A stretch of DNA of 44,151 bases from a virus (IMGVR_UViG_3300027754_000174:1-44151), one strand, 5' to 3'. Counted from the stretch's first letter, positions 1 through 44,151 are shown. Program-made: numbers and translations. Notes: generated from the sequence alone by a model not told the origin.

Positions 1-486
1 AGTGTAAGTGGTATACTCAGTGTTACTGGCAACATCACTGGTGGAAACGTTATCGGACCACTGGCCAATGGCACCAGCAACATCACCATCACGTCCAGTG
101 GAAATGTCAGTATTACATCAGCTGGTACGGCCAATGTGCTGGTGGTCACTGGTACTGGTGCTAATATTGCTGGTACATTAACTGCTACTGGTGCTGCAAA
201 ATTCACTGGGATGAATCGTGTGTCCACGGTGGTGACTGCCAATGCCAGTGTCAGTGCAGGAAACACTTATATTGTGGGTACCAACAGTATTACACTCACA
301 CTACCAGCCAGCGCAGTTGCTGGTGATAGTATTAGCTTTATTCCCAGACCTGGTATTACTACTTACACCATATCCAATAACGGGTTGAATGTCATGGGAT
401 CTGGGCAGAGCATCAGTGTAGATATATTGAAACCATTTGGCGTAATGTATGATAACTCCACTAATGGTTGGTTGATGACTAATTAA
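1..486 (+). CDS. Fibre-like virion protein, 5'-truncated
   Basis: This reading frame is open from the first base of the window, so the gene begins upstream and only its last 161 codons are seen. The protein is low in charged residues and rich in Ser, Thr, Gly, Val, Ile and Asn, with short repeats of the type T-G-x-x-x-G and S-I-T. That composition is typical of beta-structured tail fibres or fibre tips. The C-terminus (about residues 100-161) looks less repetitive and may be a capping domain. It lies directly upstream of three collagen-like genes, which fits a fibre locus. No family was recognised with certainty. The first internal ATG (136) is not taken as the start because the frame continues without a stop to base 1. 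Confidence 0.7.
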   Translation, partial: SVSGILSVTGNITGGNVIGPLANGTSNITITSSGNVSITSAGTANVLVVTGTGANIAGTLTATGAAKFTGMNRVSTVVTANASVSAGNTYIVGTNSITLTLPASAVAGDSISFIPRPGITTYTISNNGLNVMGSGQSISVDILKPFGVMYDNSTNGWLMTN

Positions 487-501
487 TATGGGAGATGCAC
501 A

Positions 502-939
502 GTGGCATTAGTACTCAGCAGCTTATTTCGGACTGGAGCTACCGGCGTGCAGGGAAGTACTGGCTCTGCTGGACCGCCGGGACCTCAGGGAGCTACGGGA
601 TTTTCAGGCGGGGTTATTTTATATCCAGGAACTCCGGGATCACAAGGAGCCACCGGCTTTCCTGGTCCTATCGGATCGACCCCACCTCCGGGAGCCACTG
701 GACCAGCTGGATCTCAGGGATCGCAAGGACCCACTGGACCCGCTGGCGCACCTAATCCATATTTTACAATTAATTTAACCGGGGCCACTGGTGCCACTGG
801 CGGACCTGGACCCACTGGGCCCACTGGCCCCACTGGTGCCACTGGCGGACCTGGCGATCCTGGCGGACCTGGCGATCCTGGCGGACCTGGCGTTCAGGGT
901 GAACCTGGAGCACCTGGAGAACCTGCGACTTGCCCGTAG
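502..939 (+). CDS. Collagen-like (Gly-X-Y) protein 1
   Basis: A 145-residue protein starting at GTG with a GGAGAT ribosome site just upstream (491-496). After a short leader MALVLSS it is mostly Gly-X-Y tripeptides (GPT, GAT, GDP, GAP, GPQ) with two interruptions, around residues 38-43 and 94-101. Such repeats form trimeric collagen triple helices in phage fibres. Pro and Thr are common at position Y, the position hydroxylated in animal collagens and the one glycosylated in bacterial GPT-repeat collagens. There is no Lys, so lysyl hydroxylation is not expected. A Cys sits two residues from the end. The stop is TAG followed at once by an in-frame TAA. It heads a set of three related genes followed by a hydroxylase and a glycosyltransferase. 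Confidence 0.88.
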
Positions 940-955
940 TAAATGAGTAAACATT

Positions 956-1402
956 ATGGCCTTATTAAGCATATTATTACCTAACGGACCCACTGGAGCT
1001 CAGGGAGCGACAGGAACTGCTGGATCTAACACCGCTGGCCCACCAGGTCCAACTGGAGCTGTGGGCGTGGGATCAGCGCCACAGGGAGACCCTGGGTCTC
1101 CAGGGCCACGGGGAGCGCAGGGAAATACTGGCACTGGTGGAAACGCTGGACCACGTGGACCTCAGGGAGCTCAGGGGGCAGTTGGCGCACAAGGGCCCAA
1201 TGGTCCGTTTGTGCCAGCACCAGCACCAGCTCCGGGAAGTTTCGCAGGGCCACAGGGATCCCCAGGGCCTGATGGGGGCACTGGTGGACCTGGTGGACCC
1301 GGACCTGCTGGACCTGCTGGGCCTCAGGGTTCTGCTGGACCTGCTGGGCTTCAGGGAACTCCGGGTGACCCTGGAACTCCAGGAAATAATGTGAATTGCT
1401 GA
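956..1402 (+). CDS. Collagen-like (Gly-X-Y) protein 2
   Basis: A 148-residue collagen-like protein with the same leader style (MALLSILLP) as its neighbours, then a nearly continuous run of Gly-X-Y triplets broken around residues 83-96 by an Ala-Pro-rich linker (FVPAPAPAPG). The last quarter is dense in GPA, GPQ and GDP triplets. The C-terminus is NNVNC, so like protein 1 it carries a Cys near the end, which could allow disulphide linking of chains (inference). It probably trimerises as part of a fibre or other surface decoration. Many Y-position prolines make it a plausible substrate for the 2OG-Fe(II) oxygenase at 1934. The ribosome site is weak. ORFs on the opposite strand here are shadows of the repeats. 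Confidence 0.87.
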   Translation: MALLSILLPNGPTGAQGATGTAGSNTAGPPGPTGAVGVGSAPQGDPGSPGPRGAQGNTGTGGNAGPRGPQGAQGAVGAQGPNGPFVPAPAPAPGSFAGPQGSPGPDGGTGGPGGPGPAGPAGPQGSAGPAGLQGTPGDPGTPGNNVNC

Positions 1403-1439
1403 CCATAATAAGTGGAAATTGTATTCCAAAGGATAACTT

Positions 1440-1877
1440 ATGGCTTTATTGTTGAGTAATTATTTTGTTGCTGGGCCCCAGGGTGCCACGGGAACTCAGG
1501 GAGCCACTGGATCTGGTGTAACTGGACCTCGGGGAACTCAGGGTGCCACTGGAGTTTATTATGGAGACCCTGGCTATGTTGGTGTTCAGGGAGCTCAGGG
1601 AGCGGCAGGAATTGCTGGGGCTCTGGGAACTCAGGGACCTCAGGGTTTTATCGGACCCACTGGCTCAGCTGGCGCCCAGGGAGTTGGTAATATTGATTTC
1701 TGGAATGGAACTTATTACACTGGCCCCACTGGCGCACCAGGACCCACTGGCGCACCAGGCCCCACTGGGCCCACTGGACCCACTGGACCTTCTCCCACTG
1801 GCGCACCAGGACCCACTGGCGCACCAGGACCCACTGGCGATCCAGGAACTCAGGGCAATCCTGGTGTTGTGCTTTAA
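1440..1877 (+). CDS. Collagen-like (Gly-X-Y) protein 3
   Basis: The third collagen-like paralogue, 145 residues, preceded by AAGGA. The leader [12 protein letters not shown] again matches the other two, so all three N-termini may dock on the same virion partner (inference). Gly-X-Y triplets run from about residue 12 to 80 and again from 95 to 140, separated by a non-collagen stretch near residues 82-94 containing IDFWNGTYY. The second block is almost pure G-A-P/G-P-T repeats encoded by near-identical DNA repeats. No Cys is seen at the C-terminus, unlike proteins 1 and 2. Three different collagens in a row could form a heterotrimer or give exchangeable fibres; the sequence does not decide between these. 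Confidence 0.87.
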
Positions 1878-1933
1878 TATTAATATTTCAGCATTAACTA
1901 TTCACAGTAAATACAAACAGAATCGAGGTAATC

Positions 1934-2497
1934 ATGAAGGGAAACTGGTGTTATTGGAAAAGTCATTTCAGCGCAGATCAATGCAATCAGATGATTCAGG
2001 AAGCTCAGCAGGTGCCCGCAGTTGCTGCTGGCGTCAGCAACATGAACAGCGTGGACCCAAATATTCGTCGTAGTCAGATCAGGTGGATTCAGCGTGCAGG
2101 TTATTGGGAGAGTATTTTTTCAGAGATGGAGAAACTCACCAAGAGATCCAATGACGACTGGTTTGATGTTAGGTATAATCATTTACCTCCGTTGCAATTT
2201 TCCGAATATGACGCAGCATATCAGGGTGAATACAAATCGCACCAGGATGTGTTCATAACGTCTGGACTGGACATTCAGCGAAAGATTTCATTCGTAATAC
2301 AGCTCTGCGAACCTGATAGCTATCAGGGTGGCGACTTAACTTTTCAACAAGTGGATGCCACGCCGCCGCCAGCTGACATCCGTGCTCGTGGCACAGTGAT
2401 TTTCTTTCCCAGCTTGGTTTATCATCAGCTAACGCCAGTTACTCAGGGTATTCGTTACAGCATGGTGGGCTGGTGGGAAGGCCCAGCTTGGCGTTGA
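1934..2497 (+). CDS. 2-oxoglutarate/Fe(II)-dependent hydroxylase (prolyl 4-hydroxylase/PKHD-like)
   Basis: A 187-residue protein with the expected double-stranded beta-helix motifs: H103-x-D105 (SHQD) and distal H164 (VYHQ) as iron ligands, and R174 (IRYS) for the 2-oxoglutarate carboxylate. The YQGGDL motif at 130-135 is typical of the PKHD/P4H group. These enzymes use O2 and 2-oxoglutarate to hydroxylate proline, other residues or small molecules. The gene sits 57 bases after three collagen-like genes and before a glycosyltransferase, so hydroxylation of Y-position prolines in those collagens is the obvious hypothesis, but the substrate is inferred from position only. The start ATG has GAGGTAATC upstream. 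Phage 2OG oxygenases are common and often of unknown substrate, so other roles remain possible. Confidence 0.85.
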   Translation: MKGNWCYWKSHFSADQCNQMIQEAQQVPAVAAGVSNMNSVDPNIRRSQIRWIQRAGYWESIFSEMEKLTKRSNDDWFDVRYNHLPPLQFSEYDAAYQGEYKSHQDVFITSGLDIQRKISFVIQLCEPDSYQGGDLTFQQVDATPPPADIRARGTVIFFPSLVYHQLTPVTQGIRYSMVGWWEGPAWR

Positions 2498-2570
2498 TAG
2501 TTTTCACATCACCACAATAACCAAGTAATTTGGTAACAACACATTACCACACCACTAAGTATCAGTACAT

Positions 2571-3719
2571 ATGAACCAGAAATTCCGATTTCACATACTG
2601 GGCCTGCCGCACACTGTGACCAGTCCTGAATACACAGTCTGTGCATATACCCAAAAAGTTCTTAAATTTGGCAAGATGATGAAAGCTCGTGGCCACACCA
2701 TCATTCATTATGGCCATGCTGACAGCGTACTAGACTGTGATGAACATGTCACAGTGACCACCAATGCTGACTTGGAAATTGCGTATGGCAACTATGATTG
2801 GCGCAAAAATTTCTTCAAATACGAAACTGACGATCACGCTTATCAGACATTTTATAAAAATGCCATCACTGAAGTGGCTCTGAGAAAACAACCCCGAGAC
2901 TTCATATTGCCGTTCTGGGGGTCAGGGGTCAGGCCCGTGTGTGATGCACATCCTGACATGATTTGTGTGGAACCGGGTATTGGTTATGCTGGTGGTCATT
3001 TCGCCCAGTGGAGAATCTTTGAAAGCTATGCCATCAGATCAGCCATTGGCGGAGCTGAATCAGTGGGCCAGTGTAAAGAAAGTTGGTATCATGCTGTGAT
3101 CCCCAACTACTTTGACCCAGCTGAGTTTACTTATTCGGCCGAAAAAGATGACTACTTCCTATTTCTGGGCAGAGTTTATTCAGGCAAAGGTGCTGATGTT
3201 GCTTATCAGGTGTGTAAAGAAATTGGTGCTAAACTGATCTATGCAGGTCAGGGTACACTGGCTGACATGGGTCTGCCAGAGATTCCAGGACAGATTCAGC
3301 ATGTGGGCTATGCTGGACTGGAGAAACGCAAACAACTACTGAGTGGGGCCAAAGGATTCTTTCTGCCATCAGCATACAATGAACCCTTTGGTGGCGCGGC
3401 CGTGGAAGCCATGATCAGTGGCACACCAGTGATCACTTCTGACTGGGGAGCTTTTCCAGAATATGTGATTCAGGGGAAAACTGGTTTTCGATGCAGATCA
3501 TTTGATCACTTCTGCTGGGCTGCCCGCAACATAGAAGCTATCAAACCAATAGATTGCAGAAATTATGCCATGGATAATTACAGCATGGACCGCATTGCAC
3601 TGATGTATGAAGAATATTTCCAGATGGTGATGGATGTGTACACTGGTGCTGGTTGGTATGCTCAGCATCCTGAACGAACCAACTTGGACTGGTTAGCACA
3701 GTACCAGAACTTCGTATAA
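2571..3719 (+). CDS. GT4-type (GT-B fold) glycosyltransferase
   Basis: A 382-residue protein with a C-terminal domain typical of GT4 retaining glycosyltransferases: YFLFLGRV near residue 195, the glycine-rich AGQG near 225, and an E-x7-E element in NEPFGGAAVEA (about residues 270-280) that contacts the sugar nucleotide. The following SGTPVI and GAFPEYV stretches are also standard. The N-terminal half has an early HILGLPH strand but is divergent. It would transfer a sugar from a nucleotide donor to a protein, lipid or DNA acceptor. Its place directly after collagen-like proteins and a hydroxylase suggests glycosylation of hydroxylated or Thr-rich collagen repeats (inference). No strong ribosome site precedes ATG 2571, so translation may be weak or coupled. 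Confidence 0.85.
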   Translation: MNQKFRFHILGLPHTVTSPEYTVCAYTQKVLKFGKMMKARGHTIIHYGHADSVLDCDEHVTVTTNADLEIAYGNYDWRKNFFKYETDDHAYQTFYKNAITEVALRKQPRDFILPFWGSGVRPVCDAHPDMICVEPGIGYAGGHFAQWRIFESYAIRSAIGGAESVGQCKESWYHAVIPNYFDPAEFTYSAEKDDYFLFLGRVYSGKGADVAYQVCKEIGAKLIYAGQGTLADMGLPEIPGQIQHVGYAGLEKRKQLLSGAKGFFLPSAYNEPFGGAAVEAMISGTPVITSDWGAFPEYVIQGKTGFRCRSFDHFCWAARNIEAIKPIDCRNYAMDNYSMDRIALMYEEYFQMVMDVYTGAGWYAQHPERTNLDWLAQYQNFV

Positions 3720-3830
3720 TGGCACACCCGTAACAGTGGCAATTTGTCCACCAACTGAAAAACGCTCATGAGCACTACGACTGGAGTAGGTTTATTCAGG
3801 CTTGGGTGGACTTCCTGATCTGACCGACGG

Positions 3831-3838
3831 CATAAATA
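3831..3838 (+). promoter_or_regulatory. T4-type late promoter octamer (CATAAATA)
   Basis: CATAAATA lies 30 bases before the ATG of the large structural protein at 3869, in a 149-base gap with no gene. It differs from the T4 late consensus TATAAATA only in the first base. A good ribosome site (AGGGAG, 3856-3861) follows. The same octamer recurs before many genes in this window. Confidence 0.6.
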
Positions 3839-3868
3839 TCAGTATGCTTATTTTCAGGGAGACACAAC

Positions 3869-6800
3869 ATGGCCGTACCAACATGGATCACTAAGGCCGG
3901 CAGCTTGGGTATTGTCACCATGCTGGAGCCCTTTGCCACAGAACTGCAAGTGGCCACTGGCAATGCACGCGCATACTTTGCTGTAATCAGTGGATTGTTG
4001 CCACCAGGTCTCAGTCTCAGTGCCAATGGTAATATTCAGGGATATCCTGTGGGTAAACTGGGTGGCGTGCCACTGGCAGTGAATGAAGATATAACTTTTA
4101 GATTTGTGATTCGATGTACCAACGAGCGATCCGAAATAGCTGATCGCACATTCAGCATCACAGTAACAGGTGAAGTTGCTCCGGTGGCCAAACCAGCCAC
4201 TTATGTGTACAACAGCCTGGGCACTTTTGCTGACGGCACCTATGTGGATATTGATGTCAGTGGATCTGACGCCAATCCTGATGATGTTATCACTTATGCT
4301 GTGGTGGATGGCGCGTTGCCCCTGGGACTCAGTGTCAACAGTCTGGGACGTATCACTGGCTATGTGGAACCCTCAGTGTTTACTCTGGAAAGCACAAAAT
4401 TTGATACCGATAACTGGGATGGCGCTGGCTGGGATCTGGGCACACTAGCAGCTATACGCAATTTTTACTTTGATCTCAGACTCAGTGACGGCAAGATACC
4501 TGTGGTGAAGCTCTATACTATCACTGTGGTCAGAAGCGATTTAGCCACGGGTGACACCACAGCCATTGATACTGCCTCAGCACTGAGAACTGATACACTA
4601 CCACAGCATGTACCTGTGCTGATAGATCGTAATATTGATATCAGCACAGTACTGGATCAGAACTATTTCTTTCATCAATTCATAGCTGAAAATTTTGACA
4701 CTGAAGCTATTGGCTTTGAAGTATTGCCTATTATTCGTAATCCCACTGTGATTGGGTCAGCAGTGAATCCTGTGATCACCACTGGCAAAGTGATGGCTTT
4801 CAACAAACATGTATCAGATACTATTAAAGGGGTTACTGGACAACTGACCTACTCACTCAGCTCCACCTACACCTATACCACCAGTTTGGGTGTGCTGGTG
4901 GAGGGTGTGCTAAAAACACCAGTAACTGATTTTCAAATTACTGGCGATCAGCTGACTTTTGTTAGTGCGCCAGCGGAAGGTTCAAATATCGAAGTGATAC
5001 AGGGTGTGGTTTACATCTATGGTGTGACCGCTACGCTGGGATCAGTCACGGGTGGTTCAGGATACACCACTGGCACCTACTATAATGTGCAATTGACTCG
5101 GGTATCAGGTCCCACAACCGCTGATTACCCCAGAGTGGATATTACTGTGAGTGCTGGGGTCGTAACCACAGTAACTTTAGTAAACCCAGGGTCAGCGTTT
5201 GCTGCTGTGGGCACAGTATTAAGTTGTGCAGCAAGTTATATTGGTGGAACTGGCTCTGGCTGGAGCGTGTCTGTGGCCAGTCTGGTCACACAGACAGTCA
5301 CTGATGTGGCGGAAAATATCAACGCTGCCGCCGCAGTGGATCGCAGCATGACCAATGTCAGTGCTGAGGTTCACAACGGCTGTATATTAATATACACTAC
5401 TGACAGCAAACTCACCATTGAGGATTTAACTGGATCAACCAGAACTCAGTTGGGTATTGACGTTTATTTGCATATTCGCAATGTCAATGACCCTGACGTC
5501 ACAGATCCAGCACTGGATCTCACCCAGGATGTATCACATATATTACCTGTGGGCTTGAACATAAACCCCAACACTGGCTGGCTACACGGATACATTGAAC
5601 CACTACAGGTGGGCAGTGAAATCCATACTTTCTATCTCAGAGTGTTTAAGAAGACAACTGAACCCAGCTTGGTGATCACGCCGGTGGATTATGTGACCAC
5701 TTATCCATTCAGCATTATTAACAATCGTACTGCGGGTGATCTTAGAAGTCTAGGACTGGATGACGCAGAGACATCCTTTGTGGGTAAGACTATAGTATTT
5801 GGTCAACAAGAAGGATTTCCCCCGTTCTCCCCAGATCCTCGAAGATACCGAGGGTTGGCAGCAATATTGCCGTTATCACAGTTGGGTAGTGTATCCGCCA
5901 GCGCAAACAAACTGAGCTTTGTTGCCACATCAGCTGTGCTACTACGCGGATCAATTATTACAATAACTAGACAAAACCCAGCAGTGGCCATCACTGGCAA
6001 CCTGACTATTGGCGGCAGTGCAATTTCCGCTATTGCGTCGGGTGGAAATCAGGTTTATTATGTAGGCGCACCATCGCTGACCACAACTGGTTGCTCACTT
6101 TATGCGACAGTCTTACTGGCAGAGCAAAGCTGGTCAGGGTCCACAGCATTGACTATAACTGGCAGCAGTGTCACTGGCGCAGTATTCACCGTTGAACCAA
6201 GTTTCTGGTATTATATTGATCCCAACAACATACAAGCTGACGGATGGTTTAATGAGCTCAACCAGGTAATTGATGGCTGGGCTGAATCCCAGGCCAATCC
6301 CACTGTGGTGAATAAACGAGCTGGCGTATGGAAATTTACACAGTCTGGTCCCGACTTGGTGCTGGAATTTGTACAGCCAGTTCAGCAGGGCACTGTGGTG
6401 CTGGCTGATCGGTACACTGGCAGATTAGATCGTAATGCTTTCACATATCGTTCAGCTAAACTGTTGTATGAAGCAGGTTCAGCATTCACTGCACCACAGA
6501 CAGTGCCAGAATACACTACCAGCGGATTGATCAACCCCTACAGCAAACTGTGGAAACAGCGAATCACTGTGGACAGCAGCAGTAATTACTTACTGAACTG
6601 GCAAACTGCCAGTGAACTGGGAGTGGCGGTAAGCGGCTTGCCTTGTGAAAAGTCAGTCGCAGCGACCAATCAAGCCGGTGGCTCAGTGCAGTATCAGCTG
6701 GTGCCGTATAACACTCAGACAGTCACAGGAAACTTCACTGATGCCACACTGATCGCAGTGCAGGATGTCAGCAACTTGGTGGTGGGTATGCGAGTAAAGT

Positions 6801-8758
6801 CAGCTGATATCACACTGATCAATGATACTCCAGTGATACTCAGCATCAACACCAACAACAATCAGATCAAACTCAGCACGCCGCAGACACTGCCTGACAA
6901 CACTGTGCTGCATTTTCTGGGCAACGAACTGCCCAGAGGATTAACACTGACCAGCAATGGAGAAATTCAGGGTCGAGCCAGTCATCAGCACTGGACCATG
7001 GATGACCACACTACATTTGATACCCAAACCACCACTTTTGATCGCAATTATATACTGAATATCCAAGCGGTGACTTATCTAAATGATCCAGTACATCGCA
7101 GAATCAGCAGCACCAGATCGTTCAGGCTCACTATCCAGGATTACAAAGACCATCCCAGCAGCAATCTGTTGCTGGAGTTCCTGATGCCAGCTGCTGATCG
7201 CCAGGCGATCAGCAATGTACTATATAATCAAAACATAGTACCTGATGAATACCTATATCGTGGCGATGATGCTTGGTGGGGACGTCAGCTTACTCCGCGA
7301 ATGCTAGTTGCATATGGAATAGATACCACCGCAGATGCTAATGTGATCAACGCAGTTTCAGCATATCACCATCGTAAACATTATCATTTTACTGGACTGA
7401 AATGGGCTCAGTTTGTAGACAGTGATGGTGTGGTAAAATACGAAGTAATTTATCTCACGCCAGTGGATGAATTTACTCTCAGCAGCGGAGTTCAGTTCAG
7501 TGGTGACATTGATGTTCGGGGCCGCTCACTGCCTATTAATTTGGACAGCACTGAGATCACAGTGGATACTGATCAACTGGCATCTAGTGAAGATTATTTA
7601 CTCACACTGACGCCAGCCAGCTTACCCAACATGCAGGCTCGTATCCGAAGCATTCTGGGCAATAGCAATCGTCGTTTCTTACCAGGCTGGATGACCTGTG
7701 TTCAACCTGACGATCGCACACTGAATTATACTCAGGCAGTGCCGCTGGTTTATCTCAAACCAGGAACTGGCAAACTGGCGCTGTACAAGATGCAGCAGGA
7801 ACTGGATGTCACAGTACTGAGTGGACTGGCGGATCGTTATGTGTGGGACAATGGGTTGGCACTGAATTGGAATCAGGATACACAGCAGTATTACACTGAC
7901 GCCATCACCACATTTGACCAGCTAATCACCGGAGCTCAGTTCACCATGGTGGGCGATGTGGATCTGGCACTGGATATACCTTTTAGTCAGATTCAGGGAG
8001 CCCGCAGTGCTGATCTCAGACGCACTGGTGTGCTGGATGGATATCGTGGATCACTCAACGGTTTGCGAGTGGTGTTCTTTCGCCAGGAACAATACGAAAA
8101 CATCACTGACTTCATCACAGTGGGCAGTGCTGATCACAGTACTTACACCATAGACGGCTGGGCTGGGTTACTGAGCAAGTTTGACAACAACTATGACGTC
8201 ACTTTTGAAACTTTTCAGGTGATTACTGGTTATTCCCAACTGCCCTTATTGCCAGCGGCAGCATTTGATATCAATACCACCTACTATGCAGGAGCTCTGG
8301 TGGTATATCTCAGTGTGACCTATATGTGTATTCACACTGCTGCTGGCGCATGGAATCCTGATTACTGGGTGACCATCAGCAGCAACTCAGTGAATCAACG
8401 AGCTGGTATCTGGCAGATCAACGAAGATTACAATGGCGTGCTGAACATGGAGTTTGTTCAGACCGTGCCCTACACTGCGACCACACCGTTTAGCAGCGTC
8501 AGAGTCAGGCTTGGAGTCAATCACGGAGGCTCAGTGATCAGCCTGATGCCAGCCATATCAGTGGGCGGTGGCTTCACTGTGCCAGGATATGTGGATCGTT
8601 CATCGCTGACTCAGCAGGGCAACAAAACAATATTTGACACTGATATTACTCAGTTTTTTGACAGCAACACTGATGAGTTCATAAAACCCAACGACGGTGC
8701 TAAATACATTGTGTTTAAAAAACTAAACTTTATTGACAGGGGAACCGTAGATGTCTAG
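3869..8758 (+). CDS. Large virion structural protein with Ig-like (He_PIG) repeats
   Basis: A 1629-residue protein, probably a tail fibre, baseplate appendage or other surface protein. It contains at least four copies of the putative-Ig signature L-P-x-G-L-x-(6-8)-G-x-I/L-x-G, near residues 44-59, 149-165, 560-577 and 1019-1034, which is typical of He_PIG/cadherin-like domains that form strings of beta-sandwiches. Near residues 1460-1490 a segment with TYYAGALVVYLSVTY and NPDYW resembles a small CBM5/12-type carbohydrate-binding module. Long Ser/Thr/Val-rich linkers separate these. It has a late promoter octamer and AGGGAG ribosome site, and its TAG stop overlaps the start of the next gene by 8 bases. 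Exact virion location cannot be told from sequence. Confidence 0.8.
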   Translation: MAVPTWITKAGSLGIVTMLEPFATELQVATGNARAYFAVISGLLPPGLSLSANGNIQGYPVGKLGGVPLAVNEDITFRFVIRCTNERSEIADRTFSITVTGEVAPVAKPATYVYNSLGTFADGTYVDIDVSGSDANPDDVITYAVVDGALPLGLSVNSLGRITGYVEPSVFTLESTKFDTDNWDGAGWDLGTLAAIRNFYFDLRLSDGKIPVVKLYTITVVRSDLATGDTTAIDTASALRTDTLPQHVPVLIDRNIDISTVLDQNYFFHQFIAENFDTEAIGFEVLPIIRNPTVIGSAVNPVITTGKVMAFNKHVSDTIKGVTGQLTYSLSSTYTYTTSLGVLVEGVLKTPVTDFQITGDQLTFVSAPAEGSNIEVIQGVVYIYGVTATLGSVTGGSGYTTGTYYNVQLTRVSGPTTADYPRVDITVSAGVVTTVTLVNPGSAFAAVGTVLSCAASYIGGTGSGWSVSVASLVTQTVTDVAENINAAAAVDRSMTNVSAEVHNGCILIYTTDSKLTIEDLTGSTRTQLGIDVYLHIRNVNDPDVTDPALDLTQDVSHILPVGLNINPNTGWLHGYIEPLQVGSEIHTFYLRVFKKTTEPSLVITPVDYVTTYPFSIINNRTAGDLRSLGLDDAETSFVGKTIVFGQQEGFPPFSPDPRRYRGLAAILPLSQLGSVSASANKLSFVATSAVLLRGSIITITRQNPAVAITGNLTIGGSAISAIASGGNQVYYVGAPSLTTTGCSLYATVLLAEQSWSGSTALTITGSSVTGAVFTVEPSFWYYIDPNNIQADGWFNELNQVIDGWAESQANPTVVNKRAGVWKFTQSGPDLVLEFVQPVQQGTVVLADRYTGRLDRNAFTYRSAKLLYEAGSAFTAPQTVPEYTTSGLINPYSKLWKQRITVDSSSNYLLNWQTASELGVAVSGLPCEKSVAATNQAGGSVQYQLVPYNTQTVTGNFTDATLIAVQDVSNLVVGMRVKSADITLINDTPVILSINTNNNQIKLSTPQTLPDNTVLHFLGNELPRGLTLTSNGEIQGRASHQHWTMDDHTTFDTQTTTFDRNYILNIQAVTYLNDPVHRRISSTRSFRLTIQDYKDHPSSNLLLEFLMPAADRQAISNVLYNQNIVPDEYLYRGDDAWWGRQLTPRMLVAYGIDTTADANVINAVSAYHHRKHYHFTGLKWAQFVDSDGVVKYEVIYLTPVDEFTLSSGVQFSGDIDVRGRSLPINLDSTEITVDTDQLASSEDYLLTLTPASLPNMQARIRSILGNSNRRFLPGWMTCVQPDDRTLNYTQAVPLVYLKPGTGKLALYKMQQELDVTVLSGLADRYVWDNGLALNWNQDTQQYYTDAITTFDQLITGAQFTMVGDVDLALDIPFSQIQGARSADLRRTGVLDGYRGSLNGLRVVFFRQEQYENITDFITVGSADHSTYTIDGWAGLLSKFDNNYDVTFETFQVITGYSQLPLLPAAAFDINTTYYAGALVVYLSVTYMCIHTAAGAWNPDYWVTISSNSVNQRAGIWQINEDYNGVLNMEFVQTVPYTATTPFSSVRVRLGVNHGGSVISLMPAISVGGGFTVPGYVDRSSLTQQGNKTIFDTDITQFFDSNTDEFIKPNDGAKYIVFKKLNFIDRGTVDV

Positions 8759-9803
8759 CCAAATCAATTCCAACAGTATTAACCAAAGTTTTCCCGTTGC
8801 AGGTGTGGACAACAACAGTCAGGGATTTAGAGATAACTTCACAGCCATCAAGAACAATTTCGCTGTGACTGCTCGTGAAATAAATGATCTACTGACCAAA
8901 GTTGTGGTCAAGGCTCCTCTGACCTATGGGGCAAACCCCAGCAATGTTGCTAATGACCTAGCACAGTCACCCATCAACAACGCAGTATTTGCAGGATGCA
9001 GTACTGCTGTGGTGGATATCGGAACGCTCAATGTCGCCACCACTTCCATCACATTGGATTTCAAGGCTGGCGGTTTCCAGATGGTGTCGCTTACTGATAG
9101 TGGTACCATCTCTCCAGTGTCAACTGTGGCATTCAGTAATTTCCCAGCCAGTGGCAAGTATGCTGAAATTCGATTCAGAGTCTATGTACCAAGTGCTCTT
9201 ACTCACACACTGGTACTGGACAGTGGCAACACGTATAATTATATCAACCTGCTGGATAATTATACACCCAGTACACGCAAATTCACATGGCCTGCTGCAG
9301 GCACTTATGAGTATGTGTTCAGTACCAACGATGGCGGAGGCACCATCACAGTGGTACAATATGCCACCACGGTGAACTTAAAAACTTCAGTGCTCGCAGC
9401 CAATGCAACCACCACCAGTAGCAGCTTTGGTAATGTAACTGGATTGACTTATACCACTCGCCTGGGCAAGCGTTATAATTTCTCGGCCGTACTGCCTATT
9501 CAGCACACTGACGCTGCCAACACTCACAGTGTTGCCATGGGGTTCAGTTCTGGAAACTGTGTGTACACTGTGGAACAGCAGACCACACCCACCAGTGCAT
9601 TCACTATTAGTACTGCTAATGTCACAGACAGTACTGGTGGCACTGCGACTTCTGGTAATGCCAATGTTCCCAGAATGGCTCGCGTCAATGGTATATTCTA
9701 CGATAATTCTGCTGATACCGCTGTGAGCGTGCGATTCAAGACCGGCGGCGGTACACTGACTGTGCTGGCTGGCGCAAGTTTAACCTTTACCCCGTTGACT
9801 TAA
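8751..9803 (+). CDS. Fibre-like structural protein with conserved phage N-terminal domain
   Basis: A 350-residue protein whose first 50 residues (SINQSFPVAGVDNNSQGFRD then NFTAIKNNF and EINDLLTK) match a domain I recognise from structural proteins of T4-like phages, especially cyanophages, where it probably anchors the protein to the virion. The remainder is Thr/Ser/Gly/Val-rich beta-strand sequence, as in fibre shafts or receptor-binding tips. Translation is likely coupled to the upstream structural gene, since ATG 8751 lies inside that gene's last codons and AGGGGA precedes it. The 1629-residue partner and this protein probably belong to the same appendage. Receptor specificity cannot be read from the sequence. 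Confidence 0.75.
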   Translation: MSSQINSNSINQSFPVAGVDNNSQGFRDNFTAIKNNFAVTAREINDLLTKVVVKAPLTYGANPSNVANDLAQSPINNAVFAGCSTAVVDIGTLNVATTSITLDFKAGGFQMVSLTDSGTISPVSTVAFSNFPASGKYAEIRFRVYVPSALTHTLVLDSGNTYNYINLLDNYTPSTRKFTWPAAGTYEYVFSTNDGGGTITVVQYATTVNLKTSVLAANATTTSSSFGNVTGLTYTTRLGKRYNFSAVLPIQHTDAANTHSVAMGFSSGNCVYTVEQQTTPTSAFTISTANVTDSTGGTATSGNANVPRMARVNGIFYDNSADTAVSVRFKTGGGTLTVLAGASLTFTPLT

Positions 9804-9806
9804 CTA

Positions 9807-9835
9807 TTGATTAAATTCCAGCACTGTGCTATAAT
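9807..9835 (+). promoter_or_regulatory. Sigma70-like promoter for the MazG-like gene
   Basis: TTGATT (9807-9812), a 17-base spacer and TATAAT (9830-9835) with an extended TG at 9827-9828. The expected start of transcription, about 7 bases on, lies only about 5 bases before ATG 9848, so the leader would be extremely short. It follows the stop of the structural block, marking a switch to genes read by unmodified host RNA polymerase. Confidence 0.7.
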
Positions 9836-9847
9836 AGTTGTAAATAC

Positions 9848-10285
9848 ATGCACATGAACGTAGATCTTAACGCATACACCAAGTTCGTCGAGGCAGTGAC
9901 CAGCGAACCCAGTCATAACCTCACAGCCTTTATGAATCGTCTGGACCATCTGGATGGCAACCTACTAAGCGATGGCACCCATGGACCAGACATCAATGTC
10001 TGCAGGCTACTCACAGCTGGCATTGGTCTCAGCAGCGAAACTGGTGAACTAAACGAAATCATCAAGAAAATTTTCTTCCAGGGCAAAGAACTCAGCGTGG
10101 ACAATGTGTTCCACATGCAGCGAGAACTTGGGGATATTTTATGGTACTGGGCACAGGCCTGCGTTGCCCTGCACCTGGACCCCAACGAAGTTATTGCAGA
10201 AAATGTTCACAAACTACAAAGCCGATATCCTGGCGGTAAATTTGATGTTTTTCACAGTGAGAACCGTGAAGCTGGAGATTTGTAA
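9848..10285 (+). CDS. MazG-like nucleotide pyrophosphohydrolase
   Basis: A 145-residue all-alpha NTP pyrophosphatase. The MazG/dUTPase-superfamily metal-binding pattern is visible: SSETGELNE (E-x-x-E) at about residues 61-69 and ELGD (E-x-x-D) at about 94-97, followed by helix residues leading to a conserved VHKLQSRYPGGKF near the C-terminus. The enzyme would hydrolyse (d)NTPs or alarmones such as ppGpp to monophosphates; phage MazG proteins have been linked to nucleotide recycling and to manipulation of the stringent response. An in-frame ATG at 9854 (MNVDL) is an alternative start. A strong host-type promoter ends 12 bases upstream, suggesting early expression. Confidence 0.82.
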   Translation: MHMNVDLNAYTKFVEAVTSEPSHNLTAFMNRLDHLDGNLLSDGTHGPDINVCRLLTAGIGLSSETGELNEIIKKIFFQGKELSVDNVFHMQRELGDILWYWAQACVALHLDPNEVIAENVHKLQSRYPGGKFDVFHSENREAGDL

Positions 10286-10287
10286 CT

Positions 10288-10515
10288 ATGCACCCATTGA
10301 TGCCAGATATTTCAGGAATCACTGATTCCGAACTGCAACACAAGATCAGTCAGCTGCATCATGTGCTGAGAAGCAACACTAATGGGCTTGTGGCTCAACA
10401 AGCTCACCAGATATTACAAATGTTGCTGGATCAGCAACAGGAAAGATATAGACAAGTCATGGACAAAGCTGTGGAAAACAACAGCAAGCTTAGTGACTCC
10501 ATTGACATCAGCTAG
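10288..10515 (+). CDS. Small conserved-type helical protein, unknown function
   Basis: A 75-residue hydrophilic protein, predicted mostly alpha-helical with a Gln-rich coiled-coil-like centre (heptad-compatible residues about 15-65, including LLDQQQERYRQ). GGAG lies about 9 bases before its ATG, and it starts 3 bases after the MazG-like stop, so it is in the same operon. Small proteins of this style (TDSELQ-x-KI at the N-terminus) occur in T4-like phages, but I cannot assign a function. It ends with TAG; if read through, the protein would gain 12 residues before a TGA. Confidence 0.6.
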   Translation: MHPLMPDISGITDSELQHKISQLHHVLRSNTNGLVAQQAHQILQMLLDQQQERYRQVMDKAVENNSKLSDSIDIS

Positions 10516-10525
10516 GGAAAATTAA

Positions 10526-11203
10526 ATGAATATCAAACTGGATTGGCGCAGTGATTTCTTAGGCATCTGCGCATACGACGATAAACTGTATCCCAACCAC
10601 TTTTACGTGGAACTACAGATGCTGACCCAGACTGAAGATGCCAGATTCCAGAATGTGGCATTTGATCGTATGAAAGTGTTGGTGACTGAGATATTTGCTC
10701 ACAGTATTTTTATTGGTCATGAAAATCCCAATCTGGAAACACTGATCAAAATCTATCCAGAAAAAATGGCGATTTTGCCTGATGAAGCATATGATCAGGT
10801 AATTGGCATGGCATTGTTCTGCAAAGCCAACGCTATTATGGAAGGTGCTATTAAATGCCTGTCAGTGAGAATCAGCAGTCACTTTGGCGACATGGTGTGG
10901 TATCAGTTTGGCTCCGGCGAGGAATTAGGACCATTTACCGCAGCAGTGGTTAAGCCGCGCAGTCGTAAAAAAATTATGCAATCTTGGTGGAATCGCCCGG
11001 ATCTGATGACCTTTGACGCCACTGGCGATTTCACTGTGACCACCTGGGAAGAACTGGGTATGGGTTGGGAAGATGATTCGGATGAAGAAGTCATAGAAGT
11101 TATTCTGGACCAGCCTGCAGAAGTCATAGATATGAAAAAAGGTCGCCGCGGTAAGTTTCAAGCAGAAGTAGTACAGGGTGGCAAAAACACTGATGAAGAT
11201 TAA
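10526..11203 (+). CDS. Unknown phage protein with acidic C-terminal region
   Basis: A 225-residue protein, not recognised. Residues 1-150 are mixed alpha/beta with aromatic-rich segments (LYPNHFYVE, SHFGDMVWYQF). Residues 150-190 contain several Trp (SWWNRPDL, TTWEELGMGW), and the region EDDSDEEVIEV is strongly acidic, followed by a basic KKGRRGK stretch. It lies between a small helical protein and a polymerase III alpha-like fragment in a tight same-strand run, so a role in nucleotide or DNA metabolism is conceivable but unproven. The start ATG follows GGGAAAATTA. Its last codons overlap the following gene. Confidence 0.65.
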   Translation: MNIKLDWRSDFLGICAYDDKLYPNHFYVELQMLTQTEDARFQNVAFDRMKVLVTEIFAHSIFIGHENPNLETLIKIYPEKMAILPDEAYDQVIGMALFCKANAIMEGAIKCLSVRISSHFGDMVWYQFGSGEELGPFTAAVVKPRSRKKIMQSWWNRPDLMTFDATGDFTVTTWEELGMGWEDDSDEEVIEVILDQPAEVIDMKKGRRGKFQAEVVQGGKNTDED

Positions 11204-11702
11204 TGGCCAAGGCCAGGTGGCTTACGCTGATCCCGAACTGATGCATCATGTTAGGGTCGACCCAGCCAAGATGCTGAATGGGGTTCGGGGACAGCATCCA
11301 CAGCAGCATAATCGTGCCATTGATCAGATGTATAGTGACCTAGCTAAGTTGGCGCCCTGGACTGATAGTGATACTGATATAGCATGGCATCAGCAACAAC
11401 AGACTACATGGTTGATGCCGGTGGAATATCAGCAGCTTGACATAGCCAAACTGTTACTGAGTCTGTGTGATGGTGATGCTGAACTTCAGCGCATGGCTAC
11501 TGAACTGATGATGTTTCAGGATCGTGATCTGATGATGATGCTGAACTATCTACACTACTTGGTACAGACACTGAGGTCAGCTGAGGTGGTACTAGGAGTA
11601 GGTCGTGGCAGCAGTGTGGCCAGCTTTGCGTTATTTAAACTGGGAGTTCACAGAGTCAACAGTTTATACTGGGACCTGGACATCGCAGAGTTCTTAAAAT
11701 AA
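11193..11702 (+). CDS. Stand-alone DNA polymerase III alpha-like fragment
   Basis: A 169-residue protein whose last 90 residues resemble the start of the bacterial Pol III alpha (PolC/DnaE) palm: a helical lead-in, then GVGRGSS (135-141) and VASFALFKLGV followed by SLYWDLDIAEFL. In DnaE the matching text is G-x-G-R-G-S-A-A-G-S followed by D-P-(6)-L-F-E-R-F-L. It stops there, before the PDIDIDF segment that carries catalytic aspartates, so it cannot be a polymerase alone. It may be a regulatory or DNA-binding relic, or the first part of a split enzyme. ATG 11193 is preferred because AGGGTGG lies upstream; an in-frame GTG at 11178 is an alternative. It overlaps the previous gene by 11 bases. 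Confidence 0.6.
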   Translation: MKINGQGQVAYADPELMHHVRVDPAKMLNGVRGQHPQQHNRAIDQMYSDLAKLAPWTDSDTDIAWHQQQQTTWLMPVEYQQLDIAKLLLSLCDGDAELQRMATELMMFQDRDLMMMLNYLHYLVQTLRSAEVVLGVGRGSSVASFALFKLGVHRVNSLYWDLDIAEFLK

Positions 11703-11712
11703 GGAGAATTAT

Positions 11713-12036
11713 ATGAGTAAGGTTACGGTTACTGCCAATGGCAGTGCTATTGACATGGAAGCAATTAGACTTAAAAATGAACAGACTGTGGCTGTGGGCA
11801 ACATGCGAGTCAATGCTCGTGGTGATGAACTCAGTCCCACTACTGGTCAGGTCACTCGTAGTCGCAATGATCGCATGACCGATTACTACCGGTTGCAGGG
11901 CACTGTGCCTACCAAGCGGCTTCGCAACACTGTCGCTGAACCTGAGTCAGTGGTGGCGGACACAACACCAGTGGCCGTCAAGCCCAGTGCTCGTGACGCC
12001 AAAACGGTGGTGACTGCCGCCCCCACTGAGGAATAA
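11713..12036 (+). CDS. Small hypothetical protein, hydrophilic
   Basis: A 107-residue protein with an excellent ribosome site (AAGGAG, 11702-11707). The N-terminal third is beta-like (KVTVTANGSAID), the middle is basic and polar (RSRNDRMTDYYRLQG, VPTKRLRN), and the C-terminal 40 residues are Ala/Val/Thr/Pro-rich and probably disordered. No family was recognised. It is followed 1 base later by the GroES-like gene and is probably co-transcribed and perhaps translationally coupled with it. The neighbourhood suggests a non-structural role, but nothing in the sequence proves it. Confidence 0.65.
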   Translation: MSKVTVTANGSAIDMEAIRLKNEQTVAVGNMRVNARGDELSPTTGQVTRSRNDRMTDYYRLQGTVPTKRLRNTVAEPESVVADTTPVAVKPSARDAKTVVTAAPTEE

Positions 12037-12037
12037 T

Positions 12038-12379
12038 ATGCAGACAGTCAGGGGAAATATTCGCGCATTACACGATCATGTAATTGTCACCGACATGCAT
12101 TTTGGTGAACGCACCACAGCAGGCGGTATCGTGCTGCTGAATGATAACGGGCAGAGTCGTGGTATCAGGCCACGCTGGGCACAGGTTTATGCCACAGGCC
12201 CTGAGCAGACCGATGTAAACATTGGCGACTGGATTCTGGTTCAACACGGTCGCTGGACTCGCGGATTCAATCTGGTACGGAAAGATGGCACTGAGGTGGT
12301 GATTCGTCGTGTGGAAGCTGACGCAATCTTAGCCATCAGCGACAGTTGTCCCAGCCATGACGATACCATTAACGATTAA
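12038..12379 (+). CDS. GroES-like co-chaperonin (T4 gp31-type role)
   Basis: A 113-residue protein with the GroES fold signature: N-terminal strand RALHDHVIV, a flexible loop with TTAGGIVLL (about residues 26-34) equal to the GroES mobile loop that binds GroEL, then VYATGPE, VNIGDWILV and the C-terminal RRVEADAILAI. T4 gp31 replaces host GroES to fold the capsid protein; this protein probably caps host GroEL in the same way. Typical GroES is about 95 residues, so a short hydrophilic C-terminal tail is added here. It is the last gene before a terminator-like hairpin. Identification rests mainly on the mobile-loop motif and strand order. Confidence 0.8.
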   Translation: MQTVRGNIRALHDHVIVTDMHFGERTTAGGIVLLNDNGQSRGIRPRWAQVYATGPEQTDVNIGDWILVQHGRWTRGFNLVRKDGTEVVIRRVEADAILAISDSCPSHDDTIND

Positions 12380-12383
12380 CACG

Positions 12384-12418
12384 GTGGCCCTGATCAAAGT
12401 TAAATTTATCAGGGCCAC
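12384..12418 (+). terminator. Hairpin terminator after the GroES-like gene
   Basis: An 11-base perfect stem (GTGGCCCTGAT, 12384-12394, with ATCAGGGCCAC, 12408-12418) and 13-base loop begins 4 bases after the stop codon. The following T-run is weak (GTTTCT), so termination may be partial. Confidence 0.65.
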
Positions 12419-12436
12419 GTTTCTGACTGATCTTGG

Positions 12437-12465
12437 TTGACACTGAACAAACCAGTTGCTATACT
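12437..12465 (+). promoter_or_regulatory. Sigma70-like promoter for the pentapeptide-repeat gene
   Basis: TTGACA (12437-12442), 17-base spacer, TATACT (12460-12465) with an extended TG. It is placed just after a terminator hairpin and 24 bases before ATG 12489. The TTGCTATACT core is shared with the promoters at 13059, 13342 and 17032. Confidence 0.75.
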
Positions 12466-12488
12466 GATTAAGTGAGGTATTTGAGCAG

Positions 12489-12827
12489 ATGATCGTCCGC
12501 GGATTTAATATTAAACCATTTGCTGATCTCAGTGGTGCTGACCTCAGGCGTGCTGACCTCACTGGTGCAGACCTTAGATGTGCAGTCCTCAGTAATGCTC
12601 TCCTCAGTGGTGCTAACCTCTGGGGTGCTGACCTCGTCTATGCTAACCTCTGGGGTGCTGACCTCAGTGATGCAGACCTCAGTGGTGCAGACCTCAGTGG
12701 TGCTTGGCTCAGGAAAACCAAGATCACCGCAGAACAGCTGATGTGGTTGACCCTGACTGGTCAGATCACCCCTGATCAAGCTGCTGGGTGTAAAGTGTTG
12801 AAAACAAAGGAGTTACTAACCTGTTGA
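12489..12827 (+). CDS. Pentapeptide-repeat protein
   Basis: A 112-residue protein with about twelve tandem A-(D/N)-L-x-x pentapeptides between residues 12 and 75, which form a right-handed quadrilateral beta-helix. Residues 76-112 (about [14 protein letters not shown] to the end) are a helical cap with a helix-turn pattern. Such proteins can mimic DNA and inhibit or protect DNA gyrase (Qnr, MfpA), while others have no known target. It has its own strong host-type promoter, suggesting early expression, which would fit a role against host topoisomerase or defence proteins (inference). The DNA shows the repeat too (variants of ACCTCAGTGGTGCTG), so opposite-strand ORFs here are shadows. GAGGT precedes the start at a distance of 11 bases. 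Confidence 0.8.
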
Positions 12828-13031
12828 TTCCAAAGCACTTAGCAGATCAGCCTCAGTAACGCCGTTCCAACCCACCCGGGTGTGCTGATATACTCAGCTG
12901 GTGCTGAATGCGTTGTCGGGCGTTTCTGTGCTGATGTCAGGGGTAAAACTGCTGATGTCAGCTGCTAGAACCCCAGAACAACTTCAATGAAATCAACAGG
13001 TTAGCTAAGTTGTTGATATCAAAGTACTTAG
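12823..13031 (+). repeat. Imperfect 20-base direct repeat around a gene-free gap
   Basis: GTTGATTCCAAAGCACTTAG (12823-12842) and GTTGATATCAAAGTACTTAG (13012-13031) match at 17 of 20 positions. They bracket most of the 290-base stretch without a gene (12828-13117). Between them I see no convincing ORF, only short CTGATGTCAG repeats (near 12931 and 12953); the end of the gap holds the promoter at 13059. Confidence 0.4.
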
Positions 13032-13058
13032 ATTCTTGAACTTTTTTCATGAGTTTGG

Positions 13059-13087
13059 TAGACACGACCCAGACCGTTTGCTATACT
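13059..13087 (+). promoter_or_regulatory. Sigma70-like promoter for the 71-residue ORF
   Basis: TAGACA (13059-13064), 17-base spacer and TATACT (13082-13087) with extended TG. From the -35 to beyond the -10 it is nearly identical to the rIIA promoter (shared CACGACCCAGACCGTTTG spacer), showing recent duplication or strong constraint. Confidence 0.72.
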
Positions 13088-13117
13088 TATTGAGTAGGCA
13101 GTTTACACGGAGACCAT

Positions 13118-13333
13118 ATGAAAACGAAATTCAACAACGTCAATTATTACGCCGCGCTGAAATTGTGTAAAGGGCGGTTGCCGGTAAGTAACCGCATTGC
13201 CAACGGCCGTAGCCTCAAGTTGTTGTGGTTTTCAACTCCTCAACTCGACGCCCAGTTGACTAAGCTGGCTGACAACGTGATACTGACCCGTGGTCGTGGC
13301 AACGGTATACGGTTTCATTTCCACAATCAGTAA
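13118..13333 (+). CDS. Small basic protein of unknown function
   Basis: A 71-residue basic protein (many Lys/Arg, few acids) beginning MKTKFNNVNYY, with GGAGA 7 bases before its ATG. It is driven by its own host-type promoter and followed by another, so it forms a single-gene early unit. No motif was recognised. Its size, charge and early promoter are those of many T4-like early proteins that bind or modify host enzymes, but this is an analogy, not evidence of function. The stretch ILTRGRGNGIRF near the C-terminus is Gly/Arg-rich and could contact nucleic acid. Confidence 0.65.
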   Translation: MKTKFNNVNYYAALKLCKGRLPVSNRIANGRSLKLLWFSTPQLDAQLTKLADNVILTRGRGNGIRFHFHNQ

Positions 13334-13341
13334 CCTTGGGG

Positions 13342-13370
13342 TTGACACGACCCAGACCGTTTGCTATACT
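13342..13370 (+). promoter_or_regulatory. Sigma70-like promoter for rIIA
   Basis: TTGACA (13342-13347), 17-base spacer, TATACT (13365-13370), extended TG. A consensus-quality promoter 27 bases before ATG 13398, starting 9 bases after the stop of the preceding small gene. Confidence 0.8.
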
Positions 13371-13397
13371 AGTTGAGTAGGGGAAAACACACAACAC

Positions 13398-15563
13398 ATG
13401 ATCTTAAACTCCAAACCCGAAAACGAAGCCATCCTAAGCAATGTGGGCGAGATTGGTGAATTCCGTATTCGTAACAGTGCGAAAGCATTCAGCATACTGT
13501 CAAGCGGCCTGTATGCCAACAAGATCCGCGCGGTGGTCCGCGAGCTCAGCTGTAATGCGGTGGACAGCCATGCGGCAGCTGGCAGTGCTGATGTGCCGTT
13601 TGAGGTCCACATGCCCACGATGTTGGAGCCCTGGTTCAGCGTCCGAGACTATGGCGTGGGATTGAATCATGATCAGGTCACCCAGATCTACACCACCTAC
13701 TTTGAAAGCACCAAGACTCTCAGCAACGAGTTCATCGGCGCACTGGGACTGGGCAGCAAGAGTCCGTTTAGCTACACCGACAACTTCACAGTCACTGCGA
13801 TCCAGAATGGTCGTCAGGGTATCTACACTGCGTTCATTAACGCTGATGGTGTGCCCAGTATTGCACTGATGCAGGCCGGCGAAACTGACCAGCCCACGGG
13901 TGTGGAAGTCAAGTTCAGCGTCAATGACCGCAACGACTTCAGTAAGTTCCGTGCTGAGGCAGCGTATGTATATAAATGGTTTGCTGTGAAACCCACCGTG
14001 TTGGGTATGAGTGGATTTCAACATGAAGTCCAGGTATACGACATAGAAAATCTAGTGCCAGGTGTTCACACTGTGCCTACCAGCCGGGTCTACGGCACGA
14101 ATATCACCAGCTATGCTGTGATGGGCAACATAGCCTACCCCGTGGATGTGCCCAACGCGGTGGAAAACCTAGGCGACCTCAGCAGCCTGTTACAGTGCGG
14201 GCTGGTAATACACTTTGGTATTGGTGACCTGGACTTCCAAGCCAGTCGTGAGGGTCTCAGCTATATTCCTCAGACCATTGCCAGCATCCGCACCAAATTG
14301 CTGGCAGTGCGAGACGTGCTCACAGTCAGGCTCACGGCTGATGCTGATGCCATTGGTAATCAGTGGCAACGTGCTCAGTGGCTGAATTCACAGTTTGAAA
14401 AACCTCTGTGGAAGGCTGCTGTGGCGGAATATGTACGCAACACTGGATTTGGGTTGTTTGATCCAGGCAAGAGATATGATCGATGCAGAATATTTGAACT
14501 GCGTGAAGATCAGCTGAAGGAAAGTTTCAATATTGAAATCCGGATGTTCGGCTGTAACTCGTACGGCAAATGCAGTCCGCGGACTCCTGACCGTGGTGTA
14601 CAAGAAATCCCTGGTGATACCCCAGGGTATCACACATTCTGGTCAGTACCAGTGGCAAGTCAAACCCTGTTTGTGATCGGTGATATTAAAACTGGTGCGC
14701 TGACTCGTGCCACATATCACTGGCGCCAGCGCAACACCAGTGACAATGTTTATGTGCTGACTCCAGCAGATAAAACTCAGCCCATGAAAACTTCTCATTT
14801 CATGGCAGCCATTTGCGGCCCGCCTGATGAACAGATTCATTTGGCTAGCGAACTGGACCAACCAGAACGTCAGGCCCGCGCCAGCAATGCCGGGGTGACC
14901 ATCATGGTGCTGACTCAGCGTACTAATGGCCGATATGGTCGTAAGGCAGACAAGACTATGGTTTGGCGTGCCACTTACTCACTGGATCAGTTTAATACCA
15001 CTGATAAGGTACTGTATGTACCGCTGGTGGGATTTGAAGTACAGAGCCAGCATAGTGTTACTGACATCAAACTGTTACACACAGAACTGATAGAGTCGTG
15101 TTTGTTTGGTAATAACCTAGTGATTCATGGTGTTCGCAAGCAGGATCTGGCCCAGGTGCAGGCGTTGTCCAACTGGGTTAACCTGGAAGATCACATCGTG
15201 CATCAGCTCAGCAGTATGGATGAAGCCACGATCCAGGGTATGGCACTGAACCAGGTTGACTCCGCTAAGGAAATCGTGTATAATAAACATGTGCTTCAAT
15301 ACATCGCTGATGACACAAATCTGCTGAAACTGTTGATCCAGAAGTTGACGCCTGTGCAGAACAAGCACTTCAATCACGGATTGCTGGAGAGTTTGAGTCG
15401 GAGGTTTGCTCCGGGATCGGCTGACAAAGTCAACAATCAGATCCGTCAGTTGACCTCCGAAGTTGCCGCAGTGAATCAGCGGTATCCACTGTTGAAGCAC
15501 CTGGCCTATGCCAACGGTGAGCATGTGGCTGAATATATCAACCTAATCCACAACAAGAACTAA
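13398..15563 (+). CDS. rIIA: RIIA-like protein (GHKL ATPase fold)
   Basis: A 721-residue homologue of T4 rIIA. The N-terminal GHKL ATP-binding domain is clear: RELSCNAVDSH (N-box, about 49-58), SVRDYGVGL (G1-type, D84-x-G-x-G, 81-89) and GALGLGSKSPFSYTD (114-128). The remaining 550 residues are the less conserved RII region. In T4, RIIA and RIIB are early, membrane-associated proteins that control lysis inhibition and block exclusion by the lambda Rex system; their biochemical activity is still unclear. T4 rIIA is 725 residues, so the length matches. It is read from its own strong host-type promoter and followed 27 bases later by rIIB, as in T4. The identification is one of the firmest in the window. 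Confidence 0.92.
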   Translation: MILNSKPENEAILSNVGEIGEFRIRNSAKAFSILSSGLYANKIRAVVRELSCNAVDSHAAAGSADVPFEVHMPTMLEPWFSVRDYGVGLNHDQVTQIYTTYFESTKTLSNEFIGALGLGSKSPFSYTDNFTVTAIQNGRQGIYTAFINADGVPSIALMQAGETDQPTGVEVKFSVNDRNDFSKFRAEAAYVYKWFAVKPTVLGMSGFQHEVQVYDIENLVPGVHTVPTSRVYGTNITSYAVMGNIAYPVDVPNAVENLGDLSSLLQCGLVIHFGIGDLDFQASREGLSYIPQTIASIRTKLLAVRDVLTVRLTADADAIGNQWQRAQWLNSQFEKPLWKAAVAEYVRNTGFGLFDPGKRYDRCRIFELREDQLKESFNIEIRMFGCNSYGKCSPRTPDRGVQEIPGDTPGYHTFWSVPVASQTLFVIGDIKTGALTRATYHWRQRNTSDNVYVLTPADKTQPMKTSHFMAAICGPPDEQIHLASELDQPERQARASNAGVTIMVLTQRTNGRYGRKADKTMVWRATYSLDQFNTTDKVLYVPLVGFEVQSQHSVTDIKLLHTELIESCLFGNNLVIHGVRKQDLAQVQALSNWVNLEDHIVHQLSSMDEATIQGMALNQVDSAKEIVYNKHVLQYIADDTNLLKLLIQKLTPVQNKHFNHGLLESLSRRFAPGSADKVNNQIRQLTSEVAAVNQRYPLLKHLAYANGEHVAEYINLIHNKN

Positions 15564-15590
15564 GTACACAAGACACAAGGACAAACTAAA

Positions 15591-16358
15591 ATGGCATTCC
15601 CATACATCGCGCAGGGCAACAACATCACGGTAGTTATTGGCACCAACAGCCACACCATCAACCGGACTCATATCGCATTCAGCCGCGTGCTGGAAGCCAT
15701 CAAGGCTGGTGACTGGGACACTGTCAAGGACATCATTGAGCCGCAGAAAGTTGTGCTCAACTATGGTGCTGGCAACATCAGCATCCAGGGTGACCAGATG
15801 TTCTGGAAGGGTGCAGAGTTTCACGGCACGCTGGCCAATCGTGTGATCCAGATGTATCAGGATGGATTCTCGATCGAGCCCATGGTGAATTTCATGGAAA
15901 ACCTCATGCTGAATCCCAGCAAGCAGGCAGTGACTGAACTGTATAGCTTCCTTGAGCAGGGACAGTTGCCCATTACACCGGATGGTTGTTTCTTGGCTTA
16001 CAAGAAAGTGCGTGGCGACTTCAAAGACATCTACAGCGGTACCCTGGACAATAGTGTGGGACAGACTGTGACTATGGAACGCAACACGGTGGATGACGAC
16101 AAGTACCGCACCTGTAGCACTGGACTTCACTTCTGTAGCCAGGCTTATCTGAAACAGTTTGGTGGCTCGGGCGATCCTGTGATGATCCTCAAGATCAACC
16201 CGCGTGATGTGGTTAGTATTCCTGCAGACTATCACGACACCAAAGGCCGGTGTTGCGCCTATGAAGTGATTGGTCAGCTGGGCGTGGACCCGGCTGCGGC
16301 ATTTACTGAGTCAGTGCAGGACGGTGCCAACGAGCCCGTGAATTCAGAGGCGGCCTAA
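15591..16358 (+). CDS. rIIB: RIIB-like protein
   Basis: A 255-residue protein directly after rIIA with features I associate with T4-type rIIB: an N-terminal small domain on repeat-like strands (NNITVVIGTNSHTINRTHI), a middle segment PMVNFMENLMLNPS and SFLEQGQLPITPDGCFLAYK, and the conserved TCSTGLHFCSQAYL region leading to VMILKINPRDVVSIPADY. T4 rIIB is 312 residues; this one is shorter and has a Glu/Asn-rich tail. It works with RIIA at the membrane in lysis control and exclusion. ACAAGGACAAACTAAA upstream supplies the ribosome site. It probably shares the rIIA transcript. Confidence 0.9.
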   Translation: MAFPYIAQGNNITVVIGTNSHTINRTHIAFSRVLEAIKAGDWDTVKDIIEPQKVVLNYGAGNISIQGDQMFWKGAEFHGTLANRVIQMYQDGFSIEPMVNFMENLMLNPSKQAVTELYSFLEQGQLPITPDGCFLAYKKVRGDFKDIYSGTLDNSVGQTVTMERNTVDDDKYRTCSTGLHFCSQAYLKQFGGSGDPVMILKINPRDVVSIPADYHDTKGRCCAYEVIGQLGVDPAAAFTESVQDGANEPVNSEAA

Positions 16359-16359
16359 T

Positions 16360-16587
16360 ATGCTGACCTTGGAAACACTGTGCAAAGTCATTAACACCCA
16401 GTTTGGCGAACCCTTTCTGGTGCGTGATGGAGTGATGGCAGAAATCGTCACAGAAGCTGACGAAACCCTGCTCAGCATCTGTATTGGACGTCGTGACATT
16501 CAGATCAATGCCGCAGGTGAAGTGGTGAGTAGTGGCACGTTGGTTGGTATGTCCAATGACACTCTGCTCACGCCTGAGGTGGAATAA
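16360..16587 (+). CDS. Small hypothetical protein after rIIB
   Basis: A 75-residue protein starting 1 base after the rIIB stop, so probably translationally coupled. Its sequence (LETLCKVINTQFGEPF, DETLLSICIGRRDIQIN) suggests a small alpha/beta fold of two or three strands and one or two helices. It is neutral to acidic and has no signal peptide or membrane segment. No family was recognised. Position in the rII operon implies early expression; a role in lysis control or in modulating host proteins is possible but not supported by motifs. Confidence 0.65.
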   Translation: MLTLETLCKVINTQFGEPFLVRDGVMAEIVTEADETLLSICIGRRDIQINAAGEVVSSGTLVGMSNDTLLTPEVE

Positions 16588-16968
16588 ATGCCTCAGGCAG
16601 AAAACATCACCAAACTGGACGCAAACGAAGTCTTTGTTTTTGGTAGTAACACGGCCGGGCGGCACGGCCGTGGTGCGGCCAAACAGGCACTGGATCAATT
16701 CGGCGCAGTGTACGGTGTGGGTGAAGGCATCACTGGTCAGTGTTATGCGTTTCCCACACTGGATGGCAGCAATGGTACCCTGACTCAGTTGCCCATGAAA
16801 TCCATGCAACGCAGCCGAGATCGTTTGTATGATATCTGTACCACGTTGCCTGAGCTGAGTTTTCTGCTTACCAAAGTTGGTTGCGGACTGGCAGGTTATC
16901 CCGAAGAACTGATGCAGAGTCTGTTCACTGATCCTCCGGAAAATTTGGTTTTGCCCCTGGGTTGGTAG
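16588..16968 (+). CDS. Macro-domain-like phage protein (A1S_2505 type)
   Basis: A 126-residue protein whose motifs match the small A1S_2505-type non-structural phage family related to macro domains: VFVFGSNTAGRHGRGAA (about 15-31), the GVGEGITGQCYAFPT stretch (about 45-59) and FLLTKVGCGLAGY (about 91-103). In macro domains the equivalent loops hold ADP-ribose, so binding or removal of an ADP-ribose-like ligand is possible, but no activity is established for this family to my knowledge. It starts immediately after the previous stop, with GAGGTGG upstream. It ends in TAG; read-through would add about 33 residues running through the following palindrome and promoter, which looks like non-coding sequence. 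Confidence 0.75.
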   Translation: MPQAENITKLDANEVFVFGSNTAGRHGRGAAKQALDQFGAVYGVGEGITGQCYAFPTLDGSNGTLTQLPMKSMQRSRDRLYDICTTLPELSFLLTKVGCGLAGYPEELMQSLFTDPPENLVLPLGW

Positions 16969-17011
16969 TTTATCAAAGCTGGAAACCGCTTCTCGGTACC
17001 AGAGTGGTTGG

Positions 17012-17033
17012 AATGTGGTTCGCGAACCACATT
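17012..17033. promoter_or_regulatory. Perfect 22-base palindrome beside the tRNA promoter
   Basis: AATGTGGTTCG followed by its exact reverse complement (17012-17033). It overlaps the first two bases of the TTGACA at 17032, where a repressor could block RNA polymerase. As RNA it could form a 9-base stem with a CGCG loop ending the rII transcript, but no T-run follows. Confidence 0.55.
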
Positions 17034-17061
17034 GACATCAGACATAGCCGTTTGCTATACT
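17032..17061 (+). promoter_or_regulatory. Sigma70-like promoter for the amber tRNA and AAA+ gene
   Basis: TTGACA (17032-17037), 18-base spacer, TATACT (17056-17061) with extended TG. The first base of the tRNA is at 17079, so transcription should start about 10 bases before it. The CCGTTTGCTATACT core and following TTGAGTAGGCAGTTT are shared with the promoter at 13059. Confidence 0.78.
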
Positions 17062-17078
17062 AGTTGAGTAGGCAGTTT

Positions 17079-17154
17079 GCGGACATAGCATAATGAATAG
17101 TGCAGGGCACTCTAACAGCCTAATATGAGAGTTTGAATCTCTCTGTCTGCACCA
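17079..17154 (+). tRNA. Amber-suppressor tRNA, anticodon CUA, with Ala-type G3-U70
   Basis: A 76-base cloverleaf including an encoded CCA end. Acceptor GCGGACA (17079-17085) pairs with TGTCTGC (17144-17150); the only wobble is G3-U70. D-stem GCAT/GTGC, anticodon stem GGGCA/AGCCT with loop CTCTAAC (17110-17116), T-stem GAGAG/CTCTC with loop TTTGAAT. The anticodon is CTA (17112-17114), flanked by U33 and A37, and reads UAG. G3-U70 plus A73 are the main identity elements of alanyl-tRNA synthetase, which ignores the anticodon, so alanine charging is predicted (inference). Oddities: an A31-A39 mismatch, a G27-U43 wobble and a D-loop lacking the usual GG. It follows a strong promoter and precedes an AAA+ gene by 24 bases. 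Confidence 0.85.
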
Positions 17155-17178
17155 TAATTTTACACACAGGACAACTCA

Positions 17179-18246
17179 ATGAGCTTCTTAAAATCAGGTA
17201 ACACATTTCGAGTAACCAGCAAAGAAGAACTAAATCTTCACGATACACTACCAGTAGGTACTTATGTGGTGAAGTTCAATTCCATGCAGGGTCATTTCTA
17301 CCTGGAACGGATTGATGACTTCACACTGCCCAGCAAGCTCTATGGCGACACCAATCGTCACGCTGAGCGTATTCTCAATACCTTCCTGGATCGTCCAGCT
17401 GGTACTGGCGTAATTCTCAACGGCGAGAAGGGCAGCGGCAAAACCCTGCTCAGCAAGAAAATCGCAGTGCAGGCGGCCGCTCAGGGTATCAGTACCATCC
17501 TGGTCAATACTCCACACTTTGGTGACTCCTTCAACAACTTCCTGCAGGACATTGAAGTGCCTGTGGTGGTGTTGTTTGACGAGTTTGAAAAAGTTTATGA
17601 CGACTCTGCGCAGGAAGCTGTGCTCACGCTGCTGGATGGTGTATTTCCCAGTCAGAAACTGTATGTGATCACCTGCAACGACAAGTACCGGATTGACTCG
17701 CATATGCGTAATCGTCCAGGCCGTATCTACTACATGCTGGACTTCACTGGTCTGGATGCTGACTTCATCAGAGAATATTGTGTTGACTGTTTGCTGAATC
17801 AGAGTCATACTGACACAGTGTGTAAGATAGCAACATTGTTCTCTCAGTTCAACTTTGACATGCTCAAGGCCATGGTGGAGGAAATGAATCGCTATGGTGA
17901 GACCCCTCAACAGGTGATGCAGATGCTCAACACCAAACCCGAATTCAGTGACAATTTGGTATTTAATGTAAATCTGGAATCAGCTGAACCTGATTGCGAC
18001 CCAACTACTATTTCTAAAAGTTGGAAAGGTAATCCCATGACCTCAAAAATCGAAATGGAATACCGCGGGAAAGAAGATACTGCTGACAACGGGTTTGAGT
18101 GGTATACTGCAGAGTTCTGTAGTGATGATATACAGATTATCAACCCCAGCCTGGGCCAGTTTGTTTTCAAGAACGGTGATGGCGACAAGCTCACACTGAC
18201 TCGCACCAAGCCTAAAATTAATGACTGGCACAAGATGCTTTGTTAA
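17179..18246 (+). CDS. AAA+ family ATPase
   Basis: A 355-residue protein with a AAA+ ATPase core: Walker A GEKGSGKT (82-89), Walker B VVLFDEFEK (130-138), and a sensor-1 strand LYVITCNDKY (about residues 161-170) followed by a probable arginine-finger segment MRNRPGRI. The family resemblance is to small AAA ATPases such as FtsH/proteasome-type cores rather than to helicases. Residues 270-355 form a separate C-terminal domain of unknown type containing NGFEWYTAEF. It is co-transcribed with the amber tRNA and followed by a clear terminator. Proteins like this occur near rIIB in T4-like phages, but the substrate is unknown. Confidence 0.8.
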   Translation: MSFLKSGNTFRVTSKEELNLHDTLPVGTYVVKFNSMQGHFYLERIDDFTLPSKLYGDTNRHAERILNTFLDRPAGTGVILNGEKGSGKTLLSKKIAVQAAAQGISTILVNTPHFGDSFNNFLQDIEVPVVVLFDEFEKVYDDSAQEAVLTLLDGVFPSQKLYVITCNDKYRIDSHMRNRPGRIYYMLDFTGLDADFIREYCVDCLLNQSHTDTVCKIATLFSQFNFDMLKAMVEEMNRYGETPQQVMQMLNTKPEFSDNLVFNVNLESAEPDCDPTTISKSWKGNPMTSKIEMEYRGKEDTADNGFEWYTAEFCSDDIQIINPSLGQFVFKNGDGDKLTLTRTKPKINDWHKMLC

Positions 18247-18249
18247 ATA

Positions 18250-18276
18250 TACAGGGAGGGGTTAACCCTCCCTGTA
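18250..18276 (+). terminator. Hairpin terminator after the AAA+ ATPase gene
   Basis: Perfect 11-base stem TACAGGGAGGG (18250-18260)/CCCTCCCTGTA (18266-18276) with a GTTAA loop, beginning 4 bases after the stop codon. The trailing sequence is TTCAACT, so it is a GC-rich hairpin without a long T-run. Confidence 0.72.
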
Positions 18277-18293
18277 TTCAACTGGAGAGCAAT

Positions 18294-18881
18294 ATGACGT
18301 AGATTACTACCGAACTAGCATGTAAGACCGCAGTTTTTCATTTCAACAAGCATCATCTAACTGATCCCGCCATCCCTATGTGGTGTATCAAAGCCCAGGG
18401 TAAAACTTATTATGTAAATCATGTGAGCTGTGAAATTGGCTGGAACACCAAAGAAACGCCCAACAACAGTCACACCCAGGGCAGCCTCAAGTTTAACCGC
18501 TGTCTGATACAAATTGACAGTGAAAACACTGCTACTATTAAACCACTTACCCCAGCAGATCAGCTGAGATTGCGTGATCAGAAAAGCATCATCCGACTGA
18601 TGATCAGCAACTTAGGTATAGAGCGATTCTGGCAGTCAGTAACACAGAGTCAGATGCATGTGGGGGCGCCATTGCAAGTTAAAGGTTCCTGTAGTAACCC
18701 GTTTCTAATCATCGACATATATCAGCAAACTGACTTGGTTTACCTGACCCTGAATATGCCGGCTTATAGCGTCAGAGTATTGCAGAGCAACGAAGATCAC
18801 TATCAACGGTATGAGCAAGCCCTGGCCAACAACGAAGTCAGCATATGGTGGGAAGAACCTGATGATGAAGACGAAGATTAA
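18294..18881 (+). CDS. Phage protein with in-frame amber codon at position 3
   Basis: The frame begins at ATG 18294 with GGAG (18284-18287) 6 bases upstream, reads M-T-TAG-I-T-T-E-L, and stays open to TAA 18879-18881 (195 residues if TAG is decoded). Without suppression the first usable start would be ATG 18378, 84 bases later, which has no ribosome site, and no ATG, GTG or TTG lies between. The region before 18378 reads like real protein (AVFHFNKHHLTDPAIPMW) and runs into a conserved-looking block GKTYYVNHVSCEIGW. This block is familiar from uncharacterised T4-like phage proteins; function unknown. The C-terminus is acidic. The CUA tRNA encoded 1.2 kb upstream could insert Ala. A sequencing error or a decayed start are the alternatives. 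Confidence 0.72.
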
Positions 18882-18886
18882 TCAAG

Positions 18887-18918
18887 TTGTAAAAATCACA
18901 CACGAGGTAGTGTATAAT
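18887..18918 (+). promoter_or_regulatory. Possible sigma70-like promoter for the clamp-loader gene
   Basis: TTGTAA (18887-18892) and a good TATAAT (18913-18918), but with a long 20-base spacer. The -10 ends only 5 bases before ATG 18924, so a transcript from it would be leaderless. The GAGG at 18904 is too far upstream to serve that ATG well. Confidence 0.4.
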
Positions 18919-18923
18919 AAGTT

Positions 18924-19841
18924 ATGAAACAAATCTGGACCGAGGCATACAGGCCCGATACCCTAGACGGTTATGTTTTTCAGAATCAGATTCAGCGATC
19001 TCAGGTACTGAACTGGATCAATGAGCGAACTATCCCGCATCTGTTATTCAGTGGCGGGCCAGGCACTGGAAAAACAACGTTGGCTCGCATCCTGGTCAAG
19101 GCATTGGATATTCATCCATATGATGTGCTGGAAATTAATGCTAGTCGTGATAATGGCATCGACGATCTCAGAAATCGTATCACCAGTTTCGTAAGTACCA
19201 CCCCGTTTGGTGAGTTCAAGGTTGTATTGATGGATGAAGCAGACGGGCTTTCACCACAGTCGCAGGCAGCCCTGCGGAATCTCATGGAGACTTATGCTGA
19301 CCACGCCAGGTTCATTCTAACCTGCAATATCCGGCACCGGGTAATTCCAGCAATCCAGAGTCGTTGCCAGGACTTTCATATTACTCAGCTGGATCAGACT
19401 GAGTTTGCCACGCGCATGGCACAGATTCTGCTCACAGAAGGTATTGAGTTTGATCTGGATGCGTTGGACACATATGTCAAATGCAGTTATCCAGATCTCA
19501 GAAAGTGTATCAATGTATGTCAGCAACACAGTATTGGTGGTGTGTTGCAGGTGACGCAGGTGGCTGACAGCAATCAGGACTACCGCATCGCAGCAGTGGG
19601 CATGATCAAAGCTGGTAATCTCAGAGCTGCCAGACAGCTGATCTGTAAACAGCTTAGACCTGAAGAGATGGATGAACTTATCAGCTGGGCTTACCATAAC
19701 CTGGATCTGTGGAGCAACACGGATGAAGGACAAGACCAAGCCATACTGATTATTCGCAAAGCCGCAGTCAATACCAGCATGGTAGCTGATGCAGAAATCA
19801 ACGTGGCTGCTATGATCACAGAACTTTCTCAAATTAACTAA
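18924..19841 (+). CDS. 44: Sliding-clamp loader large subunit (T4 gp44-like)
   Basis: A 305-residue RFC-small-subunit/gp44-type AAA+ protein. N-terminal WTEAYRPDTLDGYV is the RFC-box; Walker A GGPGTGKTT (44-52), Walker B with DEAD (104-107), sensor-1 LTCN (132-135) and the SRC motif (146-148) with the arginine finger follow, then helical clamp-loader domains II and III. The subunit loads the sliding clamp for the phage replisome and hydrolyses ATP. T4 gp44 is 319 residues, so the length fits. It is followed 9 bases later by a small unknown gene in the position where T4 has gene 62. The clamp itself and the polymerase are not in this window. Confidence 0.9.
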   Translation: MKQIWTEAYRPDTLDGYVFQNQIQRSQVLNWINERTIPHLLFSGGPGTGKTTLARILVKALDIHPYDVLEINASRDNGIDDLRNRITSFVSTTPFGEFKVVLMDEADGLSPQSQAALRNLMETYADHARFILTCNIRHRVIPAIQSRCQDFHITQLDQTEFATRMAQILLTEGIEFDLDALDTYVKCSYPDLRKCINVCQQHSIGGVLQVTQVADSNQDYRIAAVGMIKAGNLRAARQLICKQLRPEEMDELISWAYHNLDLWSNTDEGQDQAILIIRKAAVNTSMVADAEINVAAMITELSQIN

Positions 19842-19850
19842 AGGACAACT

Positions 19851-20264
19851 ATGTACCTGCTCGCGAAATACTTAAAGAATCCCCGTAATCCCAAGATGAC
19901 TCACATCAAGGGATACATGCTGAACAAAGAGAACTACACACTGGATGAGAGTGTTAAGTTTTCTCGCAACCTCCGGAACAAGGACCTGATTGATCACAAT
20001 GTGGTCATCAATATCTTTCAACAGCGCATCGAAAAGTGCAACGTGGAGGACATGCAGAATCTGGAGTATGATCAGATGTTTGCTTACTTTTACCGAAATT
20101 ATCAGACCTACTTTGATCGCATGTTCGACGCTGTGGGGTTGAAGGTACAGATTGGGCATGAACCCGTGGACGCTGAAGTCACCGAAGTCACTGCTGAAGT
20201 CGCCGAAGTCACGGCCGAAGTGGTACAAGTGCCAGTACACTCTGTGGTAGAGTCGGCAGATTAG
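19851..20264 (+). CDS. Unknown protein after clamp loader, possible gp62 counterpart
   Basis: A 137-residue protein with AAGGACA before its ATG. Residues 1-100 are helical and polar (MYLLAKYLKNPRNPK, SVKFSRNLRNKDLIDHN, a Tyr/Phe-rich MFAYFYRNYQTYF). The last 35 residues are an acidic Ala-Glu-Val repeat (variants of AEVTEV) encoded by repeated GAAGTC units. Gene order clamp loader-small protein recalls T4 44-62, but gp62 is 187 residues and I cannot see convincing similarity, so this is only a positional guess. It ends with TAG, and a second in-frame stop (TGA) comes two codons later. A strong bidirectional terminator follows. Confidence 0.65.
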   Translation: MYLLAKYLKNPRNPKMTHIKGYMLNKENYTLDESVKFSRNLRNKDLIDHNVVINIFQQRIEKCNVEDMQNLEYDQMFAYFYRNYQTYFDRMFDAVGLKVQIGHEPVDAEVTEVTAEVAEVTAEVVQVPVHSVVESAD

Positions 20265-20271
20265 TTAATAT

Positions 20272-20305
20272 GATAAAAGGGGCCCAGAACTGGGCCCCTT
20301 TTATC
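20272..20305. terminator. Bidirectional terminator between convergent genes
   Basis: A 16-base perfect stem GATAAAAGGGGCCCAG (20272-20287)/CTGGGCCCCTTTTATC (20290-20305) with a 2-base loop as written. Flanking A and T tracts make it work in both directions, ending the clamp-loader operon (plus) and phoH (minus). Confidence 0.9.
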
Positions 20306-21030
20306 TATTCTTCGCCGTACAGTTTAAGCACTCTACTTACAATAGGATGCCGTTCAATGTGTCGAGTATCAAACTGGACAGTACTAATCATACGCTCGTC
20401 CTGCTGAATTCGATTTACGAAGTCTTTGAGCCCGTTGTCTTTAACAAACGGTTTATCCATCTGAGCTAAATCGCCAGTGACCACAGCTTTGGTTCCATCT
20501 CCCAATCGTGTGAGAAACATCTTCATCTGGTTAATTGAACTGTTCTGAGCTTCGTCGAATACTATCCAACAGTGTTTGAATGTTCTCCCCCTCATAAAAG
20601 CCAGAGGAGCCAGTTCAATTACCTGATCCTCGATCATTTTTTCAATCTGCGGCAGATCATAACATTCACGCAGCACATCCATGAGTGGCTGAGTCCAGGG
20701 CATCATCTTGCTGGTGAGATCGCCGGGTAAAAATCCATGGCTTTCACCTTCAACTCCCACTGCGGGTCTGGTCAGTATTAGTCGTTTAACTTTCCCTTCT
20801 CTGAGAGCTTGAATACCTGCCATCATGGCCAGCAAAGTCTTACCAGTGCCGGCTGGGCCCACAGCAAATACTACAACTTTCTGTGGATCGGTGAGTAGGT
20901 CTAGGTATTCTTCTTGCACAGCGTTTCTAGGCACAATTACCGGCATTGCACGGCGTGTCTGACGCTCGAATTGAATGGTGTTACTGGCAGCTGACTGGGG
21001 TGTCTCTGCTCGTTGGCGTTTCTTGGACAT
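20305..21030 (-). CDS. phoH: PhoH-like P-loop ATPase
   Basis: A 241-residue PhoH-family protein on the minus strand. Walker A is GPAGTGKT (58-65); the RPAVGVEGESHGFLPGD stretch and Walker B WIVFDEAQN (about 154-162) with NSSINQMKMFLTRLG are hallmark PhoH sequences, as is GDLAQMD. PhoH proteins are widespread in marine and other T4-like phages; they bind ATP and have been linked to RNA processing and stress, but their role in infection is not settled. A strong ribosome site (AGGAGGT, complement of 21038-21044) precedes the ATG. A late-like octamer CTTAAATA lies upstream at 21066-21073 (complement). Expression is convergent with the clamp-loader operon. Confidence 0.93.
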   Translation of the reverse strand: MSKKRQRAETPQSAASNTIQFERQTRRAMPVIVPRNAVQEEYLDLLTDPQKVVVFAVGPAGTGKTLLAMMAGIQALREGKVKRLILTRPAVGVEGESHGFLPGDLTSKMMPWTQPLMDVLRECYDLPQIEKMIEDQVIELAPLAFMRGRTFKHCWIVFDEAQNSSINQMKMFLTRLGDGTKAVVTGDLAQMDKPFVKDNGLKDFVNRIQQDERMISTVQFDTRHIERHPIVSRVLKLYGEE

Positions 21031-21065
21031 ATAACGGACCTCCTATTTGATTTGGATTCCATGAG

Positions 21066-21073
21066 TATTTAAG
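21066..21073 (-). promoter_or_regulatory. Late-promoter-like octamer upstream of phoH
   Basis: CTTAAATA on the minus strand, 35 bases before the phoH start, within the 193-base divergent gap between phoH and the gene at 21224. It differs from the consensus at the first and third bases, so the call is weak. Nothing else was recognised in the gap apart from this and the octamer at 21198. Confidence 0.35.
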
Positions 21074-21197
21074 CTGAGATCAGATTACATCAGCTAGTTA
21101 CAGAAAAACTTGTGAAAAAGCATAAGTATCGGGTATGGACTTTGCAATGGAAGTTTGATCGAAGCCAAAACACACGCGGATTTCTTGCTGCAAATAC

Positions 21198-21205
21198 TAT
21201 AAATA
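21198..21205 (+). promoter_or_regulatory. T4-type late promoter, exact TATAAATA
   Basis: The exact T4 late consensus octamer, 18 bases before ATG 21224. It should start the late transcript that covers two conserved phage proteins and possibly the lysis genes. Confidence 0.75.
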
Positions 21206-21223
21206 ATCAGTGAGAAACTAACT

Positions 21224-21784
21224 ATGCCTCAGAGTTTAAAAGATATCATCAGCAACGTCAAGGACGTGTCCATGTCAGACAGTTCCCTGAGCACCTTGCT
21301 GGATTTTGAACGAGTATTGGATGAAATGGATCTGTATGCGTTTCAGAACTGGAAGCTGGGTGAGCTGATTTCAGGTCCCGCAGTGGGCAAATACCGTGTA
21401 ATCTGTACTTTTATGTGGCCACACAGTCTGATGCCAGATCCTGCGGGTGCTGAGCGACTGTTGAACTTTGGTGCTAAAATACAGTGGGGCAAAGACTGGT
21501 TGGAGTATCCCATCAAGATTGAAACACCAGATGACTATCGACCTGGCACCAAGAAGCCTCGCATGGCACGCAAGCAAGTTTGGACAGTGGAACTGAATCT
21601 GCCCAAGACACTGATCAAGAATATCCAGCGCGGCAGTGCTGATATTCTCAACAGCACACTTAACCTGGATGATATTGACTCAGCATATGAGCGTGGACTG
21701 GATGATCAGGGAACCAACGCTGACAAGACCGCAGATCAGACACAAGCAGACATGGCCAATTCGGCTGGTCAGGAGCAAATGTAA
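21224..21784 (+). CDS. Conserved T4-like phage protein of unknown function
   Basis: A 186-residue protein. The core (DEMDLYAFQNWKLGELISGP, KYRVICTFMWPHSLMPDPAG, LNFGAKIQWGKDWL) has an aromatic-rich, conserved look that I recall from hypothetical proteins of T4-like cyanophages, usually paired with a second gene like the one at 21784. The C-terminal 35 residues are polar, Asp/Gln/Ala-rich and probably disordered. An exact late octamer upstream implies late expression, so a virion or assembly role is more likely than a replicative one. The function is unknown. Confidence 0.75.
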   Translation: MPQSLKDIISNVKDVSMSDSSLSTLLDFERVLDEMDLYAFQNWKLGELISGPAVGKYRVICTFMWPHSLMPDPAGAERLLNFGAKIQWGKDWLEYPIKIETPDDYRPGTKKPRMARKQVWTVELNLPKTLIKNIQRGSADILNSTLNLDDIDSAYERGLDDQGTNADKTADQTQADMANSAGQEQM

Positions 21785-22323
21785 TGACCAATCTGGTGGA
21801 AGGACTGGAAGTTAACGATCTGGTGGATGTGCTACAATCTCAGATGCAGGTGGATGAATACCGCAGCAAACTGGGCAGAGATGATAAGAATTGTGTGCTC
21901 AGCTTCATGGTGGACGATCGGGTAGCAGCCAATGACCTGGTTAATTTCATGGAGCGTGGCTATGAATTTGTACTGGATGCAGATGTCAGCAACAGTGAAG
22001 TCAGCAATGGACGCTGGTTGGTGTTTGTGGAAATTCGCCGACTGACATCATTGTATGATCATGTGGAAAAGATCATCAAAGACTTAGCCGCATCCAGTGG
22101 CATCAAGCCAGCCCAGTGGCAGTTTAAATATCGCAAAGACAAACAATATCAGCCACTGACTCGTGAGAATTTTACTCAATTGGTGCCGCTGACCAGCCGG
22201 GCCTACCGCAAGCGGTATATCGATCCAGTGAATCAGATGAAAACCACTGCTGGATTACCAGTAACCACTCCGCCAGTACAGGATCAGGACCTTAAAAATC
22301 TACAAAATCTAGCTGGTATTTAG
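21784..22323 (+). CDS. Conserved T4-like phage protein, partner of preceding gene
   Basis: A 179-residue protein that starts on the last base of the preceding stop (ATGTAATG), so translation is coupled; AGGAG lies inside the upstream gene. Its centre DDKNCVLSFMVDDRVAANDLVN then FMERGYEFVLDADVS and WLVFVEIRR is a block I associate with a conserved but uncharacterised T4-like phage family that co-occurs with the previous gene. The C-terminal third is basic and then Pro/Thr-rich. Coupled genes with matched conservation often encode interacting proteins, which is the best guess here. It ends in TAG; read-through would add 10 residues. Confidence 0.75.
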   Translation: MTNLVEGLEVNDLVDVLQSQMQVDEYRSKLGRDDKNCVLSFMVDDRVAANDLVNFMERGYEFVLDADVSNSEVSNGRWLVFVEIRRLTSLYDHVEKIIKDLAASSGIKPAQWQFKYRKDKQYQPLTRENFTQLVPLTSRAYRKRYIDPVNQMKTTAGLPVTTPPVQDQDLKNLQNLAGI

Positions 22324-22334
22324 GAATTTCAATT

Positions 22335-22919
22335 ATGTTATTGCGAGCAAAGTTAATGGCCATGGTGGGGGTGGGCATAGCTGTGATGGTGCTGGGGTTC
22401 TGGTTGTATTATAAAAATTCCCAGAAACGACTATCAGAAGCAGCCGCTCAGAACGCACAACAACAGATACAGATCCAGCAACAACAAGCCATTCAGAAAC
22501 AGATGCAGCAAGACATAACCAAAGGTGCTGAATTGCGTCAGACTGTTACTCGTCAGATGGTGCAAACTCAGCGCAGTGTGGATGACATGCGTGCCAAGTT
22601 TGTACCCCGCCAGGATTCCAGCACAGGACAACCTGTTACACTAGGAGCCCGGGCAGTGGAAAAAACCGACACTGTGGAACGGGCAGTGAATCGTGGCACA
22701 TTTGATCAGTTACGCTGCTTTGAATTAACCACCGGCAGTGCGCTGACAGATGACGAGAAGTCCGGCAAAGTTTCTAATTCACTGTGTCCAGAATTGTTGG
22801 TGTTTAAACTGCCCAGCAGCTATGCCCAACTAAATACATTAGGTAAAGTTAACAATGAAAAATCTATTCCGCCTCAGGTGGCTACCAGCAAGTCTGGTGC
22901 TGCCGCTGCTGCTAAGTAG
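22335..22919 (+). CDS. Inner-membrane spanin (Rz-like i-spanin)
   Basis: A 194-residue type II membrane protein: a basic start (MLLRAK), one transmembrane helix at about residues 8-26, then a long Gln/Ala-rich coiled coil (about 30-95) reaching across the periplasm, then a domain with two Cys in RCFELTTG and NSLCPELL. This is the classic i-spanin plan. With the o-spanin encoded by the overlapping next gene it would bridge and fuse the inner and outer membranes after wall degradation. It ends in TAG and overlaps the o-spanin start by 65 bases. Presence of spanins implies a Gram-negative host. Confidence 0.82.
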   Translation: MLLRAKLMAMVGVGIAVMVLGFWLYYKNSQKRLSEAAAQNAQQQIQIQQQQAIQKQMQQDITKGAELRQTVTRQMVQTQRSVDDMRAKFVPRQDSSTGQPVTLGARAVEKTDTVERAVNRGTFDQLRCFELTTGSALTDDEKSGKVSNSLCPELLVFKLPSSYAQLNTLGKVNNEKSIPPQVATSKSGAAAAAK

Positions 22920-23400
22920 CTGCTTAACTCATAAGAAACTACAAGTGCAAGTTCAGCCAGTGACACGAGTTCCTCTGGATCTGCCAGCTATTGCTCCACT
23001 ACAACTGGACGGCATGAGCTGGTATGTGGTGACCGAGAGTAACTTTACTGAAGTCATAGCCAAACTCAAAGCTGCTGGAGTACAGCCAGTGTTCTTTGCA
23101 CTGGATGAGCGTGGATATGAAAACCTCAGTGTTAACATGACCAAGATTCGTGGGTATATTGTTCAGCAGAAAATTGTGATTGTGTCGCTGAAAGATTATT
23201 ATGGAGTTCCGGATAATCCCGAGGCATTGACTCCTGCTCCCAGCCGACTCTCCATGGGCTCAGGTTCAAATATTCCCACTGCGGCTGCGGTGTCTCAGCC
23301 CATTGCGGCCAAGACGGTAACAGCTCAGCCAGCAACAGCGCAACCCCCAGCTAAAAAAGGCATGGCCAAGTTTATCCCACCTTTCCTAAAAACACAGTAG
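22855..23400 (+). CDS. Outer-membrane lipoprotein spanin (Rz1-like o-spanin)
   Basis: A 181-residue lipoprotein. The signal peptide MKNLFRLRWLPASLVLPLLL ends in a lipobox (L20-S-S-C23), so C23 would be lipidated and the protein placed in the outer membrane. It starts inside the i-spanin gene in another frame, the typical Rz/Rz1 overlap. It is larger than lambda Rz1 and has a folded alpha/beta centre (SWYVVTESNFTEVIAKL, VIVSLKDYYG) plus a Pro/Ala/Thr-rich C-terminus, which is common in larger phage o-spanins. CTAAATAC at 22830-22837, inside the i-spanin gene, could be a weak late promoter of its own. It ends in TAG. Confidence 0.8.
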   Translation: MKNLFRLRWLPASLVLPLLLSSCLTHKKLQVQVQPVTRVPLDLPAIAPLQLDGMSWYVVTESNFTEVIAKLKAAGVQPVFFALDERGYENLSVNMTKIRGYIVQQKIVIVSLKDYYGVPDNPEALTPAPSRLSMGSGSNIPTAAAVSQPIAAKTVTAQPATAQPPAKKGMAKFIPPFLKTQ

Positions 23401-23421
23401 TTTATTTTGGTCTCTGTTTGG

Positions 23422-23429
23422 TTTAAATA
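23422..23429 (+). promoter_or_regulatory. Late-promoter octamer (TTTAAATA) before the lipase gene
   Basis: One mismatch to TATAAATA, 23 bases before ATG 23453, with CAGGGAGA as ribosome site between. It would make the lipase a separate late transcription unit inside the lysis region. Confidence 0.5.
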
Positions 23430-23452
23430 CTAACAAATCCAGGGAGACTTCA

Positions 23453-24277
23453 ATGACTGCATTTCGAGACCTATCGTTTGCTGAACAGAGCTGGCACTGT
23501 GCAATGCTGAGTAAAATCTGCTATGAAGCACCAAGCACGGCCACACCACAGTTTAATCAGTTGGGTTACACTGATGCAGGGATTGATTTTATGGCGGTGG
23601 ATAGCAGTCAGGGATATATACTCACCACTGATACAGATATCATGGTGCTTTGTCGTGGCACAGAATTGACTGAGAAAGCCGACGCATTAAGCGATCTCGA
23701 AGTTTGGTACAGTCATGATGATGAACTGGGATTGGTGCATACTGGGTTCCTGGCCAGTGTGAATCGCCTGTGGCCACGGGTATTTGATTACCTACAAGCC
23801 AATCAGCACAAGCCAGTATACTTCACTGGTCACAGTCTGGGCGCGGCAATGGCCACCATCATGGCAACTCGTATGCTGCATACATACGACATGTTGAAAC
23901 CCAGAGCATTATTCACATATGGCAGTCCGAAACCGTTTAGTATCATTGGAGCCAAAACCACCGCAGCTGGTGTGCCACATCATCGCTGGGTCAACAACAT
24001 GGACATTGTACCACGCAGCCCAGGATTCCTGATGGGATATGGTCATTGTGGAACTCAGCATTACATCAACAGCTGGGGCAATGTGGTCAACTACGGCTTC
24101 TGGCACCGTGAGCTGGATAAAATCATGGCTCTGCGTCGTGCTGGGGTGTTTGGCGACCTGGGTTATGTGGACAGTCATGGCATGATTCATTACCTCGCCG
24201 CACTGGAACGTTACCGTGACGGCATTGTGTTGCCACAGGGCAAAGAGGGCCTGGCTTACAAACGGCGTCAAAAATAA
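23453..24277 (+). CDS. Class 3 lipase-like alpha/beta hydrolase
   Basis: A 274-residue lipase of the class 3 type. The nucleophile elbow is GHSLGAA with S128, the acid is probably D184 (NNMDIVPR) and the base H242 (DSHGMIHYL); VLCRGTE at about 65-71 is the oxyanion-side strand typical of the family. It would hydrolyse acylglycerols or phospholipids. It has no signal peptide. Position between spanins and a putative holin suggests it assists lysis by attacking membrane lipids, or that it modifies lipids during late infection; both are inferences. Phage-encoded class 3 lipases are uncommon in well-studied T4 relatives. The start has CAGGGAGACTTCA upstream. Confidence 0.85.
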   Translation: MTAFRDLSFAEQSWHCAMLSKICYEAPSTATPQFNQLGYTDAGIDFMAVDSSQGYILTTDTDIMVLCRGTELTEKADALSDLEVWYSHDDELGLVHTGFLASVNRLWPRVFDYLQANQHKPVYFTGHSLGAAMATIMATRMLHTYDMLKPRALFTYGSPKPFSIIGAKTTAAGVPHHRWVNNMDIVPRSPGFLMGYGHCGTQHYINSWGNVVNYGFWHRELDKIMALRRAGVFGDLGYVDSHGMIHYLAALERYRDGIVLPQGKEGLAYKRRQK

Positions 24278-24320
24278 CAACTGCCAAGGTGAAGCACACG
24301 CGGTTTTTCAGCCAAGAGCC

Positions 24321-24328
24321 GATAAATA
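24321..24328 (+). promoter_or_regulatory. Late-promoter octamer (GATAAATA) before the putative holin
   Basis: One mismatch to TATAAATA, 21 bases before ATG 24350, with GCGGGGA as ribosome site. The lysis genes thus appear to have several late promoters. Confidence 0.6.
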
Positions 24329-24349
24329 ACACAGCGGGGAATTTACACC

Positions 24350-24985
24350 ATGGGTCTGATTGCCAGAAGAGTAGCCAAGCGAGCCAAACAATACAAGAGT
24401 GTGGATGATTATTTAAAAGATCTGTGGCGCCCACTCATAGCTTGGGTATATGCCATTATTGTATTGTTTGACTTCATGATTGCTCCCATCATGCTGGGTG
24501 TGTATTGTGCGGCGTTTAGACAGCCTTATATTGAATGGCATTCGCTGACCATCCAGGGTGGTGGAATGTTTCATATCGCCATGGGTGCGGTAATCGGTGT
24601 CAGCAGTTACGGTCACAGTCAGGAAAAAATCAACACTGCGCCTGATCCCAGTGGTATGCCAGGTATGTCCTGGCCCAGCAATACTCAGGGGTCGCCTGGC
24701 TTCACTGGTGGTACACCATCCAACAGTGGATATGGCGCGCCTGTGGGGGGATTTGGTTCAGCTCCAGCTGGATATGGCGCGCCTGTGGGGGGATTTGGTT
24801 CAGCTCCAGCTGGATATGGAACTCCAGCTCCCAATAGTTTTAACTCGCCGGCTGTCAGCTTGCCGCCAGTGGCTCCACCAGCTCCCACGCCCATTGCCAT
24901 GGGCACAGTAAAAGATCACGATGAAATACCTCCTCAGATAGTACCCACTGGTGGCATGCCCAGAGCTAAAAAGTTCAATAGTTAA
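24350..24985 (+). CDS. Putative holin with Gly/Pro-rich tail
   Basis: A 211-residue membrane protein. A basic N-terminus (KRAKQYKSVDDYLKD) leads to WRPLIAWVYAIIVLFDF and a second hydrophobic stretch IAPIMLGVYCAAF, then GGGMFHIAMGAVIGVSSYG, giving two or three membrane segments in the first 90 residues. The WRP-x-x-A-W-x-Y start is like the 3-TM holins found in gene transfer agents and phages. Residues 95-211 are soluble, Gly/Pro/Ala-rich, and include a 14-residue tandem repeat. It closes the lysis cluster after the spanins and lipase. No endolysin is recognised in the window, so the lysis cassette is incomplete here. The holin call rests on topology and context. Confidence 0.65.
   Translation: MGLIARRVAKRAKQYKSVDDYLKDLWRPLIAWVYAIIVLFDFMIAPIMLGVYCAAFRQPYIEWHSLTIQGGGMFHIAMGAVIGVSSYGHSQEKINTAPDPSGMPGMSWPSNTQGSPGFTGGTPSNSGYGAPVGGFGSAPAGYGAPVGGFGSAPAGYGTPAPNSFNSPAVSLPPVAPPAPTPIAMGTVKDHDEIPPQIVPTGGMPRAKKFNS
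24728..24811 (+). repeat. Exact 42-base tandem duplication in the holin gene
   Basis: Two identical 42-base units (24728-24769, 24770-24811), each encoding 14 residues (GYGAPVGGFGSAPA), followed by a partial third (GGATATGG). The perfect identity points to recent expansion by slippage; the length is a multiple of three, so the frame is kept. Confidence 0.9.
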
Positions 24986-25041
24986 AATATTAGCAGGAAA
25001 CAGCCTGCTGTATAACTACTGGTTGGAGACTATTCTTAACT

Positions 25042-25221
25042 ATGAACAATCATGAACAGATCGTTGCTGCCTACGAGGCTTACTTGGCTGAACACACCAA
25101 GTTCACTGACAAGGGTGTCAAAGCAGCAGCAGCTCGCGCTCGTAAAGCACTGGGTGACCTGGGTAAACTTACCAAAGAACGCCGTGCTGAGATCCAGGAA
25201 ACCAAGAACGCAGCCAAGTAA
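25042..25221 (+). CDS. Histone H1-like (Hc1-type) mini-protein
   Basis: A 59-residue basic, Ala/Lys-rich helical protein. The pattern K-F-T-D-K-G-x-K-A-A-A-x-R-A-R-K-A-L, then LGKLTKERRAEIQ-x-x-K-N, matches the histone H1-like Hc1 family known in chlamydiae, Bacteroidetes and several phages, where it binds DNA non-specifically. It could help compact phage DNA or disturb the host nucleoid (inference). GGAG at 25025-25028 lies a little far (13 bases) from ATG 25042; an in-frame ATG at 25051 does not exist, so this start is kept. It lies between the putative holin and the DnaJ-like gene. Confidence 0.7.
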   Translation: MNNHEQIVAAYEAYLAEHTKFTDKGVKAAAARARKALGDLGKLTKERRAEIQETKNAAK

Positions 25222-25232
25222 CTGAGATAATC

Positions 25233-25988
25233 ATGGATCCCTGGTCAGCTTTAAATATTGAGAGGTCTGCGTCAGCAGACGATATCAAAATGGCCTATAG
25301 AAAGTTGGCCAGGGAACACCACCCAGATCTGGGTGGTGACCCAGACCGATTCAGACAGATTCAGCAAGCATACGAGCAATTAACCAACCCTCAACCACAG
25401 CAACATCAGCAGCAACACCATGGCATCAATATAGAAGATCTATTCCGAAACTTTGGTGTCAATTTTGGTCAACAACATAGACCACGACGCAACCAGAACT
25501 TGGAAATGTATGTGATCATCAGTGTAGCAGAAACCATCAATGGCGCCAGTCGCACGGTAAATATTAATGAAAACGGTGTACTCAGAACTATTCAAGTGGA
25601 TATACCTGCCGGACTGGCCACAAGTGAGGTAATCAAATACACAGACATGGGCAGTCAGCTAGACGCCAGTCTACCAGCTGGTGATCTATTGATACGCATC
25701 ACCGTGGAAAACCCACTGGGCTATGTGGTAGACCAGGGCCATATGCTGACTCAACGCAGAATCAGTGTGTGGCGAGCATTGCTGGGCACTGAAGTCACAG
25801 TTCAAGACCCGCTGGGCAGTGAACTCAAAGTCACCGTGCCAGCTGGCGTCACTGCTGGTACCCGACTCAGAGTGGCTGGTCGTGGTGGTCAACTTAGACA
25901 GCAGCGTGGTGACATCATCATTGAAATCATTATCACCATGCCTGAACTCAGTGATGATCAGACCACCATAATAACCAAATGGCTTTGA
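25233..25988 (+). CDS. DnaJ/CbpA-like J-domain co-chaperone
   Basis: A 251-residue J-protein. The J-domain occupies about residues 1-53, with HPD at 30-32 (AREHHPDLGG), the motif that stimulates DnaK ATPase. A short Gln/His-rich linker (QQHQQQHH) follows, then two C-terminal substrate-binding domains (residues about 85-250) with repeats such as SKTVNINENG-like strands, RTIQVDIPAGL and LKVTVPAGV typical of type II (CbpA-like) DnaJs; no zinc-finger cysteines are present. It would deliver clients to host DnaK. It is followed directly by a ClpA-like unfoldase with its own promoter, forming a phage chaperone pair. Confidence 0.88.
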   Translation: MDPWSALNIERSASADDIKMAYRKLAREHHPDLGGDPDRFRQIQQAYEQLTNPQPQQHQQQHHGINIEDLFRNFGVNFGQQHRPRRNQNLEMYVIISVAETINGASRTVNINENGVLRTIQVDIPAGLATSEVIKYTDMGSQLDASLPAGDLLIRITVENPLGYVVDQGHMLTQRRISVWRALLGTEVTVQDPLGSELKVTVPAGVTAGTRLRVAGRGGQLRQQRGDIIIEIIITMPELSDDQTTIITKWL

Positions 25989-26013
25989 CTTTCACACAGG
26001 AATCCTGTATACT
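25985..26013 (+). promoter_or_regulatory. Sigma70-like promoter for the ClpA-like gene
   Basis: TTGACT (25985-25990), 17-base spacer, TATACT (26008-26013). It overlaps the stop codon of the DnaJ-like gene. Transcription would begin near 26020, only about 5 bases before ATG 26025. Confidence 0.7.
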
Positions 26014-26024
26014 AGTATAGAAGG

Positions 26025-28280
26025 ATGGCAACAGTGCTTAAAGATAACCCCGAAATTAGTTTGATTGTGAGCAAGGCTAGTGAATATGCCAACGCATTAA
26101 ATCACCAATATGTAACTCTGGAACATTTGTTATACAGCATGTGTAGCTACCGAAACTTCAAGAAGTTAATTAACGACTATGGCGTAGATGTGAACAGCTT
26201 GAACCAGGAACTCAAACAGTATATTGAGGGCCAGACTGGTCTGGCCTGCACTGAACCCACAAAACCCACCCGTACCAGCACACTGGAGCGGGTGTTTAAC
26301 CGTGCTGTGAGTCAGGTATTGTTTCATGGCCGGGATCAGATTCAGGTAGCAGATCTGTATGACAGCATCACTCACGAGACCAACAGTTTCGCCGCATACA
26401 TCATGCTGAAGTATGGTGTACAGCGTGAAGACTTCATGAAGTTTGCTAGCCAAAATTATGTGAGCCCGGTGACCTCCAGGGGTGACAAATCGCAGATGAG
26501 CTCCAAGCAGGCATTGGAGATGTTGAATGAATACTGCACCAATCTCAATCAACTGGCCACTGATGGCAAGATTGATCCAGTGATTGGTCGCGAAACTGAG
26601 CTGAATGAGATCACTCAGGTCATGGCCAAGCGCAACAAGAGTAATGTGCTGCTGGTTGGAGATTCAGGAGTGGGGAAGACTGCTATCGTTGAGGGACTGG
26701 CGCTGAACATCGTGAATGGCGCAGTACCTAAATACCTGCAGGATTGGACGGTGTGGAATCTGGATATTGGTAGCTTGCTGGCCGGCAGTAAATTTCGTGG
26801 CGACTTTGAAGAAAAACTAATTTCAGTGCTGGACTCATTGGCCGAGCTGGGTAAATGTATTCTGTTTGTAGACGAAGCGCACCAGATGCGCGGTGCTGGC
26901 GGTGGCAGTGATCGTGGACCTGACTTTGCCAACATGATCAAACCAGCCATCAGCAAAGGTCGAGTCAAAGTACTTGCCAGCACCACTTGGGAAGAATACA
27001 GCAACAGCTTTGAAAAAGATCGTGCGCTGATGCGCCGCTTCTACCGATTGGCCGTGGATGAACCCACGCCGCAGCAGGCCAAAGAAATCCTACGCGGCCT
27101 GCGTGATAAGTTTGAAACATTTCACGGCGGCTCAGTAACTGATGCTGCTATTGATGTGGCAGTGGACCTCAGTGTGCGGTATCAGACCGATAAGAAACTG
27201 CCAGACAAGGCCATTGACCTGATCGACAGTGCATGTGCCAGATTGCGCATCACTGATGTACAGGGCTGGACCGTGGGTCGTGGTGAAGTTATTGCTGAGA
27301 TCAGCCGTTCCACTAAGATTCCAGTGGACAGCCTGGACCAGGACAAACGAGCTCATCTCAAGACACTGGCTGTGGACATCAAGCAACGCCTGTATGGGCA
27401 GGATGCTGCGGTGGATACCGTGATTGACAAGATCCTGATTAGTCGAGCAGGGTTAAAGCGTATCAACAAGCCCATGGGAAACTTCCTGTTACTGGGTCCC
27501 ACCGGCGTGGGGAAAACCGAACTTGCCAAGTTGCTGGCTGATCAGTTGCAGATGAAACTGCACCGTTACGACATGACCGAATACCAGGAGAAACACAGCA
27601 TCAGCAAGCTGATTGGTGCCCCTCCGGGTTATGTGGGACATGATGACGGCAAGATGGGCGGCGGCTTACTGGTGGGTGATATTGAAAAGAGCCCCAACTG
27701 TATCCTGTTGTTTGACGAAGTGGAGAAAGCTCATCCTGATGTGTTGCAGGTGTTGTTGCAGATGATGGATGAAGGATTTATCAGCGGCAGCAATGGACGT
27801 AAAGCAGATTGCCGCAATAGCCTAATCATTCTGACCAGTAACCTAGGCGCGGCTGACATGGAGCGTGAACGCATTGGATTTGGTGAAATTCAGAATCAGT
27901 CAGACAACGCTGCGGTGAAAGAATTCTTCAAGCCGGAATTTCGTAATCGGCTGGATGCGGTTTGCAAGTTTAACAAACTGGATGATCTCAGCTATCGCAA
28001 GATCGTGTGCAAGTTTATTCGTGAGCTGAATGAACTCATGACTGACCGTGACATCATTGTGACTGCCACTGAGCAACTGATTGATCAGATCATTGCGGTG
28101 GGAGTGGATGCCAAGATGGGCGCCAGGCCGCTGGCACGCACTGTGGACGATATCATCAAGTTGCCACTGAGCCGTAAGTTGCTGTTTGATGAAATTCAGC
28201 CAGGAACCCGGCTTACACTGGATTGGGTTAACAACCAACTGGATATCAAGGAGAACGTATATGTACCAGAAACTGCGTGA
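26025..28280 (+). CDS. clpA: ClpA-like AAA+ unfoldase
   Basis: A 751-residue Hsp100 with an N-domain (1-150), AAA1 with Walker A GDSGVGKT (212-219) and Walker B ILFVDEAHQ, and AAA2 with Walker A GPTGVGKT (about 492-499) and FDEVEKAHPDV. It lacks the ClpB middle coiled-coil, and its length matches E. coli ClpA (758). The AAA2 loop has IGFGE at about 617, the position where ClpA has IGL and ClpX IGF, so docking to host ClpP is likely. It could redirect proteolysis during infection. ATG 26025 directly abuts AAGG; an in-frame GTG at 26034 sits at proper distance (8 bases) from AAGGA and may be the true start. Confidence 0.9.
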   Translation: MATVLKDNPEISLIVSKASEYANALNHQYVTLEHLLYSMCSYRNFKKLINDYGVDVNSLNQELKQYIEGQTGLACTEPTKPTRTSTLERVFNRAVSQVLFHGRDQIQVADLYDSITHETNSFAAYIMLKYGVQREDFMKFASQNYVSPVTSRGDKSQMSSKQALEMLNEYCTNLNQLATDGKIDPVIGRETELNEITQVMAKRNKSNVLLVGDSGVGKTAIVEGLALNIVNGAVPKYLQDWTVWNLDIGSLLAGSKFRGDFEEKLISVLDSLAELGKCILFVDEAHQMRGAGGGSDRGPDFANMIKPAISKGRVKVLASTTWEEYSNSFEKDRALMRRFYRLAVDEPTPQQAKEILRGLRDKFETFHGGSVTDAAIDVAVDLSVRYQTDKKLPDKAIDLIDSACARLRITDVQGWTVGRGEVIAEISRSTKIPVDSLDQDKRAHLKTLAVDIKQRLYGQDAAVDTVIDKILISRAGLKRINKPMGNFLLLGPTGVGKTELAKLLADQLQMKLHRYDMTEYQEKHSISKLIGAPPGYVGHDDGKMGGGLLVGDIEKSPNCILLFDEVEKAHPDVLQVLLQMMDEGFISGSNGRKADCRNSLIILTSNLGAADMERERIGFGEIQNQSDNAAVKEFFKPEFRNRLDAVCKFNKLDDLSYRKIVCKFIRELNELMTDRDIIVTATEQLIDQIIAVGVDAKMGARPLARTVDDIIKLPLSRKLLFDEIQPGTRLTLDWVNNQLDIKENVYVPETA

Positions 28281-28995
28281 TCAGTTTCCCCAGCATCAGA
28301 AACTAATTAACCCCCTGAGTAAAATGGTAACAGATCGGTATAAGATTGTAGTGGAATTTACTCACTCACTAACAGATGACATAACCAGTCTGCTTAGACG
28401 CGGTCAGTGTTATAGACCAACAACGACTGACTTTCTACTGAGTCCTGTCCCAGTTGATGCTGAGGTAATATCATATATGGGCACGAAGAACACGGAGCCA
28501 GCTCGCCAGTTGTACCAGCGTATGCGTGATCAGCAGGTGGCTTTCCGACATGAATATCGATATCTCAGCGTGTATCTGCACACGCTGGATCAGGCACAGG
28601 AATGGATTCAATGGGCTAGTGATATACAGGATACTTATAAATTTCATTTTTTACGTAAGGTGCGGGCTGTGGATCAAAGTACACTGGTGGGTGAAGTCAT
28701 TGTGAAACAGGCAGCACTGAAACCCTACCAGTACAAGATACTGCTGAACGATCAGGATATGGAACAAGGCAGTGCAGACCGTATGCGCAGTGTGATAAAA
28801 AACTTCACAGGTGACTTACGCGGTAACTTTAACTTGAATCGTTTTCTGGGAAAACGCACAAACGGGTATGCGTCCGCCAATAGCTTCTACAACGCAACGT
28901 TCTACGCAAAAGATGATGCGGTGATCATGTTCCTGGGGCTGAGTTATCCCAAACTGATTAAAAAAATCTACCGTGTGAAATACCTGGGTAAATAG
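28261..28995 (+). CDS. Unknown phage protein, TAG-separated from next ORF
   Basis: A 244-residue basic protein beginning MYQKLRDQFPQHQ. ATG 28261 is chosen because AAGGAG (28248-28253) lies 7 bases upstream; the frame extends further upstream but only inside the ClpA-like gene, which it overlaps by 20 bases. It is rich in aromatic and basic residues (HEYRYLSVYLHTLDQ, RTNGYASANSFYNATFYAK), mixed alpha/beta, with no recognised motif. The stop is TAG at 28993-28995, and the next gene's ATG (29005) follows in the same frame after three sense codons, so suppression would make one fusion protein of about 308 residues. Confidence 0.7.
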   Translation: MYQKLRDQFPQHQKLINPLSKMVTDRYKIVVEFTHSLTDDITSLLRRGQCYRPTTTDFLLSPVPVDAEVISYMGTKNTEPARQLYQRMRDQQVAFRHEYRYLSVYLHTLDQAQEWIQWASDIQDTYKFHFLRKVRAVDQSTLVGEVIVKQAALKPYQYKILLNDQDMEQGSADRMRSVIKNFTGDLRGNFNLNRFLGKRTNGYASANSFYNATFYAKDDAVIMFLGLSYPKLIKKIYRVKYLGK

Positions 28996-29004
28996 CTGTA
29001 TATT

Positions 29005-29187
29005 ATGGCACAAGTTATTACAGAAACCATCACACTGGCGTTTAGCCGACTTGTAAAAGATGCAGCAGTACCTGATTCAGTATTTACATCAGATCTGCTT
29101 GCCGACATCGAATCAGCAGCCAGCGCACTAGCAGGAGCTGGCATAATAGTAGAAATCAGAAGTTACACCACCAATAGTGAGGAATAA
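29005..29187 (+). CDS. Small ORF in frame after an amber codon
   Basis: A 60-residue ORF (MAQVITETITLAFSRLVKD start) with a short beta-helix-beta-like pattern ending in Ile/Val-rich IIVEIRSYTT. I see no ribosome site before its ATG. It lies in the same frame as the upstream gene, separated only by TAG and three codons (CTG TAT ATT). It may therefore be a C-terminal extension of the upstream protein made by UAG read-through, or a normal coupled small gene. No family recognised. Its stop lies directly before the GT2-like gene's start. Confidence 0.55.
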   Translation: MAQVITETITLAFSRLVKDAAVPDSVFTSDLLADIESAASALAGAGIIVEIRSYTTNSEE

Positions 29188-30018
29188 ATGGATCTAAGTC
29201 AAGAACAAGTAGAGTATCTGAGAAAATGTCACCCACAGGTGTGTATCCCCTGTTATGGCGGACAGTTATTTGAGTCAGTTTTTGTTAGTATGCTGAAGTT
29301 TGTGATCTATTGTAACAAGATCGGCATGAACTTCAGTATTGACACCATGGTAAATGAAAGCCTGATCACTCGTGGTCGCAACAACCTGGCAGCCAAGATG
29401 ATGAGTAATGCAGATGCCACGCATCTGATGTTTATCGATGCTGATATCGGCTTTGAGCCTGAGCACATCTTCCAGTTGTTACTACATGACAAGGATGTAG
29501 TGGGTGGATTGTATCCCAAGAAAAGTCTGCCCATTGATTATGTGGTCAATGTGGATCCGGCTATGGTCAATGAACAGGGTGAAGTACCAGTAACCAATAA
29601 CCTAATTCCGCTGACTCGCCTGGGCACTGGATTCATGATGATCCGGCGTGAGGTGTTGCTGAAGATGTTTGCTGCCTATCCTGAAACTCATTACATTGGC
29701 AACATTGGGCTGGACAAAAAGTATGACCAGTTTATGTTCGCATTGTTTGACACTATGATTACCAAAGACCTGGAATACAACAGTGAAGACTGGACATTCT
29801 GTGATCGTTGGAGAGCTATTGGTGGTGAGATTTGGGGTGATATTACCATGAAGCTGGATCACACTGGTCATTTCCGTTATCCTGGTAATCCTGACAAGCT
29901 GAGCCAGATGACTGGCAACACCGAACAGGGTGGCATTAGCCAGAGCAGAGGCGACGTCAGCATGAAGCCGGCTAATACCACTGATGTGGTTGACGCCGAG
30001 CCCATGCCTTTAGATTAA
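29188..30018 (+). CDS. GT2-like (GT-A fold) transferase
   Basis: A 276-residue protein with a GT-A nucleotide-sugar-binding core: an N-terminal strand VCIPCYGG, the region TRGRNNLAAKMM, and the D-A-D motif in LMFIDADIGFE (D84, D86), which in GT2 enzymes binds the metal and sugar nucleotide; GTGFMMIRREV further on is typical of the acceptor side. Similar proteins occur in T4-like cyanophages as predicted glycosyltransferases. The acceptor is unknown: DNA, a virion protein or lipopolysaccharide are all possible. GAGGAATAA precedes the start. Residues 240-276 are polar and probably disordered. A strong bidirectional terminator follows. Confidence 0.75.
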   Translation: MDLSQEQVEYLRKCHPQVCIPCYGGQLFESVFVSMLKFVIYCNKIGMNFSIDTMVNESLITRGRNNLAAKMMSNADATHLMFIDADIGFEPEHIFQLLLHDKDVVGGLYPKKSLPIDYVVNVDPAMVNEQGEVPVTNNLIPLTRLGTGFMMIRREVLLKMFAAYPETHYIGNIGLDKKYDQFMFALFDTMITKDLEYNSEDWTFCDRWRAIGGEIWGDITMKLDHTGHFRYPGNPDKLSQMTGNTEQGGISQSRGDVSMKPANTTDVVDAEPMPLD

Positions 30019-30024
30019 ATCAGT

Positions 30025-30054
30025 AAAAACCCGGTGATTAGTCACCGGGTTTTT
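30025..30054. terminator. Bidirectional terminator
   Basis: Perfect 13-base stem AAAAACCCGGTGA (30025-30037)/TCACCGGGTTTTT (30042-30054) with a TTAG loop, with A and T tracts on both sides. It separates the GT2-like gene (plus) from the nuclease gene (minus). Confidence 0.92.
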
Positions 30055-30070
30055 CTTGACTAATCACTGG

Positions 30071-30784
30071 TTACTTGCCCAGATTAAATCTCATACCAGT
30101 AGCTTGTTCCACTACCGTCATGGAGGTTTGATACTTGGGCCAGTCAGTGGCTGGGCTAATTGCACTGTTGGGCATAATGAAAGCCTGCACTTTCTTACTG
30201 TGCTTTTCGATAATAATCTTAAACAATCTCGTGGGAATACCCAGCCCGTTGCCGGTTACTGGGTGACCCTGATCGTAAATGCCACCGGAAATGATATAAA
30301 AATCTGTGCCGAGTTGTTTTGCCCATTGGCGTTCAGCAGTTTCCAATAGACGCCATGCTCCACGGTTGATGCTGGAATTCTGTGCCACCATGTTGCTGAG
30401 GTTGAAACTTTCGCTCATGATTTGGTCATTCTGGGTGTTGTTGCCTGCTGGAGCCATGTGCCCACGATCGTGAGTTCCCCCCAAAGTGGCATAGTCAGCC
30501 AGTGAAGCACTACATACTGGGGTAATAGCAGCATCAGGATGAAAGTTATTCTTGCGTCGTGCTGGGCCAGTCATGGCAGCGGGTGTGAGGTGCTCAAATA
30601 CTGCCACTGGCGCTTTGACTTCACAGCGATGAATCACCGCATAGTTGAGATGACACACTTCCTGGTCGCCTGGCCGATGCTGATACAGTGGCGTGCCGTT
30701 GACAGTAAACTGTGGGCACTGTTGATTGATCTGTGCTACTACGCCACTGACTGAAAACATAATCAGTAATAGAAATTTTTTCAT
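30071..30784 (-). CDS. Secreted DNA/RNA non-specific endonuclease (NUC family)
   Basis: A 237-residue protein on the minus strand with a Sec signal peptide (MKKFLLLIMFSVSGVVA, cut near residue 17-18) and the NUC-family catalytic motif DRGHMAPAGN (about 106-115, general base H109), followed by a metal-binding Asn in FNLSNMVAQN (about 134-143). The enzyme, related to Serratia nuclease and NucA, cleaves DNA and RNA without sequence preference. Export to the periplasm would keep it away from phage DNA in the cell and could degrade incoming DNA from competing phages or debris after lysis (inference). It has its own late octamer and the ribosome site CTGGAGA, and it is the only minus-strand gene besides phoH. 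Confidence 0.88.
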   Translation of the reverse strand: MKKFLLLIMFSVSGVVAQINQQCPQFTVNGTPLYQHRPGDQEVCHLNYAVIHRCEVKAPVAVFEHLTPAAMTGPARRKNNFHPDAAITPVCSASLADYATLGGTHDRGHMAPAGNNTQNDQIMSESFNLSNMVAQNSSINRGAWRLLETAERQWAKQLGTDFYIISGGIYDQGHPVTGNGLGIPTRLFKIIIEKHSKKVQAFIMPNSAISPATDWPKYQTSMTVVEQATGMRFNLGK

Positions 30785-30800
30785 AATAGATCTCCAGAAA

Positions 30801-30808
30801 TATTTAGC
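30801..30808 (-). promoter_or_regulatory. Late-promoter octamer for the nuclease gene
   Basis: GCTAAATA on the minus strand, 16 bases before the nuclease ATG (30784), with CTGGAGA (complement of 30791-30797) between them. The same variant GCTAAATA occurs at 33418 and 41687 on the plus strand. Confidence 0.6.
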
Positions 30809-30850
30809 CTGATCCAGGTCCTGAATGCACAGCGTATATCACCGCAACGC

Positions 30851-30858
30851 CATAAATA
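30851..30858 (+). promoter_or_regulatory. Late-promoter octamer 6 bases from the start codon
   Basis: CATAAATA ends 6 bases before ATG 30865. If the T4 spacing applies (octamer at -13 to -6), transcription starts 1 base before the ATG, giving a virtually leaderless mRNA. No ribosome site is present. Confidence 0.6.
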
Positions 30859-30864
30859 ATACAA

Positions 30865-32478
30865 ATGATCCTTAACGAACTATTCACCACAGTGGACGAA
30901 GGAATACAAGATCCTAATATCTTCAAAGCATTGATGTTGATTGGTGGCCCAGGCAGTGGCAAGACCACAGTGGGAGAACATCTGATATCCGGCACTGGTA
31001 TCAGATCAGTGAATACTGACGCGTTCTATGAGATGATCAAATCTCGCAACTGGCTGGCTAAAAATCCTGGAAAAACTCGGGCAGATATGCCCAGCTGGGA
31101 CCTTCCGCAAGATATACAATCTGACCCAGACTGGAAAACCTCTACTAAATCTCAGTATAGTCGATTGGAACTATTGGTACAGGGCCGTCTGGGAATAATG
31201 TTGGATATGACTGGACGAGATGCTGAGTCCACCCAGCAGTACCGACAGGAACTAGAGCAATTGGGATATGATGTGGCTATGCTGTATGTGAGAACTCCCA
31301 CAGAAGTGGCACAGCAAAGAAATGCAGCACGGCGTCGCAGGGTTGACCCTGATACACTGGCTAACATACACACTGCGGTTAACACCAATGCGACCTATTA
31401 TAAACTGGTGTTTGGTGACAAGATGGTAATACTGGACAATCATCAGAGTCAGCCAGTACATCATCTGCTGACCAGCACTGAAGATTTTCATTGTGATCAG
31501 GGGGCTATCAGTATATCTCGCTGGTTTCGTCGTTGGCTGAAACAGCCAGTGAAAAACGATGCGGTCCAGGCTTGGAAACAAACTCAGCTAAAATCTCTTG
31601 GTCGCAAAGTATCTGTATCTGAGGATATCAATAAAAAATCATCCAGTACTCCAGTTCGTGGCGGAGTCAAAATCCTAGTGGATGCTGGCCTTGAACTAAC
31701 AGGAAAACAACTGCTGGCACTGGCAAAACGCCTTAACACTGAATGTGCTGGATATATCCGGGCCTTTAAACTAGCCCATCAGCCACTTTATCGAGGTATG
31801 GCGGATGAGGGTAGAGTGATGGTGGGTCGTAGTTATCAGCAAAGACGTCCGCTGGACAGTGACATAGGTGAAACTCAGCTATTTGATCAAGCACTAACTC
31901 AGCTGGGCATTGCCGCACAACGAGGCAACAGTATATTCACAACAGGAAATACTGGGCAGGCCAGCGGATATGGTGAAATATTTGCGGTGGTACCCAAAGA
32001 CACTGCAACATTTAGCTGGAGCAAGGGGACAGATGATCTCACTTTGCACGATGGAGACTTGGCAGCTGATAGGATCATAACCAGGCCTGCGGCAGTATAT
32101 GCACTGATAGAAAAAGAAATATCTCAAGTTACCCACCAAATTGATACAGAGAAAAATCAGGCTAAGCTCGCCAAGCTCGATAAGTATGCTGACGAACTGC
32201 TTCAATTAGAAGGAGCTCTGGAGATTCACGACGAACGTCAAATAACGATGAACATGGCATGGATACTGAAAAATATGCCAAACTCTGAGGTAGCCCAGAA
32301 CTCAGCAGCAATACTCAATCCCGTACTAGACATCAAAATGTTCCAGAAAACATATGTCATGTCAGATAAGAATCTAGTAGCAGCAATTAAAAATCACGAC
32401 GAGATTCTGATACGCGGCGAATACTATGCCATGGAACCAGATATATGGGAAACACTGCTTACCCGTAAACTTATATAA
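30865..32478 (+). CDS. Tagged P-loop kinase / ADP-ribosyltransferase-like fusion
   Basis: A 537-residue two-domain protein with an N-terminal tag-like start (MILNELFTTVDE). Residues about 20-230 are a P-loop kinase of the PNK/zeta-toxin/AAA_33 type: Walker A GGPGSGKTT (27-35), a substrate-site NTDAFYE (50-56), and a lid with RNAARRRRVD. Residues about 275-537 are shared with the proteins at 32488 and 40834 and carry ADP-ribosyltransferase-like elements: LYRG (308-311, Arg), NSIFTT (355-360, STS-like) and DEILIRG (E513). T4 Alt is also a tagged, injected ADP-ribosyltransferase. The transferase assignment is by motif order only and could be wrong. The kinase substrate (RNA 5' end, nucleotide or protein) is unknown. 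Confidence 0.72.
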   Translation: MILNELFTTVDEGIQDPNIFKALMLIGGPGSGKTTVGEHLISGTGIRSVNTDAFYEMIKSRNWLAKNPGKTRADMPSWDLPQDIQSDPDWKTSTKSQYSRLELLVQGRLGIMLDMTGRDAESTQQYRQELEQLGYDVAMLYVRTPTEVAQQRNAARRRRVDPDTLANIHTAVNTNATYYKLVFGDKMVILDNHQSQPVHHLLTSTEDFHCDQGAISISRWFRRWLKQPVKNDAVQAWKQTQLKSLGRKVSVSEDINKKSSSTPVRGGVKILVDAGLELTGKQLLALAKRLNTECAGYIRAFKLAHQPLYRGMADEGRVMVGRSYQQRRPLDSDIGETQLFDQALTQLGIAAQRGNSIFTTGNTGQASGYGEIFAVVPKDTATFSWSKGTDDLTLHDGDLAADRIITRPAAVYALIEKEISQVTHQIDTEKNQAKLAKLDKYADELLQLEGALEIHDERQITMNMAWILKNMPNSEVAQNSAAILNPVLDIKMFQKTYVMSDKNLVAAIKNHDEILIRGEYYAMEPDIWETLLTRKLI

Positions 32479-32487
32479 GAGAAAATT

Positions 32488-33402
32488 ATGAGATACTCAG
32501 AGTTCATTACTGAAGCAGAAATCACCACACCAATTCCAGTGGCCGATTCACCAGGTTTCCAAGATCTGGCTCGGCTGCTGAACGAAAAATGTGGTGACTA
32601 TTTGAAGATATTTAAAGAAACTGGCAAGGTGCTGTATCGAGGTGCTGACCCTGGTGCTCTGGCATTCAGTGGCCGCAGCAGAGATGACAGAAAACCCAAA
32701 GACAGCGATCCCACAGCTCACCGTCTGGTGAATATTGCCCTGACTAAACTGGGTATTGCCGCTCGTCGTGATAACAGTGTATTCACGACTTCTAATCAGA
32801 ATATGGCTGGTGAGTTTGGAGTTATTTACATCATCATTCCCAGAAACTCAGCTGTGTACAGCTGGAGCAATGACCGTGATCTTACACTAAACCTCGCCAC
32901 TGTGCGACTGCATAGCAATAGCCGCGACTGGAGACTGTTACGCCGGGCTGCGATTGAGGGGAAGGTGATTGAAAGTCAGGCGGATGACCTGGTCACAGCT
33001 CATCAGGAATCTCAGCGTGAGGATAAAACTGGGTTGGATGTTCTGCGGGATAATAGATACAGGGCCCTTAAACTTCTGGCCATTGCCCAAGGCATGCTTC
33101 TAACTGGCGGAGATGAAATAAACCAACAGATGTTAGATCCAATAACAGCGAAACCACTTCTGGATTGGGTGGTGGAAAATTGGCCCGATACTGTACTGGG
33201 TGCATATATTGCCAGAGAAATGGATCGTAGTTTGACCCTGCCCGTGGAAATAAACCCACAAAAACTGCAAGCAACTTATCAATTCACTGACGAAAATCTG
33301 GAAGCGGCATTAGAGAATGGTAATGAAGTACTGATTCACGGTGACTATATTGCAGTTAGACCCGGAGTGTGGAACGAGCTAACTGCGCAGGATCTGGTCT
33401 AA
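32488..33402 (+). CDS. Tagged ADP-ribosyltransferase-like protein, paralogue 2
   Basis: A 304-residue protein that is the clearest case of a capsid-targeting-like N-terminus: MRYSEFITE-A closely resembles the T4 internal-protein tag (MKTYQEFI-A/T-E-A), with I-T-E before Ala fitting gp21-type cleavage. The body is a paralogue of the C-terminal half of the previous protein: LYRG (49-52), RKPKDS (68-73), NSVFTT (96-101), YSWS (124-127) and a final GNEVLIHG (E280) with W about 12 residues on. These fit the R-S-E layout of ADP-ribosyltransferases, though the first Glu of the usual ExE is replaced by Gly. It lacks the kinase domain. It follows the kinase fusion by 9 bases, with GAGAAAATT upstream. 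Confidence 0.7.
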   Translation: MRYSEFITEAEITTPIPVADSPGFQDLARLLNEKCGDYLKIFKETGKVLYRGADPGALAFSGRSRDDRKPKDSDPTAHRLVNIALTKLGIAARRDNSVFTTSNQNMAGEFGVIYIIIPRNSAVYSWSNDRDLTLNLATVRLHSNSRDWRLLRRAAIEGKVIESQADDLVTAHQESQREDKTGLDVLRDNRYRALKLLAIAQGMLLTGGDEINQQMLDPITAKPLLDWVVENWPDTVLGAYIAREMDRSLTLPVEINPQKLQATYQFTDENLEAALENGNEVLIHGDYIAVRPGVWNELTAQDLV

Positions 33403-33417
33403 TTCTAAAAATAACCC

Positions 33418-33425
33418 GCTAAATA
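33418..33425 (+). promoter_or_regulatory. Late-promoter octamer 4 bases from the start codon
   Basis: GCTAAATA ends 4 bases before ATG 33430; transcription by T4 spacing would start within the start codon or, with small variation, exactly at it. No ribosome site is seen, so leaderless translation or read-through from upstream must supply this gene. Confidence 0.5.
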
Positions 33426-33429
33426 CAAC

Positions 33430-33981
33430 ATGCGATTACTGGAATTTACCAACAAGCCTACACTGTATCTGGATATGGATGGCGTACTAGCCGACTTCTT
33501 TGGCGCCTGGGCACCGGATCTGGGCGGTACCAGCTGGGAAGATATTAAGCATCGCTCAGACGCTGACAAAGCTGCAAGTATTCGTCGGCTAAGTCAGGAT
33601 GCACGTATAGTGCGTGACTTCTTCCAGAATCTAAAAATTCTGCCTGGTGGTGTACAGTTACTGGCATGGTTATCACAGAACAAAGCACCATTCACCATAC
33701 TCAGTTCTCCACTACAAGGCCGCAATGCTGATGCCAGTATTGAGGGTAAGCGGCTCTGGCTGGCTGATCAGGGATTATCCAGAGTACCTGCTATATTTTC
33801 CAGAGAAAAATATCACTATGCTACACAGCCTGACGGCACTGCCAACATACTGATTGATGACTACGGAAAAAACATCACAGCCTGGACAGAGGCTGGGGGT
33901 CAGGCTATCAAGCATGATGACGCTACAGTGCAACACACTCTAACACAACTTCAGCAATTACTCAGCCAGTATAAATACTAA
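33430..33981 (+). CDS. HAD-family phosphatase (5'(3')-nucleotidase-like)
   Basis: A 183-residue HAD hydrolase. Motif I is D15-M-D17-GVLADF, with D15 as the phosphoryl acceptor; ILSSPL near residue 92-97 is motif II, and NILIDDYGKN (about 138-147) is motif IV. The pattern is that of 5'(3')-deoxyribonucleotidases and of polynucleotide 3'-phosphatases such as the phosphatase domain of T4 Pnkp. The N-terminus MRLLEFTNK looks like a degenerate form of the tag seen in neighbours, without a clear cleavage site. It sits between a kinase/transferase cassette and a ligase-containing giant protein, so a nucleic acid end-repair role is possible. Confidence 0.82.
   Translation: MRLLEFTNKPTLYLDMDGVLADFFGAWAPDLGGTSWEDIKHRSDADKAASIRRLSQDARIVRDFFQNLKILPGGVQLLAWLSQNKAPFTILSSPLQGRNADASIEGKRLWLADQGLSRVPAIFSREKYHYATQPDGTANILIDDYGKNITAWTEAGGQAIKHDDATVQHTLTQLQQLLSQYKY
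33970..33977 (+). promoter_or_regulatory. T4-type late promoter, exact TATAAATA
   Basis: Exact consensus octamer inside the last codons of the HAD gene, 16 bases before ATG 33994 of the giant nucleotidyltransferase gene. Confidence 0.7.
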
Positions 33982-33993
33982 TTGGACATCACT

Positions 33994-36900
33994 ATGAACC
34001 TATTTGAACTGTTTAACCAACCAGCACCGCGTCAGATACTACCAGAAGGCGGAAACCTAAGAATTGGCGATGCCACCAAGGGTGAAACTGTTCACGATGC
34101 TGATGAAATTGACCTCAAAGTACATAAACGCAGCTTTATCATTCCCATATTGGCTAAACTGTTACAGGATATCAATGATGCGTTTGAAGCCCAGTATCAG
34201 GCTCCTATATGGAGTCAGCAACTATTAGCCAGCAAACAGTTCCTAGGTGGCAGCAGTCTACATTTCTTCAATACTCGGGGTATATCAGATCAGCAATTTG
34301 TGGCCAAGAAGCCCAAAGTGGGTGATATCGACACCCAGTGTAACAAAGCACTGGAAGCGCACATCCATGAGTTTCTCACCAACTATACACACAAAAAAAT
34401 AGGTGATACTACTTTGCTGGGGTTCAGTGCAGGTAACGAACAATACAATGCACTGTTTGAGTTTCAGAATCCGCCCATCAAAGTACAGATTGATTTTGAA
34501 TTCGGCAGATACAATCCAGAAACCAATGAACCAGACGACTGGTTTAAGTTCAGCCACAGCAGTGACTGGGCTGATATTACCGCTGGTATCAAAGGAGTAT
34601 TTCACAAATACATTTTCCGTGCGCTCAGTGGCATAACCGCACAGACTGCATATATTGCCAAGCTGGCGGGCAGAGGCAAGGATCGTGCCATACAGATATC
34701 ATCCGAGCCAGAAGAAGTCAACATGGTATCATTTGCTGTGGCCAGCAAACTGGGTGGTGGAGTAAGTCGGAAATACAAACCCTATATTGACCCAGAAACT
34801 GGTAAGCCCATGATGCACAACAAGTTGCCAGTGCTGGAACTCATAGTATCAGCAGATCGCCACTACGAACAAGATCTTAAAAAACAGTTCCAGATGTTTT
34901 TCGGCAGAAAGCCCACAGCCAGTGACTCAGCATTACAACAGAGCTTTCTGGGCACACTGGACCTGATCAACAAGTATGTCAGCACAGATAAAAAAGCTGG
35001 CATTGTGGAAGACTTCTTGCAGATATGCTTTGACCCTGGTACTGCTCAGATGATCACCCGAGATGACCCACAGCGTGATGCCCAGATCAAGTTCATGGCT
35101 GTGGATGCCATGCTGATCAAACTGAACTTGAAGAACCTGCGTACCCGAGCTGTGCAACTGGCTCAGACATATGAGGATAATTTCCGGGCAGTGGCTGAGT
35201 ACAAGAAACAAAATCCCGGAGTGAAAAATCCCAGAGCTGCCATGATGAAAGCAGCAACGCTGGCTGAAGCAGCTGAGCCCACAGTTAAAGCACAACTGCG
35301 CAAAGGCATGCCACATCTACATGATCTAAAAGCTCTGGATTTCTTGGATTTACTGGACGAAATTCATGACGGCCGTGGTAGCTTCAAACTACAAAACATT
35401 CCGCTAAATGTCAAAGTGGATGGCTTTGGTGGACGATTTGGTAAAGACGCTGCTGGTAAACCATTCATGGCCACCAGCCGCACTGAACCCAGATATCAAC
35501 CTGGTTTCTTGAAATATCATGAAGAAAAAGGCACCACTGATCCTGAAGTATTGAATCGTGCTAAACTATTTGATAAATTATTTCATGAGATGATGCAAGC
35601 TGTACAGATGGTGGACCGCAAACTGGGCACTGACTTTCTGGTCAACAAGCAAGTGGTGTGTGAAGTGTTGTTTATGCCATTTGCCACACTGACTCCTGAA
35701 GGCAAACTGAAGTTTGTGGGCATTGCTTATGATAAATTACCCGATGGTGTACAATTGGCATTGGTGCCCATTCGTGTTACCACTGGCGACACTGGTGAAG
35801 ATTTTCCTGGCTCTGATAAATTCATCCAACAATTGCTGAGCCTGGGCCGCCAGGGCAGCGTGATGTTTATTGACAACAGCCTGACTCAGAATCGCGCACT
35901 GGATGTGACTGAGATTATCAATCCGCTGGAAAACCTGGATCAACTCCGGCAGATTGTGTCAGACACTCAGGGTAAGCGAGATCGTGCCAGTTTACAACTA
36001 CGTCGTGAAGTTGAAGAAAAACTACAGCCTGTGAAAGTTGCACTGGAACAGGCCATTGTCCAAGACCCTAATATCATTGGCAAGGAGTTGCTGGGTAAAG
36101 ATTATGAAGGCATTGTGATCAACAGCCGACTGGGACCTATCAAAGTTACCAGTCAGCAACAGCGTGATGTCATCAGTGCTAAGAACTCAGCCAAGTCAGT
36201 GAGCTCACCGGGATCACAGGATAAAACTGCTGTGGTGGCTATAGGCAGCTTTGTGGGACACCAGGGCCATCAACAGTTGTTTGATTACACTATTAAAAAA
36301 GCTCTGGCAGTGGGCGGTGACCCTTATTTGTTCATGGGCAGCGCGGTGGGTAAAAACGATCCCATTCCAGTGGCTGACAAAGTTAAAACCTGGCGATTGC
36401 TGTATCCACAGTATGCTGAAAACATCAGTGCTCAGACCATGGCGGGTGGATCACTGATGCAAAAAATCAAGCATGAACTGATAAATCCCACACCAGGTAA
36501 TCCACCCAGATATGATCGTATCATCATCATGGTGGGCGAAGATCAGGCCAATATGCCCATTGCGCAGGCCCTGATGAAGGCAGTCAACAAGTTTCCAGGA
36601 TATGAGCATGTGAAAGTCATACTGGAAACTACTCCGCGTGGTACAGGCATGAGCTTTACTCGACTGCGCGATGCTGTAGCCAATGACTCACCACAGCAAG
36701 CATTTCAGCTGTGGAACTCAGCATTCAATCACGGGAAGTTTGGCGCTGAGCAATTGCCTCAGAGCTGGATTCACCACCTAATGAAAGTCACAGCACAGGG
36801 CATGGGCATGGCTGATAAACCCACACTGGACGAGAGTGAGTTATCACGGGATATCCAGTTTCATACCCAACTAAACCCCGCACTGTGGCACAATAAAAAA

Positions 36901-37527
36901 CTCAGACCTGCTGTGGCTGATCACTTGGAAAAGATTGCTGAAGAATTTGAACGATTCCTGGATATGCCAGATCTGGATGTGACGGACATCACCATCAGCG
37001 GCAGTAATGCAGCCTATACCTATACCGACCATAGTGATGTGGATGTTCACCTAGTGGTAAAAGTACCAGCTGCAAAACAAGAGATGTTGCGCAAGTACTT
37101 TGATGCCAAGAAGGCAGTATTTACACAGCAGCATGATATTACAATACACGATCAACCAGTGGAAATGTATGTACAGTTCACCGATCAACCGCACATCAGT
37201 GCTGGACTTTACAGCTTAGCTGATGCTGACTGGATTGATGAACCCAAACCAGTGAGGGCGCATGTGGATCACGCAGATGTCCGCAGCAAGGTATTACAGT
37301 ATATTCACGCTATTCACAGTGCCATTCACAAAAAAAATCTACCAGCTATACAAAGAATTCGTACCCGACTGGTGAACTATCGCAAACAGGGACTGAACAC
37401 AGCTGGTGAATGGGGCACAGCAAATCTGGTGTTTAAGATTCTCAGGAATCACGGTATCTTAGATGATCTGAGTAAATACCAGACAGAATTACAGGATCAA
37501 GAACTCAGTATTGAGGAAACACGATGA
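33994..37527 (+). CDS. Tagged four-domain nucleotidyltransferase/ligase protein
   Basis: A 1177-residue protein. ATG 33994 is preferred to an in-frame TTG at 33982 because it begins the tag-like MNLFELFNQP, with a possible cleavage site after I-L-P-E18. Domain 1 (about 40-250): Pol-beta-type nucleotidyltransferase with GGSS (85-88), D111-I-D113 and a third acid in VQIDFEF. Domain 2 (about 440-730): DNA/RNA ligase-type nucleotidyltransferase with KVDG (K474), EGIVI (about 705) and IKVTS. Domain 3 (about 745-920): HxGH-type nucleotidylyltransferase with GHQGH (H756, H759) and SFTRLRD. Domain 4 (about 960-1130): second Pol-beta-type with GSNAAYTYTD and DVDVH. I do not know this architecture as characterised. 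All four catalytic motifs appear intact. Confidence 0.78.
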   Translation: MNLFELFNQPAPRQILPEGGNLRIGDATKGETVHDADEIDLKVHKRSFIIPILAKLLQDINDAFEAQYQAPIWSQQLLASKQFLGGSSLHFFNTRGISDQQFVAKKPKVGDIDTQCNKALEAHIHEFLTNYTHKKIGDTTLLGFSAGNEQYNALFEFQNPPIKVQIDFEFGRYNPETNEPDDWFKFSHSSDWADITAGIKGVFHKYIFRALSGITAQTAYIAKLAGRGKDRAIQISSEPEEVNMVSFAVASKLGGGVSRKYKPYIDPETGKPMMHNKLPVLELIVSADRHYEQDLKKQFQMFFGRKPTASDSALQQSFLGTLDLINKYVSTDKKAGIVEDFLQICFDPGTAQMITRDDPQRDAQIKFMAVDAMLIKLNLKNLRTRAVQLAQTYEDNFRAVAEYKKQNPGVKNPRAAMMKAATLAEAAEPTVKAQLRKGMPHLHDLKALDFLDLLDEIHDGRGSFKLQNIPLNVKVDGFGGRFGKDAAGKPFMATSRTEPRYQPGFLKYHEEKGTTDPEVLNRAKLFDKLFHEMMQAVQMVDRKLGTDFLVNKQVVCEVLFMPFATLTPEGKLKFVGIAYDKLPDGVQLALVPIRVTTGDTGEDFPGSDKFIQQLLSLGRQGSVMFIDNSLTQNRALDVTEIINPLENLDQLRQIVSDTQGKRDRASLQLRREVEEKLQPVKVALEQAIVQDPNIIGKELLGKDYEGIVINSRLGPIKVTSQQQRDVISAKNSAKSVSSPGSQDKTAVVAIGSFVGHQGHQQLFDYTIKKALAVGGDPYLFMGSAVGKNDPIPVADKVKTWRLLYPQYAENISAQTMAGGSLMQKIKHELINPTPGNPPRYDRIIIMVGEDQANMPIAQALMKAVNKFPGYEHVKVILETTPRGTGMSFTRLRDAVANDSPQQAFQLWNSAFNHGKFGAEQLPQSWIHHLMKVTAQGMGMADKPTLDESELSRDIQFHTQLNPALWHNKKLRPAVADHLEKIAEEFERFLDMPDLDVTDITISGSNAAYTYTDHSDVDVHLVVKVPAAKQEMLRKYFDAKKAVFTQQHDITIHDQPVEMYVQFTDQPHISAGLYSLADADWIDEPKPVRAHVDHADVRSKVLQYIHAIHSAIHKKNLPAIQRIRTRLVNYRKQGLNTAGEWGTANLVFKILRNHGILDDLSKYQTELQDQELSIEETR

Positions 37528-37961
37528 ATTTAGAACAAGCACTTAAAATCATACAAGCCAACGCCTTCTGTTTCTATGTAAAAGCGCACGCCTTCCACTG
37601 GAATTTAGAAGGTCCTGACTTCCCACAGTATCATAAATTTCTGGAAAAACTTTATACTGAAGTATGGGAGTCGGTGGACGCTATCGCCGAGCATATTCGC
37701 ACACTGGACATGTATGCTCCGGGTAGTTTGCGCAGATATCAGGAACTCACTCAGATCAAAGATCAGCTGATGGTTCCCAGAGCCGAACTGATGTTTGAAG
37801 AACTGCTGCATGACAACGCCACAGTGATACATAGCTTGGAAGAAGCTTATCATTTAGCAGGCGATCATCTGGGCCTACAGAACTTTCTCCAGGATCGTAT
37901 GGATGCGCATGAGAAACATGGATGGATGATCCGCGCCACTGGCAAACATCACAGAAGCTAA
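37524..37961 (+). CDS. Dps/ferritin-like protein
   Basis: A 145-residue four-helix protein of the Dps type. The Dps ferroxidase pattern is visible: AFHWNLEGPDF (about 22-32) with H24, then YHKFLEKLYTEVWESVDAIAEHIRTL (spanning about 36-61) with Asp/Glu positions, and DRMDAHEKHGWMIRA near the end. Dps proteins form 12-mers that oxidise iron and in some cases coat DNA. In a phage it could protect DNA from Fenton damage, or be packaged with it; the N-terminus (MNLEQALK) has only weak likeness to the neighbouring tags. The ATG overlaps the previous stop (ATGA), so translation is coupled to the giant nucleotidyltransferase. Confidence 0.82.
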   Translation: MNLEQALKIIQANAFCFYVKAHAFHWNLEGPDFPQYHKFLEKLYTEVWESVDAIAEHIRTLDMYAPGSLRRYQELTQIKDQLMVPRAELMFEELLHDNATVIHSLEEAYHLAGDHLGLQNFLQDRMDAHEKHGWMIRATGKHHRS

Positions 37962-37965
37962 AGTT

Positions 37966-38595
37966 ATGGTCATAGACGAATTGACAAATAATCGGCTAAA
38001 CAAAAGCTGGGGCTCAGGCTTTACTGGTGTAGCAGGCGCGCATATGTTAGCTAGATTAACTCCTGTGTCTGGGGTACCTTCATTACCAGGAAAAATACCC
38101 GAGGGCCAAGCAGTGGACTTCAGAGTAGGTTGGTATACCGGTGATATATGTGTTATATATGAAAACACTGTGGTAGCTTACCTAGCCCTGAAAAATCAGG
38201 ATATCACAGTGGGTGCCAGTTACTGGACAATGCATAAAGTAAACTCAGTAGCAGTTAACCAGGAATATCGCGGTCAAGATATTGCTCTGAGATTATATAT
38301 TGCATTAATCACAGCAGGCATTAATTTAATGACAGTGGGTTCACATAGCCTGGGAGCCAAGAAAGTATGGAATGAGCTGGCGAAGTCAGGGCAAGTCAGT
38401 GTGTGGGTCACTGATATGAACACATCTAAATTCTACACAGCTTCTCCAGCCAGTGGTACCCTCAGGGGAGTAAAGCATGGAAAGTTCTTTCCAGTGTATG
38501 GCCCACACAACTCACGAGAGCTGATTGCCACAGCCGCTGGTGGTACGCTGGATCGAGCTATCATCAAAGCCAGTAATGACCCAGCGCATAAATAA
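37966..38595 (+). CDS. GNAT-like protein, paralogue 1
   Basis: A 209-residue protein. Residues about 95-140 read like GNAT acetyltransferase motif A: VNSVAVNQEYRGQDIALRLYIALI (split here as VNSVAVNQEYRG and QDIALRLYIALI), with R/Q-G-Q-x-x-A replacing the usual Q/R-x-x-G-x-G/A for acetyl-CoA. It is followed by GSHSLGAKKVWNEL, a block shared with the proteins at 38600 and 41700. The N-terminus MVIDEL is only vaguely tag-like. The donor loop is imperfect, so catalytic activity is uncertain. No late octamer or clear ribosome site precedes it; it is probably expressed from upstream. Confidence 0.65.
   Translation: MVIDELTNNRLNKSWGSGFTGVAGAHMLARLTPVSGVPSLPGKIPEGQAVDFRVGWYTGDICVIYENTVVAYLALKNQDITVGASYWTMHKVNSVAVNQEYRGQDIALRLYIALITAGINLMTVGSHSLGAKKVWNELAKSGQVSVWVTDMNTSKFYTASPASGTLRGVKHGKFFPVYGPHNSRELIATAAGGTLDRAIIKASNDPAHK
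38587..38594 (+). promoter_or_regulatory. Late-promoter octamer exactly 5 bases from the start codon
   Basis: CATAAATA ends 5 bases before ATG 38600, so with T4 spacing the transcript starts at the A of AUG (leaderless). It overlaps the stop codon of the preceding gene. Confidence 0.6.
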
Positions 38596-38599
38596 ACAC

Positions 38600-39205
38600 A
38601 TGACCATCACTGAACTTGGCACAAATACGGTGGGTATGGACAGTTGGGGGAATCCCAGTGCTAGTCCTGCACGACTGCTGTACTTAAAAACTCAACCAAC
38701 TATGTTCACTGTGGACGAGCTGACGGTAAAATACTCACCAAGTAAACCAAGTAACTCTTGGCCAGCTGTATACGCACTGGATGAGAACAATGTGGCGTTT
38801 ACGCTGGAGCTAAACAAAATACTCACAACTGTGGGTACAAAAAATTATGGCATTTACTATGTCAACTCTGCGCATACTGCGGTAAAATACCGCAAGCAGG
38901 GATTGGGTTTACGTATTTATACTCAGCTGATCCTGGATCAGAACTGGAACTTGGCCGCATTTGACGATCACAGTGTGGGCGCACAAAAATTATGGAACCG
39001 ATTGGTAACCAACCCTGGTATCAGTGCTTGGTTTACTGATGGGCATCAGAATTTCTGGCCAGTGACTGCTGGTGTCACAGAGATGCAGGCCCGTGGTGAT
39101 AGTGTATACACTGGAGAGTACGGGGCTGGGGTAATAGTCACAGCAGCTGGCAGTGCGCTGGACCGTGCGATAATCCGCCTGGAGGCACAACGTGAGACTA
39201 TTTGA
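38600..39205 (+). CDS. GNAT-like protein, paralogue 2
   Basis: A 201-residue protein. ATG 38600 (MTITELGTN) is chosen over an upstream TTG at 38525 because it follows a late octamer by 5 bases and avoids overlapping the preceding gene. The GNAT-like core is INSAHTAVKYRKQGLGLRIY (about residues 87-106) with a good acetyl-CoA loop R-K-Q-G-L-G, then DDHSVGAQKLWNRL, shared with paralogues 1 and 3. The rest is aromatic-rich (AWFTDGHQNFW). Substrate unknown. Its last 14 bases overlap the next gene, whose GGAGG ribosome site lies inside it. Confidence 0.68.
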   Translation: MTITELGTNTVGMDSWGNPSASPARLLYLKTQPTMFTVDELTVKYSPSKPSNSWPAVYALDENNVAFTLELNKILTTVGTKNYGIYYVNSAHTAVKYRKQGLGLRIYTQLILDQNWNLAAFDDHSVGAQKLWNRLVTNPGISAWFTDGHQNFWPVTAGVTEMQARGDSVYTGEYGAGVIVTAAGSALDRAIIRLEAQRETI

Positions 39206-39734
39206 AATCTTTGATTCATATTTGGCATATGATATGTGGGGTTGGATATCTCCATCTGGGGTAGTAAAACTGCCCACCAGGGCAGATGCTGAAAGCAGAG
39301 AACTAGTGAGTCATATCGACATGCAGGAGCAATTGGGTCTGGGAGGAGAGTATGAGACAGCATGTCACCAGGGATGGATTCGGTGGTATCTGAAACAGGG
39401 TAGATTATGTTTCAATTGTTTTTGGCAACCACACACCGCAAAGGTCATTCTCAAGGCAGTACTAGCCATTAAAACTCTCATGAAAATGCCCAAAAGATTT
39501 CGGCATTTTCAGATCGCCAAAGGCGGCAAAACCAACCTCGTATGGCAAGTATTAAACTCTGGATCCAAGGCTCCGGAATTGTGGGTGGATTCATATGAGA
39601 TTGAGATAACCATGCCCTACCCTAATGCTGTCAGAATATATCTCCAAGACAAAAATCTCAGTACCATGCTGTCCGCAGCCCAGTCCAGGGTGGACACCAT
39701 AAATAACACAAAGGACACATATGAAAATCAGTGA
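39192..39734 (+). CDS. Tagged protein of unknown function
   Basis: A 180-residue protein starting at GTG with a strong GGAGG (39181-39185) 6 bases upstream. The start MRLFEIFD matches the tag pattern M-R-x-x-E-I/L-F. The body is Trp/Tyr-rich (MWGWISPSG, HQGWIRWYLKQGRLCFNCFW) with a basic middle (KMPKRFRHFQIAKGGK) and an ordered-looking C-terminal half ending in an Asn/Thr-rich tail. I recognise no family. Its place in the middle of the tagged cassette supports a packaged protein. A late octamer for the following gene lies inside its 3' end. Confidence 0.62.
   Translation: MRLFEIFDSYLAYDMWGWISPSGVVKLPTRADAESRELVSHIDMQEQLGLGGEYETACHQGWIRWYLKQGRLCFNCFWQPHTAKVILKAVLAIKTLMKMPKRFRHFQIAKGGKTNLVWQVLNSGSKAPELWVDSYEIEITMPYPNAVRIYLQDKNLSTMLSAAQSRVDTINNTKDTYENQ
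39698..39705 (+). promoter_or_regulatory. Late-promoter octamer (CATAAATA)
   Basis: Located inside the 3' end of the preceding gene, 15 bases before ATG 39721, with AAGGA (39711-39715) in between. Unlike several neighbours this gene has a normal leader with a ribosome site. Confidence 0.6.
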
Positions 39735-39924
39735 AATACTTGAAAACGCCAGCGCAGGAGCCAGCAGCAGTGGTGGCATGGCCACCAGCATGGGAGGCGG
39801 AAATGGTTTTCTCAATGGTGGGCCTGGAACAGTGAGACATGCTGGTGTCGACGTCATAGTACAGCCTGGGAAAAAACGCAAGCGAAAGCCCGCAGCAACC
39901 ACGCCCGTGCTGGGCACAGGATAA
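39721..39924 (+). CDS. Small tagged Gly/Ser-rich protein with basic tail
   Basis: A 67-residue protein: the tag-like start MKISEILE is followed by ASAGASSSGG, a Gly/Met-rich segment, then GKKRKRKP and a Pro/Thr-rich end. I-L-E before Asn fits a gp21-type (L/I-x-E) cleavage site, which would release a small basic peptide suited to binding packaged DNA, much like the small internal peptides and IP proteins of T4 (inference). It overlaps the previous gene by 14 bases and has AAGGA upstream. Similar tiny proteins with this start occur in T4-like phages by my recollection. Confidence 0.65.
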   Translation: MKISEILENASAGASSSGGMATSMGGGNGFLNGGPGTVRHAGVDVIVQPGKKRKRKPAATTPVLGTG

Positions 39925-39936
39925 CAGGATAACATC

Positions 39937-40242
39937 ATGAATTCACCGTATACCAACTTTAGACAATTATTGGAATCACTGGACAGTATTGAAACGCAGG
40001 ATGCGCCAGTACCGCATCAAGATCACGAAATCAACATGGCGCATGTGGAACTGCTGAATCTCATGAGAAACAGTACAGAACTGTACGACATGCTCAGAGG
40101 ACAGCCTGAGGGTGGCGGATTGCCAGCATGGATCCAGGTTAAAATAGCACAGGCCAACGGCATGTTGGAAAGTGTAGCTGAATACATGCGAGAACAGCAT
40201 GTTCAACAAACCACTGGCGACTATCACTCTGGTAGTCGCTAA
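39937..40242 (+). CDS. Tagged helical protein of unknown function
   Basis: A 101-residue acidic, helical protein. The N-terminal FRQLLESLDS (residues 8-17) is nearly the same, also at the DNA level, as the start of the next protein (RKLLESLDS), while the rest differs. L-L-E before Ser fits the tag cleavage pattern. The body (ELLNLMRNSTELYDMLRGQ, AWIQVKIAQANGMLESVAEYMREQ) looks like a small helical bundle known in several T4-like phages as a conserved hypothetical. ACAGGATAACATC precedes the start. Function unknown. Confidence 0.65.
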   Translation: MNSPYTNFRQLLESLDSIETQDAPVPHQDHEINMAHVELLNLMRNSTELYDMLRGQPEGGGLPAWIQVKIAQANGMLESVAEYMREQHVQQTTGDYHSGSR

Positions 40243-40262
40243 ATCTTAAAGGATATCATGTT

Positions 40263-40832
40263 ATGGACTTGAGAAAATTATTGGAATCACTGGACAGCAT
40301 GTCTGAAGACGCCATACTGGATAAACCTCACAGCAGTAAACGGTTTGCTGATCAGGTCAGCGGCATCAGCGTGCTGGGTAATCCTGCAGGCGATCCCAAA
40401 CATCCGTTCCAGGGTAAGTTAGTGGGCGGCTGTGCTGAAGCTGATCAACATCTAGATGAAGATCTGATCCAGCAACTCACTCAGGCTTATGCTGATTTTC
40501 TCAGAGACAAGCCTGTTAAAACCCGTGTTCCCGATGCAAGTGTAGAAGAAAGTTCAGAAAAACGCTGTATGCAATGTGGCATGAAGAACTGTACTTGTGA
40601 ACCGGGCAAATGTAAATGTAAACCTATTGCAGGATGGATCCCAAACAAGGGATTTAAAAAAACAATAGAGCAAGTTGTGGATGAAGCCAAGCCCAGCAAA
40701 CTGCTGACTCGCGCACAGCGTAACGACACACCTGAAAAACGTAAACAACAAGGTCGCTGTGTATCCTGCGGGCAGTCACTGAGTACAGCTGGCCGCGGCA
40801 CGGCTGATCGCTGTAAAGAATGCAGTAACTAA
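40263..40832 (+). CDS. Tagged Cys-rich, probably zinc-binding protein
   Basis: A 189-residue protein beginning MDLRKLLESLDS, with L-L-E as a possible cleavage site. Residues about 100-120 have a dense Cys cluster (CMQCGMKNCTCEPGKCKCKP) and about 161-187 hold CVSCGQS and DRCKEC, so two zinc-binding knuckles are likely. The first cluster is almost metallothionein-like in Cys density. Between them is a basic linker (KKTIEQVVDEAKPSKLL). Such modules usually bind nucleic acid or protein. A competing ATG at 40258 is out of frame and stops after four codons. AAAGGA precedes the start. Confidence 0.68.
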   Translation: MDLRKLLESLDSMSEDAILDKPHSSKRFADQVSGISVLGNPAGDPKHPFQGKLVGGCAEADQHLDEDLIQQLTQAYADFLRDKPVKTRVPDASVEESSEKRCMQCGMKNCTCEPGKCKCKPIAGWIPNKGFKKTIEQVVDEAKPSKLLTRAQRNDTPEKRKQQGRCVSCGQSLSTAGRGTADRCKECSN

Positions 40833-40833
40833 T

Positions 40834-41661
40834 ATGAAGCTGCAAGAAATATTAACTGAGGAAGTGGTCGCACCCGACCAGTACCCGCTGATATTTCAGC
40901 AAATTCAATCTGAATGCAGTGACTATTTGCAGGCTGTGTATCAGGCTGGAGATCAGTATCTGTATCGTGGGGTTAATTACCGCATCACATACTTCACCGA
41001 CCAGTCTAACCCAGGACGTAAGCCCAAGGACAGCAGTTTGGAAACTACCATATTGTTTGACCAGGCCATGACTCAGGCTGGATTTGCTGCTCAGCGCAGA
41101 AACAGCAAATTCACCACAGGAGACTTGGATCTTGCGGAACGCTATACTGGAAGTTACAGTGAAGGTGAAGTATATGTGGTATTTCCGGTGAATGGATTTC
41201 AGTTTAGCTGGAGTCAGAAACATAAAGATATGATACTGGATGACCAGCCCAAGTGGGTGATGGATGGCCGGACGCAAATGTTTGATCAGATGGCACGCAA
41301 TTTACCCGAAATGAATAAATGGAAAATTCGGCCAAATTTACACCGATTACGCGCTGACTGGTTAGAACACTGGGGTGATCGGCAAGACCTGGAGCATTGG
41401 TTAATTCATGACATCAAGATTCCCAGTGCGATGTTGGCAAAATCAGCCGAGTACCACACAATACTGGGATATTTGTATGGTGACGCCGAAGATTGGTCTA
41501 TTATTGATTTGCCAGCGTGGCACCGAAAATTTCAGATGACTGATCGGGATTTGCCCAGTGCTATACGATCAGGCAATGAAGTACTAATCCAGGGTAAATT
41601 CCATGCCATACAAAACAACTGTGCAATGTGGCGTAACTGGGTGGACTTTCACAAAAATTAA
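40834..41661 (+). CDS. Tagged ADP-ribosyltransferase-like protein, paralogue 3
   Basis: A 275-residue protein starting MKLQEILTE-E, with L-T-E as a likely cleavage site. It shares the core of the proteins at 30865 and 32488: ECSDYLQ, LYRG (43-46), GRKPKDS (61-67), NSKFTT (90-95), FSWS (124-127) and GNEVLIQG (E249). Compared with its paralogues the segment between the STS-like and Glu motifs is divergent. The R...STS...E order fits an NAD-dependent ADP-ribosyltransferase, but the assignment is by eye. It starts 1 base after the previous stop, with no ribosome site beyond that supplied by coupling. Confidence 0.68.
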   Translation: MKLQEILTEEVVAPDQYPLIFQQIQSECSDYLQAVYQAGDQYLYRGVNYRITYFTDQSNPGRKPKDSSLETTILFDQAMTQAGFAAQRRNSKFTTGDLDLAERYTGSYSEGEVYVVFPVNGFQFSWSQKHKDMILDDQPKWVMDGRTQMFDQMARNLPEMNKWKIRPNLHRLRADWLEHWGDRQDLEHWLIHDIKIPSAMLAKSAEYHTILGYLYGDAEDWSIIDLPAWHRKFQMTDRDLPSAIRSGNEVLIQGKFHAIQNNCAMWRNWVDFHKN

Positions 41662-41686
41662 CCAGTAGCGGGCTTGGCGCCCAACC

Positions 41687-41694
41687 GCTAAATA
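41687..41694 (+). promoter_or_regulatory. Late-promoter octamer exactly 5 bases from the start codon
   Basis: GCTAAATA ends 5 bases before ATG 41700; T4 spacing puts +1 on the A of AUG. No ribosome site is present in the intergenic bases. Confidence 0.6.
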
Positions 41695-41699
41695 ATCGT

Positions 41700-42824
41700 A
41701 TGCGTATATCAGAGCTAACCGAGCACAGGCAATCCAAGGTCACTGAGATATCGGCAAACACTATATCTAAAAACATCCGATTACCTGCTTTTGTATATTC
41801 TGGTGAGATAAAACCAATACCAGGATTCGGCCATATTTCAGGTACTGGGCTCAACGGTAAACCCATGAACTTTGCGGTGAAACTTAGGCCAGCGGAATCT
41901 GAATATTTAATTCTTTTGCCAGCACCTAAAATAAAATTACAATATATAAATCTAGCGGCTCAGATAATGGCATTTACCCAGATGGAAGATACCTTTTATG
42001 TAAATGTAAACTTCTCTGAAATCAATGTTGCTACCAATACAGAGCAATTACAGTCTGCTTTGTCCCAGCAGAGAAAAAAGCTGGGTGAGAGAGATCCAGA
42101 CCTTGAAGGGAATTTTCTTTGGTTAGTCAAAGATGCGGCAGACAATCTACAAACTCGTGTTTTCCCCATTGCCTACCGCTGGCCCTGGATGGTATCCACC
42201 TCAGCAAACACCGCCAACTTCGCCTCCAACAAGCCTGCCGATTACATAAAAGTGGGCCATATGGAGTATGAAACAGCAAACATAGATTTGGTGAGTGACA
42301 AGGTAATTCCCAGTGATGTGGTTCAGTCAGCATCTGTGGACAGAGCATATCAGGGTCAATCACTGATGTGGGCCTTGTATTATGGATTAATTATTCATAC
42401 AGGCCGTAATCTAATGTCTTACGGAAGTCATAGTCCAGGAGCGGCTAAAACCTGGAGCCGACTGGGAGCGTCCAAGGGAGTACGCATCTGGGCACTGGAC
42501 GGGTATCCACGTGATATTACTTCACGGGTATATCCCACCATATCCACTGAAACTGGGCTGAAAACCACAATAAACGGCAGGGTAAAATCAGTGTACAAGC
42601 ATTCCGTGGAGCTCACACTATTGGCAGTGACTCAGGGAAGTGAGGCGGATAAGCGGCTGGAAAAGATCGCGGCTGCTACTAAGACACAGGAAAAACCCAG
42701 TAAGCAACCACCAAGTATTCCGCCAACTACTGAAGTAGACGAAGAACAAAACCAGGTCAGTGAACCACTTACTGATACCACAGGCCTCAGCAGTTGGCGA
42801 GGTTTCTGTCCAATGGCAGAATAA
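41700..42824 (+). CDS. Tagged two-part protein with GNAT-like domain, paralogue 3
   Basis: A 374-residue protein starting MRISELTE, with L-T-E as a possible cleavage site. Residues 20-160 are an unrecognised alpha/beta domain. Residues about 205-255 hold the GNAT-like core VDRAYQGQSLMWALYYGLI and GSHSPGAAKTWSRLG shared with the proteins at 37966 and 38600; the acetyl-CoA loop (Y-Q-G-Q-S-L) is degenerate. The C-terminal 60 residues (about 315-374) are Lys/Pro/Gln/Glu-rich and disordered. The AT-richer 5' part (about 41900-42020) has slightly different base use from its neighbours. A late octamer places its mRNA start at the AUG. Confidence 0.65.
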   Translation: MRISELTEHRQSKVTEISANTISKNIRLPAFVYSGEIKPIPGFGHISGTGLNGKPMNFAVKLRPAESEYLILLPAPKIKLQYINLAAQIMAFTQMEDTFYVNVNFSEINVATNTEQLQSALSQQRKKLGERDPDLEGNFLWLVKDAADNLQTRVFPIAYRWPWMVSTSANTANFASNKPADYIKVGHMEYETANIDLVSDKVIPSDVVQSASVDRAYQGQSLMWALYYGLIIHTGRNLMSYGSHSPGAAKTWSRLGASKGVRIWALDGYPRDITSRVYPTISTETGLKTTINGRVKSVYKHSVELTLLAVTQGSEADKRLEKIAAATKTQEKPSKQPPSIPPTTEVDEEQNQVSEPLTDTTGLSSWRGFCPMAE

Positions 42825-42832
42825 ACAAATTT

Positions 42833-43771
42833 ATGACTGATATTAATAACTCTAATTCTAAAAAACCAGAAGATAACCAAGACAATAAGCCTTCAGTTAA
42901 TTTTGAAACTGGCGGTGGGCAAATTACAGCTGATCCACAGGCAGGTGTTGATGCCAGTGGCAGTGTGTCAACTAGTACTACAGCGGTCGGAGTAACCATG
43001 ACTGCCAGTGCCAGTGGAGAAGCTCATTCCAGTGCTGGCACAGAAATTACTAAAACATCAGTAGCTGCAACAGCAGAAGTTGGGGCTGGGGCAGAGGCAG
43101 GAGTTAGTGCTACAGGGCAAGTAGGTGCTGCTGAGTTATCAGGAGAAGCACATGTTAGTGCAGAAGCAAATGCAAGTGCAAATGCCAGTGCAGGATGGGA
43201 TGGTCGCAATGCCAGCGTTACAGCAGAAGTACAAGCTGGTACTAGTGTAGAGGCTGGAGCAAGTGCAAATGCTAAAGTTGGTGATATAACAGTTACACAA
43301 GAAGCACATGTTGGTGCAGAAACTAATGCCTATGCTGGTGCAACAGCTCAAGTGGGTAAAGACGGCGCCAGTGTTCATGCAGGGGCCATTGCTGGAGCAA
43401 GTGTGGGGGCAGGTGCATCAACTACTGTAGGCGACAGTCATGGTAATGCCGCTAGGGCAGATGCAGGTGTTAGCGTGGGGGCTCAAGTGGGCGGAGAAGT
43501 TGGTGGTGGCGCAACCATGAACCATGGTGTTGCTACGGTGGGAGTTAGCGGAGAAGTTGCATTAATTGCAGGCATTGAACTCAATACCAGCGTTAGCGTT
43601 GATACTACCCCTGTTCAACAAGCAGCAGTTACTGTTGCTAAAGAAACAACCAACGCAGCTAATACAGTTGCTAAGGAAACAACCAACGCAGCTAATACAG
43701 TTTCAAAAGGTGTAACTGACACTGCTAAGAAAGCCGGCAATGCACTAAACCCAAAGAAATGGAAATTTTAA
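42833..43771 (+). CDS. Ala/Gly/Val-rich repetitive protein with LEA-like tail
   Basis: A 312-residue low-complexity protein of unknown function. ATG 42833 is preferred to an in-frame TTG at 42794, which would overlap the upstream gene. Residues 1-40 are polar (Asn/Asp/Lys). The centre (40-250) is built of short alternating repeats rich in Ala, Gly, Ser, Val and Thr (ASANASAGW, VGAGAEAGVSATG), suggesting a beta-helix or amyloid-like stack. The end has two 11-residue VAKETTNAANT repeats, like the amphipathic helices of LEA or apolipoprotein-type proteins, then a basic NPKKWKF. It lacks a tag. Codon use is shifted to A-ending codons (GCA, ACA), unlike neighbours, hinting at separate origin. Confidence 0.65.
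   Translation: MTDINNSNSKKPEDNQDNKPSVNFETGGGQITADPQAGVDASGSVSTSTTAVGVTMTASASGEAHSSAGTEITKTSVAATAEVGAGAEAGVSATGQVGAAELSGEAHVSAEANASANASAGWDGRNASVTAEVQAGTSVEAGASANAKVGDITVTQEAHVGAETNAYAGATAQVGKDGASVHAGAIAGASVGAGASTTVGDSHGNAARADAGVSVGAQVGGEVGGGATMNHGVATVGVSGEVALIAGIELNTSVSVDTTPVQQAAVTVAKETTNAANTVAKETTNAANTVSKGVTDTAKKAGNALNPKKWKF
43634..43699 (+). repeat. 33-base tandem repeat encoding an 11-residue unit
   Basis: Two 33-base units (43634-43666 and 43667-43699) differ at one base (AAAGAA/AAGGAA). Each encodes VAKETTNAANT. An 11-residue period is typical of LEA-like or apolipoprotein-like amphipathic helices. Confidence 0.85.
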
Positions 43772-43832
43772 AAGAACACTACCTCAGCAGTGTGGCTCAT
43801 CAGTTGAGCCAGTGAAAGTCAGCATAGCTCAG

Positions 43833-43840
43833 CATAAATA
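43833..43840 (+). promoter_or_regulatory. Late-promoter octamer exactly 5 bases from the start codon
   Basis: CATAAATA ends 5 bases before ATG 43846, so the transcript should start at the AUG. No ribosome site is present. It is the third gene with exactly this spacing. Confidence 0.6.
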
Positions 43841-43845
43841 ACCAC

Positions 43846-44151
43846 ATGCGCTATTACGAACTGATAACTGAAGACTTCAAGTCAGTCACTAAGAAATTCA
43901 TTGATGCTGGTGCTGACTCAGCCGAGGTCAAAAAGTATATTGACCAGTTTAAGGCATTGGGTACTAAATTAAACAATATTACAGACCCAGCTGATAAAAA
44001 CATTGATGTCTGGGGTAAGCGGCCATTTGCTGATTTTCAGAAATTTGTCACTGATATCGGCACTGCTGTCACCAAGAGCAGCCAGAAGAAAGATGCTGGC
44101 ACCAGTATTGATATCACAACACCAAAACAAAAAGCAGCTGGGTGGAATATA
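43846..44151 (+). CDS. Tagged phage protein, 3'-truncated by window end
   Basis: An open frame of 102 codons that runs off the window. It begins MRYYELITE-D, a near-perfect tag with I-T-E as cleavage site, close to the start of the protein at 32488. After the tag comes a helical segment (KFIDAGADSAEVKKYIDQF, then KALGTKL) and NIDVWGKRPFADFQKFV, a small helical module I have seen at the N-termini of varied T4-like phage proteins, followed by a polar linker. What lies downstream is unknown, so its enzymatic domain, if any, cannot be named. Confidence 0.65.
   Translation, partial: MRYYELITEDFKSVTKKFIDAGADSAEVKKYIDQFKALGTKLNNITDPADKNIDVWGKRPFADFQKFVTDIGTAVTKSSQKKDAGTSIDITTPKQKAAGWNI

What the first reader, a model, noticed from the sequence alone, without database searches (positions are those of the whole stretch)
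30865..44151. Run of genes sharing capsid-targeting-like N-terminal tags
Starts such as MRYSEFITE-A, MRYYELITE-D, MKLQEILTE-E, MRISELTE-H, MKISEILE-N, MDLRKLLE-S and MNLFELFN...LPE-G resemble the T4 internal-protein tag (MKTYQEFI-A/T-E-A), including an L/I-x-E site for a gp21-type protease. The bodies are unrelated: transferases, nucleotidyltransferases, zinc and GNAT-like proteins. This suggests a large set of proteins packed in the head and injected with the DNA, far more diverse than the T4 set.
Basis: partly seen in the sequence, partly recalled or inferred. Interest (0 to 1): 0.9.

Follow-up and report, generated by a model that had tools for sequence, protein, structure and literature searches.

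The report
Tagged cargo proteins for phage heads
A large phage carries a run of mostly unrelated enzymes that share a short, apparently removable start peptide of the type phage T4 uses to load proteins into its head, and many uncultured relatives carry such tagged sets too, so the proteins a large phage carries into its host may be predictable from its genome.

Summary
All seven quoted starts are present. With a tag profile trained on relatives (window excluded), 10 of 15 genes in 30865-44151 pass a 1% false-positive threshold, against 0 of 36 upstream genes. In 80 IMG/VR loci anchored on ClpA, the tag is on 14% of downstream genes and 2.1% of upstream genes (background). It matches the T4 IPIII capsid-targeting sequence (MKTYQEFIAE) in register and ends in the gp21-type site [LI]xE. 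Orthologues carry tags of different length that all end in [LI]xE|GGN, while phiKT1024 encodes the homologue starting M-GGN. Relatives of 199 kb or more all encode an S77 prohead protease; scaffolds are enriched in [LI]xE; tagged genes are enriched for late-promoter-like boxes; Atu_ph07 has 11 adjacent tagged genes inside a gene cluster rich in virion proteins by MS. Bodies: kinase, ART-like, nucleotidase, nucleotidyltransferase, GNAT-like, Cys-rich. Packaging, cleavage and injection are inferred: this phage has no virion data, and gene-level MS for Atu_ph07 could not be read here. New variant of a known kind.

The parts
30865..32478 (+). Kinase (AAA_33 / zeta-toxin-type P-loop) fused to a C-terminal ART-like domain; tag MILNELFTTVDE, possible cut before G13 (VDE, not a canonical L/I-x-E)
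   Evidence: Pfam AAA_33 7e-14; C-terminal part 38% identical to 32488 protein; tag score 7.7, 0.2% FPR; orthologues keep E|G junction
32488..33402 (+). ART-like protein, tag MRYSEFITE|A
   Evidence: phrog_11975; tag score 14.0
33430..33981 (+). 5'-nucleotidase-like HAD protein, weak tag MRLLEFTN without a cut site
   Evidence: Pfam NT5C 2.8e-7, phrog_2643; score 4.7, 1% FPR
33994..37527 (+). 1,177-aa protein: GGN domain, cytidylyltransferase-like domain, nucleotidyltransferase-like domain; tag MNLFELFNQPAPRQILPE|GGN
   Evidence: phrog_19290, phrog_3041, phrog_36119; homologue alignments start at residue 19 in Vibrio phages; junction conserved
37524..37961 (+). Dps-like protein, no tag
   Evidence: phrog_3636, NCBIfam Dps 2.6e-9
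37966..38595 (+). GNAT-like protein (below Pfam cut-off), weak tag MVIDELTN
   Evidence: Acetyltransf_9 E 0.0012; tag score 0.2, not significant
38600..39205 (+). Protein of unknown function, weak tag MTITELGTN; start chosen from the box at 38587
   Evidence: phrog_15502 E 0.0019; tag score 3.2, 1% FPR
39192..39734 (+). MWGWISPSG protein (GTG start), tag MRLFEIFD without a clear cut site
   Evidence: weak RLIG1 match below cut-off; tag score 8.7; tagged homologues in L033
39721..39924 (+). Small Gly/Ser-rich protein, tag MKISEILE|N
   Evidence: phrog_17311; tag score 14.8
39937..40242 (+). Small protein with MNSPYTNFRQLLE|S, possible longer tag, not significant
40263..40832 (+). Protein with two Cys clusters (zinc-ribbon-like), MDLRKLLE|S, below profile threshold
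   Evidence: sequence; score -0.4
40834..41661 (+). ART-like protein, tag MKLQEILTE|E
   Evidence: tag score 12.9; motifs YRG, NSxFTT, ExxI; model pLDDT 82.6, confident from residue 11
41700..42824 (+).
   Evidence: tag score 8.8; no family match
43846..44151 (+). Start of a gene that runs off the contig, tag MRYYELITE|D
   Evidence: tag score 12.0; phrog_28193 3e-10
30851..30858 (+). T4-late-promoter-like box CATAAATA before 30865; similar boxes at 33418, 33970, 38587, 39698, 41687, 43833

Best explanation
The run is the head-cargo gene set of an uncultured T4-related jumbo myovirus. Each tagged protein is made late with an N-terminal peptide of about 8-18 residues, typically M-[KRN]-hydrophobic-x-[ED]-hydrophobic-hydrophobic-x-E. 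By inference this peptide docks the protein on the prohead core, as the T4 capsid-targeting sequence does; the S77 (gp21-type) protease then cuts after [LI]-x-E and frees the mature protein inside the head before DNA packaging. The mature enzymes (ART-like, kinase, nucleotidase, nucleotidyltransferase and others) are then most likely ejected with the DNA and act on the new host at once. Shown here: the tag, its statistics, its modularity and conserved junction, the protease and scaffold in relatives, the late-type boxes. Inferred: targeting, cleavage, packaging, injection, and any ART activity.
For: 10/15 tagged against 0/36 upstream. In 80 relatives 81/577 downstream of ClpA against 15/711 upstream, p = 1e-16. 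Register matches T4 IPIII MKTYQEFIAE and the T4 genetics of residues 4, 7, 8 and 10 and L/I-X-E cleavage (PMC9026906). Orthologues with differing tags all end [LI]xE|GGN; phiKT1024 starts M-GGN. Atu_ph07 gp53-gp63: residues 1-8 70% identical, 9-32 5-8%, inside CDS 31-76 with 29 virion proteins by MS (PMC6102473). S77 protease in all 8 relatives of 199 kb or more and in six cultured phages. Scaffold [LI]xE z 4.1-5.9. The gene after the portal is tagged in four phages, MS-positive in PA5oct. Late-type box before 35/152 tagged and 126/2577 untagged genes, p = 3e-13.
Against: No virion data for this phage; the contig lacks protease, scaffold and capsid genes. Which Atu_ph07 tagged proteins are among the 29 could not be read, and the 29 could in principle all be other genes. 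In PA5oct tag and MS status are not significantly linked (4/70 against 2/108, p = 0.17). Several window tags lack a canonical L/I-x-E (30865 VDE, 33430, 38600, 39192). Phages with an S77 protease can encode the GGN protein without a tag, so packaging is not essential for that protein everywhere.
Confidence: 0.8

Rival explanations
1. The tag targets the prohead core and is cut, but many of the proteins are core or structural components that shape or fill the head and are not effectors injected into the host.
For: The core-type gene after the portal carries the same tag; T4 core proteins gp67 and gp68 are cut by gp21 too (PMC9026906); the small Gly-rich proteins such as 39721 have no enzyme domain.
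Against: Most tagged bodies resemble enzymes with no obvious structural role, vary greatly between relatives, and the ART-like set is absent from most relatives.
Confidence: 0.13
2. The N-terminal peptide has another role in the infected cell, such as binding a common partner, controlling stability, or helping translation start on short-leader late mRNAs.
For: Five tagged genes have a late-type box only a few bases before the ATG and no clear Shine-Dalgarno.
Against: Conservation is at protein level with varied codons; a translation signal does not explain the [LI]xE junction conserved across tags of different length or the match to T4 IPIII.
Confidence: 0.06
3. The resemblance is chance or is inherited because the genes are duplicates of one ancestor.
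For: Three window genes share one ART-like body, and short charged/hydrophobic N-termini are common.
Against: Background is 2-3%; upstream genes are at background; tagged bodies belong to different families; in Atu_ph07 the tag is far better conserved than the sequence next to it.
Confidence: 0.01

Closest known systems
T4 capsid-targeting sequence (CTS) with internal proteins IPI, IPII, IPIII and Alt, processed by gp21
   Same: Short N-terminal peptide; hydrophobic/acidic register and terminal L/I-x-E; mature bodies divergent; S77 protease and [LI]xE-rich scaffold in relatives; one cargo type (Alt) is an ADP-ribosyltransferase
   Different: About a dozen tagged genes in one 13-kb stretch here against a handful of internal proteins in T4; bodies mostly enzyme-like; tags vary more in length and sequence; packaging not shown
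Giant phage phiKZ / SPN3US head proteins processed by prohead protease
   Same: Many head proteins made as propeptides cut after x-x-E, including ejected proteins (PMC5694885)
   Different: Their motifs are S/A-x-E or A-x-E and most propeptides are over 100 residues; here 8-18 residues and L/I-x-E
Polyvalent proteins and head-packaged ARTs (Iyer, Aravind and colleagues)
   Same: Host-directed enzyme domains including ART and GNAT predicted to be injected with DNA (PMC7824862; PMC9503650)
   Different: Predicted there from fusion to head proteins or gene neighbourhood; here from an N-terminal tag on separate proteins
Agrobacterium phage Atu_ph07 gene cluster CDS 31-76
   Same: Homologous ART-like bodies (28% identity), each with a tag M[KR]W[EHDQ]QL[TN]E, in a virion-protein cluster
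   Different: The authors reported the cluster as unknown structural proteins; the tag was not among the features found in the main text searched

Membership tests
T4-type CTS-bearing internal head proteins | Short N-terminal peptide ending in L/I-x-E in the register of IPIII | tested here: met
   met for 32488, 33994, 39721 (ILE), 40834, 41700 (LTE), 43846; weak or absent for others
T4-type CTS-bearing internal head proteins | Same peptide type on divergent mature bodies | tested here: met
T4-type CTS-bearing internal head proteins | Phage encodes a gp21/S77 prohead protease | tested here: inconclusive
   Not on this 44-kb fragment; present in all 8 IMG/VR relatives of 199 kb or more and in six cultured relatives
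T4-type CTS-bearing internal head proteins | Late expression with head genes | tested here: inconclusive
   Late-promoter-like boxes enriched before tagged genes; no transcript data
T4-type CTS-bearing internal head proteins | Present in the mature virion, cut after the glutamate | not testable with these tools
   Indirect only: Atu_ph07 cluster CDS 31-76 (PMC6102473)
T4-type CTS-bearing internal head proteins | Injected into the host with DNA | not testable with these tools
   No data
ADP-ribosyltransferase (R-S-E type), for the ART-like bodies | Conserved R, S-x-T/S and E motifs in order | tested here: met
   YRG, NSxFTT, ExxI nearly invariant in 26 sequences; motif reading is from general knowledge
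ADP-ribosyltransferase (R-S-E type), for the ART-like bodies | Detectable match to an ART family or solved ART fold | tested here: not met
   No Pfam ART match, no PDB match by profile or fold; only weak BFVD hits named ART-PolyVal-like, E 0.02 and 0.27. Hence called ART-like only.

The most novel reading that the evidence does not exclude
A single N-terminal sorting code, a capsid-targeting peptide ending in L/I-x-E, is used across a large clade of uncultured T4-related jumbo phages to load a broad and fast-changing set of host-directed enzymes into the head, so that the injected protein set of such a phage can be read from its genome.
Probability: 0.6. Interest if true: 0.85.

Novelty: new variant of a known kind. 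Interest (0 to 1): 0.74.

Why it matters
Injected phage proteins act before any phage gene is expressed and include counter-defence factors, but they are hard to recognise. A sequence-readable tag with a defined cut site would let one list candidate injected effectors of large phages directly from genomes, would give a role to virion proteins of unknown function such as those of the Atu_ph07 cluster, and would supply new enzyme families to test. T4's tag already packages foreign proteins, so related tags might serve as delivery tools in other phages.

Tried and rejected
Megablast against cultured phages found nothing. IMG/VR search with one ART-like protein and with alignments A1 and A2 gave no loci; the three-sequence alignment A3 worked. 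An ART-like profile search in 38 related records found none, so this body is accessory and not part of the conserved locus. The first structure job with three sequences gave pLDDT 38 and was discarded; the second gave 82.6 but no PDB fold match. PA5oct MS status against tag was not significant. Campylobacter phage virion lists in the main texts did not name the GGN protein. PADLOC gave only a weak hit to a nucleotidyltransferase domain. Chance and common ancestry were rejected as explanations of the tag (see rivals).

Full report
WHAT THE WINDOW IS. The window is a complete 44,151-base IMG/VR record, a fragment of a virus genome. Its clamp loader is 51% identical to that of Pseudomonas phage PA5oct, 47% to Sinorhizobium phage Phosso and 41% to Agrobacterium phage Atu_ph07, so it belongs with the T4-related jumbo myoviruses. 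I saw neither a head operon nor a prohead protease on the contig, which limits what can be tested directly.

THE OBSERVATION. All seven quoted N-termini exist, and further tag-like starts were missed. I built a position profile from 87 tags of IMG/VR relatives, without the window, and set the false-positive rate on 8,321 internal methionines. Ten of fifteen genes in 30865-44151 pass 1% (eight pass 0.2%); none of the 36 upstream genes passes (Fisher p = 2e-7). The regular expression used to choose training tags was informed by the window and T4, so the tests below matter more.

TEST IN RELATIVES. A scan with the window's ClpA returned 80 related loci. The tag expression matches 15 of 711 genes upstream of ClpA (2.1%) and 81 of 577 downstream (14%), with 26% at 4-6 kb (p = 1e-16). 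Background from shuffled N-termini and internal methionines is 2.2-2.6%. Tagged bodies include PGRFQPF nucleotidyltransferase-like proteins, VGRKYQHIEDLV proteins, DHEVQMAR proteins and Gly-rich TTAGSVATVA proteins. Other contigs found through the ART-like domain carry runs of tagged genes, for example L193/L200 and L199. Genes were called with a simple script, so some starts will be wrong; this adds noise on both sides of the comparison.

WHAT THE TAG IS. T4 IPIII, read from the T4 record, begins MKTYQEFIAE|A. T4 genetics assign targeting mainly to residues 4 and 7 and processing to residues 8 and 10, and gp21 cuts after L/I-X-E (PMC9026906). The window tags MRYSEFITE, MKLQEILTE and MRYYELITE place hydrophobic, x, acidic, hydrophobic, hydrophobic, x, Glu in the same register counted back from the glutamate. 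In 89 strong tags, position -2 is L or I in 80 (the expression allowed L, I, F or M there).

THE TAG IS A MODULE. The clearest evidence is the family of the window's 33994 protein, whose body begins GGN. The window has MNLFELFNQPAPRQILPE|GGN; relatives have MRLCEFTQPVNKTLLVE|GGN, MRVREVILE|GGN, MKIAALLESRKCLLE|GGN, MKIAAILESRKCLLE|GGN, MKISQVTNKFKLFE|GGN, MINKTILNE|GGN and, in Campylobacter phage CP220, MKLSELMFILE|GGN. Vibrio phage phiKT1024, whose protein is a tblastn homologue of the window protein from residue 19 on, starts M-GGN; a Phosso protein also starts M-GGN but was recognised by its start only. Tag length and sequence change; the [LI]xE junction does not. A second GGN family has 5-6-residue starts with the same junction. 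Kinase orthologues keep [VLI]xE|G before a conserved IFKA segment. In Atu_ph07, eleven adjacent genes share residues 1-8 at 70% mean pairwise identity, while residues 9-32 are 5-8% identical. The AlphaFold model of 40834 is confident from residue 11 and not before.

THE MACHINERY IN RELATIVES. All eight IMG/VR relatives of 199 kb or more have an S77 prohead protease, as do Atu_ph07, PA5oct, Phosso, phiKT1024, CP220 and S-B68. The scaffold between protease and capsid gene has 19-22 [LI]xE sites against 7-9 expected (z 4.1 to 5.9), and capsid N-termini hold LLE and LAE sites. The small gene after the portal, in the position of T4 gene 67, starts with the same kind of peptide in the four phages where I read it, with a canonical L/I-x-E in two of them; in PA5oct it is annotated as found by ESI-MS/MS.

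EXPRESSION. T4-late-promoter-like boxes precede seven of thirteen tagged or tag-like window genes. In relatives a box lies within 60 nt of 35 of 152 tagged and 126 of 2,577 untagged genes (p = 3e-13). The same boxes occur before some structural genes. This fits late, virion-type expression of proteins whose bodies look like early effectors.

VIRION EVIDENCE. The only cultured homologue of the ART-like genes at the threshold used is Atu_ph07. Its tagged array lies in CDS 31-76, a cluster in which mass spectrometry found 29 virion proteins (PMC6102473). The gene-level table could not be read here, so it is not shown that the tagged members are among the 29. In PA5oct 4 of 70 MS-positive and 2 of 108 MS-negative proteins pass the tag profile, not significant (p = 0.17).

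THE CARGO. Window 30865 is a kinase fused to an ART-like domain; 32488 and 40834 are ART-like; 33430 is a nucleotidase; 33994 is a three-part protein with nucleotidyltransferase-like domains; 37966 is weakly GNAT-like; 40263 has Cys clusters. The ART-like family has YRG, NSxFTT and ExxI motifs in order, but no Pfam, PDB-sequence or PDB-fold match, so the activity is a hypothesis. T4's Alt, also processed at its N-terminus and injected, is an ART; that parallel is suggestive only.

CONCLUSION. The set works like T4 CTS cargo with high probability. Membership is not complete, because presence in virions, cleavage and injection were not tested. The kind is known from T4, and reviewers have suggested that the CTS lets T4-like phages incorporate various proteins (PMC9026906). 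The size and variety of the set, and its spread through uncultured jumbo phages, were not described in the open-access papers found; subscription papers and preprints were not searched.

Noticed in passing
window 30851, 33418, 38587, 41687, 43833: Late-promoter-like boxes end only 5-7 bases before the ATG of five tagged genes, with no clear Shine-Dalgarno; these late mRNAs might be leaderless.
   Followed up: partly
window 39721-39924; L072, L077, L111 and others: The Gly/Ser-rich sequence after the tag of a small protein family resembles the capsid protein just after its own LAE site (SATAGATAASNVATLNR).
   Followed up: no
window 37524-37961: A Dps-like gene without a tag recurs inside the tagged run in many relatives.
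   Followed up: partly
window 17079-17154: ARAGORN calls a tRNA with anticodon CUA (named tRNA-Pyl), possibly an amber suppressor; genes in the window read normally with table 11.
   Followed up: no
L193 and L200 (242-kb and 172-kb IMG/VR records): Long runs of tagged ART-like paralogues together with a tagged nucleotidyltransferase-like protein and a Dps-like gene.
   Followed up: partly
L005 29504-30592 (Atu_ph07 gp63): A tagged ART-like protein with a long N-terminal insertion; one member of the family gave a weak GNAT match (E 0.005).
   Followed up: no
L005 19484-21820 (Atu_ph07 gp53): A 778-aa tagged protein combining a zeta-toxin-type kinase and an ART-like domain, the same pair of domains as window 30865.
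   Followed up: no
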